A DNA stretch of 64,000 nucleotides from Streptomyces sp. MP131-18 (lineage in GTDB: Bacteria > Actinomycetota > Actinomycetes > Streptomycetales > Streptomycetaceae). A program made the translations under genes and the position numbers. The DNA lies in the NCBI RefSeq assembly GCF_001984575.1, contig NZ_LZNS01000001.1, positions 6,812,729 through 6,876,728 of the forward strand, read 5' to 3'. Positions 1 through 64,000 of this stretch are shown here, piece by piece; the first letter of the stretch is position 1; each line of letters starts with the position of its first letter. A model generated the notes under the pieces. That model was not told the origin of the DNA. It saw nothing but the letters and a program-made list of their open reading frames with translations, and searched no databases.

Positions 1-801
1 CGCCCCGTCGCCGAACGGCTGGCCCGTGTCGGCGCCCTGGACGCCTTCGGCGGCAATCGCCGCGACCTGCTGCTGCACCTCGCGGAACAGCACGCGCAGC
101 GGCGCACGGCCGGCCGGCCCGGCGGCCCCCAACTGCCGCTCGACGACGGCGAGGAGACGCCCCCCGCCGGGCTGCCCGACCTCGACGAGGACGAACGGCT
201 CGGCGCCGAACTCGGCGTGCTCGGCATGGAGACCACGCGGCACCTCCTGAGCGGCCACCACACCTTCCTCAAGGAGCTGGGCGTCCTGTCCGCCCGCCGC
301 CTGTGCGAGGCCGCGCACGGGGAAACGGTGCTGGTCGCCGGGGCCAAGGCCGCCACCCAGACGCCGGCCATCAGGTCCGGCAAGCGCATCATCTTCGTCA
401 CCCTCGACGACACCACGGGCCTGGTCGACCTGGCCTTCTTCGAGGACAGCCACCCCGCGTCCGCCCGCACGGTCTTCCACTCCTGGCTGCTGCTGGTGCG
501 CGGAACGGTCCAGCGGCGCGGTCCGCGGACGCTGAGCGTCGTCGGCCGGACCGCCTGGGACCTCGACGAGCTGGCCGGACTCCGCCGCACCGGCGGCCTC
601 GACGCGGTCGCCGCGCGGCTCGCCGCGGGCGGCGACGACGGCGCGGCGGCGGAGGACGCTACGGCGGACGCTACGGAGGGCCGCCGCATCGAGCTGGCCA
701 CCGGCTACTCCCTGCACCCCTGGGCCGACCTGCGGCCCGCCGGGGACTCCGCCAAGTACCCGCGCAAGCTGTGGCACGCGAGCCCGGGGAGCGCCGGATG
801 A
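1..801 (+). CDS. dnaE2: Error-prone DNA polymerase III alpha subunit (DnaE2), C-terminal part
   Basis: Only the last 266 residues are present; the frame is open from the first base, so the gene starts left of the window. The fragment holds the end of the polymerase/HhH region (VGALDAFGGNRRDLL), a linker rich in Asp/Glu, then the OB-fold region (TLDDTTGLVDLAFFED) and the typical DnaE2 end (GYSLHPWADLRP, KLWHASPGSAG). DnaE2 is the damage-inducible translesion replicase that works with ImuB in the actinobacterial mutasome. Its stop overlaps the start of the next gene (ATGA), so the two are translationally coupled. The family assignment is firm; nothing can be said about the catalytic palm, which lies outside the window. 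Confidence 0.93.
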   Translation, partial: RPVAERLARVGALDAFGGNRRDLLLHLAEQHAQRRTAGRPGGPQLPLDDGEETPPAGLPDLDEDERLGAELGVLGMETTRHLLSGHHTFLKELGVLSARRLCEAAHGETVLVAGAKAATQTPAIRSGKRIIFVTLDDTTGLVDLAFFEDSHPASARTVFHSWLLLVRGTVQRRGPRTLSVVGRTAWDLDELAGLRRTGGLDAVAARLAAGGDDGAAAEDATADATEGRRIELATGYSLHPWADLRPAGDSAKYPRKLWHASPGSAG

Positions 802-1781
802 CCCGGGTGCTCTACGTGCGGTTCATCGGCCGCTCCGCCGCCGAAGGGCATCCGGCACTGCTGCGGCTGCTCCACGGCATCACGCCCGTGGTACAGGCCG
901 TGCCGCCCGACGCGGCGTTCGCCGATGTCGGGGGCGCCCTGCGGTACTTCGGGCGCGATGCCGCAGGGCTCGCCGGCCTTGTCCGGGTGCGGGCGCTGGC
1001 GCTGCACGGCACGGACTGCGTCATCGGCGTCGCCGCCAACCCGCTGCTGGCCCGCATGGCGGCCGACGCGCACGGCGCCCCCGGCGTGGCCGAACTGCCC
1101 GACGCGGCGGACGCCGTGGCCGGTTTCCTGGCGGACCGGCCCGCCACCGCCCTCCACGGCGTCGGTGCCGCCACCGCCCGCACCCTCGCCTCCTACGGCC
1201 TTGACACCGTGGGCCGGATCGCCGCCGCGCCGCCCGCCACCCTCCAGCGCATCCTGGGCGCCGCCCGCGCCCGCCGCGTCCGCGCCCTCGCGCAGGGCAC
1301 CGACCCCACGCCCGTCACCCCGTCCGCCCCGGCCCGTTCGGCGTCGGCGGAGCACCGTTTCGGCCACGACGAACTGGACGCGGGGCTGCGGCGGCGCGCC
1401 CTGCTCACCCTCGCCGACGAGCTGGGCTACCGGCTGCGCGGTACCGGGCAGGCCGCCCGCGCCCTCACCCTGACCATCCACTACGCGGACCGGAGCACCA
1501 CCACCCGCAGCCGCACCCTCGCGGAGCCGACCGCGCACACCCAGGACCTGACCGGCGCGGCCTACGCACTGCACGACGCGCTCGGCCTCCAGCGCGCCCG
1601 GGTGCGCGCGGTCGCCCTGCGCGCGGAGGAGCTTGCGGACGCGGCACACACCACCCGTCAGCTCTCCCTGGACCCGACCGAGGAACGCCGCCACCGCGCG
1701 GAGGCGGCGGCGGACCGCGCCCGCAGACTCTTCGGCCCCAAGGCAGCCACCCCCGCGGGCCACCTGGACGACGCGGCGTGA
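798..1781 (+). CDS. Y-family polymerase-like protein (ImuB-like), catalytically degenerate
   Basis: A 327-aa protein coupled to dnaE2 by an ATGA overlap. It keeps the helix-hairpin-helix and little-finger regions of Y-family polymerases (LHGVGAATARTLASYGLDTVGRIA near 120-145; HRFGHDELDAGLRRRALLTLADELGYRLR near 195). The active site is eroded. The N-terminal block that should read like HVDMDAFFA is VLYVRFIGR, so the first metal-binding Asp is gone. The SxDEAFLDV motif is PPDAAFADV, so Asp38 remains but the neighbouring Glu is Ala39. Only about 30 residues separate the two blocks against about 95 in DinB. In mycobacteria ImuB is a non-catalytic clamp-binding adaptor for DnaE2, and the linkage suggests the same role. 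No clear beta-clamp motif was identified by eye. Confidence 0.85.
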   Translation: MTRVLYVRFIGRSAAEGHPALLRLLHGITPVVQAVPPDAAFADVGGALRYFGRDAAGLAGLVRVRALALHGTDCVIGVAANPLLARMAADAHGAPGVAELPDAADAVAGFLADRPATALHGVGAATARTLASYGLDTVGRIAAAPPATLQRILGAARARRVRALAQGTDPTPVTPSAPARSASAEHRFGHDELDAGLRRRALLTLADELGYRLRGTGQAARALTLTIHYADRSTTTRSRTLAEPTAHTQDLTGAAYALHDALGLQRARVRAVALRAEELADAAHTTRQLSLDPTEERRHRAEAAADRARRLFGPKAATPAGHLDDAA

Positions 1782-1989
1782 AGATCTGCTCGGTCAGTAC
1801 CTCGAACGTCCGATCCTGGCCGGGCTCGAAGCCGCCCTCGCCCTCGACCTCCTTACCCGGCGGAAGCGTCCGCGACATGTCGACATCGCGGGTTGATGGC
1901 TCAGCGGGCTCCCGGAACGATCGCCCCGGCGGGGAACGATGTCCTGAACCGGGCCCGTCCGCCCGTCGTGGGCAATCACCACTTTCTCC

Positions 1990-2035
1990 TGACTGCATAA
2001 TGACTGCGTTGACGCTAGAATGCAGTCATGACTGC
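1990..2035 (+). promoter_or_regulatory. vapBC promoter/operator with TGACTGC repeats; probable leaderless start
   Basis: TGACTGC occurs three times in direct orientation (1990, 2001, 2029). TGCAGTCA at 2021-2028 is the exact inverse of TGACTGCA at 1990-1997. TAGAAT at 2016-2021 is a good -10 and lies 6 nt before the ATG at 2028, so the transcript probably begins at the start codon. The repeats flank and overlap the -10 and the start codon, as expected for an operator bound by the antitoxin or toxin-antitoxin complex. Autoregulation is inferred from the family. Confidence 0.65.
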
Positions 2036-2258
2036 CTTCACCATCAGGGAAGTGCCTGACGACATCGCCTCCCGCCTGAAGATCCGCGCCGCTGAAGCCG
2101 GCCAGTCCCTCCAGACCTACCTTCTTGCCCTCGTTACCCGGGAGGCAACTCAGCCCACTCTTGCCGAGATCGCGCAGCGTGCCGAGCAGTACGCGGTCAG
2201 TGAGGTCGACAACGATGATGTGCTCGCGCTCATCGACGAAGGACGAGCCGCACGTTGA
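2028..2258 (+). CDS. vapB: Antitoxin, ribbon-helix-helix (FitA/VapB type)
   Basis: A 76-aa protein beginning MTAFTIREVPDD, with the short beta-strand and two helices of the ribbon-helix-helix fold (REVPDDIASRLKIRAAEAGQ) in the first 40 residues. The acidic C-terminus (EVDNDDVLALIDEGRAAR) is the expected toxin-neutralising tail. It would bind the operator immediately upstream and cap the PIN-domain toxin encoded next. Its TGA overlaps the toxin's TTG start (TTGA), which couples their translation. The assignment rests on sequence pattern and gene pairing. Confidence 0.88.
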   Translation: MTAFTIREVPDDIASRLKIRAAEAGQSLQTYLLALVTREATQPTLAEIAQRAEQYAVSEVDNDDVLALIDEGRAAR

Positions 2259-2680
2259 TCGTCATTGACTGCTCAGCCATCACCATGTTTCTCACCGACA
2301 GCGGGGTCGTCGGCCAGCAGGTCCGCGCCCGCGTCGCCCAGGAAGACACTCTGCACGCGCCCCACCTCCTGGACACCGAAGTCGCATCCGCACTCCTCGG
2401 CATGGCGCGCGGCACAAGAAGCGGCCTTCCCAAGCTGCGGAAAGCTGTGCTGGACGAGCACATCAAGACGTACAGTGCCCTGCGCATCGACCGTCATGAG
2501 GCAATGCCCCTGTTGCCACGCGTCCGGGTCCTGCACGCCAGCCTGTCCGCCTACGGTGCCACCTATGTCGCCCTCGCCGAGACCCTCGGCGTCCCCTTCG
2601 TCACCACGGACGCCAGAATCAAGCGGGGCATCCAAAAGCCGCGATGCACGATCGAGGTCGTCGGCGTCGAGGAGACCTGA
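2255..2680 (+). CDS. vapC: PIN-domain toxin (VapC type) with one altered active-site residue
   Basis: A 141-aa PIN-domain protein starting at a TTG that overlaps the antitoxin stop. PIN ribonucleases use a quartet of acidic residues. Asp5 (MIVIDCSA), Glu42 (LDTEVASALL) and Asp119 (VTTDARI) are in place. The third site, normally Asp in a motif like SAYDAAYVALAE, reads SAYGATYVALAE, with Gly at 101 (codon ggt). VapC toxins cleave tRNA or rRNA, and loss of this residue could weaken metal binding. The protein is otherwise full length, so it may be an attenuated toxin rather than a recent pseudogene. Confidence 0.87.
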   Translation: MIVIDCSAITMFLTDSGVVGQQVRARVAQEDTLHAPHLLDTEVASALLGMARGTRSGLPKLRKAVLDEHIKTYSALRIDRHEAMPLLPRVRVLHASLSAYGATYVALAETLGVPFVTTDARIKRGIQKPRCTIEVVGVEET

Positions 2681-2924
2681 TCTGACTGCTCGCAGGATCG
2701 TGTCACCGTCCGCAGTGCAACGCCGTGCTGCCGTCAACGCGGGCCCGCGCAGGTCGAGGCAGTCGAGGTGAAGGCCCCGATCTTCGGCACGTCCGGCCAG
2801 CGCGGCGCCGTGCCGACGCGTGCCCGTCAGGACGGTTGATCACGGGTCAACAGCGATTCTCAGCGGTGGGCCGATCCGTCGCAGAAGCCGAGGTCTCAGC
2901 AGGTCAGCGTTCTGAAGGGTTCCG

Positions 2925-2955
2925 GAGCGCGAGTTCGATCCTCGTCGCCCGCTCC
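2925..2955 (+). pseudogene. tRNA 3'-half remnant (T-arm and acceptor strand; tRNA-Gly-like)
   Basis: A canonical T-arm is present: stem GCGAG (2929-2933), seven-base loop TTCGATC, stem CTCGT (2941-2945). It is followed by an acceptor 3' strand CGCCCGC, then T and CC. No matching 5' acceptor strand, D-arm or anticodon arm lies upstream at the right spacing, so this is not a working tRNA. From memory the sequence resembles the 3' end of Streptomyces tRNA-Gly. Such 3' ends are left behind by integrases that use tRNA genes as attachment sites. Confidence 0.5.
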
Positions 2956-2965
2956 GAACGGTCAA

Positions 2966-3000
2966 GGCCCAAGTCAGGGACATGCCTCCCAGGCTGGGCC
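2966..3000 (+). terminator. Hairpin after the tRNA remnant
   Basis: Two nested stems are visible: GGCCCA (2966-2971) pairs with TGGGCC (2995-3000), and GGGA (2977-2980) pairs with TCCC (2987-2990). Its place 11 nt after the tRNA-like 3' end suggests it is the original tRNA terminator carried along with the fragment. Confidence 0.45.
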
Positions 3001-3247
3001 GTTGTGCTGGCGGGTCTCCCGCTGTCACGCACGGTCTCTGCCTGCGTCGCCCTGCCCTGGATCGCCAGCGTTCGCCCGGACCTTGTGCCACTTCCCGACC
3101 CGCCGCTCCGGCAGTTCCTTCTGTCCGTCCAACCGACAGTCCTCTTCCCGACGTCTGCGCCACCGCCGATGAGCCATAGTCCGTAAGCGGTCACGGCTGC
3201 CGGCCTGGCAGGGCGCAGACCGCCCCGGCATATGGCTTCTGGGCTGG

Positions 3248-3484
3248 TCAGAGGCTGTGGTGGTGTCTGCGAAGGAGGCGGGGGTTGGTGCGGCGGGCGG
3301 CCCATAGGGTCGTGGTGCGGTTGATGACGAGTGATTCGCCGGAGCTGAAGACGAGGCGTTTGGCGCCGCCGCGCATCGCGGTCATGTCGGTGACGGTGAA
3401 GGTGTGGCCGCCGATCATGATTTGGTCGCCGCGGGCGATGGTGGCGGCGTCCACTTCGACGGATACCAGTACCCCGGCGTTCAC
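3248..3484 (-). CDS. Small conserved-type protein of unknown function (third gene of overlapping trio)
   Basis: A 78-aa protein read from a GTG that overlaps the previous gene's stop (GTGA). The body (VEVDAATIARGDQIMIGG, then FTVTDMTAMRGGAKRLVF) alternates short beta-strands with glycines, suggesting a small barrel-like domain, and ends in a basic tail with three adjacent His. I have seen similar small proteins in streptomycete accessory regions but cannot name a function. Coupling to two other small genes argues that it is real and not a chance frame. Confidence 0.55.
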   Translation of the reverse strand: MNAGVLVSVEVDAATIARGDQIMIGGHTFTVTDMTAMRGGAKRLVFSSGESLVINRTTTLWAARRTNPRLLRRHHHSL

Positions 3485-3681
3485 GATCGGGCCTCGCAGT
3501 TCGGGGTGCAGGCGCGCAGCGGGTGGCCGTTCACGGTGGCCAGGACGCGGGAACGTTCGCCGGGGCGGTGGCCGAGCCAGGTCCGGCACAGTACGCAGGC
3601 GGTTCCGGACCACTGCCGTGGCGTCAGGTCCCGTTCGAGGTCGAGGCCCATCAGCAGGACGGGCAGCGGCGCGTCAGGCAC
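3481..3681 (-). CDS. Small cysteine-containing protein (second gene of overlapping trio)
   Basis: A 66-aa protein starting at GTG and overlapping its upstream neighbour by several bases. Four cysteines, at about 29, 32, 58 and 62 (CVLC and CTPNC), could bind one zinc. The sequence QWSGTACVLCRTWLG resembles small Cys-rich proteins common in Streptomyces accessory DNA. The function is unknown. The overlaps at both ends suggest that the trio is translated together. Confidence 0.6.
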   Translation of the reverse strand: MPDAPLPVLLMGLDLERDLTPRQWSGTACVLCRTWLGHRPGERSRVLATVNGHPLRACTPNCEARS

Positions 3682-3841
3682 GGCTGCCTCCTCGGGCGGG
3701 GAGGATGTGGGCCAGTGCGTCGAGGAGCAGTGGCGGGTCGGTCAGGCAGGTGCCGGTGGGCCGGATCAGCCACTGTCTGTCACCGGGCGTGACATGCCGC
3801 GTTTGGCCCAATGGGCTCGGCGGGCCGGTCGGCCGCGCCAC
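3674..3841 (-). CDS. Small hypothetical protein (first gene of overlapping trio)
   Basis: A short frame of about 55 aa, best read from the GTG at 3841; a TTG further in is an alternative. The C-terminal part (GDRQWLIRPTGTCLTDPPLLLDALAHILPARGG) looks like ordinary protein sequence, and its stop overlaps the next small gene. A longer extension of the frame would run into the oppositely oriented phosphatase gene and is very Pro/Ala-rich, so it was not used. The function is unknown and the start uncertain. Confidence 0.42.
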   Translation of the reverse strand: MARPTGPPSPLGQTRHVTPGDRQWLIRPTGTCLTDPPLLLDALAHILPARGGSRA

Positions 3842-3921
3842 CCTGTGCGGGGTGATCAAGGCCGTTCCAGGAGCTACTGGAGCCGGGGCAGGACGGCCCA
3901 CAGCACGAAGGGGTACGGCCA

Positions 3922-5163
3922 ATGGCGCAGGGCGAACGGCGGCCCGGCAAGGGCGCGGTGGACCGGTCGGAAGGGTTCGGCGAGCGACTGCTGGGGGTGC
4001 TGCTGGACCGGGCGCATGAGATGCCGCCGCAGCTGATCGGGGCACTGATCGCGGAGGAGGTCGCCAGGATCGGCGGCCGGGATGTCTCGATCCTCCTGCA
4101 GGACTACGCCCAGCTGCTCCTGGTGCCGCTGTCGGGCCCGGGGCTGACGGTCGGCGACCCCGAGGACATCGGCGACTCCCACGCCGGCACGGCCTTTCTG
4201 CGCGAGTCCGCCGTCGAGGTGCCGGAGGCCGGCGGCGTCCGGATGTACCTGCCGTTGCTGGACGGCAGCGACCAGGTGGGAGTGATGGCCCTGACCCTGG
4301 ACACCGTCGACGACGACGACCGCCGCCTCCTGCGGAGGCTGGCCGGCCTGGTCGCCGACATGCTGGTCACCAAGAACAGTTACACCGACCAGTTCTTCAT
4401 GGCCCGCCGCCGCGGACCGATGAGCCTGGCCGCGGAGATCCAGTGGTCCCTGCTGCCGCCACTGGCCATGTCCGTGCCGCAGGTCGCGGTGGCCGGAATC
4501 CTCGAACCTGTCTACGACATCGCCGGTGACAGCTTCGACTACGCCTTGAACGACGACATCCTGCACGTGGCCATGGTCGACGCGATGGGCCACGCCCTGG
4601 ACGCCGCCACGATGGCGACCGTCGCTGTCGGCGCCTACCGGCATGCCCGGCGCGCCAGTATCGACCTGGCCGAGATCTACGCCTTCATGGACCGGGCCAT
4701 CGCCGAGCAGTTCGGGCCCGACCATTTCGTCACCGCGCAGATGATGCGTCTGGACATCACCACGGGCCACCTGCAGTGGGTCAACGCGGGCCACCCGGCA
4801 CCTTTGTTGATCCGCGACAACCGCGTCGTCCAACGCCTGACGGGCCCGACCACGCTGCCGGTCGGCTTCGGCGGTGAGCAACCACGGATCAGCGCCCAGA
4901 CCCTCCAGCGCGGCGACCGGGTGCTGTGCTTCACCGACGGCGTGATCGAGGAACACGAAGCCGGTGGTGTCGAGTTCGGCGAGGACCACTTCGTCCGCTG
5001 CGTCGACCGCATCGGCCAGTCCGAGGAAGGGGTGCGGGGGATGCTGCGTCGGCTCTCGCACGCCCTCAGGCAGGAACGGGGCGGCAGCACCAGCGATGAC
5101 GCAACCCTCTTCCTCATCGACTGGCGTGGAGGTGCCGCCGATCACCTGGCCGTCCTGGAGTGA
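3922..5163 (+). CDS. PP2C-type phosphatase with GAF-like sensor (RsbU/SpoIIE family)
   Basis: A 413-aa protein with an N-terminal sensor-like region (about 20-165, GAF-like) and a C-terminal SpoIIE/PP2C phosphatase domain (about 190-405). The metal-binding motifs are present: AGDSFDYAL, MVDAMGHALDAA, NAGHPAPLL, CFTDGVIEE and STSDDATLFLI. Such enzymes dephosphorylate anti-anti-sigma factors and so release stress or developmental sigma factors; Streptomyces encode dozens. The ATG is preceded by an AAGGGG ribosome-binding site. No partner kinase or anti-anti-sigma gene lies beside it, so the target is unknown. Confidence 0.9.
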   Translation: MAQGERRPGKGAVDRSEGFGERLLGVLLDRAHEMPPQLIGALIAEEVARIGGRDVSILLQDYAQLLLVPLSGPGLTVGDPEDIGDSHAGTAFLRESAVEVPEAGGVRMYLPLLDGSDQVGVMALTLDTVDDDDRRLLRRLAGLVADMLVTKNSYTDQFFMARRRGPMSLAAEIQWSLLPPLAMSVPQVAVAGILEPVYDIAGDSFDYALNDDILHVAMVDAMGHALDAATMATVAVGAYRHARRASIDLAEIYAFMDRAIAEQFGPDHFVTAQMMRLDITTGHLQWVNAGHPAPLLIRDNRVVQRLTGPTTLPVGFGGEQPRISAQTLQRGDRVLCFTDGVIEEHEAGGVEFGEDHFVRCVDRIGQSEEGVRGMLRRLSHALRQERGGSTSDDATLFLIDWRGGAADHLAVLE

Positions 5164-5723
5164 GCCGATAGCCACCATCGTTGATCCGATCGAGCCAGGC
5201 CGCCTGCCCGGCATCGGCCTTTCCGGTGATCGTCATGCCGGTCACCCTCCCAGCGGCGGGCGCCGACCGGCGCCAGCATCGAGTGCAAGGACTGGATACC
5301 GATCGACGCCGATCTTCGGTCCGGGAAGCGGCCAAAGCCGCTCGTCGGACCTCCTCATCGAGCCGGACTGCCGGGTGCGGCGATGACCGGCCCCGGGCAG
5401 CGCCCACTGCTCTTCCTCGGTGTCGACGGACCACTCATTCCTTTCGGCGCGGCGCCGCAGCAGTAACCGGCCTGTCAAACGAGTCGCGAACTACAGCAAA
5501 CCGGCACTCGGTTTGGTCGGGCCTGCGCACGTGGCCCGATGAAGCCGGCCTGCTCGTCCGCCGAGCGCGTCTGGCGAACGAGGGCCGGGTCGGTGGGGCC
5601 GGAGGCATCGATCTCGTCCTCTCCTTCATGCCGCGCGCGACGAGGATCAATGGCGAGTTCGGTGTCCGGCAGCCGGTCTCCGTGTGAAGCACAGTGCGAG
5701 CGGTCCGCGTTCTCCGCTCGGCC
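5164..5723. other. 560-base stretch without an intact gene
   Basis: Apart from a short HAD-like relic at 5383 I see no gene here. The open frames on both strands are short and Arg/Pro-rich and look like compositional artefacts. The decayed coding fragment suggests degenerating DNA rather than a regulatory region. Confidence 0.5.
5383..5466 (+). pseudogene. N-terminal relic of a HAD-type hydrolase
   Basis: The ATG at 5383 opens a frame reading PLLFLGVDGPLIPFGAAP and stops at TAA 5464-5466. Intact streptomycete HAD-like proteins begin with almost the same sequence but with LDVDGPLIPFG, where the first Asp is the nucleophile. Here that Asp is Gly, and the frame stops at residue 27. Downstream sequence in the same frame (SRELQQ) is only faintly family-like. 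This looks like a dead gene start; the family comparison is from memory. Confidence 0.5.
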
Positions 5724-6563
5724 TTACGGCTTGTGTGACACTGCCAGTTCGATGAGGTAACGCTTGGTCACCCGGCCGCCGTGCTGTTTGTCGATCAGGC
5801 TTGCGATGCATTTCAGCAGTCCGGTCCTGGCGGCTTCCGGGAGAGCCCGGTGGCCGGAGTAGGTGCGCAGCAGGTCCAGATACTCCGACGTCGTGTATGT
5901 GAGATCTTGTTCGTGGCGGCGGAAGACCGTGGGGCCGAACCGGCCGCTCAGTGCGACCTCGTGCGCATGGTCCGAGCCGTCGATGTCGGCGGCCGCGGGG
6001 AGCCGCAGCCCGGGCGGTGTGTCCGGATCGAAGCGCTCGTAGCAGCGCTGGACCTCGACGAAGAACTCCTCGGTGCCGCCCCTCACATGCTGCGTTCGCA
6101 CCACGGCGAGCGCCCCGCCCGGGCGCAGTGCCTCGGCGGCCTTCGCCATCCGCACGGCCGGGTCGATCCAGTGGAACGCGGTGGCCGCGACGACCACGTC
6201 GAACGGTTCCTCCGGCAGCGGCCAGCTCTCGAAGTCCGCCGTCACCACCTCCACCGCCGCGGCCCCGGCCAGATTGCGGCGGGCGACGGCGGCCATGTGC
6301 GGGCCCGCCTCGACGGCCGTGATCCGGCAGCCGAGCCGGGCGAGAGGCACGGTCGCCTGGCCGGTGCCGCAGCCCACCTCCAGTACGTGGCCGCCGGGGC
6401 GGGCGCCCGCGAGTTCCGCGAGGTCGTCGTACAGGCCCGGCGGGTATCCGGGCCTGGCCCGGTCGTACAGCTCCGCGTCCTCGTCGAAAGTCCGGCGCAG
6501 GCCCTCCCGCCGGGATTCCTCGGGCCGGTCGTCGCGCTTCGCGTGCGTCATGTCGTCGGGCAT
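5724..6563 (-). CDS. Class I SAM-dependent methyltransferase
   Basis: A 279-aa protein (MPDDMTHAKRDD start) with motif I VLEVGCGTGQAT near residue 75, acidic post-I AVEAGPHM, and motif IV FDVVVAATAFHWIDP, the pattern of the UbiE/TehB-like small-molecule methyltransferases. The substrate is unknown. A TAGGCT -10-like hexamer lies 7 nt before the ATG at 6563, supporting this start as a leaderless transcript; an in-frame ATG at 6551 is the alternative. A 17-bp palindrome covers the -10. It diverges from the gene at 6637. Confidence 0.85.
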   Translation of the reverse strand: MPDDMTHAKRDDRPEESRREGLRRTFDEDAELYDRARPGYPPGLYDDLAELAGARPGGHVLEVGCGTGQATVPLARLGCRITAVEAGPHMAAVARRNLAGAAAVEVVTADFESWPLPEEPFDVVVAATAFHWIDPAVRMAKAAEALRPGGALAVVRTQHVRGGTEEFFVEVQRCYERFDPDTPPGLRLPAAADIDGSDHAHEVALSGRFGPTVFRRHEQDLTYTTSEYLDLLRTYSGHRALPEAARTGLLKCIASLIDKQHGGRVTKRYLIELAVSHKP

Positions 6564-6568
6564 GTGGA

Positions 6569-6585
6569 GCAGCCTAGAAGGCTGC
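6569..6585. promoter_or_regulatory. 17-bp palindrome over the methyltransferase promoter
   Basis: GCAGCCTAGAAGGCTGC has perfect 7-bp arms around AGA and overlaps the -10-like TAGGCT (minus strand, 6576-6571). It lies between two divergent genes. It could be a repressor site; no regulator gene is adjacent. Confidence 0.45.
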
Positions 6586-6636
6586 CTTAGCGTGGTCCCG
6601 GCTCGTCCGACCGAGGCGGCCGGGCAGGGGGACGAC

Positions 6637-7407
6637 ATGGATGAGAGACGCGAGGGCGGCGGCGTCACCGAGGTGAGCTTCAGGTCCGAGGCCCGCCCGC
6701 ATGTGTATGCCGGACTCGTCGCCCCGGACGGTTCCGACGATCAGCTGGATTTCGCCGTGCTGGCCGTCGACGCGCTTCTCGCTCTCGGAGACGGTCTTTT
6801 CGAACCGCTCGCGGTGAACGTCGAGGTCGCCTGCTGTGACGCCGAATTCGGCTATCCGCTCAGGGAGCCGCAGCCGACCGCGCGCTTTCACCAGCTGCGT
6901 GTAGCCGCGCCGCCGGAATGGGTCGGAATCCCGGATATCTGGAACGAGCTCCTGGTGGCTCGGCGCGAGCGGCTCGACCGTGCCGTCATCCTGGACTGGT
7001 TCCGCACCATCCTCGCCCAGCAGGAGTGCTCGCGGGCTCACACCAGGACCGGCTGGACCGAACTGATCGTCGAAGCGGTCCGGGTGCGCCTGCCCGAGGC
7101 GACGCGCGCTCTTCTCGAAAGCGACGGCAGCGAGCTGCCGGTGTCCTGCGGTAACGGGGTGATCCGCTTTCCCGTCGAGAAGTCCGCGGACACCCTCTGG
7201 GTGGCCGGCCCGCTTGACTGGTACTCCGGCAGCGCTCCGTTCGGGGTGCGGATCGTCAACGAATCGGGGGACCTGACCCTCGACTTGTCGCTGAACTGGT
7301 CGCCCTGGATCGACGAGGACGGCGCTGGCCCCGCCATCGGGGCTGCCGTCCGCCGGCTCTCGGCCATGGGATGGGATGTGGTGCCCGGCGACCGGAAAGG
7401 CGTTTGA
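6637..7407 (+). CDS. Hypothetical protein of unknown function, 256 aa
   Basis: Starts at an ATG with a purine-rich site just upstream (AGGGGGA). The protein is soluble and acidic, without signal peptide or membrane segment. I recognise no domain. It includes an immunity-protein-like Trp/Asp-rich end (LDWYSGSAPFGVRIVNESGDLTLDLSLNWSPWIDEDGAG). It is followed 34 nt later by an APH-type kinase on the same strand. Codon use fits the genome, so it is a real gene; the function is open. Confidence 0.75.
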   Translation: MDERREGGGVTEVSFRSEARPHVYAGLVAPDGSDDQLDFAVLAVDALLALGDGLFEPLAVNVEVACCDAEFGYPLREPQPTARFHQLRVAAPPEWVGIPDIWNELLVARRERLDRAVILDWFRTILAQQECSRAHTRTGWTELIVEAVRVRLPEATRALLESDGSELPVSCGNGVIRFPVEKSADTLWVAGPLDWYSGSAPFGVRIVNESGDLTLDLSLNWSPWIDEDGAGPAIGAAVRRLSAMGWDVVPGDRKGV

Positions 7408-7441
7408 CGCTCGTCGGCGTCCGGCGGTCGGATGGTCTGCC

Positions 7442-8341
7442 ATGAGCACAGGAAGCACGGGAAGCACGGGACAAACCATCGACGACGACCTGGTGCGGCG
7501 GCTGATCGCCGGGCAGTTCCCGCAGTGGGCGGGGCTGGCGGTGGAGCGGCTTCCTTCGGGCGGCACGGTCAACGCCATGTACCGGCTGGGGGACGACATG
7601 GTCGTGCGGCTTCCCCTGATGGCGGGCGGGGCAGGCGACGTATCGCTGGAACGAACGTGGCTGCCGCGCCTCGCGCCCCGCCTGCCCACGTCCATTCCCG
7701 AGGTGCTCGGCGGCGGGCAGCCCGCCGAGGGGTATCCGTGGCCGTGGTCGGTGTACAAGTGGCTCGCGGGGGAGAATCCGGCGGCGGGGGCGCTGAGCGA
7801 CCCCATCGCGCTGGCCGGGGATCTGGCCGGATTCGTGGCGGCGATGCGGAGCATCACCCTGCCCGGGGCGCCGCAAGCCCACCGGGGCGGGCCGGTCGCC
7901 TCGCTCGATGCGGCGACCCGGACCGCGATCGAGGAACTGCGCGGGGTCCCGCAGGAGGGCGTCGACTGTGACGCCGCCGCCGCTGTGTGGGAGGAGGCGC
8001 TGGAGGCCCCCGGCTGGAATGGCCCGCCGGTATGGCTGCACGCCGATCTCATGCCGGGCAACTTGCTGGTGAACGGTGGCAGGCTGACCTCGGTGATCGA
8101 CTTCGGATGCCTGGGGACGGGTGATCCGGCGTGCGATCTGTTTCCGGCATGGAACCTGCTGCCGGCCGATGGGAGGGAAGCCTTCCGCGAGGCGCTGGGC
8201 GTGGACGACGCGACCTGGATTCGCGGCCGGGGGCGGACGCTCTCGCAGGCGCTGATCGCGCTGCCCTACTACCGGGGGACGAACGCGGCGATGGCGCACA
8301 ACGCCAGGCACGTGATCCGGACGGTGCTCGAGGAGGGCTGA
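7442..8341 (+). CDS. Aminoglycoside phosphotransferase (APH)-family kinase
   Basis: A 299-aa protein with an ATP-binding N-lobe (LPSGGTVNAMYRLGDDMVVRLP), the Brenner motif WLHADLMPGNLLV (catalytic Asp, near 200) and the metal-binding VIDFGCLGTGDPACDL. These are the hallmarks of APH/choline-kinase-like small-molecule kinases. Many Streptomyces paralogues are not resistance genes, so the substrate is unknown. It follows the unknown protein at 6637 closely, and the two may form an operon. Confidence 0.9.
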   Translation: MSTGSTGSTGQTIDDDLVRRLIAGQFPQWAGLAVERLPSGGTVNAMYRLGDDMVVRLPLMAGGAGDVSLERTWLPRLAPRLPTSIPEVLGGGQPAEGYPWPWSVYKWLAGENPAAGALSDPIALAGDLAGFVAAMRSITLPGAPQAHRGGPVASLDAATRTAIEELRGVPQEGVDCDAAAAVWEEALEAPGWNGPPVWLHADLMPGNLLVNGGRLTSVIDFGCLGTGDPACDLFPAWNLLPADGREAFREALGVDDATWIRGRGRTLSQALIALPYYRGTNAAMAHNARHVIRTVLEEG

Positions 8342-8500
8342 GGCGCCCACTTCCGGTGGGAGTTCGTCGTACCGAGTGGTGCGCCACCGCCGGCGAGCCC
8401 CAGTGCACCCGCGGCGCCGCCGGTGCCGAAGCGGCGGTCAACCTCCGTTCTGCTCCGGGTGGTTGTGACCTCAAAAGCGGGGGTGTCCGGGTGGGCCCGG

Positions 8501-8530
8501 TTGACAAACTTAGGTATGCCTAACCTAAAT
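8501..8530 (+). promoter_or_regulatory. Iron box (DmdR/IdeR) over the desA promoter
   Basis: TTAGGTATGCCTAACCTAA at 8510-8528 matches 16 of 19 positions of the IdeR/DmdR1 consensus palindrome. A TTGACA -35 sits at 8501-8506, so the repressor site covers the -10 region. Under iron sufficiency Fe-DmdR would block transcription of the siderophore genes that start 150 nt downstream. Confidence 0.88.
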
Positions 8531-8679
8531 TGATCCGGTGGGCGGAGACCGCGGGAGCATCCGGGGCTTTCGTCCGCCGAGCCTGCCCCGGCGTACGCCC
8601 CAGCCCCTGAAAGCAGCCGCTCGCCGCCGCAGCACGCCGCCGCAACACGCCGCCAAGACAAGGGACACCCCGAGAACCC

Positions 8680-10197
8680 ATGAGCATGCCCGGCCATGCC
8701 CCACCCGTGCCCGCGCCCCCCACGCTCCTGGAGCCCGATCTGCTGGCCGCCGACCCGGCCGGCCTCGCCGATGTCGGGCGACTCGTCACCGAGCTGACCA
8801 GGGAGGCCGCCGGAGCCCTGCGCCGCCGCACAGGGCCGCTGCCCGCTCTCACCCCGCAGGAGCTGGCGCGCCTGCTGGACGCCCAGCTGCCGGAAGGCCC
8901 GCTGCCCCGCACCGGCGGTGGCCGGGAGGCCGTCCTCGCCCTCGCCCGTTCCTACGCCGCCCACACCGTCGACCTCGCCGACCCGCACGCCGCCGCGCAT
9001 CTCCAGCCGCCCGCCCTGTCGGTGGCCGCCGCCGCGGATGTGCTCGCGTCCGTCTTCAACGCCTCGGTCGACACCTGGGACAGCGGCCCCTACGCGGTCG
9101 AGATCGAACGCCGTGTCGTCCGTGCGCTCGCCGCGCTCGCCGGCTACGGGCCCGAGGGGGACGGTGTCCTCACCCCGGGCGGCACCGCCTCCAACCTCCA
9201 GGCCCTGCTGATCGCCCGCGATGCCGCGCTCGGCGCGCGCCGCGACGTCAGGAGCGCCGGGCTCACCGGCCTGGCCGCGGAGCCGGTGGTCTACTGCTCG
9301 GAGCTGGCGCACTTCTCCGTCGCCCGCGCCTGCGCCGTGCTGGGCCTCGGCGAGGACGCCGTGCGGCTGATTCCCGCCGACGGCGCCCACCGCATGCGCA
9401 CCGACGAGCTGGCCCGCGCGCTCGCCGGGCGCAGTGAGAGCGAGGTGCCCATCGCCGTTGTCGCCACCGCGGGCACCACCGACTACGGCTCGGTGGACCC
9501 GTTGCCCGAGATTGCCGCCCTGGCCGCCCGCCACGGCGTGCGGTTGCACGTGGACGCGGCCTACGGCGGCGGTGCGCTGTTCTCCGACCGGATGCGTCCC
9601 TTGCTCGACGGTATCGAGGCGGCCGACACGGTCACCATCGACCTGCACAAAACGGCCTGGCAGCCCGCCGCGGCCAGTGTCCTGCTGGCCAGGGATGGCC
9701 GCGACTTCGCGGCCACCACCGGGTTGCGTGTCGCCTACCTCAATCCGGACGACGACGGTGCGGCGGGGTACGACGGGCTGCTGGGCCACTCGCTGGCGAC
9801 CACCAGGCGGGCCGACGCGCTGAAGGTCGCGGCCACCTTCCTGGCGCTGGGTCAGGAGGGCATCGGCGCCATGCTGGACGCCTGCCACGACCTGGCCCTG
9901 CATGCGGCGGGCACGGTGACCTCCCACCCCCGGCTCGAACTCACCGCGCCGCCCACCCTCACCACCGTCGTCTTCCGCTACCTGCCCCGCGCGCAGGACG
10001 CCGACGCCGACGCCGTCAACGGCGCCCTCCGCCGCCGCCTCCTCGCCCGCGGCACCGCGCTCATCGGCCGTACCGACGCGGCGGGCGGGGTCCGGTTGAA
10101 ACTGACCCTGCTCAACCCGCAGGCCACCAAGAACGACATCGACGAACTCATCGCCGCGGTCGTCGCCGCCGGCTCCGCAGTGGAGGAGGCGGCGTGA
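8680..10197 (+). CDS. desA: PLP-dependent lysine decarboxylase, siderophore type (DesA-like)
   Basis: A 505-aa group II pyridoxal-phosphate decarboxylase. The PLP lysine is Lys324 in TIDLHKTAWQP; HVDAAYGGG holds the Asp that pairs with the pyridine nitrogen; TPGGTASNLQAL is the phosphate-binding loop. In the desferrioxamine pathway DesA converts lysine to cadaverine. The gene lies behind an iron box and overlaps the next gene by GTGA, so the two are one iron-regulated operon. The decarboxylase family also accepts other amino acids; lysine is inferred from the partner hydroxylase. Confidence 0.88.
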   Translation: MSMPGHAPPVPAPPTLLEPDLLAADPAGLADVGRLVTELTREAAGALRRRTGPLPALTPQELARLLDAQLPEGPLPRTGGGREAVLALARSYAAHTVDLADPHAAAHLQPPALSVAAAADVLASVFNASVDTWDSGPYAVEIERRVVRALAALAGYGPEGDGVLTPGGTASNLQALLIARDAALGARRDVRSAGLTGLAAEPVVYCSELAHFSVARACAVLGLGEDAVRLIPADGAHRMRTDELARALAGRSESEVPIAVVATAGTTDYGSVDPLPEIAALAARHGVRLHVDAAYGGGALFSDRMRPLLDGIEAADTVTIDLHKTAWQPAAASVLLARDGRDFAATTGLRVAYLNPDDDGAAGYDGLLGHSLATTRRADALKVAATFLALGQEGIGAMLDACHDLALHAAGTVTSHPRLELTAPPTLTTVVFRYLPRAQDADADAVNGALRRRLLARGTALIGRTDAAGGVRLKLTLLNPQATKNDIDELIAAVVAAGSAVEEAA

Positions 10198-11525
10198 GCG
10201 GCGACGCTAGCGAGCCCGAGGTGCTCGACCTGGCGGCGGTCGGCATCGGGCCGTTCAACCTCTCGCTCTCCGCCCTCGCCGACGAGGTCGACGGCCTCTC
10301 GTTCGCCGCCTTCGACCGGCGGCCCGCCTACGACTGGCACCCGGGCCTGATGTTCGACTGGGCGTCGCTCCAGGTCGGCTTCCTCGCCGACCTCGTCTCG
10401 CTGATCCGGCCCACCAGCCCCTGGTCGTTCCTCAACTACCTGGTCGAGCACGACCGGATGTACCCGTTCTATATCGCGGAACGTTTCCACGTGCCCCGGC
10501 GCGAGTACGCCGACTACTGCGCCTGGGCCGCGGCCCGGCTGCCCGGCTGCCGGTTCGGCGCCTCGGTCGACGAGGTGCGCTGGGACGCCGCGCGCGATCT
10601 GTGGGAGCTGACGGTGCGCGACACCGGCACCGGTCGCACCGCGGTCCACGCCGCGCGCAACCTCGTGCTCGGCGTCGGCACCGAGCCGGCGCTGCCGCCC
10701 GCCCTCGCGAAGGCGGCGGAGGTGGCGGGGGACCGGGTCTTCCACTCCGGCGAACACCTGAACCGCATCGACGGGCTGACCGCAGCCGGGGTGCGCGACG
10801 TCACGGTCGTCGGCTCGGGGCAGTCCGGCGCCGAGGTGTTCCTCGACCTGCTGCGGCGCCAGCGCGAGGCGGGCTGGGCGGTCACCTGGCTCACCCGGTC
10901 CTGGGGTTTCGCCCCGCTGGACTACTCCAAGCTGGTCCTCGAATACACCACGCCCGCCTACATGCGGTACTTCAACGGCCTCGAACCGGCCGTGCGCGAC
11001 CGGCTGATCACCTCCCAGTGGCAGCTGTACAAGGGCATCGACACCGAGACGATCGACCTCATCCACGACGAGCTGTACGACCACCTGCTCGACGGCGACC
11101 GCCCGCCGGTGACCCTGCTGCCCGCCACCGCCCTGCTGGACGCCCGGGTGGCGGACGGCACCGTGCGGCTCACCACCGCACATGCGGACACCGGCAGCCG
11201 GGCCGAGCGCACCACCGGCGCCGTGGTCGCGGCCACCGGCTACGCCGGGCGCCGCCCCGACTGCATCGCGCCGGTGGAGAAGCTGATCGCCTGGGACGAC
11301 AAGGGACGCTACGACGTGACGGCCGGTCACCGGGTGCGCACCGTTCCGGAGGTGAGTGCCGGTCTCTTCGTGCAGAACGCGGAGCTGCACACGCACGGTG
11401 CGGCGGCCCCCGACCTGGGGATCGGCGCCTACCGCGGCGCGTTGATCCTGAACGCGGTGGCGGGCCGCGACGTCTTCCGCATCCCGCGCAGGACCGCGTT
11501 CCAGTCGTTCGGTCAGCCCAGCTGA
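10194..11525 (+). CDS. desB: N-hydroxylating monooxygenase (lysine/cadaverine, DesB-like)
   Basis: A 443-aa flavin-dependent N-monooxygenase of the IucD/SidA/PvdA group. The FAD site is VGIGPFNLSLSALAD (near 15-30), the NADPH site VVGSGQSGAEVFLDLL (near 205), and the ATGYAGRRPD motif is near 345. In the desferrioxamine pathway it hydroxylates cadaverine to N-hydroxycadaverine. The start is a GTG overlapping the desA stop. No acyltransferase (desC) or NIS synthetase (desD) follows. Instead the next gene is convergent and overlaps its 3' end by 13 bases. Confidence 0.88.
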   Translation: MSGDASEPEVLDLAAVGIGPFNLSLSALADEVDGLSFAAFDRRPAYDWHPGLMFDWASLQVGFLADLVSLIRPTSPWSFLNYLVEHDRMYPFYIAERFHVPRREYADYCAWAAARLPGCRFGASVDEVRWDAARDLWELTVRDTGTGRTAVHAARNLVLGVGTEPALPPALAKAAEVAGDRVFHSGEHLNRIDGLTAAGVRDVTVVGSGQSGAEVFLDLLRRQREAGWAVTWLTRSWGFAPLDYSKLVLEYTTPAYMRYFNGLEPAVRDRLITSQWQLYKGIDTETIDLIHDELYDHLLDGDRPPVTLLPATALLDARVADGTVRLTTAHADTGSRAERTTGAVVAATGYAGRRPDCIAPVEKLIAWDDKGRYDVTAGHRVRTVPEVSAGLFVQNAELHTHGAAAPDLGIGAYRGALILNAVAGRDVFRIPRRTAFQSFGQPS

Positions 11526-12301
11526 ACGGACCGCTTGGCGAGGCCGGCCCAGAAGCCGTCGATCACCGTCCGCTGCCGGGACAGGTCGGCCTCGCCCGCG
11601 CCGAGCGCCAGGAACAGCGGCGCGAAGTGCTCGGTGCGCGGATGCGCCCGCCGCCCGGCGGGAGCCCGCACGGCGAAGTCGAGCAGCCCGTCGACGTCCC
11701 CGCGCGCCAGGGCCTCCGCGCCCCAGGCGTCGAACTCCCGCGACCAGCCGGGCGCCTCCCGCGGCCCCGAACCCCAGGTCAGCTCCGAGAGGTTGTGGGT
11801 GAAGAAGCCGCTGCCGACGATCAGTACGCCCTCGTCGCGCAGCGGCGCGAGACGGCGGCCGAGCCGCAGCAGCCGCTCCGGCTCCAGGGTCGGCATGGAC
11901 AGCTGGAGCACCGGGATGCGGGCGTCCGGGTACATCTCGGCCAGCGGCACGTACGCGCCGTGGTCCAGGCCGCGGCCGGGGGCGTCGTGCACCGGAACGC
12001 CGGGCCCGCCGAGCAGCCCGCGCACGCGCTCGGCGAGCCGCGGCGCGCCGGGCGCCGGGTAGGTCACGCGCGAGTAGCGCTCGGGAAAGCCCCAGAAGTC
12101 GTAGGTCAGGGGAACCGTGGTGGTCGCGCCCAGTGTGAGCGGGGCGCTCTCCCAGTGCGCGGACACCATCAGGACCGCCCGCGGCCGGGGCAGCCGCGCC
12201 GCCCAGGCGGCGAGCTGTCCGGGCCACAGCGCGTCGTCGGCCAGGGGCGGCGCCCCGTGGCTCAGGTACAGCACGGGCATGCGCGCGGCGGTGTCGTTCA
12301 T
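11513..12301 (-). CDS. Class III extradiol dioxygenase (LigB/DODA family)
   Basis: A 262-aa protein with the pattern of the non-haem-iron DODA/YgiD family: LYLSHGAPPLADD with the first His, VSAHWES with the second His/Glu, the central GLDHGAYVPL, and GSGFFTHNL with a further metal His. These enzymes cleave catechol-type rings. It sits 27 nt behind doxX on the same strand with a good AGGAAGG site, so the two form an operon divergent from a MarR regulator. A role in removing catechol or quinone compounds is likely. Confidence 0.88.
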   Translation of the reverse strand: MNDTAARMPVLYLSHGAPPLADDALWPGQLAAWAARLPRPRAVLMVSAHWESAPLTLGATTTVPLTYDFWGFPERYSRVTYPAPGAPRLAERVRGLLGGPGVPVHDAPGRGLDHGAYVPLAEMYPDARIPVLQLSMPTLEPERLLRLGRRLAPLRDEGVLIVGSGFFTHNLSELTWGSGPREAPGWSREFDAWGAEALARGDVDGLLDFAVRAPAGRRAHPRTEHFAPLFLALGAGEADLSRQRTVIDGFWAGLAKRSVQLG

Positions 12302-12328
12302 CGGCCTTCCTCGTGGAACGCGGGGATG

Positions 12329-12901
12329 TCAGTCGCGCAGCAGCAGGACGACGACCGCCGTCACCACGGCGAGGCCGAGCGCGGCGGCGCCGTAGGTCGT
12401 GCGGTGGGTGCGCAGCGCGGGAACGGGCAGCAGCGGGTCGACGGCGAGGCGCCCCGGTCCGGTGAGCGCGAGCGATGCGGCGCCGAAGCCCATGATCATG
12501 GCGTACTCGTAGCCGGCGGGCAGGAAGAATCCGCTCTCCCAGTGCACGGCGAAGACGGCGTTGATCATGGTGCCGAGCACCGCCGCCGCGGCCAGTGGCG
12601 TGAACAGGCCGAGGGCGAGCCCGAGTCCGCCGAAGGTCTCCGACAGACCGGCCACCAGGGCCATGGTCTCGCCGGACGGGTAACCCATGGACGTGAAGCC
12701 CGCCCCGGTGGCATCGAGTCCCGCGCCGTCGAACCAGCCGAACAGCTTCTGGCTGCCGTGCGCGGCCATGGTGAGGCCGACGGCGAGGCGGAGGAGCAGC
12801 AGGCCGAGGTCGAGCCCGGCGGGTGCCTGCCCGGGGAGCGGGGCGGGGGCTGCGGCGGGCGGAGCGGTGGGCGCGGTACCGGTCGTGGTGGGGGACGTCA
12901 C
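12329..12901 (-). CDS. DoxX-family membrane protein
   Basis: A 190-aa protein with four hydrophobic segments (LLLLRLAVGLTMAAHG, MALVAGLSETFGGLGLALGLF, MIMGFGAASLALTG, AALGLAVVTAVVVLLL) and the DoxX signature AHGSQKLFGWF. The GTG at 12901 is chosen because an AGGAGG lies 6 nt upstream; a longer Pro-rich extension to 12946 is unlikely. DoxX proteins occur with thiol/quinone detoxification genes. It is the first gene of the operon with the dioxygenase. Confidence 0.87.
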   Translation of the reverse strand: MTSPTTTGTAPTAPPAAAPAPLPGQAPAGLDLGLLLLRLAVGLTMAAHGSQKLFGWFDGAGLDATGAGFTSMGYPSGETMALVAGLSETFGGLGLALGLFTPLAAAAVLGTMINAVFAVHWESGFFLPAGYEYAMIMGFGAASLALTGPGRLAVDPLLPVPALRTHRTTYGAAALGLAVVTAVVVLLLRD

Positions 12902-12940
12902 GGGCGGCCTCCTGCGGGGGCGCTGTCGATACGGGGGGTG

Positions 12941-12954
12941 GTTCAAATTAAAAC
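12941..12954. promoter_or_regulatory. Candidate MarR operator between doxX and marR
   Basis: GTTCAAATTAAAAC is an imperfect AT-rich palindrome (GTT..AATT..AAC) in otherwise GC-rich DNA, placed between the two divergent start codons. MarR/MhqR repressors typically bind such sites. No second copy was confirmed. Confidence 0.5.
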
Positions 12955-13014
12955 AACTACCCGGTCGACAGTACCCGGTACTTCAGATCCGAACAACCTC
13001 CCTATGATGGCCGT

Positions 13015-13479
13015 ATGGCGAAAACCCGGTGGCTCGACGAGCAGGAAATGGCGGCCTGGACGGCATTCCTCGAAGCCAGCCACCGCGTCTTCCGCAGCGT
13101 CGAGCAGCAGCTGAAGGAGGAGGCCGGCCTCTCCCACCCGCAGTACGAGATCCTGGTCAAGCTCGCCGCCGCCGGCGGCGCCGGGCTGCGGATGACGGAA
13201 CTGGCCGAATCCCTCATCACGTCGAAGAGCGGCCTGACCTACCAGATCGGCCGCCTTGAGGAGCGCGGGCTCGTCGTACGCGGTGAGGTCCCCGGCGACA
13301 TCAGGGGCGTCACGGCCCGGCTCACCGACGTGGGCGCCGCCGCCCTGCGCGCGGCCGCGCCCGGCCACGTGGCGCGGGTGCGCGAGGTGCTGATAGACGG
13401 CCTCGACCGCCACCAGCTGACCGTTCTCGCCGAGGCCCTGGGCGAGGTCAGCGACCGCCTGCGCGAGCACGGGGCCTGA
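13015..13479 (+). CDS. MarR-family transcriptional regulator
   Basis: A 154-aa winged-helix protein: LSHPQYEILVKLAAAGGAGLRMTELAESLITSKSGLTYQIGRLEERGLVVR contains the recognition helix, followed by the wing (PGDIRGVTARLTDVG). TATGAT at 13003-13008 lies 6 nt before the ATG, consistent with a leaderless mRNA. It is divergent from doxX-dioxygenase, which it probably represses in response to a phenolic or quinone ligand (inference from family and layout). Confidence 0.9.
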   Translation: MAKTRWLDEQEMAAWTAFLEASHRVFRSVEQQLKEEAGLSHPQYEILVKLAAAGGAGLRMTELAESLITSKSGLTYQIGRLEERGLVVRGEVPGDIRGVTARLTDVGAAALRAAAPGHVARVREVLIDGLDRHQLTVLAEALGEVSDRLREHGA

Positions 13480-13514
13480 TGCCGCCGGATCGCGGCTGCG
13501 GCACAATCGCCTCC

Positions 13515-13907
13515 GTGAAGGTCACCATCGATTCCCGGGCGCCTGGCGCGCCCTACGAGCAGCTGCGCGCGCAGATCGCCGAGCAGGTACGGCGCGGGCA
13601 ACTGCCCGTCGGCTACCGGCTGCCGACCGTCCGCGGGCTCGCGGACGAGCTGGGGCTCGCCGCGAACACCGTGGCCAAGGCCTACCGCGCGCTGGAGAGC
13701 GACGGCGTGGTGGAGACCAGGGGCCGCAACGGCACGTTCGTCGCCGCGGCCCGGGACGCCGCCGCGCGGGAGGCAGCGGCGGCGGCCCAGACCTACGCGC
13801 AGCGCGTCGCCCGGCTCGGCCTGGACCGCGCCGCGGCCGAGGCCGTGGTCCAGGACGCGATCCGCGCCGCCTACCCGACCGGGGACGCGCGCCCCCCGAC
13901 CGGATAG
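13515..13907 (+). CDS. Short GntR-family regulator (YtrA type)
   Basis: A 130-aa protein: GntR winged helix (PYEQLRAQIAEQVRRGQLPVGYRLPTVRGLADELGLAANTVAKAYRALES) followed by a short helical tail, as in the YtrA subfamily, which often controls ABC exporters. The GTG at 13515 is preferred over an ATG at 13479 because relatives begin with VKVTIDS and a CACAAT -10-like element lies 7 nt upstream. No transporter is adjacent, so its target is unknown. Confidence 0.82.
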   Translation: MKVTIDSRAPGAPYEQLRAQIAEQVRRGQLPVGYRLPTVRGLADELGLAANTVAKAYRALESDGVVETRGRNGTFVAAARDAAAREAAAAAQTYAQRVARLGLDRAAAEAVVQDAIRAAYPTGDARPPTG

Positions 13908-13914
13908 CCGGTGG

Positions 13915-15591
13915 TCAGGCGCGCGACGCGCCGCCGCCCCACAGCCACACCGTGGTGTCGGACGGCAGGGTCCCGTTCGTGATCCGGTCGCTGGTCAGCA
14001 GCACGCCCCAGTTCTTCGGGAGGGGGAACGGCTCGCCCGAGAAGTTGACGACGCAGCGCAGCACCGGCGACCGCTCGAACGCCAGCACGCCCTTGGGCGC
14101 GTCCAGCCAGCGCAGCGACTCGCCCCTGAACCCGGGCTGGTCCTGACGCAGCCGCAGCGCCGAACGGTACAGCTCCAGCGTCGACGCCGGAATCCCGGAC
14201 TGTGTCTGCGCGGTCAGCGACTCCCAGCCGGCCGGCTGCGGCAGCCACGGCTTGCTGCCCTTCGGCCCGAAGCCGAACGGGCTGTCGGAACCCGACCAGG
14301 GCAGCGGCACCCGGCAGCCGTCCCGGCCGCGCACCGTGTGGCCCGACCGCTCCCACGTGGGGTCGGCCAGCACCCCCTCCGGCAGGTCCTCGACCTCCCA
14401 GAGGCCCAGCTCCTCGCCCTGGTACAGGTAGGCGCTGCCGGGCAGCGCCAGCATCAGCAGCGCCGCCGCCCGCGCCCGCCGCAGCCCGAGCCCGAGATCA
14501 CTCGGCCCCGGGTCCACGTCGTGCTCGTGCGTGCACGTCGCGGCGCGGCCGTACCGGGTGACGTGCCGCGGCACGTCGTGGTTGGAAAGCACCCAGGTCG
14601 AGGGCGCGCCCACCGCGCCGAGCGTGGTGACACAGCGATCGATCACCGCGCGTAGCTCCTCGGCGTCCCAGGCGGACTTCAGGAACGAGAAGTTGAACGC
14701 GGTGTGCAACTCGTCCTGCCTGACGTACAACGGCAGCCGGTCGTCGTTCACGTGGGCCTCGGCGATGAACAGCCGGTCGCCCGCATAGGAGTCCGCGATC
14801 TTCCGCCACGTCTGGTAGATCTCGTGCACGCTGTCGAGGTCCCAGTGCGGGTGCTTTTCGAGCTGCCGGTCCTCGTCGAACAGCGCCCCCTCCGGCAGGC
14901 CGAGGTCCGGCAGCGCGGGGTCCTTGGCCAGACCGTGGGCCACATCGATACGGAACCCGTCCACCCCCCGGTCGAACCAGAAGCGCAGGATCGACTCGAA
15001 CTCGGCCCGCACTTCGCGGCTCGACCAGTTGAGATCGGGCTGCTCGGAGGCGAACAGGTGGAGGTACCACTGCCCGGGCGAGCCGTCCGGCTCGGTGACC
15101 CGGGTCCAGGCCCGGCCACCGAAGCGGCTGCGCCAGTCGTTCGGCGGCTCGGAACCATCGGGTCCGCGGCCGTCCCTGAAGACGTACCGGTCCCGTTCCG
15201 GCGAGCCGGGAGGCGCGTCGATCGCCTCCGTGAACCAGCGGTGCCGGTCGGAGGTGTGGTTGGGCACGATGTCCAGGACGACGCGGATGCCGAGGGCGTG
15301 CGCCTCGGCGATCATCTCCTCGCCCTCGGCCAGCGTGCCGAAGGCCGGGTCGATGCCGCGGTAGTCGGCCACGTCGTAACCGCCGTCCGCCATCGGCGAC
15401 GGATACCACGGATTGATCCACACGGCGTCGACGCCCAGCTCCCTGAGGTAGGGCAGCCGGGCCCGCAGTCCGGCGATGTCGCCGATGCCGTCGCCGTTGC
15501 CGTCGGCGAAGCTGCGGATGTAGACCTGATACACGACGGCGGTGCGCCACCAGGGTGCGGCCGTGTTCTGATGAATGCGGGTGCGGGGCAC
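13915..15591 (-). CDS. GH13 alpha-glucosidase / oligo-1,6-glucosidase
   Basis: A 558-aa cytoplasmic GH13 enzyme. The nucleophile is Asp216 (GFRIDVAHG), the acid/base Glu278 (FIAEAHV) and the transition-state Asp339 (LSNHD); the conserved regions DIVPNHTSD and GDIAGLRARLPYL are also present. The length and the QVYIRSFADGNGDGIGD start fit the maltase/AglA group that hydrolyses imported maltose or isomaltose-type sugars. It reads from a GTG with a GAGGAA site and lies 115 nt downstream of a LacI-family gene on the same strand, which probably controls it. No transporter gene accompanies it. Confidence 0.92.
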   Translation of the reverse strand: MPRTRIHQNTAAPWWRTAVVYQVYIRSFADGNGDGIGDIAGLRARLPYLRELGVDAVWINPWYPSPMADGGYDVADYRGIDPAFGTLAEGEEMIAEAHALGIRVVLDIVPNHTSDRHRWFTEAIDAPPGSPERDRYVFRDGRGPDGSEPPNDWRSRFGGRAWTRVTEPDGSPGQWYLHLFASEQPDLNWSSREVRAEFESILRFWFDRGVDGFRIDVAHGLAKDPALPDLGLPEGALFDEDRQLEKHPHWDLDSVHEIYQTWRKIADSYAGDRLFIAEAHVNDDRLPLYVRQDELHTAFNFSFLKSAWDAEELRAVIDRCVTTLGAVGAPSTWVLSNHDVPRHVTRYGRAATCTHEHDVDPGPSDLGLGLRRARAAALLMLALPGSAYLYQGEELGLWEVEDLPEGVLADPTWERSGHTVRGRDGCRVPLPWSGSDSPFGFGPKGSKPWLPQPAGWESLTAQTQSGIPASTLELYRSALRLRQDQPGFRGESLRWLDAPKGVLAFERSPVLRCVVNFSGEPFPLPKNWGVLLTSDRITNGTLPSDTTVWLWGGGASRA

Positions 15592-15706
15592 GTATCTTCC
15601 ATTCCTCTTGCGAGTTGACCCTGGAAAATGCGCGGATTGAGCGGCTCACCGCGCAGTAGTGCGGCTGTACTGGTCCGGTTCAGGTCCCGGCCGGGGTGAG
15701 TGGTGA

Positions 15707-16729
15707 TCATGAGAGAGGCGCGCTGCGTGAGCATGCGCCGGTGGTCCCACGGACGACCAGCCTTGTGGGCACCACCACCCGGGTCGGCTCCTCGCTCGCT
15801 CCGGACAGCGCGTCCAGAATCTGACGAGCAAGCAACTCGCCCTGGTGGGATACGGGTTGTGCAATGGTGGTGAGGTCGAGCAGCTCCGCGGTCTCGTGGT
15901 CGTCGAAGCCGATGACCGAGACGTCGTCCGGGGCGCGCAGGCCCATCCGGCTCAGCGTGCGCAGCGCGCCGAACGCCATCTGGTCGGACTCGGCGAAGAC
16001 GGCGGTGGGCGGATCGGGCAGGCTGAGCAGCTGTGCCATCGCCGACGCACCTTCTTCGATGCCGAGGTGACCCGGAGCTTCGAGATCCGGGTCGTAGGGA
16101 ATTCCCGACTGCGCCAGTACGGTGCGGTAGGCATGCTGACGGACGATCGGCGTGGTGAAGCCCCTGGGGTCCCCGAGGGCGCCGGTGATCATACCGATCC
16201 TCCGGTGCCCGAGGTTGATCAGGTGGCGGACTGCCGTGCTCGCCCCCTCCGCGTTGTCGATGGCGACGTGCCAGCAGCCGGGTATGCGGGTGCCGAGCAC
16301 GGCTATGGGCACTTCCAGCGACACCAGCGTCTCGGACTCGCTCGCGGAGAGCGGCAGATTGAGCACGATCAACGCGTCGACGCGGCGGCGGAGCGGCATG
16401 CGGGCGAAGAAGCGCTCGTGCACCCGCTCGTCGCCGAGGTTGTACAGCAGTATGTCGAGGTCGTTGGCGCGCAGCACCGTGTCGATGCCGGCCACCACCT
16501 GGCTGTAGAACCACCGGTTGACGAACGGCAGGACGACGCCCACCGTTCCCGTCCGGCCGGAGGCGAGGGAGGAGGCGTGCGGGGAGACCGAGTACGACAG
16601 CTCCTCCGCGGCGCGCAGCACGCGCTCACGGGTCGCCTCCGACACGTTCGGCAGCCCGCGCAGGGCCCGCGAGACGGTCGCGGTCGACACCTCCGCGCGC
16701 CGGGCGACATCAATGATGCTGGCGGCCAT
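15707..16729 (-). CDS. LacI-family transcriptional regulator
   Basis: A 340-aa repressor: N-terminal LacI helix-turn-helix (IIDVARRAEVSTATVSRALRG) with the hinge helix SPHASSLASGRTG, then a periplasmic-binding-like sugar sensor (VGVVLPFVNRWFYSQVV, GHRRIGMITG, VSVIGFDDHE). ATCGGAGGG precedes the ATG. It is upstream of and co-directional with the alpha-glucosidase, so it is likely the maltose-type sugar repressor of this enzyme. A palindrome lies in its upstream region. Confidence 0.92.
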   Translation of the reverse strand: MAASIIDVARRAEVSTATVSRALRGLPNVSEATRERVLRAAEELSYSVSPHASSLASGRTGTVGVVLPFVNRWFYSQVVAGIDTVLRANDLDILLYNLGDERVHERFFARMPLRRRVDALIVLNLPLSASESETLVSLEVPIAVLGTRIPGCWHVAIDNAEGASTAVRHLINLGHRRIGMITGALGDPRGFTTPIVRQHAYRTVLAQSGIPYDPDLEAPGHLGIEEGASAMAQLLSLPDPPTAVFAESDQMAFGALRTLSRMGLRAPDDVSVIGFDDHETAELLDLTTIAQPVSHQGELLARQILDALSGASEEPTRVVVPTRLVVRGTTGACSRSAPLS

Positions 16730-16788
16730 AACCCTCCGATCACGGCAGTGTGCCGAACGTACTGCCGACCGAGGAGGGAATGCAATCG

Positions 16789-16801
16789 CTTACATGTAAA
16801 G
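16789..16801. promoter_or_regulatory. Palindrome upstream of the LacI gene
   Basis: TTACATGTAA (16790-16799) is a perfect 10-bp palindrome within CTTACATGTAAAG, in a locally AT-rich patch 60 nt before the LacI start. It may be the repressor's own operator. The central CG usual for LacI sites is missing, so confidence is low. Confidence 0.35.
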
Positions 16802-16902
16802 ATCTTGAGTTCTCGCCGAATTGGTGCGCGTAACCGTCACTTTGACGAGAGAGTCCCAGGTGAAACGCTTGAAACGGGTGATGTAAACGTGTGCAGAAAA
16901 TA

Positions 16903-16947
16903 GTCACCCGGTGCCTGTCCGCCCCCGGACGGCAGGCACCGGGTGAC
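16903..16947. terminator. Strong hairpin terminator
   Basis: GTCACCCGGTGCCTG (16903-16917) pairs perfectly with CAGGCACCGGGTGAC (16933-16947), a 15-bp stem with a smaller TCCG/CGGA stem inside. It begins 11 nt past the stop of the leftward secreted-protein gene and would end its transcript; it also insulates the LacI promoter region. Confidence 0.8.
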
Positions 16948-16957
16948 ATCTGTGGTG

Positions 16958-17584
16958 TCAGGCCCCCAGCTTGTCCAGGGCCGTGCTCAGCGTCGTGCCG
17001 AACTCCTCGACGGGCGCGTCCTGGAGGGTGCCCATCTGGCCCCAGTCGACGAGCGTGACCCGCGTGCCGTCGCGGCCCACGCCGAACAGCCGCACACCGA
17101 GCCCGGCTTCCTGCGGGGCGGTGTGCACGCCGTACACGTGGCCGCCGTCGGCGGCCTCGACCGGGCCGTAGTCGTCCCAGGCCGCGGAGGCACCGGGATT
17201 CTCGCGCAGCCAGTCGGCCGCACAGTCGGCCGCCGCCGTCGACAGCGCGGCGACCAGCGCCTCGGCACCGGCCTCGTCACCGGCTTCGACGACGACCTGA
17301 AGGGCGCCTGTGTCGAGTTCGGTCCAGTACGGCTGGTGCCAGGCGTCCTCGGCGGGCAGCTGGTCCTCGAAGCAGAAGACCGGCCACTCCGGCAGCCCGG
17401 CCACGGCACCCGAGGAGTACCAGCCGGTGTCGTGCGCGGGCAGTTCGTCGCCGGTGAGGAACGCCTCGGGCGGTACCTCGGCGGCGGCCGGCTGCGCGCC
17501 GGCCGGAACGGTCACGGCCAGGACGCAGGCCGCGGCGAGCGAACCGGCCGCCGCGTAACGGCGGCCGGAGGAAAGAAGGTTCAC
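16958..17584 (-). CDS. Secreted protein of unknown function
   Basis: A 208-aa protein read from GTG 17584. It has an N-terminal signal peptide (RRYAAAGSLAAACVLAVTVPAGAQPAAA) and a mature domain with two cysteines (PVFCFED, ADCAADW), probably a disulphide. No enzymatic motif was recognised; the length and layout resemble small secreted PknH-like sensor or lipoprotein-like domains of actinobacteria. It diverges from a membrane-anchored HTH protein whose outer domain also has paired cysteines, so the two may act together (inference). Confidence 0.78.
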   Translation of the reverse strand: MNLLSSGRRYAAAGSLAAACVLAVTVPAGAQPAAAEVPPEAFLTGDELPAHDTGWYSSGAVAGLPEWPVFCFEDQLPAEDAWHQPYWTELDTGALQVVVEAGDEAGAEALVAALSTAAADCAADWLRENPGASAAWDDYGPVEAADGGHVYGVHTAPQEAGLGVRLFGVGRDGTRVTLVDWGQMGTLQDAPVEEFGTTLSTALDKLGA

Positions 17585-17758
17585 GTGTCCCCCCAGAAGG
17601 AACGTGCGGATGTCTGCCGCGAGCAGCCTGCGGGCCGTGCGCCGCGCGCGGCAACAGTTCCGTGCCGATCGGGGACGCGGGGACGTTCCCGGGCCCTCTG
17701 ACGTGGGACGATGGGCCTCCCCTGGAACGGCGGCCGGGGACGGGGAGATGGGGGAGAG

Positions 17759-18964
17759 ATGACGGGGAACGTCGCGGCCGAGCGCTTCGCGGAGCGGCTG
17801 CGCGAGCTGAAGGAACGTTCCGGGCGTAGCTTCGGCGCGCTCGCCCGGCACCTGCACATCAGCACGTCGACACTGCACCGCTACTGCTCGGGCGCGGTCG
17901 TCCCCGCCGAGTACGCCCCGGTGGAGCGGCTGGCCAGGCTGTGCGGGGCCACCCCGGAGGAGCTGGTCGACCTCCACCGCCTGTGGCTGCGCGCGGACGC
18001 CCTGCGTCCCGCGGCACGCTCCGCGTCGCGCTCCGCGGGAACGCGGAAGGAGCGGGAACCGGAGGGCGGTGCGGCGTCGGATGTGCGGGAGCCGGCGGAG
18101 CGGGAACGGGCACCGGAGCCGGAGCCGGAACGGGCACCGGAGCCGGAGCCGGAACAGGCGACCGAGCAGGAGCAGGCACCGGAGCAGGAGGAACGGGGCG
18201 TGCCGGTGCCCGCCCGGCGCGGGCGGCGGCGCTGGCCGCTGGCCGCCGGGCTCGCCGCGCTGCTCGTCGTCATCGTCACCGCGCTGAACGCCGCGAGCTC
18301 CGGCGGCTCCCCCACCGACCGGCCGCCCGCTGCGAGTTCCGCCGAGGCGCCCCTGACCTGGACCGCGCGTTCCCACGTGTGGGCGGGCGGCTGCGGTCAC
18401 CGCTACCTGGCCGACCGGCCCGCCGCCGAGGTTCCGCCGCCGCCGGTCGCGCAGGACGCGGAGCCGTGGGCCGACCGGCTCGGTGCGGTGCACGGCGACT
18501 CCACCATCGTCGAGTCGACGGTCCGCGCGGCGCTGCCCGGCACGGTCGTCGTCGAGGCCGTGCACATCCGGGTCGTCGAGCGCAGGGCGCCGCTGGAATG
18601 GCCGGTTTTCGACATGTCGCTGGGCTGCGGGGGCGCATTGACCCCGGCCACGTTTGCGGTCGACCTCGATGCGGAACGCCCCGTCGCCCGGCCGGTCGCC
18701 GGGTTCGACGGGGACACCATGACCGAACTCCCGGCCCCCGCCCTGCCGTTCGCCGTCACCGCGGACGAGCCCCTGGTGCTCCGGGTGGAGGCGGCGGCCG
18801 GCGCCTGCGACTGCTCCTGGTCGGTCGAGCTGGAGTGGAGCAGCGGCGAGGAGCGCGGCACGCTCGTCATCGACGACGGCGGCGAGCCGTTCCGCACCAG
18901 CGGTGGCGGGGAGGGCGCGACGTACTCGTACGGGTTCGACACGGAGAGCTGGCGCGCCGAGTGA
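17759..18964 (+). CDS. XRE-type HTH protein with single transmembrane segment and extracytoplasmic domain
   Basis: A 401-aa protein with three parts. Residues about 8-70 are an XRE-like HTH (FGALARHLHISTSTLHRYCSG). Residues about 95-148 are a low-complexity Glu/Pro linker. Residues about 159-178 are a transmembrane helix (WPLAAGLAALLVVIVTAL), followed by an outer domain with cysteines (GGCGHRY, SLGCGG, GACDCSW). The design suggests a membrane-bound regulator that senses outside the cell. A GGGGAGAG site precedes the ATG at 17759; an upstream in-frame ATG at 17711 is possible. Ligand and targets are unknown. Confidence 0.82.
   Translation: MTGNVAAERFAERLRELKERSGRSFGALARHLHISTSTLHRYCSGAVVPAEYAPVERLARLCGATPEELVDLHRLWLRADALRPAARSASRSAGTRKEREPEGGAASDVREPAERERAPEPEPERAPEPEPEQATEQEQAPEQEERGVPVPARRGRRRWPLAAGLAALLVVIVTALNAASSGGSPTDRPPAASSAEAPLTWTARSHVWAGGCGHRYLADRPAAEVPPPPVAQDAEPWADRLGAVHGDSTIVESTVRAALPGTVVVEAVHIRVVERRAPLEWPVFDMSLGCGGALTPATFAVDLDAERPVARPVAGFDGDTMTELPAPALPFAVTADEPLVLRVEAAAGACDCSWSVELEWSSGEERGTLVIDDGGEPFRTSGGGEGATYSYGFDTESWRAE
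18107..18154 (+). repeat. Perfect 24-bp tandem duplication in a linker
   Basis: Two identical adjacent 24-bp units (18107-18130, 18131-18154) encode RAPEPEPE twice in the Glu/Pro linker of the HTH-membrane protein. It keeps frame and is probably a length-variable linker. Confidence 0.8.
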
Positions 18965-18999
18965 GGGTCCCGGTCCGCGCCGTGCGCGGCCCGGGACCC
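18965..18999. terminator. Bidirectional hairpin between convergent genes
   Basis: GGGTCCCGG (18965-18973) pairs with CCGGGACCC (18991-18999) and CCGCGC (18975-18980) with GCGCGG (18984-18989), giving a long stem with a three-base loop. It lies exactly between the ends of the two convergent genes. Confidence 0.8.
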
Positions 19000-19013
19000 C
19001 CTCCGCCACCGGA

Positions 19014-20486
19014 TCAGACGGTCGCCCGCCTGAACTGCTGGTGCTGCGCGTCCGAGCAGCTGTACTGGATCAGGCGCGCGCCGTCCGCCGTCGACTCGTC
19101 CGAGACGTCGAGGCACATGCCGCTGTGGCGGGCGGCGAGCCGGACGTACCCGTCGCCGGTGTCGGTCACCTGCCACTGCTGCTCGGGCCCGCCGCCGCAC
19201 GTCGTCTGGACCACGGCGGCGCCCGCGGTGGTCGAGCCGTCCGCGACCGCGAGGCAAAGGGAGCTGTGCCGGGTGACGAGCTGGACGTGGCCGTTGCCCG
19301 CGTCGCGCGGCCAGAAGTGCTGGTTGCCCCCGCCGTTGCACGGGTACTGGGCGAGCTGCTGGCCCACGGTCTGGGACCGGCTCGGTATGTCGAGGCACTT
19401 GCCCGAGTGCCGCGCGGTCAGCGTCTGGTAGGGCCCGCCGACACCGCGGACTGTTCCGGCGTCGGCGTCGATGGCCAGCTCGGGGGACCAGCTCATGCTC
19501 ATCGTGCGGTTCGTCGGGAACGACAGCGGGAGCCAGACGTAACGCGAGTCGTTCACCCGGCCGCCGAACGAGTTCCCCCAGCGGTCTCCCATGTACATGT
19601 AGGTGGTGGCGCTGGTGCCCTGGACGGGCAGGACCCAGGCGGTCTGGGAGCCGTAGGTGGTGGAGTCGCCGATGTTTCGCATGCTGCTCCAGCCGGAGGT
19701 GAGGCTGGTGGAGGTGGCGTACTGCTGCTGGTTGGGGTTCCAGCCGGTGGCGCCCGAGGTGAGCATGAAGTAGATGCCGTCGCGCTTGAAGAGGGCGGGG
19801 GCCTCGCGGTGGCCGCCGGGCCAGGGGTTGGCGACCAGGCTTTCGATGTCGGTGTAGTCGTCGGTGAGGCGGTAGAGGTGGAGGTCGTAGTTCTCGCGGG
19901 CGGCGGAGGCCATGTAACCGGTGCCGTCGTCGTCGACGAAGACGGTGATGTCACGGGACATGTGACCCAGCGGGCGGAAGCTGCCCTGCCAGGCGTAGTC
20001 GCCGTCGACGGTGCCGGATACGGCGACGGCGGCGCGGGCCTCGCTGTAGTCCTGGCCGTTCTCCTTGTGCATCCACATGACGAACTGCCCGGTGGATTCG
20101 TTGTACATGACCTTGGGGCGTTCGATGTTGGCCTGCTGGAGCTCGGGGTCGGAGTCCTGGGTGAGGACGTGGTTGCGGAACTCCCAGGTCCTCAGGTCGG
20201 TGGAGCGGTACACGGAGACGTAGCGGAAGGCGTTGCTGTCCTCCTGCCGGTTCTCCCCGAACCAGTAGTAGTAGCCGTCCACTTCGATGACACCGCCGCC
20301 ATGGGCGTGCACCGGGTCGCCGTTCGGATCGGTGAACTGGGTCCCGTTCAGCACGGTGACCGGCGCCGCCCTGGCCGTCGGCGCCGCGAGGACGACGGCG
20401 GCGAGGCTCAGGCAGAGAGCGGTGACCAGCAGCCGGGCGAGGCGCACGGCCCGGCCTCCTGGCTCGCTCGCGGTGGGGGAGTGCAT
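19014..20486 (-). CDS. Secreted GH43-family glycoside hydrolase with C-terminal ricin-type lectin domain
   Basis: A 490-aa protein with an N-terminal signal peptide (LARLLVTALCLSLAAVVLAAPTARA). Its five-bladed propeller-like catalytic region (about 45-345: DPNGDPVHAHGGGVIEVDGYYYWFGE, ERPKVMYNESTGQFVMW, SRDITVFVDDDGTGYM) resembles the GH43 exo-beta-1,3-galactanase group. A ricin B/CBM13 module (about 355-490) has three repeats bearing CLDI, CLAV and CLDV with QQxW/Q-type ends. It would act on extracellular plant arabinogalactan side chains or similar. Substrate is inferred from family. A palindromic operator lies upstream. Confidence 0.87.
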   Translation of the reverse strand: MHSPTASEPGGRAVRLARLLVTALCLSLAAVVLAAPTARAAPVTVLNGTQFTDPNGDPVHAHGGGVIEVDGYYYWFGENRQEDSNAFRYVSVYRSTDLRTWEFRNHVLTQDSDPELQQANIERPKVMYNESTGQFVMWMHKENGQDYSEARAAVAVSGTVDGDYAWQGSFRPLGHMSRDITVFVDDDGTGYMASAARENYDLHLYRLTDDYTDIESLVANPWPGGHREAPALFKRDGIYFMLTSGATGWNPNQQQYATSTSLTSGWSSMRNIGDSTTYGSQTAWVLPVQGTSATTYMYMGDRWGNSFGGRVNDSRYVWLPLSFPTNRTMSMSWSPELAIDADAGTVRGVGGPYQTLTARHSGKCLDIPSRSQTVGQQLAQYPCNGGGNQHFWPRDAGNGHVQLVTRHSSLCLAVADGSTTAGAAVVQTTCGGGPEQQWQVTDTGDGYVRLAARHSGMCLDVSDESTADGARLIQYSCSDAQHQQFRRATV

Positions 20487-20559
20487 GGGTGCCCTACCTT
20501 TCTGACGCGGCTCGTGAAGGGGCCGTTCGAAAAACTCGGTGGAGCGGGACGGCCAGATG

Positions 20560-20573
20560 TGTTTGCGTAAACA
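20560..20573. promoter_or_regulatory. LacI-like operator upstream of the GH43 gene
   Basis: TGTTTGCGTAAACA has inverted arms TGTTT/AAACA around a GCG-containing centre, about 75 nt before the start codon in a short AT-rich island. It looks like a LacI/GntR-type sugar operator. No dedicated regulator is adjacent. Confidence 0.5.
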
Positions 20574-21068
20574 TGGGTGGCCGACGCCGTTCAGTATGGG
20601 CCCGTGCCCCGAACAGTCAATCCCTCCCGCACCGCCACATCCGCAGTGTGCGGACGCCCCGCACGGCTGCCTGCCGGTCCGAGGGCGCCGGCTGGTCAAC
20701 GGGCATGGCAGAGCCCCGCCGCTTCCGGTGAGCAGGACGAGGCGTGGGGCAGTGGCTTCGAGTCGCTCTCCGTGCGTTCCGCGACCGATCAAGGTGTCGA
20801 TGGGGCCGGTCCTGGGAGCGTCGAGCGCCCATATGTCCGCTTCCAGGAATCCGCCCTGCGGAAGAAGGGCGTACGGCTGAAGCCGGATTCCCGGCGGCTG
20901 CGGTCTTCTGCTCGTCGCCGTGTCGTGCCGGGCGGCGGCAGGCGGAACGGCGGTCGCGGCAACGTCTGACGGTCATCCGGGAAGGCGTCGGACGACGATG
21001 GAGGAACAGACACGTGGATCATGTCGAGGAGCAGGCGGGTGTTCCGCGCGGCCCCGCGTATCCCGGGG
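20574..21068. other. Intergenic region without recognisable gene
   Basis: About 500 bases between the GH43 operator and the kinase gene. Short open frames on both strands lack motifs and ribosome-binding sites. Only the hairpin at the kinase end was recognised. Confidence 0.5.
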
Positions 21069-21069
21069 C
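21051..21069 (-). terminator. Short hairpin at the end of the kinase gene
   Basis: GCCCCG (21051-21056) pairs with CGGGGC (21064-21069) around a seven-base loop. The stem touches the stop codon of the leftward kinase gene. A plausible but modest terminator. Confidence 0.45.
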
Positions 21070-22064
21070 TACACCAACGGCAGGAGCGCCAGCGCCTCTT
21101 TCGCGTTGTGTTCGGCGATCCCCTGCATGACCGCCCGGTCGGGGAAGTCGCCGTCGAGGAGACGCAGTGGACCGGCCACCAGCGACAGACGCATCGCGAG
21201 CATGTAGAGGTCGAGCCGCTGCGAATCGAGACCGGGCCGGACCAGCGCGGTATACCGCTCGCCGAAGCGGAGCCGGAGGAAGACGTGCTCCCACTCGACG
21301 TCGAAGTACATCACGCCCTCGATGTCGATCAGGACGGGGTGACCGTCGGCGTCGACCAGGACGTGATCGGGTCCGAGTTCTCCGTGGATCAGCCCGTATT
21401 CCGTGCGAGGGCTCACCCGGTCGGCCAGCTCCTGCAAGCGGTCGCGCAACGCGGCGCCGGCTGCCTTGATGCGGTCGTCGCGCCCCGCCGCCTCCGCAAG
21501 ATCCCGCAGTGCGCGGTCGAGGACGCGCCGCTCGCACGAGATCTCGGATGCGGAGCCGCCCTGCTCCAGCAGATCCACCCTCCCGTAGTGCTCACCCCCC
21601 TGGTGCCGGTGCATCACCTCAAGCATCACGGCGAGGTTGTCCAGGGCTCCCGCGGCGCGCGCGGGATCGGTTTCGAAGAGTGCTTCGAGCGTGCCGCCGG
21701 AGACATCCTCGACCACGGCGACGTCCGCCGGATACCGGCGCCGGCTGTCATCCGCCAGAAGTACCCGAGGAACCCGTGCCCCGAGGCTGTCCAAGCTCCG
21801 CCGTGCGGTCAGGAACGGGACCAGCCCGGAGGCGGGCGCGAACGGGTCAGCCGGGTCGGCCTCCCGCGCGCCCGGCCAGAAGTTCTCGGCTTCGGCCCAG
21901 CTGTACACGATCACGCTCGGTGTGCGGGTTCCGTCGAGGCGGACCCGGTACACCCCTTTCTTGCTCCCCCCGCGCAACCGTTCCACCGCGGCGACGTGGC
22001 ATCCCGCTCCCAGTGCGTCACGAACGAGCCCCGACAGGTCTTCGATGTCCGAGAATTGCCGCAT
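21069..22064 (-). CDS. APH-family phosphotransferase
   Basis: A 331-aa kinase-fold protein. The catalytic-loop motif is GLIHGELGPDHVLVD, where Glu replaces the usual Asp of HGDLxxxN and His replaces the Asn, and the metal-binding loop is VLIDIEGVMYFDVEWEH (IDxEG). N-lobe VERLRGGSKKGVYRVRLDG is present. The altered HGELGPDH motif is seen in a macrolide-kinase-like or fructosamine-kinase-like subset and may change activity. TAGGTT lies 6 nt before the ATG, suggesting a leaderless mRNA. It is monocistronic; the substrate is unknown. Confidence 0.85.
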   Translation of the reverse strand: MRQFSDIEDLSGLVRDALGAGCHVAAVERLRGGSKKGVYRVRLDGTRTPSVIVYSWAEAENFWPGAREADPADPFAPASGLVPFLTARRSLDSLGARVPRVLLADDSRRRYPADVAVVEDVSGGTLEALFETDPARAAGALDNLAVMLEVMHRHQGGEHYGRVDLLEQGGSASEISCERRVLDRALRDLAEAAGRDDRIKAAGAALRDRLQELADRVSPRTEYGLIHGELGPDHVLVDADGHPVLIDIEGVMYFDVEWEHVFLRLRFGERYTALVRPGLDSQRLDLYMLAMRLSLVAGPLRLLDGDFPDRAVMQGIAEHNAKEALALLPLV

Positions 22065-22464
22065 CCGCAGAACCTACTGAAGACGGTGCAGCGCGTGCCA
22101 CTGGATACTCCTTCCGCAGCCTTCGACCGCCGAGGAACGACGCACCTCCGGGAGGCCCTCCCGGCAACGGCGAAGCAACGCCATCTGCCCGCAACGCACA
22201 CCTTGCCCGGACGGTGTCCGGAGCCCTGACATCCACCAGCAGCCCCAGGCCGATGGCGATCGGCCCCTGCTGGAGAAGGACCACGAAACGTTCACGAGGC
22301 GGCCGAACACCTCACTCCGGGCCTTGCGTTGCTGCGGCCCCGCGTAAGTCGGGCCGACGGGGCCGCTTGTCCTCATCACCCGGTCGGCCATGTCTCGATG
22401 ACATCTGTGCAGAGAACGCCGTATGAAGGTTCGGACGACGAGGCCCGGCGCCAGGGAAACGGCG
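22065..22464. other. Intergenic region, possible decayed gene
   Basis: No intact gene. One leftward frame near 22210-22284 reads VLLQQGPIAIGLGLLVDV, a hydrophobic stretch that could be the relic of a membrane-protein gene, but there is too little to name a family. Confidence 0.35.
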
Positions 22465-24399
22465 TCAGATCGGCACCTGCGTTCGGTGGCCGTCCGGCCA
22501 GTGGATCGTGGCTCCTTCCGGATGCACGGTCAACTCCGGTGCGGCGCCGAGGGGTTCTCCGCCGCGGTCGAGGGTGACCAGGGCCGCGAGGAGGCCGTCC
22601 GGCGGCAGGGTGCCGTCCGTGGCGACCCAGGGCACGGCCGTCCAGGTGCCGAGCGGACCCGAGTCGCGTTCCGCGTGCACCCCCGCCCCGGGGAAGCCGC
22701 GCAGCGGTCGGACCGCGGAACGCAGGGCGGCGGTGCACGCGGTGGCCCCGGGGCCCGCCGCCGGCCGGTCGGCCGCGGCGACCGGCCAGCCGCCGAGTCG
22801 CAAGTCGTGCGGTCCGGCCGGGAGTCCGGCGGTCGCGACGCGCACCAGCCGGACCTCGATGCCGTCACGCACGGCCGAGGCGACGGTGATCCCGGGGCCC
22901 GGCGCGATCCGGCCGGTGCGCCCGGAGCCGTGGTCGGGTCCGGCGTCGGGCGCCGGGTCCACCCAGTACGTGTGCCCGCCGGAGGCGGCGAGCAGCACGC
23001 CGCCGGGTGCCTGGCGGGCGAAGTGGGCGGTGAAGCCGGTGCGGTGCGTGGCGCGGCCCTCGGCGTCGAGGAGCACCACGGCGTTGTCCAGCGGCGCGTC
23101 CACCGTGGGGCCGGTCAGCGGCGGGAGCGTGGCGGTGGAGTAGCCGAGCCGGGCGTACAGCGGGGCGTCGGTGGCGGTGGTGCCGGGGCTCGCGTGGTCG
23201 GTGCCGTGGTTGACGACGGTGACCAGCCCGTCGCGCTGCCGTCCCGAGACCAGCCAGCCCGGTGCCTCGACGACCCGGCCGAAGTCGCCGCGTTCCACCG
23301 GAAGGGGCGCTTCCGGCTCGGTCCACACGGGGTGGTCGGCGGGGAGGGCCAGGCCCAGCATGCCCTTGGCGGCCCAGTAGGGCGAGCCGGGGCCCGAGTA
23401 CGCCTGCTTCATGGCGGGCCAGGGGTGGTGCCAGCCGAGGGTGAGGAGCCCCTCGGCGTCGGGCGCGCCGTGGTCGGCGAAGTGCCGCACGATGCCGCTG
23501 GCCGCGCGGCGCAGCAGGCCGGGCGGCAGGTCGCCGGTGCCGGTGTAGGCGGCGGTCCACAGCGGGGCCGCGGCGGCGAAGCGGTAGATGAGGCTGCGGC
23601 CCTGGAGCAGGGGGGAGCCGTCGGCGCCGACGAGGTGGACCGCGTCGTGGAGGTAGTGGGTGAGGTCGTCGGCCCACGTCCGGCGGAGTCCGGGCGGGCA
23701 GAGGGTGCCGGTGACGTCGAACGCCTGGCTCCACAGCAGTGGGTAGAGGTGCAGTGCCCAGCCCGTGTAATGGTCGAACGCGCGCTGGTCGGCGCCGTCG
23801 GAGAGCCAGCCGCCCGGGCGCCGCAGGGACGCGTGGACGGCGAGGTCCTCCTCGATGTCGGTGGCGGACCAGGGCCCGCCGGCCTCGCGCAGGAAGGATT
23901 CGACGACGATCCGGAACCAGACCCAGTTGATCGGCGGGTAGGGCTGGCCGATGACGGTGGCCAGCCAGTCGACGGTGTTCTGTCGCACCCGGTCGTCGAG
24001 CCGGTCCCACAGCCAGGGGCGGGTGAGTTGCAGGATGAGCGCGATGGAGGCGGCCTCCACCTTGGCCTGGCCCAGTTCGTCCGGCCGGGGCCACGCCTCG
24101 GGCGAGGCCGGGTCGGTTCCGGCGGCGAGGCCGTCGGCGTAGCGTTCCAGCAGCCCGGTGGGGTCGGCGCCCCGTTCGCCCGCGATGCGGAAGCCGGCCA
24201 GCAGCAGGGTGCGGGCGAAGCCTTCGAGGCCGTCGGAGGCGGGGCCGAAGCGGCTGGGCGGTCCCGGCAGGTCGACGCGCGCGCCGAGCGGGGACCGGTG
24301 CCGGTCGACGGCGGCCAGCAGCCGGTCGGCGGTGGCGGCCCAGTGGGCGCGGGTCCAGCCGGTGTGGGGCGAGAGAGCGCGGTCCTCCGGCGGGTTCAT
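22465..24399 (-). CDS. DUF2264 domain protein, putative glycoside-hydrolase-like
   Basis: A 644-aa cytoplasmic protein of the DUF2264 family, recognised by WPRPDELGQAKVEAASIALILQ, INWVWFRIVVESFLREAGG and FDHYTGWALHLYPLLW. The N-terminal 380 residues look like an alpha/alpha barrel related to unsaturated-uronyl hydrolases and heparinase-type folds; the rest is beta-rich. Its function is not established. The start overlaps the dehydrogenase stop (ATGA) and it is the last gene of the leftward sugar-uptake operon, so it probably processes the imported oligosaccharide. Confidence 0.87.
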   Translation of the reverse strand: MNPPEDRALSPHTGWTRAHWAATADRLLAAVDRHRSPLGARVDLPGPPSRFGPASDGLEGFARTLLLAGFRIAGERGADPTGLLERYADGLAAGTDPASPEAWPRPDELGQAKVEAASIALILQLTRPWLWDRLDDRVRQNTVDWLATVIGQPYPPINWVWFRIVVESFLREAGGPWSATDIEEDLAVHASLRRPGGWLSDGADQRAFDHYTGWALHLYPLLWSQAFDVTGTLCPPGLRRTWADDLTHYLHDAVHLVGADGSPLLQGRSLIYRFAAAAPLWTAAYTGTGDLPPGLLRRAASGIVRHFADHGAPDAEGLLTLGWHHPWPAMKQAYSGPGSPYWAAKGMLGLALPADHPVWTEPEAPLPVERGDFGRVVEAPGWLVSGRQRDGLVTVVNHGTDHASPGTTATDAPLYARLGYSTATLPPLTGPTVDAPLDNAVVLLDAEGRATHRTGFTAHFARQAPGGVLLAASGGHTYWVDPAPDAGPDHGSGRTGRIAPGPGITVASAVRDGIEVRLVRVATAGLPAGPHDLRLGGWPVAAADRPAAGPGATACTAALRSAVRPLRGFPGAGVHAERDSGPLGTWTAVPWVATDGTLPPDGLLAALVTLDRGGEPLGAAPELTVHPEGATIHWPDGHRTQVPI

Positions 24400-25415
24400 G
24401 CGCGCACCGCCATGTCGTGCGAGGACACCGGGTCCACCGGGGGGCGGCCGGCGCGGTAGCGCTCCAGTTCGTCGAGTGCGGCCTGGGCCATTCTCCGGGT
24501 CTCCGATCCGAGCGAGCCCGCAACGTGCGGGGTGACCAGCACGTTCGGCAGGTCGTACAGCGGGGAGTCGGCGGGCAGCGGCTCCGGTTCCGTGACGTCG
24601 AGGATGGCGTGCAGTCCGCCGTCGGCGCAGGCCCGGGTCAGCGCCTCGGTGTCCACCAGGCTGCCGCGCGCGGTGTTGATCAGCACCGCGTGCCGGGGCA
24701 GCGCGGCGAGTTCGGCAGCGCCGATCAGCCCGCGGGTCTGCGGCAGGGCCGGGGCGTGCAGGCTGAGGACGTCGGCCTGGGGCAGGGCCTCGGCGAGGGT
24801 GGCGGGCTGGGCGCCGGCCGCGCGGATGGCGGCGGGGTCGGCGACGGGGTCGACGATCAGGACGCGGGCCAGGCCGAGGCCGGTGAGCAGGGCGCAGACC
24901 CGCGCGCCGATCCGCGAGTGGCCGACGAGGACGACGGTGCGGTCCCGCCCGGACAGTTCGCCGCGGCGGTCGCGGTAGCTCCAGTCGGTGCGGAACGTGC
25001 GGGCGTCGGCGCCGAGGAACGGCACCTTTTTGAAGGCCCAGAGCACGGCGGCCAGGGTGTAGTGGGCGACGGGCTCCGCATTGGCCTCGGCGGCGGTGGT
25101 GACGAGCAGGCCGCGGTCGAAGACGGCCCGGCTCACGTGCGGGCGCACCGAGCCTGCGGCGTGCAGGACGGCGCGCAGGCGCGGGGCGGCGTTCAAGATG
25201 TCCTCGGTGAGGTAGGGGCAGCCCCAGGAGGTGATGAGCACTTCGGTCTCGGCCAGCCGGCTGAGCGTTCCGGGGGAGTGCAGCTCGTCGGTGACCAGGG
25301 GGTCGCCGAGGGCGGCGAGGTAGCGCAGCCGGGCCAGCTCGGCTTCGGCGAACTGGGCGGTGAAGGTGTCGTGCCCCATGACGAGCATGGTCTGGGGCCC
25401 GGCCTGGTGGCTCAC
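24396..25415 (-). CDS. D-isomer-specific 2-hydroxyacid dehydrogenase family protein
   Basis: A 339-aa NAD(P)-dependent oxidoreductase. The Rossmann loop VVLVGHSRIGARV is near 165, NTARGSLVD carries the catalytic Arg, DVTEPEPLP the Glu and TPHVAGS the His. It reads from a GTG overlapping the permease stop (GTGA) and overlaps the DUF2264 start, so it is fully embedded in the sugar operon. It may reduce or oxidise a sugar acid or keto-acid formed from the imported substrate. The exact reaction cannot be read from sequence. Confidence 0.88.
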   Translation of the reverse strand: MSHQAGPQTMLVMGHDTFTAQFAEAELARLRYLAALGDPLVTDELHSPGTLSRLAETEVLITSWGCPYLTEDILNAAPRLRAVLHAAGSVRPHVSRAVFDRGLLVTTAAEANAEPVAHYTLAAVLWAFKKVPFLGADARTFRTDWSYRDRRGELSGRDRTVVLVGHSRIGARVCALLTGLGLARVLIVDPVADPAAIRAAGAQPATLAEALPQADVLSLHAPALPQTRGLIGAAELAALPRHAVLINTARGSLVDTEALTRACADGGLHAILDVTEPEPLPADSPLYDLPNVLVTPHVAGSLGSETRRMAQAALDELERYRAGRPPVDPVSSHDMAVRA

Positions 25416-26266
25416 TTGACGCTCCCGGTGGCAAGGCCGGAGCGCCACTGCCGCTGGAGCACGATGAAGGCGATCACCAGGGGCACCACGGCGAGCAGCG
25501 AGCCGGTGATGACCAGGGGGCTGTACTGGGGGAACTGGCTCACGCGGGAACTCCACTGGAAGAGGCCGAGCGTCATGGGGAACAGCTCGGGATCGGTCAG
25601 CATGACCAGGGGCAGGAAGAAGTTGTTCCAGATGCCGACGAACTGGAACAGCAGAACGGTCACCACGCCGGGCCGCATCATGGGCAGCGCGATGGTGAAG
25701 AAGGTGCGCAGTTCGCCCGCGCCGTCGACGCGGGCCGCTTCGAGCACCTCGTCGGGAACGGCGGCCTCGGCGTAGGCGCGGGCCAGGTAGACGCCGAAGG
25801 GGTTGGTCAGCAGGGGGATGAAGACGGCCCAGAAGGTGTCGACGATGCGCAGTTCCGAGGCGAGCAGGTAGAGCGGCAGCGCCAGGGCGGTGGTGGGCAC
25901 GAGCACGCCGGCGAGGGTGACGGCGAACAGGGCGCGCCGCCCGGGGAAGTCGAGCTTGGCGATGGCGTAGCCGCAGGCGGCGCAGATCAGCGCGCCGAGG
26001 ACGGCGCCGAGCCCGGCGTACAGCAGGGAGTTGCGCACCCAGTCGAGGAAGACGCCGTCCTCCTCGGCGAACAGGTCGCCGAGGTTGCTCCACAGGTTCC
26101 AGTCGCCCAGCTCGAAGGCGCCGGTGGTGGAGAAGTCCCCGACGTTCTTGGTGGCGGAGGTGAACAGCCAGATCAGGGGGAGCACGCTGTAGAGCGCCGC
26201 GATCAGCAGCAGGGTGTGCACCACACTCTTGGACATCCAGCGGGATGTCCCCCGCGGCGCGTTCAT
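25412..26266 (-). CDS. Carbohydrate ABC transporter permease (MalG type)
   Basis: A 284-aa inner-membrane protein with six hydrophobic segments and the EAA loop EAARVDGAGELRTFFTIALPMMRPG near 185-210, which contacts the ATPase. CUT1 family. ATGA overlap with the upstream permease and GTGA overlap with the dehydrogenase. No ATPase gene is present in the operon, so it probably uses a shared MsiK-type ATPase encoded elsewhere, as is usual in Streptomyces. Confidence 0.93.
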   Translation of the reverse strand: MNAPRGTSRWMSKSVVHTLLLIAALYSVLPLIWLFTSATKNVGDFSTTGAFELGDWNLWSNLGDLFAEEDGVFLDWVRNSLLYAGLGAVLGALICAACGYAIAKLDFPGRRALFAVTLAGVLVPTTALALPLYLLASELRIVDTFWAVFIPLLTNPFGVYLARAYAEAAVPDEVLEAARVDGAGELRTFFTIALPMMRPGVVTVLLFQFVGIWNNFFLPLVMLTDPELFPMTLGLFQWSSRVSQFPQYSPLVITGSLLAVVPLVIAFIVLQRQWRSGLATGSVK

Positions 26267-27189
26267 CGTGACCTCCGGGCGGACAGGCGCATCACCAGCG
26301 CCGAGAGCAGGGCCGAGGCGAGTGCGAGCAGCAGCGAGGCGGCGGCGGCCCGGCCGTAGTCGTTGCTGATGAACGCGGCCTCGTAGACGTACAGGCTGGG
26401 CGTCCAGGTGCTGGTCACCGAGGTGGTGAACGAGCGCAGTACCAGTGGCTCGGTGAACAGCTGGAGGGAGCCGATGACGGTGAAGACCAGCGCGACGAAC
26501 ATGGTCGGCCGGATCATCGGGACCTTGATGGCGAGCGCGGTGCGGATCGGCCCCGCGCCGTCGACGGTGGACGCCTCCAGCACGTCGCGCGGCACGGTGC
26601 GCAGCGCGGTGTAGAAGATGATCATGTTGTAGCCCATCCACTGCCAGGTCGCCATGTTGACGATGGACGGCAGCACGCCGTTGCTGCCCAGCGGGTCCCA
26701 GGGCAGCACGTCGTTGAGCGGGCCGATGTTGGGGCTGTAGAGGTAGGCCCAGATGAGTCCGGCGATCACGCCGGGCACGGCGTAGGGCAGGAACACCGCC
26801 AGCGACCACACCTGCCGCAGCCGCACGGTCGCGCCGTCCAGCAGGAGGGCGAGCACCAGCGCGCCGCCGAGCATCAGGGGCACGTGGATGACGGCGTAGA
26901 GGGCGACGTTGCCCACGCTCTCGCGGAACGCGGCGTCGCCGAGCACGTCGGCGTAGTTCTCCAGCCAGACGAAGACGTCGTGCGGGCCGTCGAAGCCGAG
27001 CCCGGAGAGGCGTTCGGTGAACAGGCTCAGGTAGAGGGCGTAGCCGATGGGCACGAGAACGGTGCACAGCAGCAGCAGCGCGAACGGCGCGGCCAGCACC
27101 AGCGGCGCCAGCCGGGAGCGGCGACGCGGCCGGGGCGCGGTGTCCTTCTGCGTCTTCCCGCCGGTCGGGTCGGGGGTCACGATGGTCAC
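26263..27189 (-). CDS. Carbohydrate ABC transporter permease (MalF type)
   Basis: A 308-aa permease with six hydrophobic segments (first LAPLVLAAPFALLLLCTVLVP) and the EAA loop EASTVDGAGPIRTALAIKVPMIRPT. GTG start overlapping the binding-protein stop. It forms the heterodimeric channel with the MalG-type protein encoded next. Confidence 0.93.
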   Translation of the reverse strand: MTIVTPDPTGGKTQKDTAPRPRRRSRLAPLVLAAPFALLLLCTVLVPIGYALYLSLFTERLSGLGFDGPHDVFVWLENYADVLGDAAFRESVGNVALYAVIHVPLMLGGALVLALLLDGATVRLRQVWSLAVFLPYAVPGVIAGLIWAYLYSPNIGPLNDVLPWDPLGSNGVLPSIVNMATWQWMGYNMIIFYTALRTVPRDVLEASTVDGAGPIRTALAIKVPMIRPTMFVALVFTVIGSLQLFTEPLVLRSFTTSVTSTWTPSLYVYEAAFISNDYGRAAAASLLLALASALLSALVMRLSARRSR

Positions 27190-28511
27190 GCCGCACCCCC
27201 TTCCCTGACCGACAGGCCGCGGTCGCGCATGGTGGACACGGCCGCCTCCTGCACTTCGCGCACGGCGGCGGGGATGGTGGTGCCGCCGGTGGACACGCCG
27301 CCGAAGGAGTCGGCGACCGAGGAGAACAGGCCGAGCGCGTTGGGGCCCCAGGTCCATTCGGGCACGCGGGCGTCCGCCTCGTCCAGCACGTCGTACACGG
27401 GGGCGCCGATGAAGTAGTCGTCGGGGACGACCTCGCGGGCGACGTCCCGGTTGGGCAGGTAGGCGGGGAACGGCGAGGTGAACGCCGCGCCGATGCGCGG
27501 CACTTCGGGGTCGGTGCTGAGCCAGCGCAGGAACGTCATCGCTGCCTCGGCCACCTCGCTCTCCGCGGAGATCCCGAAGGCCGTGCCGCCCTGCACGCCG
27601 TTGGCGGGCCGGTTGGTGTCCCAGACCGGCATGGCGGTCACGGCCCAGCGGCCGGTGTCGTCGGGGATGGACTTCTTCAGCGTGCCCACGCCCCAGGCGG
27701 CTCCCAGGTATCCCCACAGCCGGCCCTCGTGCATGCCGGCGATCCAGTCCTGGGTACCGGTGCCGCCGTTCCGCACCAGGTCGGCGTCCATCAGCTCCTG
27801 CCAGAACTCGGCGGTGCGCAGGGTGCCCTCGCCGGCCACGTTCACCAGCCAGGTGTCGCCCTCGATGCGCCACCACGGGTCCCCGGCGCCCCAGCACATG
27901 CCGGCGAAGAAGGAGCCGTCGTTCAGCGGGAACGTCGTCAGCCGGGCATCGGCGTCGGCCTCGCGCACCAGCTCGGCGGCGTCGGTGAACTCGCGCCAGT
28001 CGCGGGGGACCGGGATGCCGTGCTGGTCGAAAAGGTCCTTGCGGTAGTAGAGCGCCATGGGGGCCAGGTCCATGGGGACGGCCCAGGTGCGCCCGTCCGG
28101 GCGCACGGACCGCCAGGCGGCCGGCGAGTATCCGTCCGCGAGGTCGGCCATGTCCGCGGTGAGGTCCCGCAGTCCGCCGGTGGCCAGGATCTGGATGAGG
28201 CCCTGGTACTCGACATGCAGGATGTCGGGCGCGTTGTGGGCCTTGATGGCGTTGGTCTGCTGCGCGTAGCCGCCGGAGAGACCGGCGGCGATCACGCTGA
28301 GGTCGACGTGGACCTCGTTCTGTGCCGCGTTGAATGCCGCCACGTACTGATCCATCCCGGTCATCCAGGACCACAGGGTGACCCGGGTCGCCCCGGAGGC
28401 GGTTGTCGAGGACGTACAGCCGGCGAGACCGACGCCACCGGCGGCGAATGCGGCGGTGCCGGCCGACGCGCGCAGCAGCGCGCGGCGCGACCAGCCGGTG
28501 TGTTGCGCCAT
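27186..28511 (-). CDS. Sugar-binding lipoprotein of ABC transporter
   Basis: A 441-aa extracellular solute-binding protein, family 1. The N-terminus SRRALLRASAGTAAFAAGGVGLAGCTSS has a twin-arginine-like pair, hydrophobic stretch and lipobox LAGC, so it is an exported lipoprotein. The binding domain shows AGTAAF-type start, GPNALGLFSSVADSFGG and FAGMCWGAGDPWW. AAGAGAGG precedes the ATG. It is the first gene of the five-gene leftward operon. The ligand is unknown; the dehydrogenase and DUF2264 partners suggest an acidic or modified oligosaccharide. Confidence 0.92.
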   Translation of the reverse strand: MAQHTGWSRRALLRASAGTAAFAAGGVGLAGCTSSTTASGATRVTLWSWMTGMDQYVAAFNAAQNEVHVDLSVIAAGLSGGYAQQTNAIKAHNAPDILHVEYQGLIQILATGGLRDLTADMADLADGYSPAAWRSVRPDGRTWAVPMDLAPMALYYRKDLFDQHGIPVPRDWREFTDAAELVREADADARLTTFPLNDGSFFAGMCWGAGDPWWRIEGDTWLVNVAGEGTLRTAEFWQELMDADLVRNGGTGTQDWIAGMHEGRLWGYLGAAWGVGTLKKSIPDDTGRWAVTAMPVWDTNRPANGVQGGTAFGISAESEVAEAAMTFLRWLSTDPEVPRIGAAFTSPFPAYLPNRDVAREVVPDDYFIGAPVYDVLDEADARVPEWTWGPNALGLFSSVADSFGGVSTGGTTIPAAVREVQEAAVSTMRDRGLSVREGGAA

Positions 28512-28591
28512 AGCCTCTCTTCCTTCCCGAACAATCTGTCGGGCCACTCCAACCTGTGGGATAGTTCACGGTCAATCACCTGGAGCCATAA

Positions 28592-28616
28592 CGATCAAAA
28601 TCGATCAAATGCGAAA
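28592..28616. promoter_or_regulatory. CGATC direct repeats, 10-bp period: operator in the divergent region
   Basis: CGATCAAAAT at 28592 and CGATCAAATG at 28602 are direct repeats offset by exactly 10 bp, with a weaker CGAAA at 28612. They lie between the binding-protein gene and the regulator gene, 14 nt before the regulator start. DeoR-type HTH proteins often bind direct repeats on one helix face. Confidence 0.65.
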
Positions 28617-28629
28617 GTGAGGGCAGCCG

Positions 28630-29721
28630 GTGTTCCTTCCCTCGGAGCGCCAGGAGCGCATCCTTGCCGCCGTGCGCCAGCAGGGCACGGTCCGGCTGAG
28701 CGAGCTGGTCGAGCGCCTCGGCGTCTCGGCGGTGACCGTGCGGCGCGACGTCACCGCCCTGGCCGACCGGGGTCTGCTGCAACGGGTGCACGGCGGCGTC
28801 ACGCTGCGGCACCGCCGCGGCCGCGAGCCGGAACAGCAGCGCACCCCCTTCGGCCCCACGGCCGCCGGCGTGCTGCTCGGCATGGTCGTGCCGTCCGTGG
28901 AGTACTACTGGCCGCACGTCATCCAGGGCGCCCAGACCGCGGTGAACGCGGCGGAGGGCCGGCTGGTGATGCGCGTCTCCAGCTACGAGCCCGGCGAGGA
29001 CCGGCGGCAGATCACCGCCCTGCTGGAACGCGGGGTCCGCACCCTGCTCGTCGCCCCGGTCGTCACCGGCACCTACGGCCTCGACCTGCTGCGCTGGCTG
29101 GCCGCCCTGCCGGTACCCGTGGTGCTGGTGGAACGCCAGCCCCCGCCCGAACTGCCGACCCTGGCCCTGGACGCCGCCACCACGGCGCACGCGATCGGTG
29201 CCGGGCTCGGCGTCCGGCACCTGGTCACCCTGGGGCACCGCAACATCGCGCTGGTCCTCTCCGGGAGCAGCCCCACCAGCCGGGCGCTGCGGCAGGGGTG
29301 GGCGGAGACCATGACCGAGCTCGGCATGCCCCGGCCCGACGCCTGGCTGTTCGAGGTCGCCAGCTACGGCACTCCCGGCTGGGCGACCGCGTACGACGAA
29401 GTGCTGTGGCGCTGCCGGGAGCAGGGGATGACGGCGCTGCTCGTGCACTCCGACCGGGAGGCCATCGGCATGGTGGAACGCGCCAGGGACCTGGGCATCG
29501 CGGTGCCCGGCGAGCTGGCCGTGGTCTCGTACGACGACGAGGTCGCCGCCACGTCCGATCCGCCGCTGACCGCCGTCCGCCCGCAGAAGCACCGGCTGGG
29601 CAAACTGGCCGCCGAACTGGCCCTGGCCCGCGCCACGGAGGCCGGCCGCCGCCCGGTGCACCGCGTGCAGCTGTGGCCGACCCTTGAGGTCCGCGAGTCC
29701 TGCGGCGGTCAGCCGGATTGA
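28630..29721 (+). CDS. Chimeric regulator: DeoR-type HTH plus LacI/periplasmic-binding-type sensor
   Basis: A 363-aa protein. Residues 1-60 are a DeoR winged helix (PSERQERILAAVRQQGTVRLSELVERLGVSAVTVRRDVTALADRG), not the LacI HTH. Residues about 75-355 are a LacI/Peripla_BP_3 sugar-binding domain (GMVVPSVEYYWPHVIQGAQ, HLVTLGHRNIALVLSG, GELAVVSYDDEVAA). The start is GTG. It divides the two uptake operons and probably represses both through the CGATC repeats found at each promoter, released by a sugar ligand. Confidence 0.9.
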   Translation: MFLPSERQERILAAVRQQGTVRLSELVERLGVSAVTVRRDVTALADRGLLQRVHGGVTLRHRRGREPEQQRTPFGPTAAGVLLGMVVPSVEYYWPHVIQGAQTAVNAAEGRLVMRVSSYEPGEDRRQITALLERGVRTLLVAPVVTGTYGLDLLRWLAALPVPVVLVERQPPPELPTLALDAATTAHAIGAGLGVRHLVTLGHRNIALVLSGSSPTSRALRQGWAETMTELGMPRPDAWLFEVASYGTPGWATAYDEVLWRCREQGMTALLVHSDREAIGMVERARDLGIAVPGELAVVSYDDEVAATSDPPLTAVRPQKHRLGKLAAELALARATEAGRRPVHRVQLWPTLEVRESCGGQPD

Positions 29722-30031
29722 GCCCCGCCGCGGGCCCGGGTGTGTTTCGTTTGCCGCCCGGCCCGGGCGCGATGTGGAGGGCGACTTGTTCCGGTTGGTG
29801 GCCATTCATGGAGTGCTGAAGTGACGGAAAGCGACGATTTTGGCCTGCGGTGACTTACCGTGCCGATCGTTTCCGATGCCTTCCGATCACTTGTTGCGTG
29901 ATTTGTTGACCGATGTTGCTTCGAGCCGGAACGTATCGGCCACCTCTCGTCGGCGGGCCCGTGACACGTTCCGGGCGCGCCGACGTGCTCGTCCCCGCAT
30001 GCCGCGCCGCCCGAAGCCGACAGGAACCGCC
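29722..30031. promoter_or_regulatory. Promoter region of the rightward uptake operon, with three 10-bp-spaced CGAT repeats
   Basis: CGATC (29864), CGATG (29874) and CGATC (29884) form three direct repeats with an exact 10-bp period, matching the arrangement at 28592. The surrounding DNA is unusually AT-rich for this window. The site is about 145 nt before the permease start, so a promoter with a long leader is likely. No other gene was seen in these 310 bases. Confidence 0.6.
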
Positions 30032-30997
30032 GTGACCAATACCCTTTCACGCACCCGTTCGACGGGCGCCCCGCCGGGGCGACGGCCACCCGGCGAACGC
30101 CCCAGATCCCCTTGGCGCGCACGGCTGCGCGGCCAGCGCACGCTGCTGCTGCTGGCCGCGCCCGGCATCGTCTACTTCCTGGTGTTCCACTACGCCGCGC
30201 TGTTCGGGAACGTCATCGCGTTCAAGGACTACGTGCCGTTCCAGGGCGTCTGGGAGAGCCCCTGGGTGGGCTTCGACAACTTCGAGCGGATGTTCCAGGA
30301 TCAGGCGTTCTGGCAGGCCGCGTGGAACACCGTGGCCATCGCCGGCCTCCAGATCGTCTTCTTCTTCCCGCTGCCGCTGGCCCTCGCCCTGCTCCTGCAC
30401 AGCCTGGCCAGGGGCCGAATACGGGCCCTGGTGCAGTCCGTGGTCTACCTGCCGCACTTCCTGTCCTGGGTCATCGTGGTCGCCCTCTTCCAGCAGATGC
30501 TCGGCCCCACCGGCATGTTCGGCGGCGACGTGGCCTTCGTGGCCGACGTGCTCAGCAACCCGGACGCGTTCAAGCCGCTGATGGTCGCCCAGATCATCTG
30601 GAAGGACTGCGGCTGGGGCACCATCATCTTCCTCGCGGCGCTCAGCCAGGTGAACAACGACCTGTACGAGTCCGCCGCCCTGGACGGGGCCGGGCCCTGG
30701 CGCCGCTTCTGGCACATCACCCTGCCCGCGCTGCGTCCCATCATCATCCTGCTGCTGATCATGCGTCTTGGCGACATCCTCACCGTCGGCTTCGAGCAGA
30801 TCCTGCTCCAGCGCGACGCGGTCGGCCCCGAGGCCGGTGAAGTCCTCGACACGTTCGTGTACTTCCACGGCGTGCTCGGCGCCGACTGGGGCTACTCCGC
30901 CGCCGCCGGCCTGTTCAAGGGCCTGGTCGGCGCGGTGCTCGTCTTCGCCGCCAACCGCATCGCCCACCGGCTCGGAGAACAAGGGGTCTACAAGTGA
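30032..30997 (+). CDS. Carbohydrate ABC transporter permease (LplB/UgpA-like)
   Basis: A 321-aa permease with hydrophobic segments starting at LLLLAAPGIVYFLVFHYAALF and the EAA loop YESAALDGAGPWRRFWHITLPALRP. The FKDYVPFQGVWESPWVGFDNF stretch marks the LplB group used for complex plant or host glycans. The GTG at 30032 with AGGA upstream is chosen; an in-frame ATG at 29999 is possible. First gene of a three-gene operon. Confidence 0.92.
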   Translation: MTNTLSRTRSTGAPPGRRPPGERPRSPWRARLRGQRTLLLLAAPGIVYFLVFHYAALFGNVIAFKDYVPFQGVWESPWVGFDNFERMFQDQAFWQAAWNTVAIAGLQIVFFFPLPLALALLLHSLARGRIRALVQSVVYLPHFLSWVIVVALFQQMLGPTGMFGGDVAFVADVLSNPDAFKPLMVAQIIWKDCGWGTIIFLAALSQVNNDLYESAALDGAGPWRRFWHITLPALRPIIILLLIMRLGDILTVGFEQILLQRDAVGPEAGEVLDTFVYFHGVLGADWGYSAAAGLFKGLVGAVLVFAANRIAHRLGEQGVYK

Positions 30998-31926
30998 GCA
31001 GCGCCGTCATCGACCGGGTCCTCGGGACCGCCGAGGAACGCCCCGCCTGGCAGGAACGGCCCCGGCTCGCCACCCGCATCGGCAAGGTGGTGGCGCTGCT
31101 GGGGGTCTGCACGCTCATCGTGGTCCCCCTGCTCGTCGTCGTCTCCACCTCGCTGGCCTCCCCCGACGAGGTCACCGAAGGCGGCGGCTGGGTCCTGTGG
31201 CCCACGGAGCCCACGCTCCAGACCTACCAGGACATCCTCTCCGGCGGCACCATCACCCGTTCCCTCGTGATCAGCGTGGGGATCACCGTCGGGGGCACGC
31301 TGATCAGCCTGTTCGGCACCATCACCCTGGCCTACGCGCTCAGCCGCGACCACTTCTCGCTGCGCCGCCCGCTGCTGCTGATGGTCCTCTTCACCTTCCT
31401 CTTCCCGCCCAGCATGCTGCCGAGCTATCTGGTGGTGAAGAACCTGGGCCTGCTGGACACCTACTGGGCGCTGACCCTGCCCGTGGCGATCAACGTGTTC
31501 AACCTGGTGATCATGCGCGGCTTCTTCCAGGCGCTGCCGGGCGAGCTGTACGACGCCGCCCGCATCGACGGCGCCGGTGAACTCACCGTGCTGACCCGCA
31601 TCGTCCTGCCGCTGTCCAAACCCGTCATCGCGGTGATCGGCCTCTTCTACGCCGTCGGCTACTGGAACAGCTTCTTCCACGCCATCCTCTACCTGAACGA
31701 CTCCAGCGACTGGCCGCTCCAGGCGGTCCTCCAGACCGTCGTCACCCAGGGCGCCGCGCTGGGCGGCAACACCAGCGACGCGCTCTCCGACACCGGCGCC
31801 CTCGCCGCGCCGCAGAGTTACCAGATGGCCACCGTCGTCGTCGCCATCGTGCCGATCCTCGTCATCTACCCCTTCATCCAGAAGTACTTCACCAAGGGCG
31901 TGCTGACCGGCGCCATCAAGAGCTGA
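30994..31926 (+). CDS. Carbohydrate ABC transporter permease (LplC/YtcP-like)
   Basis: A 310-aa permease; GTG start overlapping the previous stop by GTGA. Hydrophobic segments include VVALLGVCTLIVVPLLVVVS and the EAA loop YDAARIDGAGELTVLTRIVLPLSKP; it ends in QKYFTKGVLTGAIKS, the typical LplC C-terminus. It pairs with the LplB-like protein. Confidence 0.93.
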   Translation: MSSAVIDRVLGTAEERPAWQERPRLATRIGKVVALLGVCTLIVVPLLVVVSTSLASPDEVTEGGGWVLWPTEPTLQTYQDILSGGTITRSLVISVGITVGGTLISLFGTITLAYALSRDHFSLRRPLLLMVLFTFLFPPSMLPSYLVVKNLGLLDTYWALTLPVAINVFNLVIMRGFFQALPGELYDAARIDGAGELTVLTRIVLPLSKPVIAVIGLFYAVGYWNSFFHAILYLNDSSDWPLQAVLQTVVTQGAALGGNTSDALSDTGALAAPQSYQMATVVVAIVPILVIYPFIQKYFTKGVLTGAIKS

Positions 31927-31946
31927 GCCGAGGAGAGACGACGCAC

Positions 31947-33596
31947 ATGGCACCGACCACCCGACGCGGTTTCCTGCGCGGCTCCGCCGCCGCGACCGCC
32001 GCACTCGCCGGCGCCCCCGCACTCGTGGGCTGCGGCACCTCCCAGGTGCGCAGCGCCGCCAACGTGGGCACCGACCCCGTGCCCTGGCCCGCCCACATCC
32101 CGCTGCCAGGGCCGCGGCCCGACCTGCCGCCCGACCCGCGTGGCGTGGACGCGGGCTTCCTGCGCTACCCCGACCGGCTGACGCGCGCCACCGCCGGGCG
32201 GCCGGGTAATGGAGAGCGGATCACCGCCCTGGTGGAGACCTACGAGTCGCCGCCGCTCGGGCCGGACAGAAACCAGTACTGGGCCGCGCTGAACGAGGCG
32301 CTCGGCGTCGACCTGGACCTCCAGATCGTGCCGAGCGGCAACCTCGGCCACAAGATCGCCACCATGATGGCCAGCGGCGACATGCCCGACCTGATGATGG
32401 TGCGCAACTGGATGCCGCGTATCGCCGACTACATGGTCAACCAGGCCGCCGACCTCAGCGACCACCTGGCGGGCGACGCCGTGGCCGACTACCCCAGCCT
32501 CGCGAACCTCCCCACCTACGCGTGGCAGGACGTGGGGCTGATGGCCGGCCGCATCTACGGCGTCCCCATCGTCCGCCCCCGCACCGGCTCGGCCATCCTG
32601 GCGAACCGCGAGGTGCTCTCGGACCTGGCCGGCGACGCCTACAACGCCTGGGACGCGGAGGAGTTCGTCGCGGTCCTGCGCGCCGCCACCGAGGGCAACC
32701 ACTACGGCTTCGGCGTCCCCGAGGGCGGCTGGGCCTTCGGCGCCCCCACCTTCGCGGGGTGGTTCGGCGCACCCAACTTGTACGGCATCGACGACGCGGG
32801 CAACTTCCTGCGGGCCGAACTCACCGAGGAGTACCGGGCCGCGGTCGAGTTCACCGCGCGCCTGCACCTGGACGAGAAGGTGTACTACCCGGGGGCCGCG
32901 ACCCTGCCCACGACCACGCTCAAGTCCCTCTTCTTCAACGGTACGGTGCGCAGCCATCTCGACAACCTCTCCGGGTACCGGACCGAGGTGGCCGTGGTGG
33001 GCGACTCGTTCACCGTGGACCTGCTCCGCCCGCCCACCGGGCTCTCCCCCAGGCCGCGGCCGCACTTCGGCGGCGGCACCTACGGCGCGGCCATCCTGCG
33101 GCCCGCGGCGCCCGAGCGCATCCGGCTGATGCTGCGCGTACTCGACTTCCTGGCCTCGCCGTTCGGCACGGAGGAGTACGAGCTGGTCAACTTCGGGGTG
33201 GAAGGCGTCCACTTCACGCGCGAGGACGGCGACATCCAACGCACGGAGCTGGCCGACACCGAGAACTCGAGCACCGTGCCGGTCAGCTACCTCACCGCCC
33301 CGCCGCCGGTGCACTACTTCCCCGGCGACCCGGACGCCGCGCGCCGGGCCCACGCCCATCAGCTCACCGAGGTGGCGGACGGCATCCCGCCGCTGACGTC
33401 CGGCCTGGTGGTCAAGGACTCCCGCCTCGAACGGCAGAAGCACACCAACCTGTTCCTCGACGCGATGCTGGCCATCATCCAGGGCCGCGCCTCGATGGAC
33501 CGCTGGGACCAGGCCATCCGCACCTGGCGCACCGACGGCGGCGACCGGGTGGACGCCGAACTCCAAGCCGAGTACGAGGCGGTGCACGGCCGCTGA
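31947..33596 (+). CDS. Large sugar-binding lipoprotein (LipO-like) of ABC transporter
   Basis: A 549-aa binding protein, longer than the usual 430 aa, as is typical for partners of LplB/LplC permeases. The N-terminus RRGFLRGSAAATAALAGAPALVGCGTS has a twin-arginine motif and lipobox LVGC. Motifs such as MMASGDMPDLMMVRNWMPR and the C-terminal QAEYEAVHGR fit the family. It is the last gene of the rightward operon, 20 nt behind the permease. No ATPase is present. Ligand unknown. Confidence 0.92.
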   Translation: MAPTTRRGFLRGSAAATAALAGAPALVGCGTSQVRSAANVGTDPVPWPAHIPLPGPRPDLPPDPRGVDAGFLRYPDRLTRATAGRPGNGERITALVETYESPPLGPDRNQYWAALNEALGVDLDLQIVPSGNLGHKIATMMASGDMPDLMMVRNWMPRIADYMVNQAADLSDHLAGDAVADYPSLANLPTYAWQDVGLMAGRIYGVPIVRPRTGSAILANREVLSDLAGDAYNAWDAEEFVAVLRAATEGNHYGFGVPEGGWAFGAPTFAGWFGAPNLYGIDDAGNFLRAELTEEYRAAVEFTARLHLDEKVYYPGAATLPTTTLKSLFFNGTVRSHLDNLSGYRTEVAVVGDSFTVDLLRPPTGLSPRPRPHFGGGTYGAAILRPAAPERIRLMLRVLDFLASPFGTEEYELVNFGVEGVHFTREDGDIQRTELADTENSSTVPVSYLTAPPPVHYFPGDPDAARRAHAHQLTEVADGIPPLTSGLVVKDSRLERQKHTNLFLDAMLAIIQGRASMDRWDQAIRTWRTDGGDRVDAELQAEYEAVHGR

Positions 33597-33649
33597 GAAA
33601 CGCGCCACCCGCGGCGGGCGGCGGACCGACACCGGACGGCACCGACTGA

Positions 33650-33679
33650 GGCCGGGGAAGGCGCGTCCCGTCCCCGGCC
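33650..33679 (+). terminator. Hairpin after the rightward uptake operon
   Basis: GGCCGGGG (33650-33657) pairs with CCCCGGCC (33672-33679), loop of 14 nt. It lies 53 nt after the binding-protein stop. A second, stronger hairpin follows at 33752. Confidence 0.55.
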
Positions 33680-33751
33680 CGCGCGCGAACTCGCGCGAAA
33701 AGCGTTCCTGGCGCGCTGCGGAACGCCCCGAGGCGGCCCGCCGCGGGGGTG

Positions 33752-33783
33752 CCCTGGCCCCGCCGTGCCCGGCGGGGCCAGGG
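33752..33783. terminator. Strong 13-bp hairpin terminator
   Basis: CCCTGGCCCCGCC (33752-33764) pairs perfectly with GGCGGGGCCAGGG (33771-33783) around GTGCCC. It ends the uptake operon and separates it from the methyltransferase promoter. Confidence 0.75.
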
Positions 33784-33901
33784 CCGTCCGCGTTGCCGCG
33801 CGGGGTCGCCGCACGACCGCACACGGCCGCCGTTCACCCACTCTGAGCTGGGGATTCGCCGGAAACGGGCCTACGATCACATGAGCCGGAAAGGGGATGT
33901 G

Positions 33902-34633
33902 ATGGACCGGAACATACGCACCGTGGACGATGTGCTGGGGCTCATGGACACGCTGTTCGCGCCGGGTGCCGACCGCTGGACGGCCGACGCGGGCGGCTGG
34001 TGGGACGACTTCTACGCGGACCGCGCCAGGCCGGTGCCGTTCTTCGCGGACAAGCCGGACGAAAGCCTCGTCTCCTGGCTCGACCACGGCCTGATCACGT
34101 CCGGCCGTGCCCTCGACCTGGGCTGCGGGCCCGGCCGCAACGCCCGCCACCTCGCCGCGCGGGGCTTCGACGTGGACGCGGTCGACCTCTCGCCCGTCGC
34201 CATCGCCTGGGCCGAGGACCGCGCCCGTGCCGCGGGCTCCGCGGTCCGCTTCGTGTGCGGCGACGCCTTCGGCCCGGCAGGCGAGCAACTCACCGGCCCC
34301 TACGACCTGATCTACGACTCCGGCTGCTTCCACCACCTGCCGCCGCACCGCCGCATCAGCTACCTCGCCCTCCTGGACCGGCTGCTCGCGCCCGGCGGCC
34401 GGTTCGCCCTCACCTGCTTCGCGGCCGGTGCGATGGGCTCGGAGCTCTCCGACGCCGACTTCTACCGCACGTCCGGCCTGCACGGCGGCCTCGCCTACAC
34501 GCCGGAGTCGCTGCGGCAGATCTTCGCCGACCTGGCCGAGGTCGAACTGCGCCGCATGCGTGACGAGCAGCCCGCGTCCGGCCGGTTCGGCGAACCGTTC
34601 CTCTGGACGGCCCTGTTCCGCGCCCGCCCCTGA
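33902..34633 (+). CDS. Class I SAM-dependent methyltransferase
   Basis: A 243-aa protein with motif I ALDLGCGPGRNARHLAARGF, acidic VDLSPVAIAWAEDRA and motif IV YDLIYDSGCFHHLPPHRR, a pattern common to small-molecule and thiopurine/tellurite-type methyltransferases. The ATG at 33902 follows an AAGGGG site; ATG 33881 is in frame but sits only 4 nt after a TACGAT -10-like element and is less likely. Substrate unknown. Confidence 0.86.
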   Translation: MDRNIRTVDDVLGLMDTLFAPGADRWTADAGGWWDDFYADRARPVPFFADKPDESLVSWLDHGLITSGRALDLGCGPGRNARHLAARGFDVDAVDLSPVAIAWAEDRARAAGSAVRFVCGDAFGPAGEQLTGPYDLIYDSGCFHHLPPHRRISYLALLDRLLAPGGRFALTCFAAGAMGSELSDADFYRTSGLHGGLAYTPESLRQIFADLAEVELRRMRDEQPASGRFGEPFLWTALFRARP

Positions 34634-34650
34634 CCGGCCGGCTCAGCGGC

Positions 34651-35622
34651 TCAGCGGCGCAGCGTGGTCTCCCGCTGCATGTGCGACAGCTTCTCGGGAT
34701 TGCGCACGGCGTAGAGCCCGGTGATGAGGCCGTCGTCGATGCGCACCGCCACGACGGTGTCCAGCTCCCCGTTGAGCCGGATGATCAGCGCCGGGTAGGC
34801 GTTGACCTGGGCCGGCCGCAGCGACGCCGCCGTGATCCTGCCCAGCCCGGCCGCCAGCAGGCGGGCCACCTTGCCGGCCCCCACGATGGGCCGCAGGACG
34901 GCCTGTTTGACTCCGCCACCGTCCCCCAGGAGGACGACGTCCGGCGCGAGGACGTCGAGCAGGCTCTGCAGATCGCCCGTTTCGACGGCCCGTTGAAAGG
35001 CCGCGAGCGCGTTCCGGCTCTGGGCCGGGGAGACGGTGCCGCGCGGCCGGCGCGCGGCGACGTGCGCCCGTGCCCGGTGGGCGATCTGGCGGACCGCGGC
35101 GGGGGTCTTGTCGACGGCTTCGGCGATCTCGTCGTAGGCGAGGTCGAAGACGTCGCGCAGCACGAACACCGCGCGTTCGGTCGGGGTGAGCGTCTCCAGC
35201 ACCAGCAGCATGGCCATCGAGACGCTGTCGGCGAGCTCGACGTCCTCGGCCACGTCAGGGGTGGTGAGCAGCGGCTCGGGCAGCCAGGGGCCGACGTAGG
35301 ACTCCTTGCGCCGGCCGAGCGTGCGCAGCCGGGTGAGGGACTGGCGGGTGGTGATCCGCACCAGGTAGGCCCGTGGGTCCCGCACCGTGCCGAGGTCCAC
35401 GCCCGCCCATCGCAGCCAGGTCTCCTGGAGGACGTCCTCCGCGTCGGCGGCCGAGCCGAGCAACTCGTAGGCGACGGTGAACAGCAGATTGCGGTGGGCG
35501 ACGAACGCCTCCGTGGCGGGGTCGGCGCCGCCGTCGGCGGGCCGCCCGGCCGTGTCCTCCGTACGTTCTCCGCGCTCGCTCTGCACCGGCTGCCCCTGCC
35601 TGTTCGCTCCGGACGGTGTCAC
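34651..35622 (-). CDS. ECF sigma factor, ECF41/SigJ type, with SnoaL-like C-terminal extension
   Basis: A 323-aa protein: sigma region 2 (AHRNLLFTVAYELLGSAADAEDVLQETWLRW), region 4 (LTPTERAVFVLRDVFDLAYDEIAEAVDKTPAAVRQIAHRARAHV) and a C-terminal SnoaL-like domain (about 200-320) ending near NPEKLSHM. In ECF41 sigmas this extension replaces the anti-sigma factor. It is divergent from its characteristic partner, a carboxymuconolactone decarboxylase. The GTG at 35622 is chosen because an ECF41-like promoter ends 8 nt upstream, implying a leaderless, autoregulated transcript. Confidence 0.9.
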   Translation of the reverse strand: MTPSGANRQGQPVQSERGERTEDTAGRPADGGADPATEAFVAHRNLLFTVAYELLGSAADAEDVLQETWLRWAGVDLGTVRDPRAYLVRITTRQSLTRLRTLGRRKESYVGPWLPEPLLTTPDVAEDVELADSVSMAMLLVLETLTPTERAVFVLRDVFDLAYDEIAEAVDKTPAAVRQIAHRARAHVAARRPRGTVSPAQSRNALAAFQRAVETGDLQSLLDVLAPDVVLLGDGGGVKQAVLRPIVGAGKVARLLAAGLGRITAASLRPAQVNAYPALIIRLNGELDTVVAVRIDDGLITGLYAVRNPEKLSHMQRETTLRR

Positions 35623-35630
35623 GCGCACAA

Positions 35631-35657
35631 GACGCCGGCCCCCGCAGCTTTGTGACG
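35631..35657 (-). promoter_or_regulatory. ECF41-type promoter of the sigma gene
   Basis: On the minus strand, CGTCACA (35657-35651), a 16-nt spacer and CGTC (35634-35631) match the ECF41 consensus TGTCACA-N16-CGTC except for one base. It lies directly before the sigma start codon, so the sigma factor probably transcribes its own gene. Confidence 0.72.
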
Positions 35658-35691
35658 CCCCTGAGAGGTGGCGCACGTCACGCCACCGTCC

Positions 35692-35718
35692 CGTCACAAG
35701 GGGCGGCCCGTCGGCATC
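35692..35718 (+). promoter_or_regulatory. ECF41-type promoter of the CMD gene
   Basis: CGTCACA (35692-35698), 16 nt, then CATC (35715-35718), a near match to the same consensus in the opposite orientation. It would drive the decarboxylase gene starting 42 nt downstream. Confidence 0.6.
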
Positions 35719-35759
35719 TCGTGTTCGTTCAGTGCAAGACCACGAGTGAGGACGAAAGT

Positions 35760-36245
35760 ATGGAAGCCCGATTCGACATGCGCGCCAACGAGGTCGCCAC
35801 CAAGTTCGCCAAGCGGCTCGCCAACGCGGGCCTGGTGATCCACCAGTCATCGCTGCCGAAGTCCACGCTGGAATTGGTGTCGCTGCGCGCCAGCCAGATC
35901 AACGGCTGCGGCTGGTGCGTCGACCTGCACACCAAGGAGGCCGCGGCCGCCGGGGAAACCGCGGTCCGGCTCCACTTGGTCGCCGCCTGGCGCGAGTCCA
36001 CCGTGTTCACCGAGGCCGAACGGGCGGCGCTGGCGTTCGCCGAAGAGGGCACCCGGCTCGCCGACGCCCACCACGGTGTGTCCGACGAGACCTGGGCCCA
36101 GGTGCGCGAGCATTACGACGATGACCAGATCGCCGCGCTGGTCTCCTCGGTGGCCCTGATCAACGCGGCCAACCGGCTCACCGTGATCGTGCACGAGCCT
36201 GGCGGCTCCTACGAGCCGGGCATGTTTGCCGCCGAGTTCTACTGA
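35760..36245 (+). CDS. Carboxymuconolactone decarboxylase / AhpD-like protein
   Basis: A 161-aa protein with the redox-type motif CGWC (Cys50, Cys53) followed by His57 in INGCGWCVDLHTKEA, as in AhpD peroxidase-type CMD proteins. GAGGA precedes the ATG. It is the standard ECF41 partner gene and is probably the sigma factor's main target, acting in oxidative or aromatic stress; the true substrate is not established for the group. Confidence 0.9.
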   Translation: MEARFDMRANEVATKFAKRLANAGLVIHQSSLPKSTLELVSLRASQINGCGWCVDLHTKEAAAAGETAVRLHLVAAWRESTVFTEAERAALAFAEEGTRLADAHHGVSDETWAQVREHYDDDQIAALVSSVALINAANRLTVIVHEPGGSYEPGMFAAEFY

Positions 36246-36563
36246 GCGGCGGACGCATCCGGCCCGGGCCCGCACTGACCCGTGGGGGCCCTGCCGTGGC
36301 ATATGTCACACCCTCTCCGGCGGGGGGAGCGGTCGCGGTCACTCCTTGGTGGGGGTGGCCGCGACCGGTGCGGCCACTCCGTTCATGATCAGGCCGCCGT
36401 GCCCGCACGCACAGGGGTTTCGGTGGGTGAACGCCTGTCTCGGGGTGTTCGTCAACCCCGTTGCTGGGAAAGGTGAATCATGGGACCGGGATACCCATGC
36501 GTCCCTGTGGGGCGTTAGGGTTACCCTGCCCGGACCGGGTGCCGTTGTACGGGTGGGAGAGTC
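36246..36563. other. Intergenic region with two small inverted repeats
   Basis: No gene is visible. CGGGGT (36441-36446) pairs with ACCCCG (36455-36460) as a small hairpin, and AGGGT-T-ACCCT (36517-36527) is an 11-bp palindrome 37 nt before the next start codon, possibly an operator. Confidence 0.4.
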
Positions 36564-36833
36564 ATGAAGCAGATAACAGCGCGGAGCGGGCCGCCACGAG
36601 TGCCTGCGATCAACTGCGGGAGCAGCGCCAACAGCGCTCGTCTCGACCGTCACTTGAGCGTGCTCTCCGGCCCCGCGGTGCCGCAGCGCGAGGCCGAGGA
36701 GGCCACGACGCTGATGCGCGAGCTGACCCAGCGCGACGAGAAGGCCCTGGCCCGAGCGCGCCGCGGTCCCCGCGTGCTCCTCGTCGCACCGCTGCGCAGG
36801 CTGCGCCGCACGCTGTTCGGCGGTCGCGGCTGA
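36564..36833 (+). CDS. Small hypothetical protein, 89 aa
   Basis: Starts at an ATG with a GGGAGAG site 6 nt upstream. The sequence is basic, with a helix-rich centre (VPQREAEEATTLMRELTQRDEKALARARRG) and Arg-rich end (APLRRLRRTLFGGRG), so it may bind nucleic acid or membranes. No family recognised. It runs convergently into the GntR gene, with a hairpin between them. Confidence 0.55.
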   Translation: MKQITARSGPPRVPAINCGSSANSARLDRHLSVLSGPAVPQREAEEATTLMRELTQRDEKALARARRGPRVLLVAPLRRLRRTLFGGRG

Positions 36834-36838
36834 CCCGG

Positions 36839-36859
36839 CCGCCGGGCCCGGCCCGGCGG
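36839..36859. terminator. Hairpin between convergent genes
   Basis: CCGCCGGG (36839-36846) pairs with CCCGGCGG (36852-36859) around a five-base loop, between the stops of the small ORF and the leftward GntR gene. Confidence 0.6.
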
Positions 36860-36867
36860 CCCGGCGG

Positions 36868-37626
36868 TCACTCGTCGGGGGAGGCGTCCATGGACACGGC
36901 AAAGGAGAACCGGTCCCCCCGGTAGTGAATCCGCGCGACGTCCACGGCCTGCCCCTGTCCGTCGTACTCGACCCCCGTGATGTGCAGGATCGGGCTCAGC
37001 AACGGCACGCCGAGCAACTGCGCCACGGGCGGATCGGCCAGCCGCGCCTGCACGGTGTTGGCGATCCGGCTGACCGTCACCCCGGCTATGTCCCGTAGCA
37101 CTTTGGTCATCGGCCAGCGTTCGAGCGCGGCCGGGTCGATCCGGTCCGCGACCTCGGGACGCACCAGGTTCTCCGCACAGTTCGCCGCCTCGCCGGTGGC
37201 CCGGTCCCGCCGCAGGCGGCGGAAGCGGACCACCTCGGCGACGCCGGGGAAGTACTCGGCCAGCTCGGCCGGGACGGGCACGGGGCCGTGGTCGAGCAGG
37301 GTGGTGACCTCGCCCGACTGCTGCGCCACGATGGTGTCCACCGAGCCGAGGAGCCGCACCGGCGTGCCCCCGCCCGCGGTCGGCCGGATGAACGTGCCGC
37401 GGCGCCGTTGGCGGGTGATCAGCCCCTCCAGCTCCAGCTCCTTCAGCGCCTGCCGCATAGTCAGCACGCTCACCCCGTAGTGGGCGGCCAGCTGCTCCTC
37501 GGTCGGCAGCCGCAACGGCGCCTCGGAGGAGCGGCCCAGGATGGACGCGCGCAGCGACTGCGACACCTGGTACCACAGCGGCAGCTTCCGGTTCAGCTCA
37601 AGCGAGTCGGGGGCGAAGACGGTCAC
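36868..37626 (-). CDS. GntR-family regulator with UTRA domain (HutC type)
   Basis: A 252-aa protein: GntR winged helix (LWYQVSQSLRASILGR, LPTEEQLAAHYGVSVLTMRQALKELELEGLI) and a C-terminal UTRA effector domain (about 90-245, ending in IHYRGDRFSFAVSMD). It lies 49 nt downstream of hmgA on the same strand, so it is probably co-transcribed and senses a tyrosine/homogentisate catabolite. GTG start. Confidence 0.88.
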   Translation of the reverse strand: MTVFAPDSLELNRKLPLWYQVSQSLRASILGRSSEAPLRLPTEEQLAAHYGVSVLTMRQALKELELEGLITRQRRRGTFIRPTAGGGTPVRLLGSVDTIVAQQSGEVTTLLDHGPVPVPAELAEYFPGVAEVVRFRRLRRDRATGEAANCAENLVRPEVADRIDPAALERWPMTKVLRDIAGVTVSRIANTVQARLADPPVAQLLGVPLLSPILHITGVEYDGQGQAVDVARIHYRGDRFSFAVSMDASPDE

Positions 37627-37675
37627 GGCGGTCGCTTTCGGCTCGGCGGGTCGTTTCCTCGGGGCCGTCCCCGGG

Positions 37676-38968
<1,293 letters not shown>

Positions 38969-38992
38969 CGCCCACGCTCCCGTCACCGAACC

Positions 38993-39016
38993 ATTCCTTT
39001 GTTCGACCGTAGGAAT
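38993..39016. promoter_or_regulatory. Inverted repeat upstream of hmgA
   Basis: ATTCCT (38993-38998) and AGGAAT (39011-39016) are separated by 12 nt, 25 nt before the hmgA start. A candidate site for the co-transcribed GntR/UTRA regulator. Confidence 0.4.
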
Positions 39017-39030
39017 TGTGGGCGGTGGCG

Positions 39031-40338
39031 TCAACGTCCGTGCACGGTGCGTGCCAAAAGCTCCGCCGCGGGCCTGCGGTTGCGGTAGGGCTGAAGCGCC
39101 TGCCGCATGTCGCGCATCGCCCGTTCTGCGTCACCGGAACGCAGCCGCTCGCGCGCCGCGAGGAAGCTCTCCCACGCCGCGCACGCCTCGTCCAGATGCC
39201 CGGTACGCAGCAGCAACTGGCCGAATCTGGCCTGGCTCAGCGCCCGGCCGCGCACATCGGACGCGGCCCGCTCGCCCGCCGCCCGGCGCAGCGCCGCCAG
39301 CGCACCGTGCAGGTCGCCGAGCGACTCCAGCACGGCCGAGGTCTGGAAGTGCAGCGCGGCCGCCGGGTAGCTGTCGAACGGCGCGGACGCGCTCCCGGCG
39401 CGCTCGGCCGCCCGCTCGGCGTGGCCCATCGCCGCGAGCGCCCCCCGGCGATCACCGGTCCGCCCGAGCACCACCGCGAGCTGCGCCTGTACGTACGCCT
39501 GCTGCGCCGGGGGCGCCGTGCGCGCCCCCCGGTGCGCGGCATCGGCCAGCTGGAGTGCCGAGGGCAGGTGCCCCAGGCGCTGCGCCTGGGCGCTCATCGC
39601 GCGCACCACCACACTCCAGGTCGTGCGGTCGCCCGACTCGTCGGCCAGCCGGTGCGCATAGGTGTAGTAGCGCTGCGCAACTCCGTGCAGCAGTCCGTCC
39701 TCGTACATACGGGCCAGCAGGAACGCGAGGCGGGCGGCCAGGACCAGGACCTCACGGCGCAGCCGCTGCGGCTGCGCCGAGGTGAGCAGGGGCATCACGT
39801 CGTCGGCAAGATACGCGGACAGCGCGCTGCGGGCGTGCCGCCCGCCGTGCGTGTCGATGGACGCCGCGAAGAACACCACCGCGTCGTGCAGCGCCGCCGT
39901 GACCTCCGTGCGCCCCCCGAGCGGGCGGCCGGGCACGGCGTGCGCCGGGGCGCCCGCCACCACCGCGTCGGCCACCCGGTAGGGGCGTTGGTGCAGCAGC
40001 GTGCGCCGGGTGGCATCGGTGTCCGTGCGGCACAGCGCCGTGAATCCGGCGACCGGGTCGGCCGGGGTGGTGTCCCGGGCGCAGCCGGGAAATCCGGCCG
40101 CCTCCGGCGTGACCGGTCTGCCGATGCGCCGGGTCAGCGCCTCCGCGGTCAGCTGCGGAACAGGGTGCCGTGGCTGCGTTCCGGACAGCCAGTGCGCCAC
40201 GGCCGTGCGGTCGTACCGGAGGATCGCGCCGATCTCGGCACCCAGGGCGTTCACGGCGCGGGCCAGCGCCTCCTGGGTCCAGCCGGCCTCGGTGAGCAGC
40301 GCCCGCAATTCGTAGTTCGGGCCGCGCCGGTTCGTCAT
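39031..40338 (-). CDS. HTH-TPR regulatory protein (NsdA-like)
   Basis: A 435-aa protein. The first 75 residues resemble an XRE-type HTH ([38 protein letters not shown]). The remainder is a run of tetratricopeptide-like helices ([60 protein letters not shown]). This layout is shared by NsdA, a streptomycete repressor of sporulation and antibiotic production, and many paralogues. Whether it has that role is unknown. AGGA precedes the ATG. Confidence 0.82.
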
Positions 40339-40538
40339 GGTCCTGTGTTCTCACGGCGGCGCCCGCGTCGGCAGGGCGCACGGTGGCACAGGGCCGTTGA
40401 GCCCTGCGTCACCATCACACGATCGAGTTCGCATGCACGCCGTGCGGTCACGCGCGCGTGGTGGTCGTGCGCCGGGTGGTTGACGGTGGAGCCATGAACG
40501 ACCCCGTCCTCCACGCCGCCGTCGCACGCCCCGGGCGC

Positions 40539-40558
40539 CTCCGGGCCCGGGCCCGGAG
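40539..40558. terminator. Perfect 20-bp palindrome after the MaoC gene
   Basis: CTCCGGGCCCGGGCCCGGAG is self-complementary over all 20 bases and lies 10 nt past the stop of the leftward MaoC gene. As RNA it would form a hairpin with almost no loop, so its action as a terminator is plausible but unproven. Confidence 0.5.
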
Positions 40559-40568
40559 TGCCGACCGC

Positions 40569-41030
40569 TCAGAAGTAGTACCGGGTGACCGTTTCCGCGG
40601 CGCAGACCGGTTTGGTGCCCCCCTCGCGCTCCACGGTCACCGCGAGCGCGGTCTGGATACCGTCGGGGACGTCCGTCACCGAGGCCAGGCTGCCGGTGGC
40701 CCGGATACGGGAGCCGGCCGGCAGGGGGGAGGGGAAACGCACCTTGTTGGTCCCGTAGTTGAGGGCCATGCGGACGCCCTCCACCCGGATCAGATCCGGT
40801 AGCAGGGCCGGCAGCAGCGACAGCGTCAGGTACCCGTGGCCGATCGTCGACCCGAACGGGCCGTGCGCCGCCCGCTCGGGATCGGTGTGAATCCACTGGT
40901 GGTCGCCCGTCGCCTCGGCGAAAAGATCGATCCGCTGCTGGTCCACCGTCAGCCAGTCACTGACACCCAACTGCTCGCCCACCGCGGCACGCAGCGCGTC
41001 CGGCGAGGTGAAGATACGCGGCTCCGTCAT
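40569..41030 (-). CDS. MaoC-like dehydratase (R-specific enoyl-CoA hydratase type)
   Basis: A 153-aa hot-dog-fold protein. The hydratase-2 motif is present: FAEATGDHQWIHTDPERAAHGPFGSTIGHGYLTLSL with catalytic Asp and His. It would hydrate trans-2-enoyl-CoA or a related thioester. TATCCT lies 6 nt before the ATG, suggesting a leaderless transcript. It is alone rather than in a fatty-acid operon. Confidence 0.9.
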   Translation of the reverse strand: MTEPRIFTSPDALRAAVGEQLGVSDWLTVDQQRIDLFAEATGDHQWIHTDPERAAHGPFGSTIGHGYLTLSLLPALLPDLIRVEGVRMALNYGTNKVRFPSPLPAGSRIRATGSLASVTDVPDGIQTALAVTVEREGGTKPVCAAETVTRYYF

Positions 41031-41092
41031 CCCGCCAGGATACTCGCCGGTAGCAAGAGGGGAACGGGGCCGTGCGGACCGCCGGACCCGGG

Positions 41093-41428
41093 TCAGACGA
41101 CCTGGTCGAGCCAGGGCTCCTTCGGCCGGTACCCGCAGGTGCATTCCCGCGGCAGGCCGTGGCCGCCCGGCGCCCTCCCGCGGCACGGGGCCGGCAGGTG
41201 CCGCCGATGGCCGCACGAGGCGCACGGCCACGTCTCAGGTCCGCCCACGTCCGCGGGCTTCGGCCAGAACTCCCGGCAGCCGCAGGGCCGGGGCGCGGCG
41301 CCACCGGCCCGGCTGCCGGTCGTTCCCCGGCACCGGCCGTCGACGAGGACCAGCCGGTCGTGGTCCGCGCGCGGATGCCCGCACTCCCGGCACTCCTGCA
41401 CCTGCCACGCCATGCCGCCACTCGTCAT
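41093..41428 (-). CDS. Small cysteine-rich (zinc-ribbon-like) protein coupled to the imine-reductase gene
   Basis: A 111-aa protein with ten cysteines in groups: CRECGHP, GRC, PCGCREF, PCASCGHRR, PC and CTCGYRP, suggesting two or three zinc sites. Its ATG overlaps the stop of the upstream gene (ATGA). It is basic and His/Pro-rich, without signal peptide. No family was recognised. Coupling to the enzyme gene may be functional or historical. Confidence 0.65.
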   Translation of the reverse strand: MTSGGMAWQVQECRECGHPRADHDRLVLVDGRCRGTTGSRAGGAAPRPCGCREFWPKPADVGGPETWPCASCGHRRHLPAPCRGRAPGGHGLPRECTCGYRPKEPWLDQVV

Positions 41429-42387
41429 CCGCGCCCCCCGCCTCCGTTCCCGTGCGTCCCATTCCGCGACCCGGTCCGCGTCACGTGGGAACCGGCCATC
41501 GGCTCGGCGAGCCTGAGGCGCCGCACCGCGGTCGGGGCACCTGCCACCACGTGGCCCTGGCCGAGCAGGTCCCTCAGCCCCGCGAGGGACAGCTCCAAGT
41601 GGGCCGGATCGACCCCCGCCGCGCGTGAGGCGTCCACGATGTTCGCCATCGCGGCGATCTGCAAGTCGAGCGTCTGGACGAGCCGCGGCTCGGCGCCCGA
41701 CTCCCGTTCCGCATCCACCTCCGCGGCGAAGGCGGGCAGCACCCCGGCCATGTTCACCAGCCAGCGCACGAGCAGCCCGGTGAAGCCGGCCGCGGTGCCC
41801 TCCGGCCGCGAGGTGGCCATCGCGACCGCGTGATGGAAGCCCTCGAACATCAGGTTCATCCCGCTCAGCAGGGCCAGGTCGTAGAGCGAGGCGAGACCGG
41901 TGTCCGCGCCGAGGTACCTCGCCTCGCCCAGCACCTCGATCACCTCCCGGTGCGCGTCGAAAACGCGCTGCTGACCGCTGTAGAGGAAGAACGCGTCCGG
42001 GGTGGCGACGGTCGTCGGAATGGCCATGATGCCGCCGGCCAGGAAGTCCGCACCGTGCCCGGTGACCCAGGCCGACAGCTCCTCGGCCTGTGCGGGCGTG
42101 CCGGTGGTGAGATTGACGACCGTGCGGCCCGCCAGCTGCCCGGCCACCGGTTCCAGGGTCTCCAGCACGGACCCGTGGTCCAGCAGGCACACGATGACCA
42201 GGGGACTCGCGGTCACCGCCGCCTCGACCGAGTCGGCGCGCGACGCGCCGCGCGCCACCAGCTCGTCCCCCTTGGCGGCGGTGCGGTTCCACACCGTGGC
42301 CGGCCGGTCGGCGGCGAGCAGGGCGGCGGCCAGGGCCCGGCCCATCTCGCCGAGGCCGAGCACGCTGACCTGGGCGTTGTTGCTCAT
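41425..42387 (-). CDS. Imine reductase-like NADPH-dependent oxidoreductase (IRED / 6PGDH superfamily)
   Basis: A 320-aa protein: Rossmann motif VLGLGEMGRALA (near 10-20) with the WNRT NADPH-phosphate loop, the IRED motif NLTTGTPAQAEELSAWVTGHGADFLAGGIMAIP, and YDLALLSGMN holding the Asp used as catalytic residue in many IREDs. It reduces imines or related C=N bonds; natural substrates are mostly unknown. GAGGGAG precedes the ATG. The frame is open further upstream without any stop into the TetR relic at 42942, which is unusual. Confidence 0.85.
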   Translation of the reverse strand: MSNNAQVSVLGLGEMGRALAAALLAADRPATVWNRTAAKGDELVARGASRADSVEAAVTASPLVIVCLLDHGSVLETLEPVAGQLAGRTVVNLTTGTPAQAEELSAWVTGHGADFLAGGIMAIPTTVATPDAFFLYSGQQRVFDAHREVIEVLGEARYLGADTGLASLYDLALLSGMNLMFEGFHHAVAMATSRPEGTAAGFTGLLVRWLVNMAGVLPAFAAEVDAERESGAEPRLVQTLDLQIAAMANIVDASRAAGVDPAHLELSLAGLRDLLGQGHVVAGAPTAVRRLRLAEPMAGSHVTRTGSRNGTHGNGGGGRG

Positions 42388-42454
42388 GTGGGTACTCCCT
42401 CGGGTGCGCTGATCGCTGTCGTTCCTCACCCTCACGGAGGCGACCTGGCGGCAC

Positions 42455-42480
42455 AAGTACCCACAATGAAGTGCGTACTT
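42455..42480. promoter_or_regulatory. Inverted repeat AAGTAC-N14-GTACTT upstream of the imine-reductase gene
   Basis: AAGTAC (42455-42460) and GTACTT (42475-42480) form a dyad 68 nt before the ATG. The sequence resembles HxlR-type operators, which commonly lie between IRED-like genes and divergent HxlR regulators. No hxlR gene is present here; the TetR relic begins immediately beyond. Confidence 0.5.
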
Positions 42481-42485
42481 ACCCA

Positions 42486-42942
42486 AAGGTGCGTGGTGCC
42501 GCCGCCTGCCGGGTGGGGTGGGTGCGGTGCCGTAGCGGAGTCCGTCGACGAGCAGGGCGACCATGCGCCGGGTGTGGCCGTTGTCGTCGTCCTGTGCCGG
42601 CAGGGTCAGGTTGCGGGTGGCGAGCAGCAGGTCTTCCGGGGCGACGTCGGGGCGGATCTCGCCGGCTTTCGCCGCGGTGTCGAGCAGGGTGCCGAGGACG
42701 GGCAGCAGGCGCTGTTCGAAGCAGGAGGGCAGGGCGCCACAGGCCGGGTCCCCCGAGTGCAGGGCGGCGCTCAGTCCGCGTTTCGTGGCGATGAAGGCCG
42801 TGAAGCGCCGGAGCCGCTTGGTGAGTGCTTCGGCCGGTGCGTGCCGCGCGGCGAGGGGGGATGCGGCGTCGGCGCGCACGCGCCTGCGGGGCTCTCCGCC
42901 GGCCGCGCCGGCGTCGGCTTCCTGTGTCGCGTCCTCGCTCAC
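42486..42942 (-). pseudogene. TetR-family regulator lacking its DNA-binding domain
   Basis: The frame begins GTG 42942 with an AAGGGAG site and reads RRRVRADAA, the usual lead-in to a TetR HTH. It then jumps to the ligand-binding domain (PAEALTKRLRRFTAFIATKRGLSAALHSGD, FEQRLLPVLGTLLDTAAKAGEIRPDVAPEDLLLATRNL). The roughly 50-60 residues of the helix-turn-helix are missing without loss of frame. No stop codon ends it; the frame runs on into the imine-reductase gene. It could be a dead gene or a trimmed, non-DNA-binding protein. Confidence 0.75.
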
Positions 42943-42975
42943 GATGCTCCCTTGCTCCCCTGCTCACTTGCTAAG

Positions 42976-43016
42976 CGGAACACCGTTCCGTATTGTCTGG
43001 GCTGAACGCTGTTCCG
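42976..43016. promoter_or_regulatory. TetR-type operators before the aldo/keto reductase
   Basis: CGGAACACCGTTCCG (42976-42990) is a perfect palindrome with 6-bp arms; GAACGCTGTTC (43004-43014) is a second, shorter one with the same half-site. They lie between the TetR relic and the aldo/keto reductase and are the expected sites of the regulator before it lost its HTH. Confidence 0.7.
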
Positions 43017-43069
43017 TTTATGCGGCGTAGCGCGCTGCATCGGGCACCGGCCAACGCACAAGGAGCTTC

Positions 43070-44098
43070 ATGAAGTACCGCCCACTGGGCCGAACCGGCA
43101 TCAAGGTCAGCCCGTACTGCCTCGGCGCGATGAACTTCGGCGCCATCGCCAACACCGACCACGAGGACTCCGTCCGGATCATCCACAAGGCGCTGGGCGC
43201 GGGCATCAACTTCGTCGACACCGCCGACGCCTACTCACACGGCGAGTCCGAAGAGATCGTCGGACGCGCCCTCAAGGGCCGCCGGGACAACGTCGTGCTC
43301 GCCACCAAGGCCCACCTGCCGATGGGGGACGACCCCAACCAGCAGGGCAACTCGCGGCGCTGGCTGGTCCGCGCGCTGGAGGACTCCCTGCGCCGCCTGG
43401 GGACCGACCACGTCGATCTGTTCCAGATCCACCGGCCCGCGCCGGACACCGACGTGGAAGAGACCCTCTCCGCCCTCACCGACCTGATGCGCGCGGGCAA
43501 GGTCCGCGCCATCGGCAGTTCCACCTTCCCCGCCTCGGACATCGTCGAGGCGCAGTGGGTCGCCGAGCGGCGCGGCCTGGAGCGGTTCCGCACCGAGCAG
43601 CCGCCGTACTCGATCCTCGACCGCGGCATCGAACGCGAGGTGCTGCCCGTCTGCGAGCGCTACGGCATGGGCGCCCTGGTCTACAGCCCGCTCGCGGGGG
43701 GCCTGCTCACCGGCCGCTACCGCAAGGGCCGGCCGGCCGACACCCACCGGGCCGGCTACGGTTTCGCGTTCATGAGCGACGAGCGCCGGCTCGACGCCGT
43801 CGAGCGGCTCATTCCGCTCGCCGAGGAGGCGGGGATGCCGCCGGCGCACCTGGCCATGGCCTTCGCGATCGCCCACCCCGGCGTCACCTCCGCAATCATC
43901 GGACCGCGCACCATGGAGCACCTCGACGACCTGCTCGCCGGCGCCGGGACCACGCTGACCGAGGACATCCTCGACCGGATCGACGCCATCGTGCCGCCCG
44001 GCACCGACGTCAGCGCGCTCGATATGACCTACGACCCACCCGCGATCCAGCAGACCGCGCTGCGCCGCCGCACATCCGGCGAACGGTCCGCCGCCTGA
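43070..44098 (+). CDS. Aldo/keto reductase
   Basis: A 342-aa NADPH-dependent reductase. The catalytic tetrad is complete: Asp50 and Tyr55 (VDTADAYSHGES), Lys80 (ATKAH), His121 (FQIHRP). The YSPLAGGLLTGRY block and the C-terminal IIGPRTMEHLDD fit the family. AAGGAG precedes the ATG. It is divergent from the TetR relic and has TetR-type operators in front, so it was probably its target and may now be constitutive. Confidence 0.93.
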   Translation: MKYRPLGRTGIKVSPYCLGAMNFGAIANTDHEDSVRIIHKALGAGINFVDTADAYSHGESEEIVGRALKGRRDNVVLATKAHLPMGDDPNQQGNSRRWLVRALEDSLRRLGTDHVDLFQIHRPAPDTDVEETLSALTDLMRAGKVRAIGSSTFPASDIVEAQWVAERRGLERFRTEQPPYSILDRGIEREVLPVCERYGMGALVYSPLAGGLLTGRYRKGRPADTHRAGYGFAFMSDERRLDAVERLIPLAEEAGMPPAHLAMAFAIAHPGVTSAIIGPRTMEHLDDLLAGAGTTLTEDILDRIDAIVPPGTDVSALDMTYDPPAIQQTALRRRTSGERSAA

Positions 44099-44168
44099 TC
44101 CGCCGGCTTTCGGGGTGCGGAACTGCGCGCCGGGAGCGAGGCGTTCGCCGCCGGTAGAGTCGCCGGGC

Positions 44169-44729
44169 ATGCACCCAGTGAGCCGTAACAGCGCTCGTCT
44201 CGCCCTGCGGGAGCTGACCGTGGACGACGTGGACGCCGTCCACGCGATCTACGGCAGCCCGGCGGCGACGGAGCACCTCTCGTTCGAACCGCTCACCCGG
44301 GAGCAGGTCGGGCACATCGTTGCCAGGTCGGTGGTCTCCGCCCAGGCCGCACCGCGGGCGGAATACGCCCTCGCCGCGTGCGAGCGCGACGGCGGACGGC
44401 TCGTCGGGTACGCGCGCCTGTCGCTGGACAGCCACGGGCATCAGGCGGCGACGATCGGGTTCGCCCTGCCCCCGGACTCCTGGGGCGGCGGCTACGGCAC
44501 CGAAATCGTCCGGGCGCTCCTCGCCCTCGGGTTCGGGGATCTGCGTCTGCACCGCATCTGGGCCGCGCGATCCCCCGTCAACACGGCTTCCGGCATCGTC
44601 CTGGACCGGGCCGGGTTCATCCAGGACGGACGCATCCGGCACCACGTGCACGTCCGCGGTGCCTGGCGCGACTCCCTCGTGCACTCGATCATCCGCGACG
44701 AGTGGGCCGGGGCCGCGGCGAGGGTGTGA
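44169..44729 (+). CDS. GNAT-family N-acetyltransferase (RimJ/RimL type)
   Basis: A 186-aa protein with the acetyltransferase_3 pattern: ARLALRELTVDDVDAVHAIYG start, GFALPPDSWGGGYGTEIVRALLALGF (acetyl-CoA loop) and ARSPVNTASGIVLDRAGFIQDGRIRH. It acetylates a protein N-terminus, amino acid or small molecule; the target is unknown. TAGAGT lies 8 nt before the ATG, consistent with a leaderless mRNA. Confidence 0.88.
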   Translation: MHPVSRNSARLALRELTVDDVDAVHAIYGSPAATEHLSFEPLTREQVGHIVARSVVSAQAAPRAEYALAACERDGGRLVGYARLSLDSHGHQAATIGFALPPDSWGGGYGTEIVRALLALGFGDLRLHRIWAARSPVNTASGIVLDRAGFIQDGRIRHHVHVRGAWRDSLVHSIIRDEWAGAAARV

Positions 44730-44792
44730 CGAGACGTCCGCCGGGGCCGCTCGCCGGCCTGCGGGGCGCGGAACCGTGGTGTGATGGGCCTT

Positions 44793-45209
44793 GTGAGCCG
44801 CGCCGCAGAGGACACCAACCGCCGCATGCTCCGGGCCAGGGACGCGATGGACCGCGCCTACGCGCAGCCGCTCGACGTGCCGGCCCTGGCCCGGATCGCC
44901 CACGTGTCCCAGGCACACTTCTCCCGCACGTTCCGGGCGACGTTCGGCGAGACGCCGCACCGCTACCTGCAACGCCGCCGTGTCGAGCGTGCGATGTCCC
45001 TGCTGCGGGATACCGACCGCAGCGTGACGGACATCTCCTTCGACGTCGGTTTCGGCAGCCCCGGCACCTTCAGCCGCACGTTCCGCGCCATCGTCGGCAG
45101 TTCACCGAGGGCCTACCGCAAGAGGGCGGCCGCCACCGCGGGCGTACCGACGTGCTTCACGATGGCGTGGACACGGCCGAGCGCCGGCCGGCTGCCGTCC
45201 GACGGCTGA
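44793..45209 (+). CDS. AraC-family HTH regulator, minimal form
   Basis: A 138-aa protein made almost only of the AraC DNA-binding domain: two HTHs (DVPALARIAHVSQAHFSRTFRATFGETPHRYL and VTDISFDVGFGSPGTFSRTFRAIVGSSPRAYRK). There is no ligand domain. Starts at 44781 (GTG), 44784 (ATG) and 44793 (GTG) are possible; a TGTGAT element 7 nt before 44793 favours the last. The VOC gene downstream is a likely partner. Confidence 0.85.
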   Translation: MSRAAEDTNRRMLRARDAMDRAYAQPLDVPALARIAHVSQAHFSRTFRATFGETPHRYLQRRRVERAMSLLRDTDRSVTDISFDVGFGSPGTFSRTFRAIVGSSPRAYRKRAAATAGVPTCFTMAWTRPSAGRLPSDG

Positions 45210-45257
45210 GCAGTTTCGGATAAGTTTCCGGCCGGCCCGCTCGGTAGCGTGAGGCAC

Positions 45258-45665
45258 GTGTTCAACGCCATTACGCACTCGCAGATATATGTCCTCGACC
45301 AGGACCAGGCCCTCGACTTCTATGTCGGCACGCTCGGCCTCGAAGTCGGCGCCGACGTCGACCTGGGCTTCATGCGCTGGCTGACCGTCGGCGTTCCCGG
45401 GTGTCCGGAGCGCCAGGTCCTGCTGGAGAAGCCGGGCGGTCCTGCGCTGTCGGAGGAGACGGCACAGCAGGTCAGGGAGCTGGTGACCAAGGGGGCGATG
45501 GGGTCCCTGATCTTCAGTACGGACGATTGCCGCAAGACGTACGAGACGCTGCGGGGGCGGGGCGTCGAGTTCACCGAGGAGCCCACCGAGCGCCCCTACG
45601 GAATGGACTGCGGCCTCCGCGATCCCTTCGGCAACCACATCCGATTCACCCAGCCGAAGACCTGA
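45258..45665 (+). CDS. VOC-family protein (glyoxalase/bleomycin-resistance fold)
   Basis: A 135-aa protein with two beta-alpha-beta-beta-beta modules: THSQIYVLDQDQALDFYVGTLGLEVGADVDL and FSTDDCRKTYETLRGRGVEFTEEPTERPYGMDCGLRDPFGNHIRFTQP. His and Glu residues of the metal site are plausible. TAGCGT lies 7 nt before the GTG. In actinobacteria an AraC-HTH gene next to such a VOC gene is a common pair. Substrate unknown. Confidence 0.88.
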   Translation: MFNAITHSQIYVLDQDQALDFYVGTLGLEVGADVDLGFMRWLTVGVPGCPERQVLLEKPGGPALSEETAQQVRELVTKGAMGSLIFSTDDCRKTYETLRGRGVEFTEEPTERPYGMDCGLRDPFGNHIRFTQPKT

Positions 45666-45673
45666 CGGCCCGC

Positions 45674-45988
45674 TCACCAGGGGCCGGCCAGCAGTGCGCC
45701 CGCGCACAGGGCCGTGGCGGCCACCACCGCTGTCGCGGCCGGCACGGTGGCGCCGGCCGGGGGAGGCTGCCTGTGCGCGGTGAGGGTTCTGATGCGGTGG
45801 TGGGCCAGCGCCAGGAAGGCGACCCACAGCAGTGCGGTCGTCGCCACCAGCAGGGCGCCCGCACCGCGGGCGCCCTCCGCGGTCGCGACGCCGCGTCCGG
45901 CCAGGGCCACCACCAGCGCGAACGACAGGGTCGTGCGCCGCCATGCCAGGCGGGTGCGCTCCGGCTGGGCGCCGGGGTCGCGGGTCAT
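45674..45988 (-). CDS. DUF202 membrane protein
   Basis: A 104-aa protein with RTRLAWRRTTLSFALVVALAGRGV, the DUF202 signature (ERTxLAWxRTxL), and three hydrophobic segments. Function unknown. Its ATG overlaps the stop of the upstream YidH-like gene (ATGA), so the two are one operon and probably one complex. Confidence 0.87.
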   Translation of the reverse strand: MTRDPGAQPERTRLAWRRTTLSFALVVALAGRGVATAEGARGAGALLVATTALLWVAFLALAHHRIRTLTAHRQPPPAGATVPAATAVVAATALCAGALLAGPW

Positions 45989-46383
45989 GCGCCTGCCCGG
46001 CCCAGCAGCACCGCGCCGATCACCAGAAGGGCCGTCAGTACGGTGCCGATGGCCAGCAGCGCGGGGAAGCGGCTGGCGGGAAGGTCATCGCCGCGGCGCA
46101 TGGCCCGCTCGGAGCGCACCCAGTGGTTGACCGCGCGGATGGCGCACAGCGCGCCGCCTGCCAGCAGGACCAGCGCGATCGTGGTGCGCACCGCCCAGCG
46201 CAGGTCGGTGAGGAACTGATCCACGGCGATGCCCCCGGCCAGCAGCGCCAGTGCGGTGCGCAGCCAGGCAAGGAACGTGCGTTCGTTCGCCAGCGAGAAG
46301 CGGTAGTCGGGCGTGACGCCCTCCGCCCGCAGGCGCTGCGGCGAGAACCACAGCCGCACCGTGTCCAGGACCTTTCGGATCAT
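45985..46383 (-). CDS. YidH-like DUF202 membrane protein
   Basis: A 132-aa protein with the DUF202 signature SLANERTFLAWLRTALALLAGGIAV and three transmembrane segments (to VLTALLVIGAVLLG). It is the first gene of a two-gene operon with the smaller DUF202 protein. TACGCT lies 6 nt before the ATG, consistent with a leaderless transcript. The role of these widespread proteins is not known. Confidence 0.9.
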   Translation of the reverse strand: MIRKVLDTVRLWFSPQRLRAEGVTPDYRFSLANERTFLAWLRTALALLAGGIAVDQFLTDLRWAVRTTIALVLLAGGALCAIRAVNHWVRSERAMRRGDDLPASRFPALLAIGTVLTALLVIGAVLLGRAGA

Positions 46384-46495
46384 GTGATGAGCGTAGGCGG
46401 TGGCCGCGGCGTGGGCTTGCGCGCGCCGACGCGCGGCACTCTGCTGTCGGCTAATCCGACTGGGCGCCGGGTATGCGGGGTGCTTGGGTGTCCGT

Positions 46496-47482
46496 ATGGA
46501 CATTCTGGTGCTCGGGGGAACGGCGTGGGTGGGGCGGGAAGTGTCGCGGCAGGCCGTGGCACGGGGCCACCGCGTGACCTGCCTGGCGCGCGGCGAGAGC
46601 GGCGAAGTCGCGGACGGCGCACGGCTGGTGGCGGCCGACCGGCGCGAACCCGGGGCGTACGCGGCGCTGCGGGGCCGGGAGTGGGACGCGGTGGTGGAGG
46701 TGTCCTGGCAGCCGGGCTTCGTCCGCGACGCGCTGGCCGCGCTGGGCGGCCGGGCCGGGCACTGGAGCTACATCTCCTCGATCAGTGCCTACGCCTCGCA
46801 CGCCGTGCCGGGCGCGGACGAGTCCGCGCCGCTACTGGCTCCGGCCGGCGGGCGCGAGGCCGACCGCGGGTCCTACGGCGCCGCGAAGGCCGCCTGCGAG
46901 CAGGCGTCAACGGCGGCCGTGGGCGGCCGTCTCCTCCTCGCCCGCGCCGGTCTCATCGGTGGTCCTGGCGACCGCAGCGGGCGTTCCGGCTACTGGGTGG
47001 CCCGTGCGGCGCGCGATCCGCTGGGGCCCCTGCTCGTTCCCGACGCGCCGGCCATGCCGACCCAGACGGTCGACGTGCGGGACCTGACCGCCTGGCTGCT
47101 CGATGCCGCGGAGCGCGGGCTGACCGGCACGTTCGACGCGGTCGGTCCTGTCGTTCCGCTGGGGGAGTGGATCAGCCTGTCCCGCAGCGTCGGCGGGCAC
47201 ACCGGCCCGGTGGTGCCCGCCGATTCGGCGTGGCTGCTGGCGAACGGCGTGGCCGAGTACATGGGCGAGGAGTCGCTGCCGATGTGGCTGGCCAGGCCCG
47301 GCTGGGAGGGCTGGTCGGCCAGGGCGGGGGCGGCGGCACGCGCCGCGGGGCTCCGGCACCGGCCGCGCGCCGACCTGCTGGCCGACACCCTGCGGTGGGA
47401 ACGCGCCCAGGGCCTGGACCGCCCCCGCCGCGCGGGACTCGGCGCCGAGCGGGAACGCGGACTGCTCGCGGCCCTCGGCTGA
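46496..47482 (+). CDS. NAD(P)-dependent epimerase/reductase (extended SDR)
   Basis: A 328-aa protein with the N-terminal nucleotide site [35 protein letters not shown] and [10 protein letters not shown] carrying the catalytic Tyr and Lys. The C-terminal half is of the atypical extended-SDR type that modifies sugars or reduces small molecules. The first nucleotide motif, GGTxxxG, is that of the extended group. Substrate unknown. Ends at a bidirectional hairpin. Confidence 0.87.
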
Positions 47483-47517
47483 CCCGGACCGGTTCCCGGC
47501 CCCGGCTCCGGTCCGGG
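47483..47517. terminator. Bidirectional hairpin between convergent genes
   Basis: CCCGGACCGG (47483-47492) pairs perfectly with CCGGTCCGGG (47508-47517), filling the short gap between the epimerase stop and the stop of the leftward GntR gene. Confidence 0.75.
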
Positions 47518-47518
47518 A

Positions 47519-48214
47519 TCAGGCGAGCCTGCGCCCGTACGCCTCGGACAGCTGGCGTCGTGAGTCGTCGAGGTAGGAGGCGAGCATGGCCTCCGCCCCG
47601 GTCGCGTCGCCCGCCGCGAGCGCGGCGAGGATCTGCCGGTTGCGCGGCAGGTACGGCTCGTGGAACCGGCGCGGGTCCTCCATCACGTGGAAGACCAGGC
47701 GCAGTTCGGCCAGGATGCCGCGCATCACCTCGTCCGTGCGCGGGCTGCCGGCCAGCGCCACCACCTCCTGGTGGAAGCGGATGTTCGCCGTCCCCAGGTC
47801 GCGCCACTGCTCGGCGCGCGCGGCCTTCTCACCGGCGGCGACCGCGGCTTCGAGCCCGCCCAGCGGGTGGGGCGGCGCGCCGAGGCCGCGCAGCGCCGCG
47901 CACTCCACCAGGCGGCGCACGCGGTAGATGTCGACCAGGTCCTCGACGGTCAGGATGCGCACGAAGACGCCGCGATTCAGCTCGTGGACCAGCAGGCGCT
48001 CGTGCGTGAGCAGCCGGAACGCCTCCCGCAGGGTGTTGCGCGAGACGCCGAGCGCCTCGCCGATCTCCTTCTCCGAGAGCTGGGTGCCCGGCGCGAGGTC
48101 GCCCTTGGCGATGCGGCCGCGCAGGATGTGCGCGACCCCTTCCGCCGTGCTTTTCCGGGCCAACAGGGCGCGGTCCTCAGCGAGTCCGGCGAGCGCTTCC
48201 CCGGTGTCCGTCAC
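47519..48214 (-). CDS. GntR-family regulator with FCD domain
   Basis: A 231-aa protein: GntR winged helix (GVAHILRGRIAKGDLAPGTQLSEKEIGEALGVSRNTLREAFRLLTHERLL) and an all-helical FCD domain (DLVDIYRVRRLVECAALRG, ANIRFHQEVVALAGSPR with metal-binding His). FCD regulators bind small organic acids. The GTG at 48214 has GGAGAGAGGGAG directly upstream; GTG 48235 is an alternative. It is divergent from the oxoprolinase operon, which it probably represses. Confidence 0.9.
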   Translation of the reverse strand: MTDTGEALAGLAEDRALLARKSTAEGVAHILRGRIAKGDLAPGTQLSEKEIGEALGVSRNTLREAFRLLTHERLLVHELNRGVFVRILTVEDLVDIYRVRRLVECAALRGLGAPPHPLGGLEAAVAAGEKAARAEQWRDLGTANIRFHQEVVALAGSPRTDEVMRGILAELRLVFHVMEDPRRFHEPYLPRNRQILAALAAGDATGAEAMLASYLDDSRRQLSEAYGRRLA

Positions 48215-48297
48215 GTGCTCCCTCTCTCCGCTCACCGCACCCCCGTGCCCAGGGTAGTTAATCGCAGAAACAAGGATGAGACAACATGGGTATTGCA

Positions 48298-48314
48298 GGA
48301 TTGTTGAACGATCC
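48298..48314. promoter_or_regulatory. GntR/FCD operator candidate
   Basis: GGATTGTTGAACGATCC is a 17-bp imperfect palindrome (GGAT.GTT.AAC.ATCC, 14 of 17 symmetric) in an AT-rich stretch between the divergent regulator and MFS genes. It fits the length and GT-rich half-sites typical of FCD regulators. Confidence 0.6.
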
Positions 48315-48397
48315 TCTACCTTGTTGGTGAAGGCAGCCTCAACTGCCGGGCAAATCAGTCAACTTCCTGCTGGTTTCTCCTCATCTGCGAGGTGCAC

Positions 48398-49684
48398 ATG
48401 CGCACGCCCGCACCATCCGTTGCCCCCACCCCTTCCGGCGAACAGCGCGACGACAGCGGCGCCCTCGGCTGGTTCCGCGAGCTCGGGCCGCGCGGCCGAC
48501 GGGCCTTCGCCGGCGCCTTCGGCGGATACGGCCTCGACTCCTACGACTTCTTCACACTGCCGCTGAGCATGGTCGCCATCGAGGCGTACTTCCTGCTCGA
48601 CTCCGGGCAGACCGGCCTGCTCACCACCGTCACGCTCGTGTCCTCCGCCGTCGGCGGCGCCGTCGCGGGCGTCCTCGCCGACCGCATCGGCCGCGTCAAG
48701 GCGCTGCTCATCACGGTCGCCACGTACGCCTTCTTCACCGTCCTGTGCGGACTCGCCCCCACCTACGAGACGCTGCTCGCGTTCCGCGCGCTCCAGGGCC
48801 TCGGCTTCGGCGGGGAGTGGGCGGTCGGCGCCATCCTCGTCGCGGAGTACGCCTCCGCGAAGCACCGCGGGCGCACCCTCGCGTTCATCCAGAGCTCGTG
48901 GGCCGTCGGCTGGGGCCTGGCCGTCCTCGTCTACACCGTCGTGTTCCAGGTCGTCGAGGACGACACCGCCTGGCGCGTCATGTTCTTCACCGGCGCCCTG
49001 CCCGCGGTCCTCCTCGTCTACGTCCGGCGCAGCGTCCAGGACGCGCCCGAGGCCGCCGCCCGCCGCCTGCGCAGCCCGCGCCGCGGCTCGTTCCGCGCCA
49101 TCTTCGGGCCCGGACTGCGCAGGCCCACCCTCTTCGCCGTCCTGATGTCGACCGGTGTACAGGGCGGTTACTACACGCTGGCCACCTGGGTGCCCACCTA
49201 CCTCGACGACGAACGCGGACTCACCGTCGTCGGCACCGGCGGCTACCTTGCCTTCCTCATCACCGGCGCGTTCACCGGCTACCTCACCGGCGGCTGGGTC
49301 ACCGACCGGCTCGGGCGCAAGAACAACGTCGCCCTGTTCGCGGTGCTCTCCGCCGCCGCGATCATCGTCTACACCAACCTCCCCGAGGGGGCGAACACCC
49401 TGGTGATGGTCCTCGGCTTCCCCCTCGGGTTCTGCATGTCGGCCATCTTCAGCTCCTTCGGGTCCTTCCTGGCCGAGCTGTACCCGGCCGACGTCCGCGG
49501 CACGGGACAGGGCTTCACCTACAACACCGGCCGCGCCATCGGCGCCTTCTTCCCCACCCTCGTCGGCTTCATGGCCGACAGCATGGGCGTCGGCGGCGCC
49601 CTGATCTTCGGCGCCGCGGGCTACGGGCTCGCACTGATCGCCCTCCTCGGCCTGCCCGAGACCAAGGGCAGGGAGCTCGCCTGA
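48398..49684 (+). CDS. MFS transporter, organic acid / aromatic acid symporter type
   Basis: A 428-aa, 12-helix major-facilitator protein. The signature loops GVLADRIGRVKALL and GGWVTDRLGRKNN and the motif ALQGLGFGGEWAVGAILVAEY place it with the sialate/benzoate/dicarboxylate:H+ symporters. As first gene of the oxoprolinase operon it is the likely importer of its substrate. GTG 48392 is a possible start; ATG 48398 is used. The gene is followed by a 12-bp tandem repeat. Confidence 0.9.
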   Translation: MRTPAPSVAPTPSGEQRDDSGALGWFRELGPRGRRAFAGAFGGYGLDSYDFFTLPLSMVAIEAYFLLDSGQTGLLTTVTLVSSAVGGAVAGVLADRIGRVKALLITVATYAFFTVLCGLAPTYETLLAFRALQGLGFGGEWAVGAILVAEYASAKHRGRTLAFIQSSWAVGWGLAVLVYTVVFQVVEDDTAWRVMFFTGALPAVLLVYVRRSVQDAPEAAARRLRSPRRGSFRAIFGPGLRRPTLFAVLMSTGVQGGYYTLATWVPTYLDDERGLTVVGTGGYLAFLITGAFTGYLTGGWVTDRLGRKNNVALFAVLSAAAIIVYTNLPEGANTLVMVLGFPLGFCMSAIFSSFGSFLAELYPADVRGTGQGFTYNTGRAIGAFFPTLVGFMADSMGVGGALIFGAAGYGLALIALLGLPETKGRELA

Positions 49685-49695
49685 CCCGCGCCCGG

Positions 49696-49755
49696 CCGGA
49701 AGCCGCACCGGAAGCAGCGCCGGAAGCAACACAAGAAACCGCACCGAAAGCAGCA
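49696..49755 (+). repeat. Five imperfect 12-bp tandem repeats between MFS and DUF1445 genes
   Basis: Units CCGGAAGCCGCA, CCGGAAGCAGCG, CCGGAAGCAACA, CAAGAAACCGCA and CCGAAAGCAGCA run without gaps from 49696 to 49755, 12 nt after the MFS stop. A sixth unit decays into CAGGCAACCACC. The repeat is multiple of three and would encode Pro-Glu-Ala-rich tetrapeptides in one frame, so it may be former coding tail sequence. Confidence 0.75.
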
Positions 49756-49790
49756 CAGGCAACCACCCGGCACAGCACTAGGAGCCCGCC

Positions 49791-50585
49791 GTGACCCTCC
49801 CCGACTCGCCGCCCCGCATGAGCCCGGCCGCCGCCCGCGCCCACTTCCGCGGCGGCGCCGCCCGGCCCACCGCCGGCTGGGCGCCCGGCCACATCCAGGC
49901 CAACCTGGTCGCCGTGCCCGCCGGCTGGGCGCCCGACCTGGCCCAGTTCTGCCGCAGCAACCCCCAGCCCTGTCCGGTACTCGACGTCACCGCGCCCGGG
50001 GCGTGGCGCACCCCGCTGGCCCCGGACGCCGACCTGCGCACCGACCTGCCCCGCTACCGGATCTGGCAGGACGGCACACTCGCCGGGGAGCCCGCCGACG
50101 TCACCGCGCACTGGCGCGAGGACCTGGTGACGTTCCTCATCGGATGCAGCTTCACCTTCGAGAACGCCCTCGCCGACGCGGGCATCCCGCTGCGCCACGT
50201 CGAACAGGGCCGCAACGTGCCCATGTACGTGACCAACCGGGCCTGCCGCCCCGGCGGACGCCTCAACGGCCCGCTCGTGGTGTCGATGCGGCCCGTCCCG
50301 GCGCGGCTGGTCGCCGGGGCGTGGCGGGCCAGCGCGGCCCTGCCCGCCGCGCACGGCGGCCCCGTGCACGTCGGCGACGCCGCCCGGCTCGGCATCGGCC
50401 ACCTGGACCGCCCCGACTTCGGTGAGGCGGTCGCCCTGGAGCCCGGCGACGTACCGGTCTTCTGGGCCTGCGGGGTCACCCCCCAGGCCGCCCTGATGCG
50501 GGCGCGCATCCCGTTCGCCATCACGCACGCGCCCGGCTATATGTTCATTACCGACGCACGGGACAAGGAGTACCGAGTGGCATGA
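49791..50585 (+). CDS. DUF1445 / D-glutamate cyclase-like protein (YcsI family)
   Basis: A 264-aa protein of the DUF1445 family: PAAARAHFRGGAARPTAGWAPGHIQANLVAVP start, VTFLIGCSFTFENAL with the conserved Cys, NVPMYVTNRACRPGG and the end FWACGVTPQAALMRARIPFAITHAPGYMFITD. Mammalian homologues (DGLUCY) convert D-glutamate to 5-oxo-D-proline. GTG start with AGGAG upstream. It sits before pxpABC, as YcsI does beside ycsF-kipIA in Bacillus, so it probably supplies or processes the lactam. Confidence 0.9.
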   Translation: MTLPDSPPRMSPAAARAHFRGGAARPTAGWAPGHIQANLVAVPAGWAPDLAQFCRSNPQPCPVLDVTAPGAWRTPLAPDADLRTDLPRYRIWQDGTLAGEPADVTAHWREDLVTFLIGCSFTFENALADAGIPLRHVEQGRNVPMYVTNRACRPGGRLNGPLVVSMRPVPARLVAGAWRASAALPAAHGGPVHVGDAARLGIGHLDRPDFGEAVALEPGDVPVFWACGVTPQAALMRARIPFAITHAPGYMFITDARDKEYRVA

Positions 50586-51355
50586 GCGGCAACGACACCG
50601 GGGCCATCGACCTCAACGCCGATCTCGGCGAGGGTTTCGGCCGCTGGCACCTCACCGACGACGCGGCGCTGCTCGCCGTGGTCACCAGCGCGAACGTCGC
50701 CTGCGGGTATCACGCGGGCGACGCCCCCACCATGCGGCGCGTCTGCGAACTGGCGGCCGAGCACGGCGTGGCCGTCGGCGCCCACGTCGCCTACCGCGAC
50801 CTCGCCGGCTTCGGCCGTCGCGCGATGGACGTGCCGCCCGGCGAACTGGCCGCGGAGACCGCCTACCAGATCGGCGCCCTTGAGGTGTTCGCCCGCGCCG
50901 CGGGCACCCGCGTGCGCTACGTCAAACCCCATGGCGCGCTGTACAACCGGACGGTGCGCGACGAGGAGCAGGCCGCGGCCGTGGCCGAAGGCGTCGCCCT
51001 CACCGGGCTCGGCCTGCCGCTCCTCGGCCTGCCCGGCTCCCGGCTCCACGAGGCGGCCAGGCGGGCAGGACTGCCCGCCGTCGCCGAGGCGTTCGCCGAC
51101 CGCGCCTACACCGTGGGCGGCACCCTTGTCCCGCGCGGCGAGGAAGGCGCGGTCGTCAGCGACCCCGGGCAGGTCGTGCGGCGTTCCGTCGGCATCGCCA
51201 GGGACGGCCGCGTCACCGCGCGCGACGGCAGCACGGTGCGCGTGCGCGCCCGTTCCCTGTGCGTGCACGGCGACACCGCGGGCGCGCACGACCTGGCCGT
51301 GCGCGTGCGCGACGGGCTGCGCGCCGCCGGCGTGCGTCTGGAGCCTTTCGCGTGA
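50582..51355 (+). CDS. pxpA: 5-oxoprolinase subunit A (LamB/YcsF family)
   Basis: A 257-aa protein with the family signature IDLNADLGEGFGRW, SANVACGYHAGDA, GVAVGAHVAYRDLAGFGRR and RVRYVKPHGALYN. PxpA with PxpB and PxpC cleaves 5-oxoproline to glutamate using ATP. ATGA overlap with the DUF1445 gene and GTGA with pxpB couple translation through the operon. Confidence 0.95.
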   Translation: MSGNDTGAIDLNADLGEGFGRWHLTDDAALLAVVTSANVACGYHAGDAPTMRRVCELAAEHGVAVGAHVAYRDLAGFGRRAMDVPPGELAAETAYQIGALEVFARAAGTRVRYVKPHGALYNRTVRDEEQAAAVAEGVALTGLGLPLLGLPGSRLHEAARRAGLPAVAEAFADRAYTVGGTLVPRGEEGAVVSDPGQVVRRSVGIARDGRVTARDGSTVRVRARSLCVHGDTAGAHDLAVRVRDGLRAAGVRLEPFA

Positions 51356-51972
51356 GAGTGCTGCCCGTCGGGGACCACGCGCTCCTCGTCGAACTGCCCA
51401 CCGGCGAGGCGGCCCTGGCCCTGCACGCCGAACTGCTGCGCCGCCGCGCGGCCGGCACCCTGCCGCGGATCGGGGAGATCGTGCCGGCCGCGCGCACCGT
51501 GCTCCTCGACGGCGTCGAGGAGCCGGGCGCGCTCGCCCGGCGGCTGACCCGCTGGGAGATCCCCCCGGCGCCGCCCGCCGCCGAGGCGGCCCTCACCCTG
51601 TCCGTGCGCTACGACGGGCCCGACCTCGATGAGGTGGCCGCCGCCTGGGGCGTCCGCCCGGAAGAGGTGGCGGCCATCCACTCCGGCGCCGCCTACCGCG
51701 TCGCGTTCTGCGGATTCGCGCCCGGGTTCGGCTACCTCACCGGTCTGCCCGAGCGGTACGCCACCCCGCGACGCGGCACGCCGCGGACCGCCGTGCCGCC
51801 CGGCTCCGTGGCGCTGGCCGGGCCCTACACGGGCGTCTACCCGCGCGCCTCGCCCGGCGGGTGGCAGCTCATCGGCACCACGGACGCCGTGCTGTGGGAC
51901 CCCGGCCGTGAGCCGGCGGCGCTGCTCGCCCCCGGAGTCCTGGTCCGTTTCGTCCCGGAGCCCGCCTCGTGA
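51352..51972 (+). CDS. pxpB: 5-oxoprolinase subunit B (KipI-like)
   Basis: A 206-aa protein of the KipI/allophanate-hydrolase subunit 1 family: PVGDHALLVELP, TLSVRYDGPDLDEVAAAWGV, GFAPGFGYLTGLPE and YPRASPGGWQLIG. It forms the ATP-dependent carboxylating/hydrolysing complex with PxpC. GTG start by GTGA overlap; ends with GTGA into pxpC. Confidence 0.94.
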   Translation: MRVLPVGDHALLVELPTGEAALALHAELLRRRAAGTLPRIGEIVPAARTVLLDGVEEPGALARRLTRWEIPPAPPAAEAALTLSVRYDGPDLDEVAAAWGVRPEEVAAIHSGAAYRVAFCGFAPGFGYLTGLPERYATPRRGTPRTAVPPGSVALAGPYTGVYPRASPGGWQLIGTTDAVLWDPGREPAALLAPGVLVRFVPEPAS

Positions 51973-52841
51973 CCGACCGCGCGTTCGCCGTCCTGCGGCC
52001 CGGTGCCCTGACCACCGTGCAGGACCTCGGCCGCCCAGGACACGCCCACATCGGCGTGCCGCGCGCCGGTGCCCTCGACCTGCCCGCGCACCTGCTGGCC
52101 AACCGTCTCGTCGGCAACCCGCCACACGCCGCGACCCTGGAGACGACGCTCACCGGGTGCGCCGTCCGCCCGCACGGCGCCGTGACCGCGGCCGTCACCG
52201 GCGCCCCCTGCGGCGTCACCGTGGACGGCCGCCCGGCGCCCTGGGGCGCCGCCTTCCGCGTGCCCGCGGGCGCCGTCCTCGACATCGGCCGCGCGGCCCG
52301 CGGCGTGCGCAGCTACCTGGCCCTGGGGGGCGGCGTCGCCGCGGAACGGGTGCTGGGCAGCCGTTCCGCCGACCTGCTCTCCGGGCTCGGCCCCGCGCCG
52401 CTGGCCGAGGGGGCGATCCTGCCCATCGGCGCCCCGGTGGCCCCGCCGCCGCCCGCCGACGCGGTGCCGCAGCCGGGCCCGCCGAAGGAGCTGGTGCTGC
52501 GCCTGCGGCCGGGGCCGCGCGACGACTGGTTCGCGCCGGCCGCCCTGACCGCCCTGGCGGCCGGCCGCTACCGGGTGGCCTCCGCGAGCAACCGGATCGG
52601 GCTGCGCACCGAGGGCCCGCCGCTGAGCCGCATCCGGCGGGCGGAACTGCCCAGCGAGGGACTGGTACTCGGGGCCGTGCAGGTCCCGCCCGACGGCCGC
52701 CCCGTCGTCTTCCTCGCCGACCACCCCACCACCGGCGGCTATCCGGTGATCGGCGTCGTGCCGGAACGGGACCTCGCCGCCGCCGCGCAGGCCGTGCCCG
52801 GCACCCCGCTGCGGTTCCTGCCGCTGCGCCGCGCCCGTTGA
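51969..52841 (+). CDS. pxpC: 5-oxoprolinase subunit C (KipA-like)
   Basis: A 290-aa biotin-dependent-carboxylase-like protein: LTTVQDLGRPGHAHIGVPRAGALD, ETTLTGCAV, YLALGGGVAAERVLGSRSADLL and VFLADHPTTGGYPVIGVV, all standard for PxpC/KipA. Third core subunit of the 5-oxoprolinase. GTG start. Confidence 0.94.
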   Translation: MTDRAFAVLRPGALTTVQDLGRPGHAHIGVPRAGALDLPAHLLANRLVGNPPHAATLETTLTGCAVRPHGAVTAAVTGAPCGVTVDGRPAPWGAAFRVPAGAVLDIGRAARGVRSYLALGGGVAAERVLGSRSADLLSGLGPAPLAEGAILPIGAPVAPPPPADAVPQPGPPKELVLRLRPGPRDDWFAPAALTALAAGRYRVASASNRIGLRTEGPPLSRIRRAELPSEGLVLGAVQVPPDGRPVVFLADHPTTGGYPVIGVVPERDLAAAAQAVPGTPLRFLPLRRAR

Positions 52842-52902
52842 CGTGCGCCCCGGCGCGGCCGAGGATCTTCACCACCCATCCGCGTTCAGGGAGGCCAGGA
52901 CC

Positions 52903-54555
52903 ATGGCGTACGACGCCGACGTCATCGTGATCGGAGCCGGCCTCGCCGGCCTGGCCGCCGCCGCCGAACTGGCCGATGCCGGGCGCCGGGTCATCCTGTT
53001 GGAGCAGGAGCCGGAAGCCTCCCTCGGCGGGCAGGCCCACTGGTCCTTCGGCGGTCTCTTCCTCGTCGGCTCGCCCGAGCAACGGCGGCTGCGTATCCGG
53101 GACAGCCGCGACCTGGCCTGGCAGGACTGGCTGGGCACCGCGGGCTTCGACCGTCCAGAGGACGACTGGGCGCGCCGGTGGGCCGAGGCGTACGTGGACT
53201 TCGCGGCGGGGGAGAAGCGCTCCTGGCTGCGCGGTCAGGGCCTGCGCTTCTTCCCGGTCGTCGGGTGGGCCGAGCGCGGCGGCCACGACGCGGCGGGGCA
53301 CGGCAACTCGGTGCCGCGCTTCCACATCACCTGGGGAACGGGCCCTGGCGTCGTCGAGCCGTTCGAGCGCAGGGTCCGCGCCGCCGCCGAACGCGGCCTG
53401 GTCGACCTGCGTTTCCGGCACCGCGTGACCGGTCTCGCCCGCAGCGCGGGCGCGCTCGACACCGTCACCGGCGAAGTGCTCGCCCCGAGCGCGGCCCGCC
53501 GCGGCACCGCGAGCAACCGCCAGGTCAGCGGCGCGTTCGAACTGCGGGCCCAGGCGGTCGTGGTCACCTCAGGCGGCATCGGCGGCAATCACGACCTGGT
53601 CCGCGCGCACTGGCCGCGGCGGCTCGGGACCCCGCCCGCGCACCTGCTCAGCGGCGTGCCCGCGCACGTCGACGGCCTGCTGCTCGGCGTCGCGGAACGG
53701 GCCGGCGGGCGCCTGGTCAACGGGGACCGGATGTGGCACTACACGGAGGGCATCACCAACTGGAACCCGATCTGGTCGGCGCACGGCATCCGCATCCTGC
53801 CGGGCCCCTCGTCCCTGTGGCTCGACGCCACGGGCCGCCGTCTGCCCGTGCCGCTGTTCCCCGGCTTCGACACCCTCGGCACGCTGGAGCACATCACGCG
53901 CTCCGGCCACGAGTACACCTGGTTCGTACTCACCCAGAAGATCATCGAGAAGGAGTTCGCGCTCTCCGGCTCGGAGCAGAATCCGGACCTGACCGGCCGC
54001 AGCGTCCGCGACGTGCTCGGCCGGGCCCGCGCGGGGGCGCCCGCGCCGGTGCGGGCGTTCATGGAACACGGACCCGACTTCGTCGTGGAACGCGACCTCG
54101 ACGCCCTCGTGCGCGGGATGAACGCGCTGACCGGCGACGACCTGATCGAGGCGGGCGCCCTGCGCCGCCTCGTCGAGGCCCGTGACCGGGAGCTGGGCAA
54201 CCGGTTCACCAAGGACCTCCAGATCACCGCGCTGCGGGGCGCTCGCGGCTACCTCGGCGACCGGCTGATCCGCGTCGCCGCGCCGCACCGCATGCTCGAC
54301 CCGGCGGCCGGGCCGCTGATCGCCGTCCGGCTGCACGTCCTGACCCGCAAGACGCTCGGCGGGCTCCAGACCGACCTGTCCGCGCGCGTCCTCACCCCGG
54401 AGGGCGAGCCGCTGCCGGGCCTGTACGCGGCCGGGGAGGCCGCCGGGTTCGGGGGCGGCGGCATGCACGGCTACCGTTCGCTCGAAGGCACGTTCCTCGG
54501 GGGCTGCCTCTTCTCCGGCCGCACCGCGGGGCGGGCCGCCGCCCGCGCCCTGTGA
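52903..54555 (+). CDS. FAD-dependent dehydrogenase (fumarate reductase/KstD-like)
   Basis: A 550-aa flavoprotein. FAD-binding motif VIVIGAGLAGLAAAAELADAG at 7-27 with EQE for ribose; QAHWSFGGLFLVG, VVVTSGGIGGNHDL and the C-terminal GLYAAGEAAGFGGGGMHGYRSLEGTFLGGC complete the site. The family covers fumarate reductases and 3-ketosteroid dehydrogenases. AGGGAGG precedes the ATG. It is the last gene of the oxoproline operon, 61 nt behind pxpC, so it may oxidise a related cyclic or unsaturated acid; its substrate is unknown. Confidence 0.87.
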   Translation: MAYDADVIVIGAGLAGLAAAAELADAGRRVILLEQEPEASLGGQAHWSFGGLFLVGSPEQRRLRIRDSRDLAWQDWLGTAGFDRPEDDWARRWAEAYVDFAAGEKRSWLRGQGLRFFPVVGWAERGGHDAAGHGNSVPRFHITWGTGPGVVEPFERRVRAAAERGLVDLRFRHRVTGLARSAGALDTVTGEVLAPSAARRGTASNRQVSGAFELRAQAVVVTSGGIGGNHDLVRAHWPRRLGTPPAHLLSGVPAHVDGLLLGVAERAGGRLVNGDRMWHYTEGITNWNPIWSAHGIRILPGPSSLWLDATGRRLPVPLFPGFDTLGTLEHITRSGHEYTWFVLTQKIIEKEFALSGSEQNPDLTGRSVRDVLGRARAGAPAPVRAFMEHGPDFVVERDLDALVRGMNALTGDDLIEAGALRRLVEARDRELGNRFTKDLQITALRGARGYLGDRLIRVAAPHRMLDPAAGPLIAVRLHVLTRKTLGGLQTDLSARVLTPEGEPLPGLYAAGEAAGFGGGGMHGYRSLEGTFLGGCLFSGRTAGRAAARAL

Positions 54556-54566
54556 TGCGGCTTAGC

Positions 54567-54848
54567 TCAGCGCGGCAGCAGCGGGCCGAGGGGGCCCAGG
54601 TCGAGGTTGAGGTCCTCGGGTGCGAGGTCGTGCTGGGCGCACAGCTGATCCATCCGCTCCGACAGGAGCATCAGCGTCAGCCCGATCCGCTCCTCCTGCC
54701 GCTCGTCGAGGTCGCCGTGCTCGACCCGGCGCAGCGCTTGGCGCTCCATCAGCTGGCGCAGCAGTTCGATGACGGTGAGCACCAGCCGCATCAGGTCACG
54801 TTCCACGGTGTCGCGGTCCATCTCGATCCGCGCTTCTCGTGCGTTCAT
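54567..54848 (-). CDS. gvpK: Gas vesicle protein GvpK
   Basis: A 93-aa GvpK: RDTVERDLMRLVLTVIELLRQLMERQALRRVEHGDLDERQEERIGLTLMLLSERMDQL is the conserved helical core and DLNLDLGPLGPLL the end. Last gene of the leftward gvp operon; its start overlaps gvpS (ATGA). Its stop is 11 nt from the convergent flavoprotein gene, with no visible terminator between them. Confidence 0.93.
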   Translation of the reverse strand: MNAREARIEMDRDTVERDLMRLVLTVIELLRQLMERQALRRVEHGDLDERQEERIGLTLMLLSERMDQLCAQHDLAPEDLNLDLGPLGPLLPR

Positions 54849-55054
54849 ATGTCCTCTTCCGTGCCGTCCGTGGCCGCCAGGGCCGTCTGTCCGGCGGCCG
54901 GTGCGACGGAACTGACCAGCGCCCGCAGGTCGATGCGCACCAGGTCCACGTCGGCGATCCGCAGCGTCAGGTTGCCCGTGAGCACCACACCGCCCGCGAG
55001 CAGCCGGTCGAGCAGGTCGACCAGCGCGATCTCGCGCGTTGCAAGTTCGTTCAC
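54845..55054 (-). CDS. gvpS: Gas vesicle protein GvpS (GvpA/J family)
   Basis: A 69-aa small GvpA/J-family protein: TREIALVDLLDRLLAGGVVLTGNLTLRIADVDLVRIDLRALVSSV. GTG start overlapping gvpL (GTGA). Its position between gvpL and gvpK matches GvpS in S. coelicolor. Minor shell or nucleation component. Confidence 0.9.
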   Translation of the reverse strand: MNELATREIALVDLLDRLLAGGVVLTGNLTLRIADVDLVRIDLRALVSSVAPAAGQTALAATDGTEEDI

Positions 55055-55884
55055 GTCGCGTTCTCCCGGGCCGGCTCCGGGGCCGAGTCCGGGTCCGGAG
55101 CCAGATCGTTCACCTGCGCGAACGAGTACGGCGCCCAGGGCCCGGTCAGGTTGAGCCGCGGGCCGCACAGCTGCCCGGCCAGCCGCCCGACCAGGGCGCA
55201 GAACTCCTGTTCGCGCTCCTGCGGTACGAGGTAGGCGCCGTTCAGCAGGTTGCGGCCGGACTCGCCGGACAGCCGCGGGTCCTGGGGGCGGTGCAGGCGG
55301 GACTGCTCGGCGACGGCGTCGAGGTCCAGGTGCACCGCCCGTGCGGTCTCCTCCGCGCGCCGCCACGCCTCGTCGTCCGTTGTGCGGCGCCGGGCGCGCT
55401 GCCGCAGGTAGTCGCGGCCGGTGGCGGGCGCCGTCTCGGTGCGCTCCGGCGCGTCGGCGAACACCTTCACGCCCCATTCGGCGCGGCCCGCCAGCCGGCT
55501 GATCGCTTCGAGGAAGCGCTCCTGGTTGGCCGACAGCAGCCGCCGCACCCCCGCGGTGTCCCGGCAGACCGTGGCGAGGCGCAGCGGCAGCACGCAGCCG
55601 GGGTCCGCCGTCAGCGCGTCGATCACACGCTGGTGGCCCCGGGCCGTCGCCTCAAGCCAGGCCAGGTCCTCCAGATGCCGCCGCAGCGGCTCCTCGGCGA
55701 AGTCCGCCGCGGGTACCGCGCCCACCACCGCCGTGAGGTCGTCGTGCGGCACCGCGCACAGCGGGGCGCCGTCCACGCCGCGCAGCCCGTCCGGCGGCGG
55801 CGGGCCCGCGGCCGGGGTGACCGCGTACACGTACCAGTAGCGCCGTTCCCCGTCGGCGAGCGTCCCCGTTCCGGTGTCTGTCAT
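55051..55884 (-). CDS. gvpL: Gas vesicle protein GvpL (GvpF/L family)
   Basis: A 277-aa GvpF/L-family protein: YWYVYAVTPA start, VLPLRLATVCRD, GVKVFAD and GAYLVPQEREQEFCALVGRLAGQL, ending LTGPWAPYSFA. These are chaperone-like proteins binding GvpA during vesicle assembly. ATGA overlap with gvpJ. Confidence 0.93.
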   Translation of the reverse strand: MTDTGTGTLADGERRYWYVYAVTPAAGPPPPDGLRGVDGAPLCAVPHDDLTAVVGAVPAADFAEEPLRRHLEDLAWLEATARGHQRVIDALTADPGCVLPLRLATVCRDTAGVRRLLSANQERFLEAISRLAGRAEWGVKVFADAPERTETAPATGRDYLRQRARRRTTDDEAWRRAEETARAVHLDLDAVAEQSRLHRPQDPRLSGESGRNLLNGAYLVPQEREQEFCALVGRLAGQLCGPRLNLTGPWAPYSFAQVNDLAPDPDSAPEPARENAT

Positions 55885-56222
55885 GGCGTCTCCTCCTGCC
55901 GCGTCTCCAGGGCAGCGACGCGGTCGCGCAGCCGTTCGATCTCGCGGTCGGGCTCCCGCGAGCGCGCGCCGGAGGACAGGGACGGGTCGTGCTCCCACCA
56001 GTCGATGCCCATTTCCTTCGCCTTGTCGACGGAGGCCACCAGCAGCCGGATCTTGATGGTGAGCAGCTCGATGTCGAGCAGGTTGACCCGGATGTCCCCG
56101 GCGATCACCACGCCCTTGTCCAGCACCCGTTCGAGGATGTCCGCCAGGTTGGCGCTGCCGCCGCCGGTCTCGGAGAGGGAGGGCGCGCCGCCGTACGGGC
56201 CGCGCATCGCGGGGGAGGTCAT
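55881..56222 (-). CDS. gvpJ: Gas vesicle structural-type protein GvpJ (GvpA/J family)
   Basis: A 113-aa protein with the GvpA/J core SANLADILERVLDKGVVIAGDIRVNLLDIELLTIKIRLLVASVDKAKEMGIDWW and a charged tail (REPDREIERLRDRVAALETRQEE) forming a short coiled coil. Named GvpJ from position in the conserved order; GvpA is the alternative reading. ATG overlaps the gvpZ stop. Confidence 0.9.
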   Translation of the reverse strand: MTSPAMRGPYGGAPSLSETGGGSANLADILERVLDKGVVIAGDIRVNLLDIELLTIKIRLLVASVDKAKEMGIDWWEHDPSLSSGARSREPDREIERLRDRVAALETRQEETP

Positions 56223-57118
56223 GACCGCGCGTCCTTGTCGTTCTCCTCCTCCGTCTGTGCGTCGCGCTCCTCGCGCTCCTCGGCGGCGGCCTCGTCGTGG
56301 CCGACGGCCACTTCGCCGTGGTCGATCTCGCCGCGCCAGTCGCCGGTGGCCTCGCCGCGCAGCATCAGGAACCTGCGGAAGTTCTTCAGGTCCAGCCGGG
56401 CCCTGCGGCCCTGGGCCCGCCACAGCGCGCCGGTCCGCTCCATCAGGCCCTTGGGGTAGTACTCGATGACCAGCAGCACGCGCGTCAGCGTCTCGCCGAG
56501 CCGGTGGAAGGTGACGACGCCCTTCGTGGTGCCCTTGCCGCCCTCCGAGGTCCAGGCGATCCGCTCGTCCGGCACCTGCTCGGTGATGTGGGCCTGCCAG
56601 CTCCGCTTCGCGAACGCCACCTTGGCCCGCCAGTTCGTGGTCGTGTCGTCGACCTGGTCGACGCTCTGCACGCCCTTGGCGAAGCCGGAGAACTCCTGGA
56701 ACTGCGTCCACTGGTCGTACGCCTCGCGCACCGGAACGCCGACGTCGATGTCCTCCACGACCGTCAGGAACTTGCCGCTGCTGCCGTTCTTGCCGCCATC
56801 CTTGCCGCCGTTCTTGCTGCCCAGGTGCGGCAGGTGCGGTTTGGGCACCGTGGAGACGACCTTGTCCTTCAGTCCGGTGGCGCCCGCCTCGACGGCCGCG
56901 CGCACCGGGCCCTTGCCCTCGGCGGTCTTCTTGCCCGTCGTCATCGCGAGTTTCACGGCTCCCGTGCTCCTGCCCTCTGCTATGTCGGTCAGCTTGGCCG
57001 TCGCCCGGCCGAGGCCGTGGCTGGTCCTGACGAGCAGCCGCTCGGCCTGGGCCGTCGCGAAGGCCGCGGCCTCCTGCTTCACGCGGTCACCGGGACTGGG
57101 TTTCGCCGTGTCAGTCAT
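56219..57118 (-). CDS. gvpZ: Gas vesicle-associated SRPBCC-fold protein (GvpZ-like)
   Basis: A 299-aa protein. The first 115 residues are helical and Lys/Gly-rich (SKNGGKDGGKNGSSGK linker). Residues about 120-260 are a START/polyketide-cyclase-type domain (VVEDIDVGVPVREAYDQWTQFQEFSGFAKGVQSVDQVDDTTTNWRAKV). The tail is acidic. This matches the GvpZ slot of actinobacterial clusters. Its role in vesicles is not established. It overlaps gvpY by eight bases. Confidence 0.87.
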   Translation of the reverse strand: MTDTAKPSPGDRVKQEAAAFATAQAERLLVRTSHGLGRATAKLTDIAEGRSTGAVKLAMTTGKKTAEGKGPVRAAVEAGATGLKDKVVSTVPKPHLPHLGSKNGGKDGGKNGSSGKFLTVVEDIDVGVPVREAYDQWTQFQEFSGFAKGVQSVDQVDDTTTNWRAKVAFAKRSWQAHITEQVPDERIAWTSEGGKGTTKGVVTFHRLGETLTRVLLVIEYYPKGLMERTGALWRAQGRRARLDLKNFRRFLMLRGEATGDWRGEIDHGEVAVGHDEAAAEEREERDAQTEEENDKDARS

Positions 57119-57587
57119 CCTTCTCGCCTCCGCCCGACCGCTTGGCCTGCGTGCTCTTCGCGGGCTGCTTGGCGGCCCGCTTCGCCGGCGCGGCCGACGT
57201 GGCGGACTTGGCCTTTCCCGCCGAGCCGCCTGCCGAGCCACCCGCCGCCCGGCCGGTCTTCGCCCCGGCTCCGCTCGCGGTCTTCTTCGCGGTGTCCGCG
57301 GCCTTGCCACCGGTATCCGCGGCCTGCGAGGCCGCGCCGTTCAGCTGCTCCTGCACCGCCTCGGTCCTGCCGTGCAGGCCGTCGGCCAGGTTGTCCAGCG
57401 GGCCGGCGACGAGCGAACGCGCGGTCCCGCGCAGCTGGTCGCCCGCCCGGAGCAGTCTGGGGTTAGTCAAGTCGACTTTTCTGGCCACCGCGATTCCGCC
57501 GAGCGCCAGTGCCAGCTTGGCCTTCTTCGTCCGGCCGAGCACGTAACCCGTGGTCACGGCAAGGCCCAGTGCCATTCTGTTCGTCAA
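57111..57587 (-). CDS. gvpY: Gas vesicle cluster protein GvpY-like
   Basis: A 158-aa protein: hydrophobic N-terminus (NRMALGLAVTTGYVLGRTKKAKLALALGG), then a DLTNPRLLRAGDQLRGTARSLVAGPLDNLADGLHGR segment and a long Ala/Lys/Gly tail of low complexity. The TTG at 57587 overlaps the gvpG stop (TTGA) and follows the operon's coupling pattern; ATG 57575 and an upstream TTG are alternatives. Position matches GvpY; function unknown. Confidence 0.82.
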   Translation of the reverse strand: MTNRMALGLAVTTGYVLGRTKKAKLALALGGIAVARKVDLTNPRLLRAGDQLRGTARSLVAGPLDNLADGLHGRTEAVQEQLNGAASQAADTGGKAADTAKKTASGAGAKTGRAAGGSAGGSAGKAKSATSAAPAKRAAKQPAKSTQAKRSGGGEKDD

Positions 57588-57832
57588 CGTGTCATCCAAT
57601 CGTGAGTGGGCTGGAGGCGGTCGAGCAGTTCGTCCTCCCGCCGATCGAACTCCGCCTCGTCGATCGCGCCGTTGATCAGGTCCTCCTCCAGGGCCGCCAG
57701 CTCCCGCTGCACCACCGCCGGGTCGTAGAACGTGCGTTCCGCCTCCGCCACGACCTGCCCCAGTACCCAGCCCGCGCCGCGGGCCGGGGCGAGGGGCAGC
57801 ATCAGCAGCTCCCGCAGCAGCCCGAAGGCCAT
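57584..57832 (-). CDS. gvpG: Gas vesicle protein GvpG
   Basis: An 82-aa GvpG: LLRELLMLPLAPARGAGWVLGQVVAEAER and the acidic helix RELAALEEDLINGAIDEAEFDRREDELLDRL. Small helical assembly factor. Its ATG shares one base with the gvpF stop (TGATG). Confidence 0.93.
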   Translation of the reverse strand: MAFGLLRELLMLPLAPARGAGWVLGQVVAEAERTFYDPAVVQRELAALEEDLINGAIDEAEFDRREDELLDRLQPTHDWMTR

Positions 57833-58572
57833 CAGGCGACCTCGGCCGGTTCGGTCCGCACGAAGCTGTACGGGGGGAGCGGCCCGCTGACCCGCAGGTC
57901 GAGCTGCGGGCTCGCCTCCCGCAGCTCCTCGACGGCCGCGAGGAAGCCGGCGGCCTCGTCGCGCCCCACCAGGTAGGAGACGTTGACCACCCGGCCCGTG
58001 CCCTCGGGGCCCGGCAGGCTCGCGCCCGCGTGCGGGGCGAGTGCCTCCTCGACGGTGCGCGCGTCCTCGGCCTCCCGGTCCCGCACCGCCTCGGCCACCA
58101 GCCGGCCGAGCCGCAGCCTGTCCTGGTAGGTGGCGTCGCCGCCGGTCCTGGTGGTCTCGTTCAGCCGCCGGATCTCGGGGCTCTCGTCGAGGACGCGCCG
58201 CAGCACGACGTTCTCGTGGTGCATGGCCTTGACGTTGTACTCGACGCGGTCCGCCACGTGGTCCAGCTGCTCGCGGTACAGCTCGGCGTGGTCGGCCAGG
58301 GCCGAACGGACCGCCGCGTCGTCGGGCGACACGCTGCCGAACCGCAGCGGCAGCACCGCGCCGCCCGCCGCGGCCACCGTCAGCACCCGCTGGTGGGCGA
58401 ACAGATCGCGCCGCTTGGGGCGCAGCCCCGGCGGGCAGTCACTGACGATGGCGGTCATGCCCGCGGAGCGCAGCACGCGCACCGGGCGCGGCGGGTCGCC
58501 CACGCCGGCCAGCCCGTCTGGGAGGAGGCGCGGCGTACCGGCCCGCGCGATGCCGTATACGTAGGTGGTCAT
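57832..58572 (-). CDS. gvpF: Gas vesicle protein GvpF (GvpF/L family)
   Basis: A 246-aa protein with TTYVYGIARAGTP, VLPLRFGSV, VEYNVKAMHHENVVLRRVL and SYLVGRDEAAGFLAAVEELREASPQLDLRVSGPLPPYSF, the complete GvpF/L pattern. Chaperone for GvpA. ATGA overlap with gvpA. Confidence 0.94.
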   Translation of the reverse strand: MTTYVYGIARAGTPRLLPDGLAGVGDPPRPVRVLRSAGMTAIVSDCPPGLRPKRRDLFAHQRVLTVAAAGGAVLPLRFGSVSPDDAAVRSALADHAELYREQLDHVADRVEYNVKAMHHENVVLRRVLDESPEIRRLNETTRTGGDATYQDRLRLGRLVAEAVRDREAEDARTVEEALAPHAGASLPGPEGTGRVVNVSYLVGRDEAAGFLAAVEELREASPQLDLRVSGPLPPYSFVRTEPAEVA

Positions 58573-59030
58573 TCCGCGTCCTTTTCCCGCCGGGACGACG
58601 TGCTCGAACGGCGGGTGCGGCGCGGCTCCTTCTCGGCCTCCTCGCCCTCGCTCTCGCCGTCCTTGCCCTGCCGGAACGCGTCGGAGATGGTCTCTGCGGC
58701 GCCCGCCAGGGCGCCCTTGGTCTTGCCGCGTGCCCCCGATTCGGTCACGGACCCGACCAGTTCTGGCACGCCCGGGTCCTTCTTCGGCCCGGCCTCCAGG
58801 TCGAGCCGGTTGCACGCCTCGGCGAAGCGCAGGTAGGTGTCGACGCTCGCCACCACGACCCGGACGTCCACCTTCAGAATCTCGATCCCGACCAGCGAGA
58901 CCCGGACGAACGCGTCGATCACCAGCCCGCGGTCGAGGATGAGTTCCAGCACGTCGTAGAGGGTGCCGGAGCCGCCGCCCCCACCGGCTCGGTTCGCCGT
59001 CGGCTGTGTTGTCGCGACTGCTGTGGTCAT
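58569..59030 (-). CDS. gvpA: Gas vesicle main structural-type protein GvpA, with long C-terminal tail
   Basis: A 153-aa protein with the GvpA core GTLYDVLELILDRGLVIDAFVRVSLVGIEILKVDVRVVVASVDTYLRFAEACNRLDL. Cyanobacterial GvpA is about 70 aa; the extra 75 residues here are charged and Ser/Arg-rich (KEPRRTRRSSTSSRREKDAE), as in streptomycete homologues. AGGAGG precedes the ATG. Whether it builds true vesicles is unknown. Confidence 0.92.
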   Translation of the reverse strand: MTTAVATTQPTANRAGGGGGSGTLYDVLELILDRGLVIDAFVRVSLVGIEILKVDVRVVVASVDTYLRFAEACNRLDLEAGPKKDPGVPELVGSVTESGARGKTKGALAGAAETISDAFRQGKDGESEGEEAEKEPRRTRRSSTSSRREKDAE

Positions 59031-59079
59031 GCTGTGGGCCTCCTGCCCGGCCTTGCCGGCCTCGTCGTCGCTCCGACCG

Positions 59080-59382
59080 CTACCGCTGGTCGGAGCGCCC
59101 TCGTTCGTAGCGCCGCACGCGCCGGTAGCCGGTGACCTCGCCGTCCGGGCCGACCGCGACCTCGTAGGTCGCCATCAGACTCATCGTGTCCGGGACCCGG
59201 GACAGTTCGAGGACCTCGGCGTCGAGCACCCAGCCGTCGCCCGAACGTTCCAGCCTGGTCACCGCTTCCGGGCGCAGACCGGTCAGCTCGGCGAACTCGG
59301 CGCCCGCCGTGCGCATGACGTCGAGCACCGGACGAGGGCCGTCGTCATCGCGTCTCTCTGCTTGCGTGTTCTTCTCTGCCAT
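59080..59382 (-). CDS. gvpO: Gas vesicle protein GvpO
   Basis: A 100-aa GvpO: VLDVMRTAGAEFAELTGLRPEAVTRLERSGDGWVLDAEVLELSRVPDTMSLMATYEVAVGPDGEVTGYRRVRRYERGR, the full family domain. It is the first gene of the operon; in haloarchaea GvpO influences vesicle gene expression. A large inverted repeat lies just upstream. Confidence 0.93.
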   Translation of the reverse strand: MAEKNTQAERRDDDGPRPVLDVMRTAGAEFAELTGLRPEAVTRLERSGDGWVLDAEVLELSRVPDTMSLMATYEVAVGPDGEVTGYRRVRRYERGRSDQR

Positions 59383-59393
59383 GGCTCGTGCCG

Positions 59394-59439
59394 GGTTCCT
59401 TGGGGAACAGGCGCCAAACGTGCCTGTCCGAAAGGAACC
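59394..59439. promoter_or_regulatory. 18-bp imperfect inverted repeat between gvpO and the DUF2330 gene
   Basis: The left arm (59394-59412) begins GGTTCCTTGGGG and the right arm (59422-59439) ends CGAAAGGAACC; the arms match at about 16 positions with one bulge and a 9-nt loop. The repeat fills most of the 79-bp divergent intergenic region, so it is either a shared operator or a structured 5' leader. Confidence 0.65.
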
Positions 59440-59461
59440 GGTGTGTACCGCGAGCCCGTCC

Positions 59462-60598
59462 ATGCAGACGATGAGCACTGGAAGAAATGCGGCCACGACC
59501 GTTCTGCTCCTGCTCCTGGCCCAGTTGGCGGCGGTCGCCTGGCCCGCGTACGCGTGCGGCTGCGGCGGCATGGTGACCGACCCGGAGACGCCGGTCACCG
59601 TCGAACAGGAGACGTCGGCGGTCAGCTGGGACGGCACGACGCAGCGGATCGTGATGAGTCTGACGGTGGGCGGCGAGGCGAGCGAGGCGGCGTGGATCAT
59701 GCCGGTGCCGAGCCGCGCCGAGGTCGAACTCGGCGACCGGGAACTGTTCGACGACCTGCGCGCCGCCATCCGGCCGGTGCGCGAGACCCGCCACTACTTC
59801 TGGCCGCGCGAGGGCGACTGGCCGCTCGGCTCGGACGAGATGTGGAACGGTGCCGGGGGCGGCGCGCCGCAGGACCGCGGCGCGGGCGTGGACGTCATCG
59901 GCCGCGACCGGCTCGGCCCGTTCGACGTCGCACGCCTGGCCGCCACCGACCCGGCGGCGCTGGACGCGTGGCTCGGTGAGAACGGCTTCGACCTGCCGGA
60001 CCGGCTCGCGGACGAACTGGCCCCGTACGTCGAGCAGCAGTGGGAGTACGTCGCCATCCGGCTGGCGCCCGAGGAGGCGGGCGGGGAGACGCCCGCCGTG
60101 CTCGGCGGCACCCTGGACCCCATCAGCCTCACGTTCGCCTCCGACGAACTCGTCTACCCGATGCGGCTCTCCCGCGCGGCGACGACGGAACAGTCCCTGC
60201 GGCTGTACGTCCTGGCCGAGGGCCGGATGGAGCCGGCGGACACCATCGGCGGCGAGGAGCCCGCCATCGCGTTCGCCGCGCCGCTGACCGTGGCCGAACA
60301 GCCGGCGGGCCCGCTGCGCGACCTCGCGGCGGGCCCGGCGTTCCTGACCGTGCTGGACCAGGAGTTCCCGCGGCCCGAGCTGATCGACGGCGACCACGTG
60401 CTGCGCCGCACGGCCGAGGACACCGAGTACCGGCCCGTGATCTACGAGGACCGGCTGCTCACCTGGGGCGGCGTCCCGGCGTGGATCGTGACCACGGGCG
60501 GCACGGCCCCGGCCGCCGTGCTCGCGTTCCTCCTCGTCCGACGGGCGCGCCGCCGCCGGGTGTACGCCCGCCCGTACGTCCCGCACCCCGGCGCCTGA
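59462..60598 (+). CDS. DUF2330 membrane-anchored protein
   Basis: A 378-aa protein: signal peptide (TTVLLLLLAQLAAVAWPAYA) followed by CGCGGMVTDPETPVTVEQETSAVSWDG, the DUF2330 start; a large outer domain with EAAWIMPVPSRAEVELGD; and a C-terminal transmembrane helix (TGGTAPAAVLAFLLV) with an Arg-rich cytoplasmic tail. Function unknown in all members. ATG 59462 or 59471 may be the start. It is divergent from the gvp operon. Confidence 0.85.
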   Translation: MQTMSTGRNAATTVLLLLLAQLAAVAWPAYACGCGGMVTDPETPVTVEQETSAVSWDGTTQRIVMSLTVGGEASEAAWIMPVPSRAEVELGDRELFDDLRAAIRPVRETRHYFWPREGDWPLGSDEMWNGAGGGAPQDRGAGVDVIGRDRLGPFDVARLAATDPAALDAWLGENGFDLPDRLADELAPYVEQQWEYVAIRLAPEEAGGETPAVLGGTLDPISLTFASDELVYPMRLSRAATTEQSLRLYVLAEGRMEPADTIGGEEPAIAFAAPLTVAEQPAGPLRDLAAGPAFLTVLDQEFPRPELIDGDHVLRRTAEDTEYRPVIYEDRLLTWGGVPAWIVTTGGTAPAAVLAFLLVRRARRRRVYARPYVPHPGA

Positions 60599-60702
60599 CG
60601 AGCGCGCGGGGGCAGTGCGCCGTCCGTTTCCCGCCAGCGCGGCCAGGTGCCGCTCGCCTTCACTGAGGGCGTTCGCACCACCGAGCAGGAGGAGAGACCG
60701 AC

Positions 60703-61452
60703 ATGACCGTGCAGAGCGGACTCGGCGGCAAGGCGGCGCTGGTCACCGGCGGCAGCCGAGGGATCGGCGCCGCCGTCGCCCTGCGGCTGGCGCGCGAGGG
60801 CGCCGACGTCGCCATCACCTACGTCAAGAACGAGGAGGCCGCCCACGAGGTGGTGGCGAAGATCGAGGCGGCCGGGGTCCGCGGTGTGGCGCTGCGCGCC
60901 GACGTCGCCGACGCGGCGGCCGTCACCGGCGCCGTCGAGCGGACCGCGGATGCGTTCGGGCGGCTCGACGTGCTGGTCAACAACGCGGGCCTCGGCGTGC
61001 TCGCCCCGGTCGGCGACCTGACGACGGCCGACCTGGACCGGGTGCTCGCGGTCAACGTGCGGGCCGTCTTCCTGGCCTCCCGGGCCGCGGCGGCGCGCCT
61101 GGCGCGCGGCGGCCGGATCGTGTCCGTCGGCAGCGCGCTGACCCGGTACGCGGGCGGCCCCGGCGGCACGCTGTACGGCATGAGCAAGGCCGCGCTGACC
61201 GGGCTGACCAAGGTGCTGGCGCGCGAGGTCGGCGACCGCGGCATCACGGTCAACGTCGTGAGCCCGGGGCCGGTCGACACCGACATGAACCCGGCGGACG
61301 GCCCGTTCGCCGAGCCGCAGCGGGCGGCGACCGCCCTCGGCAGGTTCGGCGGCGCCGAGGAGGTGGCGGCCATGGTCGCCTACCTGGCGAGCGACGAGGC
61401 GGCGTACGTGACGGGCGCCGAACTCGTCATCGACGGCGGCCACTCGGCCTGA
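60703..61452 (+). CDS. Short-chain dehydrogenase/reductase
   Basis: A 249-aa classical SDR: TGGSRGIG (15-22) for NAD(P), NNAG (93-96), Ser144, Tyr158 and Lys162 (YGMSK), and the C-terminal YVTGAELVIDGGHSA. Resembles 3-oxoacyl-ACP reductase or glucose dehydrogenase types. AGGAGGAGAG precedes the ATG. Substrate unknown; no pathway neighbours. Confidence 0.94.
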   Translation: MTVQSGLGGKAALVTGGSRGIGAAVALRLAREGADVAITYVKNEEAAHEVVAKIEAAGVRGVALRADVADAAAVTGAVERTADAFGRLDVLVNNAGLGVLAPVGDLTTADLDRVLAVNVRAVFLASRAAAARLARGGRIVSVGSALTRYAGGPGGTLYGMSKAALTGLTKVLAREVGDRGITVNVVSPGPVDTDMNPADGPFAEPQRAATALGRFGGAEEVAAMVAYLASDEAAYVTGAELVIDGGHSA

Positions 61453-61496
61453 CCCGGGCGGGCACCCGGCGGGCACCCGAGCGGGCGGAAATCCGC

Positions 61497-61525
61497 TTGC
61501 GGCGCGTACCCGCCGTTCGTACGGT
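61497..61525 (+). promoter_or_regulatory. Sigma-70-type promoter of the methyltransferase gene, leaderless
   Basis: TTGCGG (61497-61502), 17 nt, TACGGT (61520-61525); the ATG is 6 nt further, so transcription probably starts at the start codon. Confidence 0.6.
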
Positions 61526-61531
61526 CGCCCC

Positions 61532-62338
61532 ATGACCGAGGGCTGGCTGCGCCACAACCGCGAGAACTGGGACGACCGGGTGGGGGTGCACGCCGCGAGC
61601 GAGTTCTACGACCTGCCGGCCTTCCGGGCCGGCGAGGACCATCTGCGGCTGTTCGAGCCGGACGAGCTGGGCGAGGTGGCCGGGCGAAGCCTGCTGCACC
61701 TTCAGTGCCACATGGGCCAGGACACGCTCTCCTGGGCGCGCCGCGGGGCCCGCGTCACCGGCCTCGACTTCTCGGCCGAGGCGGTGCGCACCGCCTCGGC
61801 CCTGGCGGCCGACATCGGCCTCGCCGACCGCGCCAGGTTCGTCGTGGCCGACGTGTACGAGGCGGAGGCGGCGCTGGGCGGGGAGCGGTTCGACGTCGTC
61901 TACACCGGCCTCGGGGCTCTGGTGTGGCTGCCCGACCTGCCGCGCTGGGCCCGGGTCGTCGCCTCGCTCCTCGCCGAGGGCGGCGTGCTGTACCTGGTGG
62001 AGTTCCACCCGTTCACGGAGCTGCTCGGCGAGGACGGCAAGGCCGTCGAGCGGGACTACTTCGACCGGGCGGGCGAGACGTTCGACTTCGCGCACACCTA
62101 CACCGACGGTCCGCCGCTGTCGCGGACGGTGCAGGTGCAGTGGCACCACCCGCTCGGTGACATTGTGACCGCGCTGGCCGGGGCGGGCCTGCGGATCGAC
62201 TTCCTGCACGAGCACGACCACACGATGTGGCCGCGCTTCCCGGCCCTTCAGCGGGCAGGCGCCCGCGAGTACCGGTACCCGGCGGGCGAGCCGCGCGTTC
62301 CGCTGATGTTCTCGGTGCGCGCGACCCGCCCCGCCTGA
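61532..62338 (+). CDS. Class I SAM-dependent methyltransferase
   Basis: A 268-aa protein: LRHNRENWDDRVGVHAAS start, motif I LLHLQCHMGQDTLSWARRGARVTGLDFS, motif IV FDVVYTGLGALVWLPDLPRW. The NRxNWDDRxxxH start and the Cys-His in motif I mark a family of unknown substrate that is widespread in Streptomyces. Convergent with the BCCT gene, stops two bases apart, no terminator visible. Confidence 0.9.
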   Translation: MTEGWLRHNRENWDDRVGVHAASEFYDLPAFRAGEDHLRLFEPDELGEVAGRSLLHLQCHMGQDTLSWARRGARVTGLDFSAEAVRTASALAADIGLADRARFVVADVYEAEAALGGERFDVVYTGLGALVWLPDLPRWARVVASLLAEGGVLYLVEFHPFTELLGEDGKAVERDYFDRAGETFDFAHTYTDGPPLSRTVQVQWHHPLGDIVTALAGAGLRIDFLHEHDHTMWPRFPALQRAGAREYRYPAGEPRVPLMFSVRATRPA

Positions 62339-62339
62339 G

Positions 62340-64000
62340 CTACTTCCCGGCCGATTCGGGCGGCGAGCCCGGACTGACCTTTATGTCGACTCCGTCCTCG
62401 GTCCCGTTGGAGCCGGGGCCGATGCGCAGCTCGAAGTCGCCGTTGTACTGCTCGTGCCCGGCGATGACGGCCATCTCCACGGCCTCCTCGCCGCGCTCGC
62501 CGCGCAGGATGAGCGGGTCGCGGCGCAGGTCGCGCATCAGCGCGGCGCAGAGCCCGATCATCACCAGGGTGAACGGCACGGCGGCCAGGATCGTCAGGTT
62601 TTGCAGACCGTCGAGTGCCGTCGAGTCGCCCTCGTCCGAATCGCCGCTGATCAGCAGCATGATGGCGGCGACGGCACCGGTGAGCACGCCCCAGAAGATG
62701 ACGAGGACGCGGCTCGGCTCCAGGGCACCGCGCTGGGACAGCGTGCCCATGACGATGGACGCGGCGTCGGCGCCGGAGACGAAGAAGATACCGACGAGGA
62801 TCATCACCAGAATCGCGGTGATGCTCGCGATCGGGAACTCGCTGAGCGTCGTGAACAGCTGCGCCTCGGGCGTCGCCTCCGCGGAGATGTTCGCGCCGTT
62901 CTGCTCCTCCCGCATGCCGGCGCCGCCGAAGATGGCGAACCACACAAGGCTGACCGTGCTGGGCACGAGGATCACGCCGCCGACGAACTGCCGGATGGTC
63001 CTGCCCCGGCTGATGCGGGCGATGAACATGCCGACGAACGGCGTCCAGGAGATCCACCACGCCCAGTAGAAGACCGTCCAGCCGGACAGCCAGCCCGCGA
63101 TGCCCTCGCCGCCGCTCGCCTCGGTGCGCGCGGCCATGTCGGGCAGGTCGGACAGGAAGGTGCCGACCGAGGTCGGGACCAGGTCCAGGATCAGCACGGT
63201 GGGGCCGACGAGGAGCACGAACAGGGCGAGCAGCGCGGCCAGCACCATGTTGATGTTGGACAGCCACTGGATGCCCTTGGCGATGCCGGAGACGGCCGAC
63301 AGCACGAAGGCCATGGTCAGCGCGGCGATGATCATGACGAGCATCCCGTTGCCGACGTCGGACATCCAGTCCAGGTGCTCTATACCGCTGCCGATCTGGA
63401 GCGCGCCGAGTCCCAGGGACGCGGCGGAGCCGAAGAGGGTCGCGATGATCGCCAGGATGTCGATGGCGCGGCCGACGCCGCCGTTGGCGTGCCGCTCACC
63501 GATGAGCGGTGTGAACACCGCGCTGATCGTCTGCCTGCGCTTGCGCCGGAAGGTGCTGTAGGCGATGGCCATGCCCACCACCGCGTAGATCGCCCAGGGG
63601 TGCAGCGTCCAGTGGAAGAGGGAGGTGGCCATGGCCGTGGCCATGGAATCTCCCTCGTTCGCCGGGGAGGTCCCCGGCGGGGGGCTGACGAAGTGGGTCA
63701 GCGGCTCGTTCACGCCGAAGAACATCAGGCCGATGCCCATGCCGGCGCTGAACATCATGGCGATCCAGGAGACCGTCTTGAACTCCGGCTTCTCGCCCTC
63801 TTTGCCCAGCGTGATCCGGCCGTACCTGCTGACCGCGATCCACAGGGCGAAGACGACGAATCCGGAGGCGACGAGTACGAAGCCCCAGCCCGCGTGATGG
63901 ATGACGCTCTCCAGTATGTCGCCGGAGACGTCCGCGAGTGACTGCGACGACGCGGCACCCCAGACGACGAACGCCAGCGTCACCACTGCCGCGATCCCGA
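62340..64000 (-). CDS. BCCT-family transporter (glycine betaine/choline/carnitine), 5' end outside window
   Basis: At least 553 residues, twelve hydrophobic segments. The family core WTVFYWAWWISWTPFVGMFIARISRGRTIRQF carries the aromatic substrate box; SAGMGIGLMFFGVNEPLTHF is the glycine-rich TM3 helix, with GMGIGLM where some choline carriers have GMGIGI. The C-terminal cytoplasmic tail is long and acidic (SNGTEDGVDIKVSP). It takes up osmoprotectants using Na+ or H+. The frame is open at the right edge, so the N-terminus is missing. Confidence 0.95.
   Translation of the reverse strand, partial: GIAAVVTLAFVVWGAASSQSLADVSGDILESVIHHAGWGFVLVASGFVVFALWIAVSRYGRITLGKEGEKPEFKTVSWIAMMFSAGMGIGLMFFGVNEPLTHFVSPPPGTSPANEGDSMATAMATSLFHWTLHPWAIYAVVGMAIAYSTFRRKRRQTISAVFTPLIGERHANGGVGRAIDILAIIATLFGSAASLGLGALQIGSGIEHLDWMSDVGNGMLVMIIAALTMAFVLSAVSGIAKGIQWLSNINMVLAALLALFVLLVGPTVLILDLVPTSVGTFLSDLPDMAARTEASGGEGIAGWLSGWTVFYWAWWISWTPFVGMFIARISRGRTIRQFVGGVILVPSTVSLVWFAIFGGAGMREEQNGANISAEATPEAQLFTTLSEFPIASITAILVMILVGIFFVSGADAASIVMGTLSQRGALEPSRVLVIFWGVLTGAVAAIMLLISGDSDEGDSTALDGLQNLTILAAVPFTLVMIGLCAALMRDLRRDPLILRGERGEEAVEMAVIAGHEQYNGDFELRIGPGSNGTEDGVDIKVSPGSPPESAGK

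What the first reader, a model, noticed from the sequence alone, without database searches (positions are those of the whole stretch)
41425..42942. HTH-less TetR relic in frame with an imine reductase
The TetR frame jumps from RRRVRADAA straight to its ligand domain, so the DNA-binding helices are cleanly gone. The frame then runs without a stop through a former promoter region into the imine reductase, giving one 505-codon open frame. The inverted repeat AAGTAC/GTACTT at 42455 looks like an HxlR operator whose gene is missing. Two deletions, or one recombination, seem to have joined unrelated loci, possibly freeing both flanking enzymes from control.
Basis: partly seen in the sequence, partly recalled or inferred. 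Interest (0 to 1): 0.62.

Follow-up and report, generated by a model that had tools for sequence, protein, structure and literature searches.

The report
Repressor gene missing its DNA-binding part
In a Streptomyces-like bacterium a repressor gene has lost exactly the piece that grips DNA, probably by a slip between two short repeats, while the DNA sites it would have gripped are still intact, so the enzyme gene beside it is probably no longer under local control; this is a tidy but ordinary case of gene decay.

Summary
The 505-codon frame 42942..41425(-) holds an SbtR-like TetR ligand domain (TetR_C_43), a 47-codon linker and an imine-reductase-type enzyme, without a helix-turn-helix (HTH). 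All 31 related loci examined keep the HTH. In the 23 measured the missing piece is exactly 63 codons; in five of these a 10-bp direct repeat (GCGCCGACGC) bounds it, 189 bp apart, of which the window keeps one copy. So this is one in-frame deletion, most likely by repeat slippage. The two putative TetR operators before the divergent aldo-keto reductase (AKR) are intact; 16 of 16 scanned relatives have the pair. Best reading: a loss-of-function repressor allele whose AKR promoter has probably lost its local repressor. The "missing HxlR" half is weaker: the operator is conserved, but 8 of 18 imine-reductase loci with it also lack an adjacent hxlR, so its absence does not show a local deletion. 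The open run into the reductase is cheap: 63% of random 47-codon stretches here are open, and one joint in three is in frame. The reductase keeps its own putative ribosome-binding site, start and operator, so a fusion protein is possible but not indicated. Interest is low.

The parts
42529..42942 (-). HTH-less TetR relic (codons 1-138); TetR_C_43 ligand domain at 42535-42840
   Evidence: Pfam TetR_C_43 E 4.6e-16, no TetR_N; relatives intact; end of the relic at DGLRYG
42866..42875 (-). Single remaining copy of GCGCCGACGC, the joint of the 189-bp (63-codon) deletion
   Evidence: two copies 189 bp apart in G166, G196, G204, G376 and G399; one copy in the window
42388..42528 (-). In-frame linker of 47 codons; the junction between tetR-derived and reductase-derived DNA lies inside it
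   Evidence: the 23 relatives' TetR proteins end 2 to 15 residues after LRY; reductase-type upstream DNA includes the operator; exact junction inferred
42455..42480 (-). HxlR-type operator AAGTACGCACTTCATTGTGGGTACTT, 67 bp before the imine reductase start
   Evidence: only exact match in the own genome; conserved before imine-reductase-type genes; binding by an HxlR is inferred from linkage
42395..42401 (-). Putative ribosome-binding site (GAGGGAG) of the imine reductase
   Evidence: sequence; by eye
41425..42387 (-). Imine-reductase-type enzyme (NAD_binding_2 + RedAm-like_C), 320 codons, own ATG; the last 20 or more residues lie beyond most alignments with relatives
   Evidence: Pfam; imine reductase structures in PDB; 70% identical homologue in G228
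42976..42991 (-). Putative TetR operator 1 (ACGGAACGGTGTTCCG), intact
43002..43017 (-). Putative TetR operator 2 (ACGGAACAGCGTTCAG), 26 bp from operator 1
   Evidence: paired sites in 16 of 16 relatives scanned
43070..44098 (+). Divergent aldo-keto reductase, the presumed target of the lost repressor
   Evidence: Aldo_ket_red E 4.7e-74; beside intact tetR in relatives

Best explanation
This is a loss-of-function allele of a local TetR repressor. Shown: an intact SbtR-like tetR, divergent from an AKR gene across a pair of CGGAACNNNGTTCCG-like sites, recurs in the genus; in the window exactly 63 codons holding the whole TetR_N domain are gone, the sites are not. Inferred: the loss came by slippage or annealing between two 10-bp repeats. 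Inferred: the leftover protein cannot bind the sites, so the AKR promoter and the tetR promoter are no longer repressed by it. Inferred: the tetR transcript can now run into the imine reductase, which sits downstream with its own operator, putative ribosome-binding site and start and is mostly translated from there. The reductase came to lie behind tetR by an unrelated insertion or recombination; its operator is probably served by an HxlR elsewhere or is orphaned.
For: No TetR_N in the frame. 31 of 31 related loci examined keep the HTH (23 by protein sequence and motif distance; 8 by tblastn; TetR_N itself was confirmed by Pfam in two). The gap is 63 codons in 23 of 23, and the 10-bp repeat is present twice in 5 of 23. 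TetR_N is at residues 33-78 of an intact relative, inside the gap. The two sites lie 26 bp apart in the window and two sites are present in 16 of 16 relatives scanned, against 0.0095 sites per shuffled copy of the window's intergenic stretch. The relic departs from 4 of 43 otherwise invariant positions (W->R, Y->C, D->G, Y->C), the most of 18 rows. Reductase homologues carry the operator with or without hxlR.
Against: The relic has no stop or frameshift, and its branch omega is 0.119, clearly below 1 (2dlnL 17.9) and not above the all-branch value of 0.083 (2dlnL 0.68). So either the deletion is recent or the ligand domain still matters. The AKR of this lineage also departs most from invariant positions (12 of 225), so the relic's excess is not specific to it. 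Only 5 of 23 relatives have both repeat copies, so the ancestral repeat is inferred. A paralogue with the same kind of site (G000:C1:3585255) could still repress the AKR. No reads or second strain were available.
Confidence: 0.72

Rival explanations
1. The 505-codon frame makes a real fusion protein: the ligand-binding and dimerisation half of a TetR joined to an imine reductase, perhaps a ligand-sensitive enzyme.
For: One frame without a stop; ligand domain without frameshifts and with branch omega 0.119; the tetR start codon and upstream sites are kept.
Against: 63% of random 47-codon stretches are open and one joint in three is in frame; the reductase keeps its own putative ribosome-binding site, start and operator; radical changes in the ligand domain; none of the 15 other matching genomes among the 392 covers the linker to its end.
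Confidence: 0.07
2. The short TetR is a functional non-DNA-binding partner that pairs with a full-length SbtR-like paralogue and tunes its activity.
For: TetR proteins dimerise through this domain (recalled); 14 other frames in the genome match TetR_C_43 at E <= 0.001, 12 of them over the cut-off, one only with its neighbours in the frame; one has the same type of site; omega below 1.
Against: The paralogue with the site is only 40% identical over the compared stretch, so pairing is unlikely; substitutions at conserved positions; no relative with the short form was found.
Confidence: 0.06
3. The AKR remains controlled in trans: a paralogous SbtR-like regulator occupies the intact CGGAACNNNGTTCCG sites, so the deletion changes little.
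For: The paralogue at G000:C1:3585255 is full length with TetR_N, and a perfect site lies between it and a divergent gene.
Against: It has one site, not the pair, and differs in the recognition region (GLGTIYRHFPTR against GAGTLYRHFPQR).
Confidence: 0.12
4. One reading: hxlR was deleted here and one recombination fused the two loci, freeing both enzymes.
For: The nearest reductase (G228, 70%) has an adjacent divergent hxlR and the operator with 4 mismatches; no HxlR-like frame at E <= 1e-3 in the window.
Against: The other three members of the same clade (G280, G205, G114) have the operator without adjacent hxlR (for G205 only about 1.5 kb upstream was held), so loss in the window is not separable from an unlinked state; the HTH deletion is a separate event at a separate place.
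Confidence: 0.15
5. Assembly or sequencing artefact.
For: Only one genome shows it.
Against: The repeat is 10 bp, far shorter than a read; the contig is 7.86 Mb; the gap is a clean 189 bp in frame.
Confidence: 0.03

Closest known systems
SbtR-like TetR regulators (Pfam TetR_C_43; SbtR of Thermus thermophilus)
   Same: C-terminal ligand domain over the curated cut-off; divergent target gene and palindromic sites
   Different: No DNA-binding domain in the window; the site differs from the published SbtR consensus TGACTGGCCAGTCA (PMC4948773, passages seen)
Imine reductase / reductive aminase family (NAD_binding_2 + RedAm-like_C)
   Same: Both domains over cut-off; PDB matches include named imine reductases and reductive aminases, e.g. 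5ojl, 3zgy; the top-scoring entry bears a hydroxyisobutyrate-dehydrogenase-like name
   Different: Preceded in frame by a TetR relic; a C-terminal tail beyond most alignments
HxlR-controlled imine reductase loci of the genus
   Same: Operator of the same pattern and length 67 bp before the start; about 34-136 bp in the 18 operator-bearing loci
   Different: No adjacent hxlR, as in 8 of those 18 loci
Repressor inactivation by short-repeat deletion (general mutational class, recalled)
   Same: Precise deletion between direct repeats that leaves one copy
   Different: In frame, so the rest of the gene still reads through

Membership tests
TetR family regulator | N-terminal helix-turn-helix (TetR_N) | tested here: not met
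   Absent from the Pfam scan and no tblastn match; present in the two intact relatives scanned with Pfam
TetR family regulator | C-terminal ligand/dimer domain of a known TetR subfamily | tested here: met
   TetR_C_43, 59.4 bits against a cut-off of 27
TetR family regulator | Palindromic sites at the divergent promoter | tested here: met
   Two sites, one with 0 and one with 1 mismatch to CGGAACNNNGTTCCG; binding not tested
Imine reductase / reductive aminase | NAD_binding_2 fold plus RedAm-like C-terminal domain | tested here: met
   68.8 and 63.7 bits
Imine reductase / reductive aminase | Reduction of imines with NADPH | not testable with these tools
   Needs an enzyme assay
HxlR-linked imine reductase unit | Adjacent divergent hxlR | tested here: not met
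   No HxlR-like frame in the window at E <= 1e-3 nor beside the reductase
HxlR-linked imine reductase unit | Conserved palindromic operator upstream | tested here: met
   0 mismatches
TetR-imine reductase fusion protein | Single polypeptide of 505 residues made in the cell | not testable with these tools
   Only an open frame is shown

The most novel reading that the evidence does not exclude
The repressor's ligand pocket has been captured as the N-terminal sensor of an imine reductase, giving a one-chain enzyme whose amount or activity responds to the repressor's old ligand.
Probability: 0.04. Interest if true: 0.6.

Novelty: new member of a known kind. Interest (0 to 1): 0.2.

Why it matters
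It is a natural repressor knock-out with its binding sites left intact and a conserved comparison set, so the AKR's control and the paired site could be tested directly. The survey also predicts two operator motifs: paired CGGAACNNNGTTCCG for the SbtR-like AKR regulator, and AAGTACNCAC-N6-GTGNGTACTT for imine reductases. The second often stands without a linked hxlR, which points to control in trans. That may help in waking silent reductases for biocatalysis.

Tried and rejected
HxlR remnant in the window: none at E <= 1e-3; with the second profile and no filters, matches of E 0.05, 5 and 5.9 lie in other genes. HxlR paralogues of the own genome with the operator beside them: of 15 neighbourhoods, only the one beside the paralogous reductase has a site within 5 mismatches (3), and it lies behind the hxlR 3' end. 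Sigma-70-type promoters and terminators in 41000-43200: none found, uninformative for this genus. Rfam over the window: no match at gathering score. Relaxed selection by branch omega: not shown for the relic; in the AKR the window branch has 0.126 against 0.056 for all branches (2dlnL 6.14, p about 0.013 before correction for 13 tips). In some searches the relic set was 18 of the 24 rows: five more distant rows (G070, G184, G047, G050, G105) and G407 (same protein as the S. albus row) were left out; the AKR set was the 13 of these 18 with an AKR in the held stretch. The search for related loci in genome contigs gave 3 loci and may leave out near kin of the window's own genome. Literature: searches for imine reductase + HxlR + Streptomyces (0 papers), HxlR operator terms (2 and 2 papers, listings only) and TetR + AKR + Streptomyces + divergently + operator (0) gave nothing on point; HTH-less TetR terms gave nothing on point in the listing; of the SbtR papers I saw passages of one. 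No structure prediction was run.

Full report
What is there. The frame 42942..41425(-) runs 505 codons from a GTG. Pfam finds TetR_C_43 at residues 35-136 and the two imine reductase domains from residue 191 on, and no TetR_N. TetR homology ends at DGLRYG, residue 138; the reductase starts at residue 186; 47 codons lie between. The reductase has its own ATG at 42387, with GAGGGAG 8-14 bases before it. A divergent AKR starts at 43070. No tool names the genus of the window; the three named loci nearest to the relic are Streptomyces.

The HTH deletion. Relatives were found by protein search in 295 genomes drawn from the genus (24 with a match at E <= 1e-20, own included), in 392 genomes (16 at E <= 1e-38, own included; the two draws overlap) and in genome contigs (3 loci). 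I measured the gap in 23 relatives: 15, 5 new ones and the 3. Two of them, S. albus and G407, have the same protein. The remaining 8 I tested for the HTH alone. All 31 keep it. In all 23 the distance from the RADA-type motif to the CADA-type motif is 63 codons. In five (G166, G196, G204, G376, G399) both motifs carry the 10-bp GCGCCGACGC, 189 bp apart; the window has one copy, with the left flank of the first and the right flank of the second. In an intact relative TetR_N covers residues 33-78 and TetR_C_43 starts at 98, so the gap takes the whole DNA-binding domain and, by recalled TetR anatomy, the early part of the connecting helix. The simplest cause is slippage or annealing between the repeats; that the window's own ancestor had both copies is inferred.

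The TetR sites. Of the 23 relatives, 16 have the AKR in the held stretch. All 16 have two CGGAACNNNGTTCCG-like sites (0-2 mismatches) between tetR and AKR, and so has the window, at 26 bp spacing; shuffled copies of the window's stretch give 0.0095 sites. The other 7 were not scanned. In the own genome the 16-base pattern ACGGAACNNNGTTCNG has seven exact hits at six places, two of them here; with up to one mismatch there are 22 forward and 25 reverse hits against 5 and 3 for the backward control. One other exact place lies between a full-length SbtR-like paralogue and a divergent gene; another lies inside a long coding frame and is probably chance. Fifteen frames match TetR_C_43 at E <= 0.001, the relic included.

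Is the relic decaying? It departs from 4 of 43 columns invariant in the other 17 rows (W->R, Y->C, D->G, Y->C); the next rows have 2. But the AKR of this lineage also departs most, 12 of 225, against at most 7 in the other 12 rows. The relic's branch omega is 0.119, not above the all-branch 0.083 (2dlnL 0.68) and well below 1 (17.9); the AKR's is 0.126 against 0.056 (2dlnL 6.14). The deletion therefore looks recent, or the domain still matters; the data do not tell which.

The reductase and its operator. The palindrome at 42455-42480 is the only exact match in the own genome. In 36 reductase loci of the genus (20 loci and 15 further places from the DNA matches, plus the own paralogue; not a random sample), 18 have it with at most 4 mismatches, a threshold chosen. 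Sixteen have an adjacent divergent hxlR; 10 have both, 6 have hxlR without the operator at that threshold, 8 have the operator without hxlR, 12 have neither. For six of those 8 (L071, L140-L144) at least 4 kb upstream and 6 kb downstream of the start were held with no HxlR-like frame; for the other two (L036, L158) only about 1.5-2.5 kb. The HxlR profile, made here from three proteins and then their matches, finds 14 of the 15 Pfam-positive places of the own genome at E <= 1e-4, one of them a seed. In the reductase tree the window pairs with G228 (98/95), which has hxlR; the three next rows (G280, G205, G114; the last with under half of the columns filled) have none. Absence of an adjacent hxlR is thus common in its own clade, and an unlinked HxlR is plausible. 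Which HxlR, if any, binds is not known.

The open run. Of random stretches of the window, 65% of 42 codons and 63% of 47 codons are stop-free; with one joint in three in frame, about one such joint in five gives an open fusion frame. tetR-AKR pairs of relatives lie in several differing neighbourhoods, and some tetR (G048, G036, S. albus) have no such AKR in the 16-18 kb held, so the juxtaposition with a reductase needs no special event beyond ordinary rearrangement.

Verdict. A confirmed, cleanly deleted repressor with its sites left behind, beside an independently regulated reductase. The two-locus fusion story is only partly supported. The expected effect, derepression of the AKR and read-through into the reductase, is inferred and testable.

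Noticed in passing
L065:2082-2107 (G000:C1:4547581-4547606): A 3-mismatch copy of the reductase operator lies between a gene resembling glyceraldehyde-3-phosphate dehydrogenase (name recalled from its N-terminus) and the 3' end of the hxlR that is divergent from a paralogous imine reductase, not in the hxlR-reductase gap; it may be chance (control).
   Followed up: partly
window 41425-41510: The reductase ends in a Gly/Arg/Thr-rich tail beyond most alignments with its relatives (the best alignments end at residues 292-311 of 320).
   Followed up: no
L071, L140-L144: Imine reductase genes with a palindrome of the HxlR type (0-2 mismatches) but no HxlR-like frame within at least 4 kb upstream and 6 kb downstream of the start.
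   Followed up: yes
L125 (G000:C1:6808781, about 4 kb before the window start): Another SbtR-like TetR frame beside a divergent gene that resembles an aldo-keto reductase by eye, without a GGAACNNNGTTC-type site in the stretch.
   Followed up: no
window 54567-59030: A run of small genes whose starts look like a gas-vesicle (gvp) cluster; name recalled, not tested.
   Followed up: no
window 58285-58377: ARAGORN reports an odd tRNA with a four-base anticodon inside a called protein gene; probably spurious.
   Followed up: no
window 41093-41428: Cys-rich 111-codon frame directly after the reductase, without a Pfam match at E <= 0.001.
   Followed up: partly
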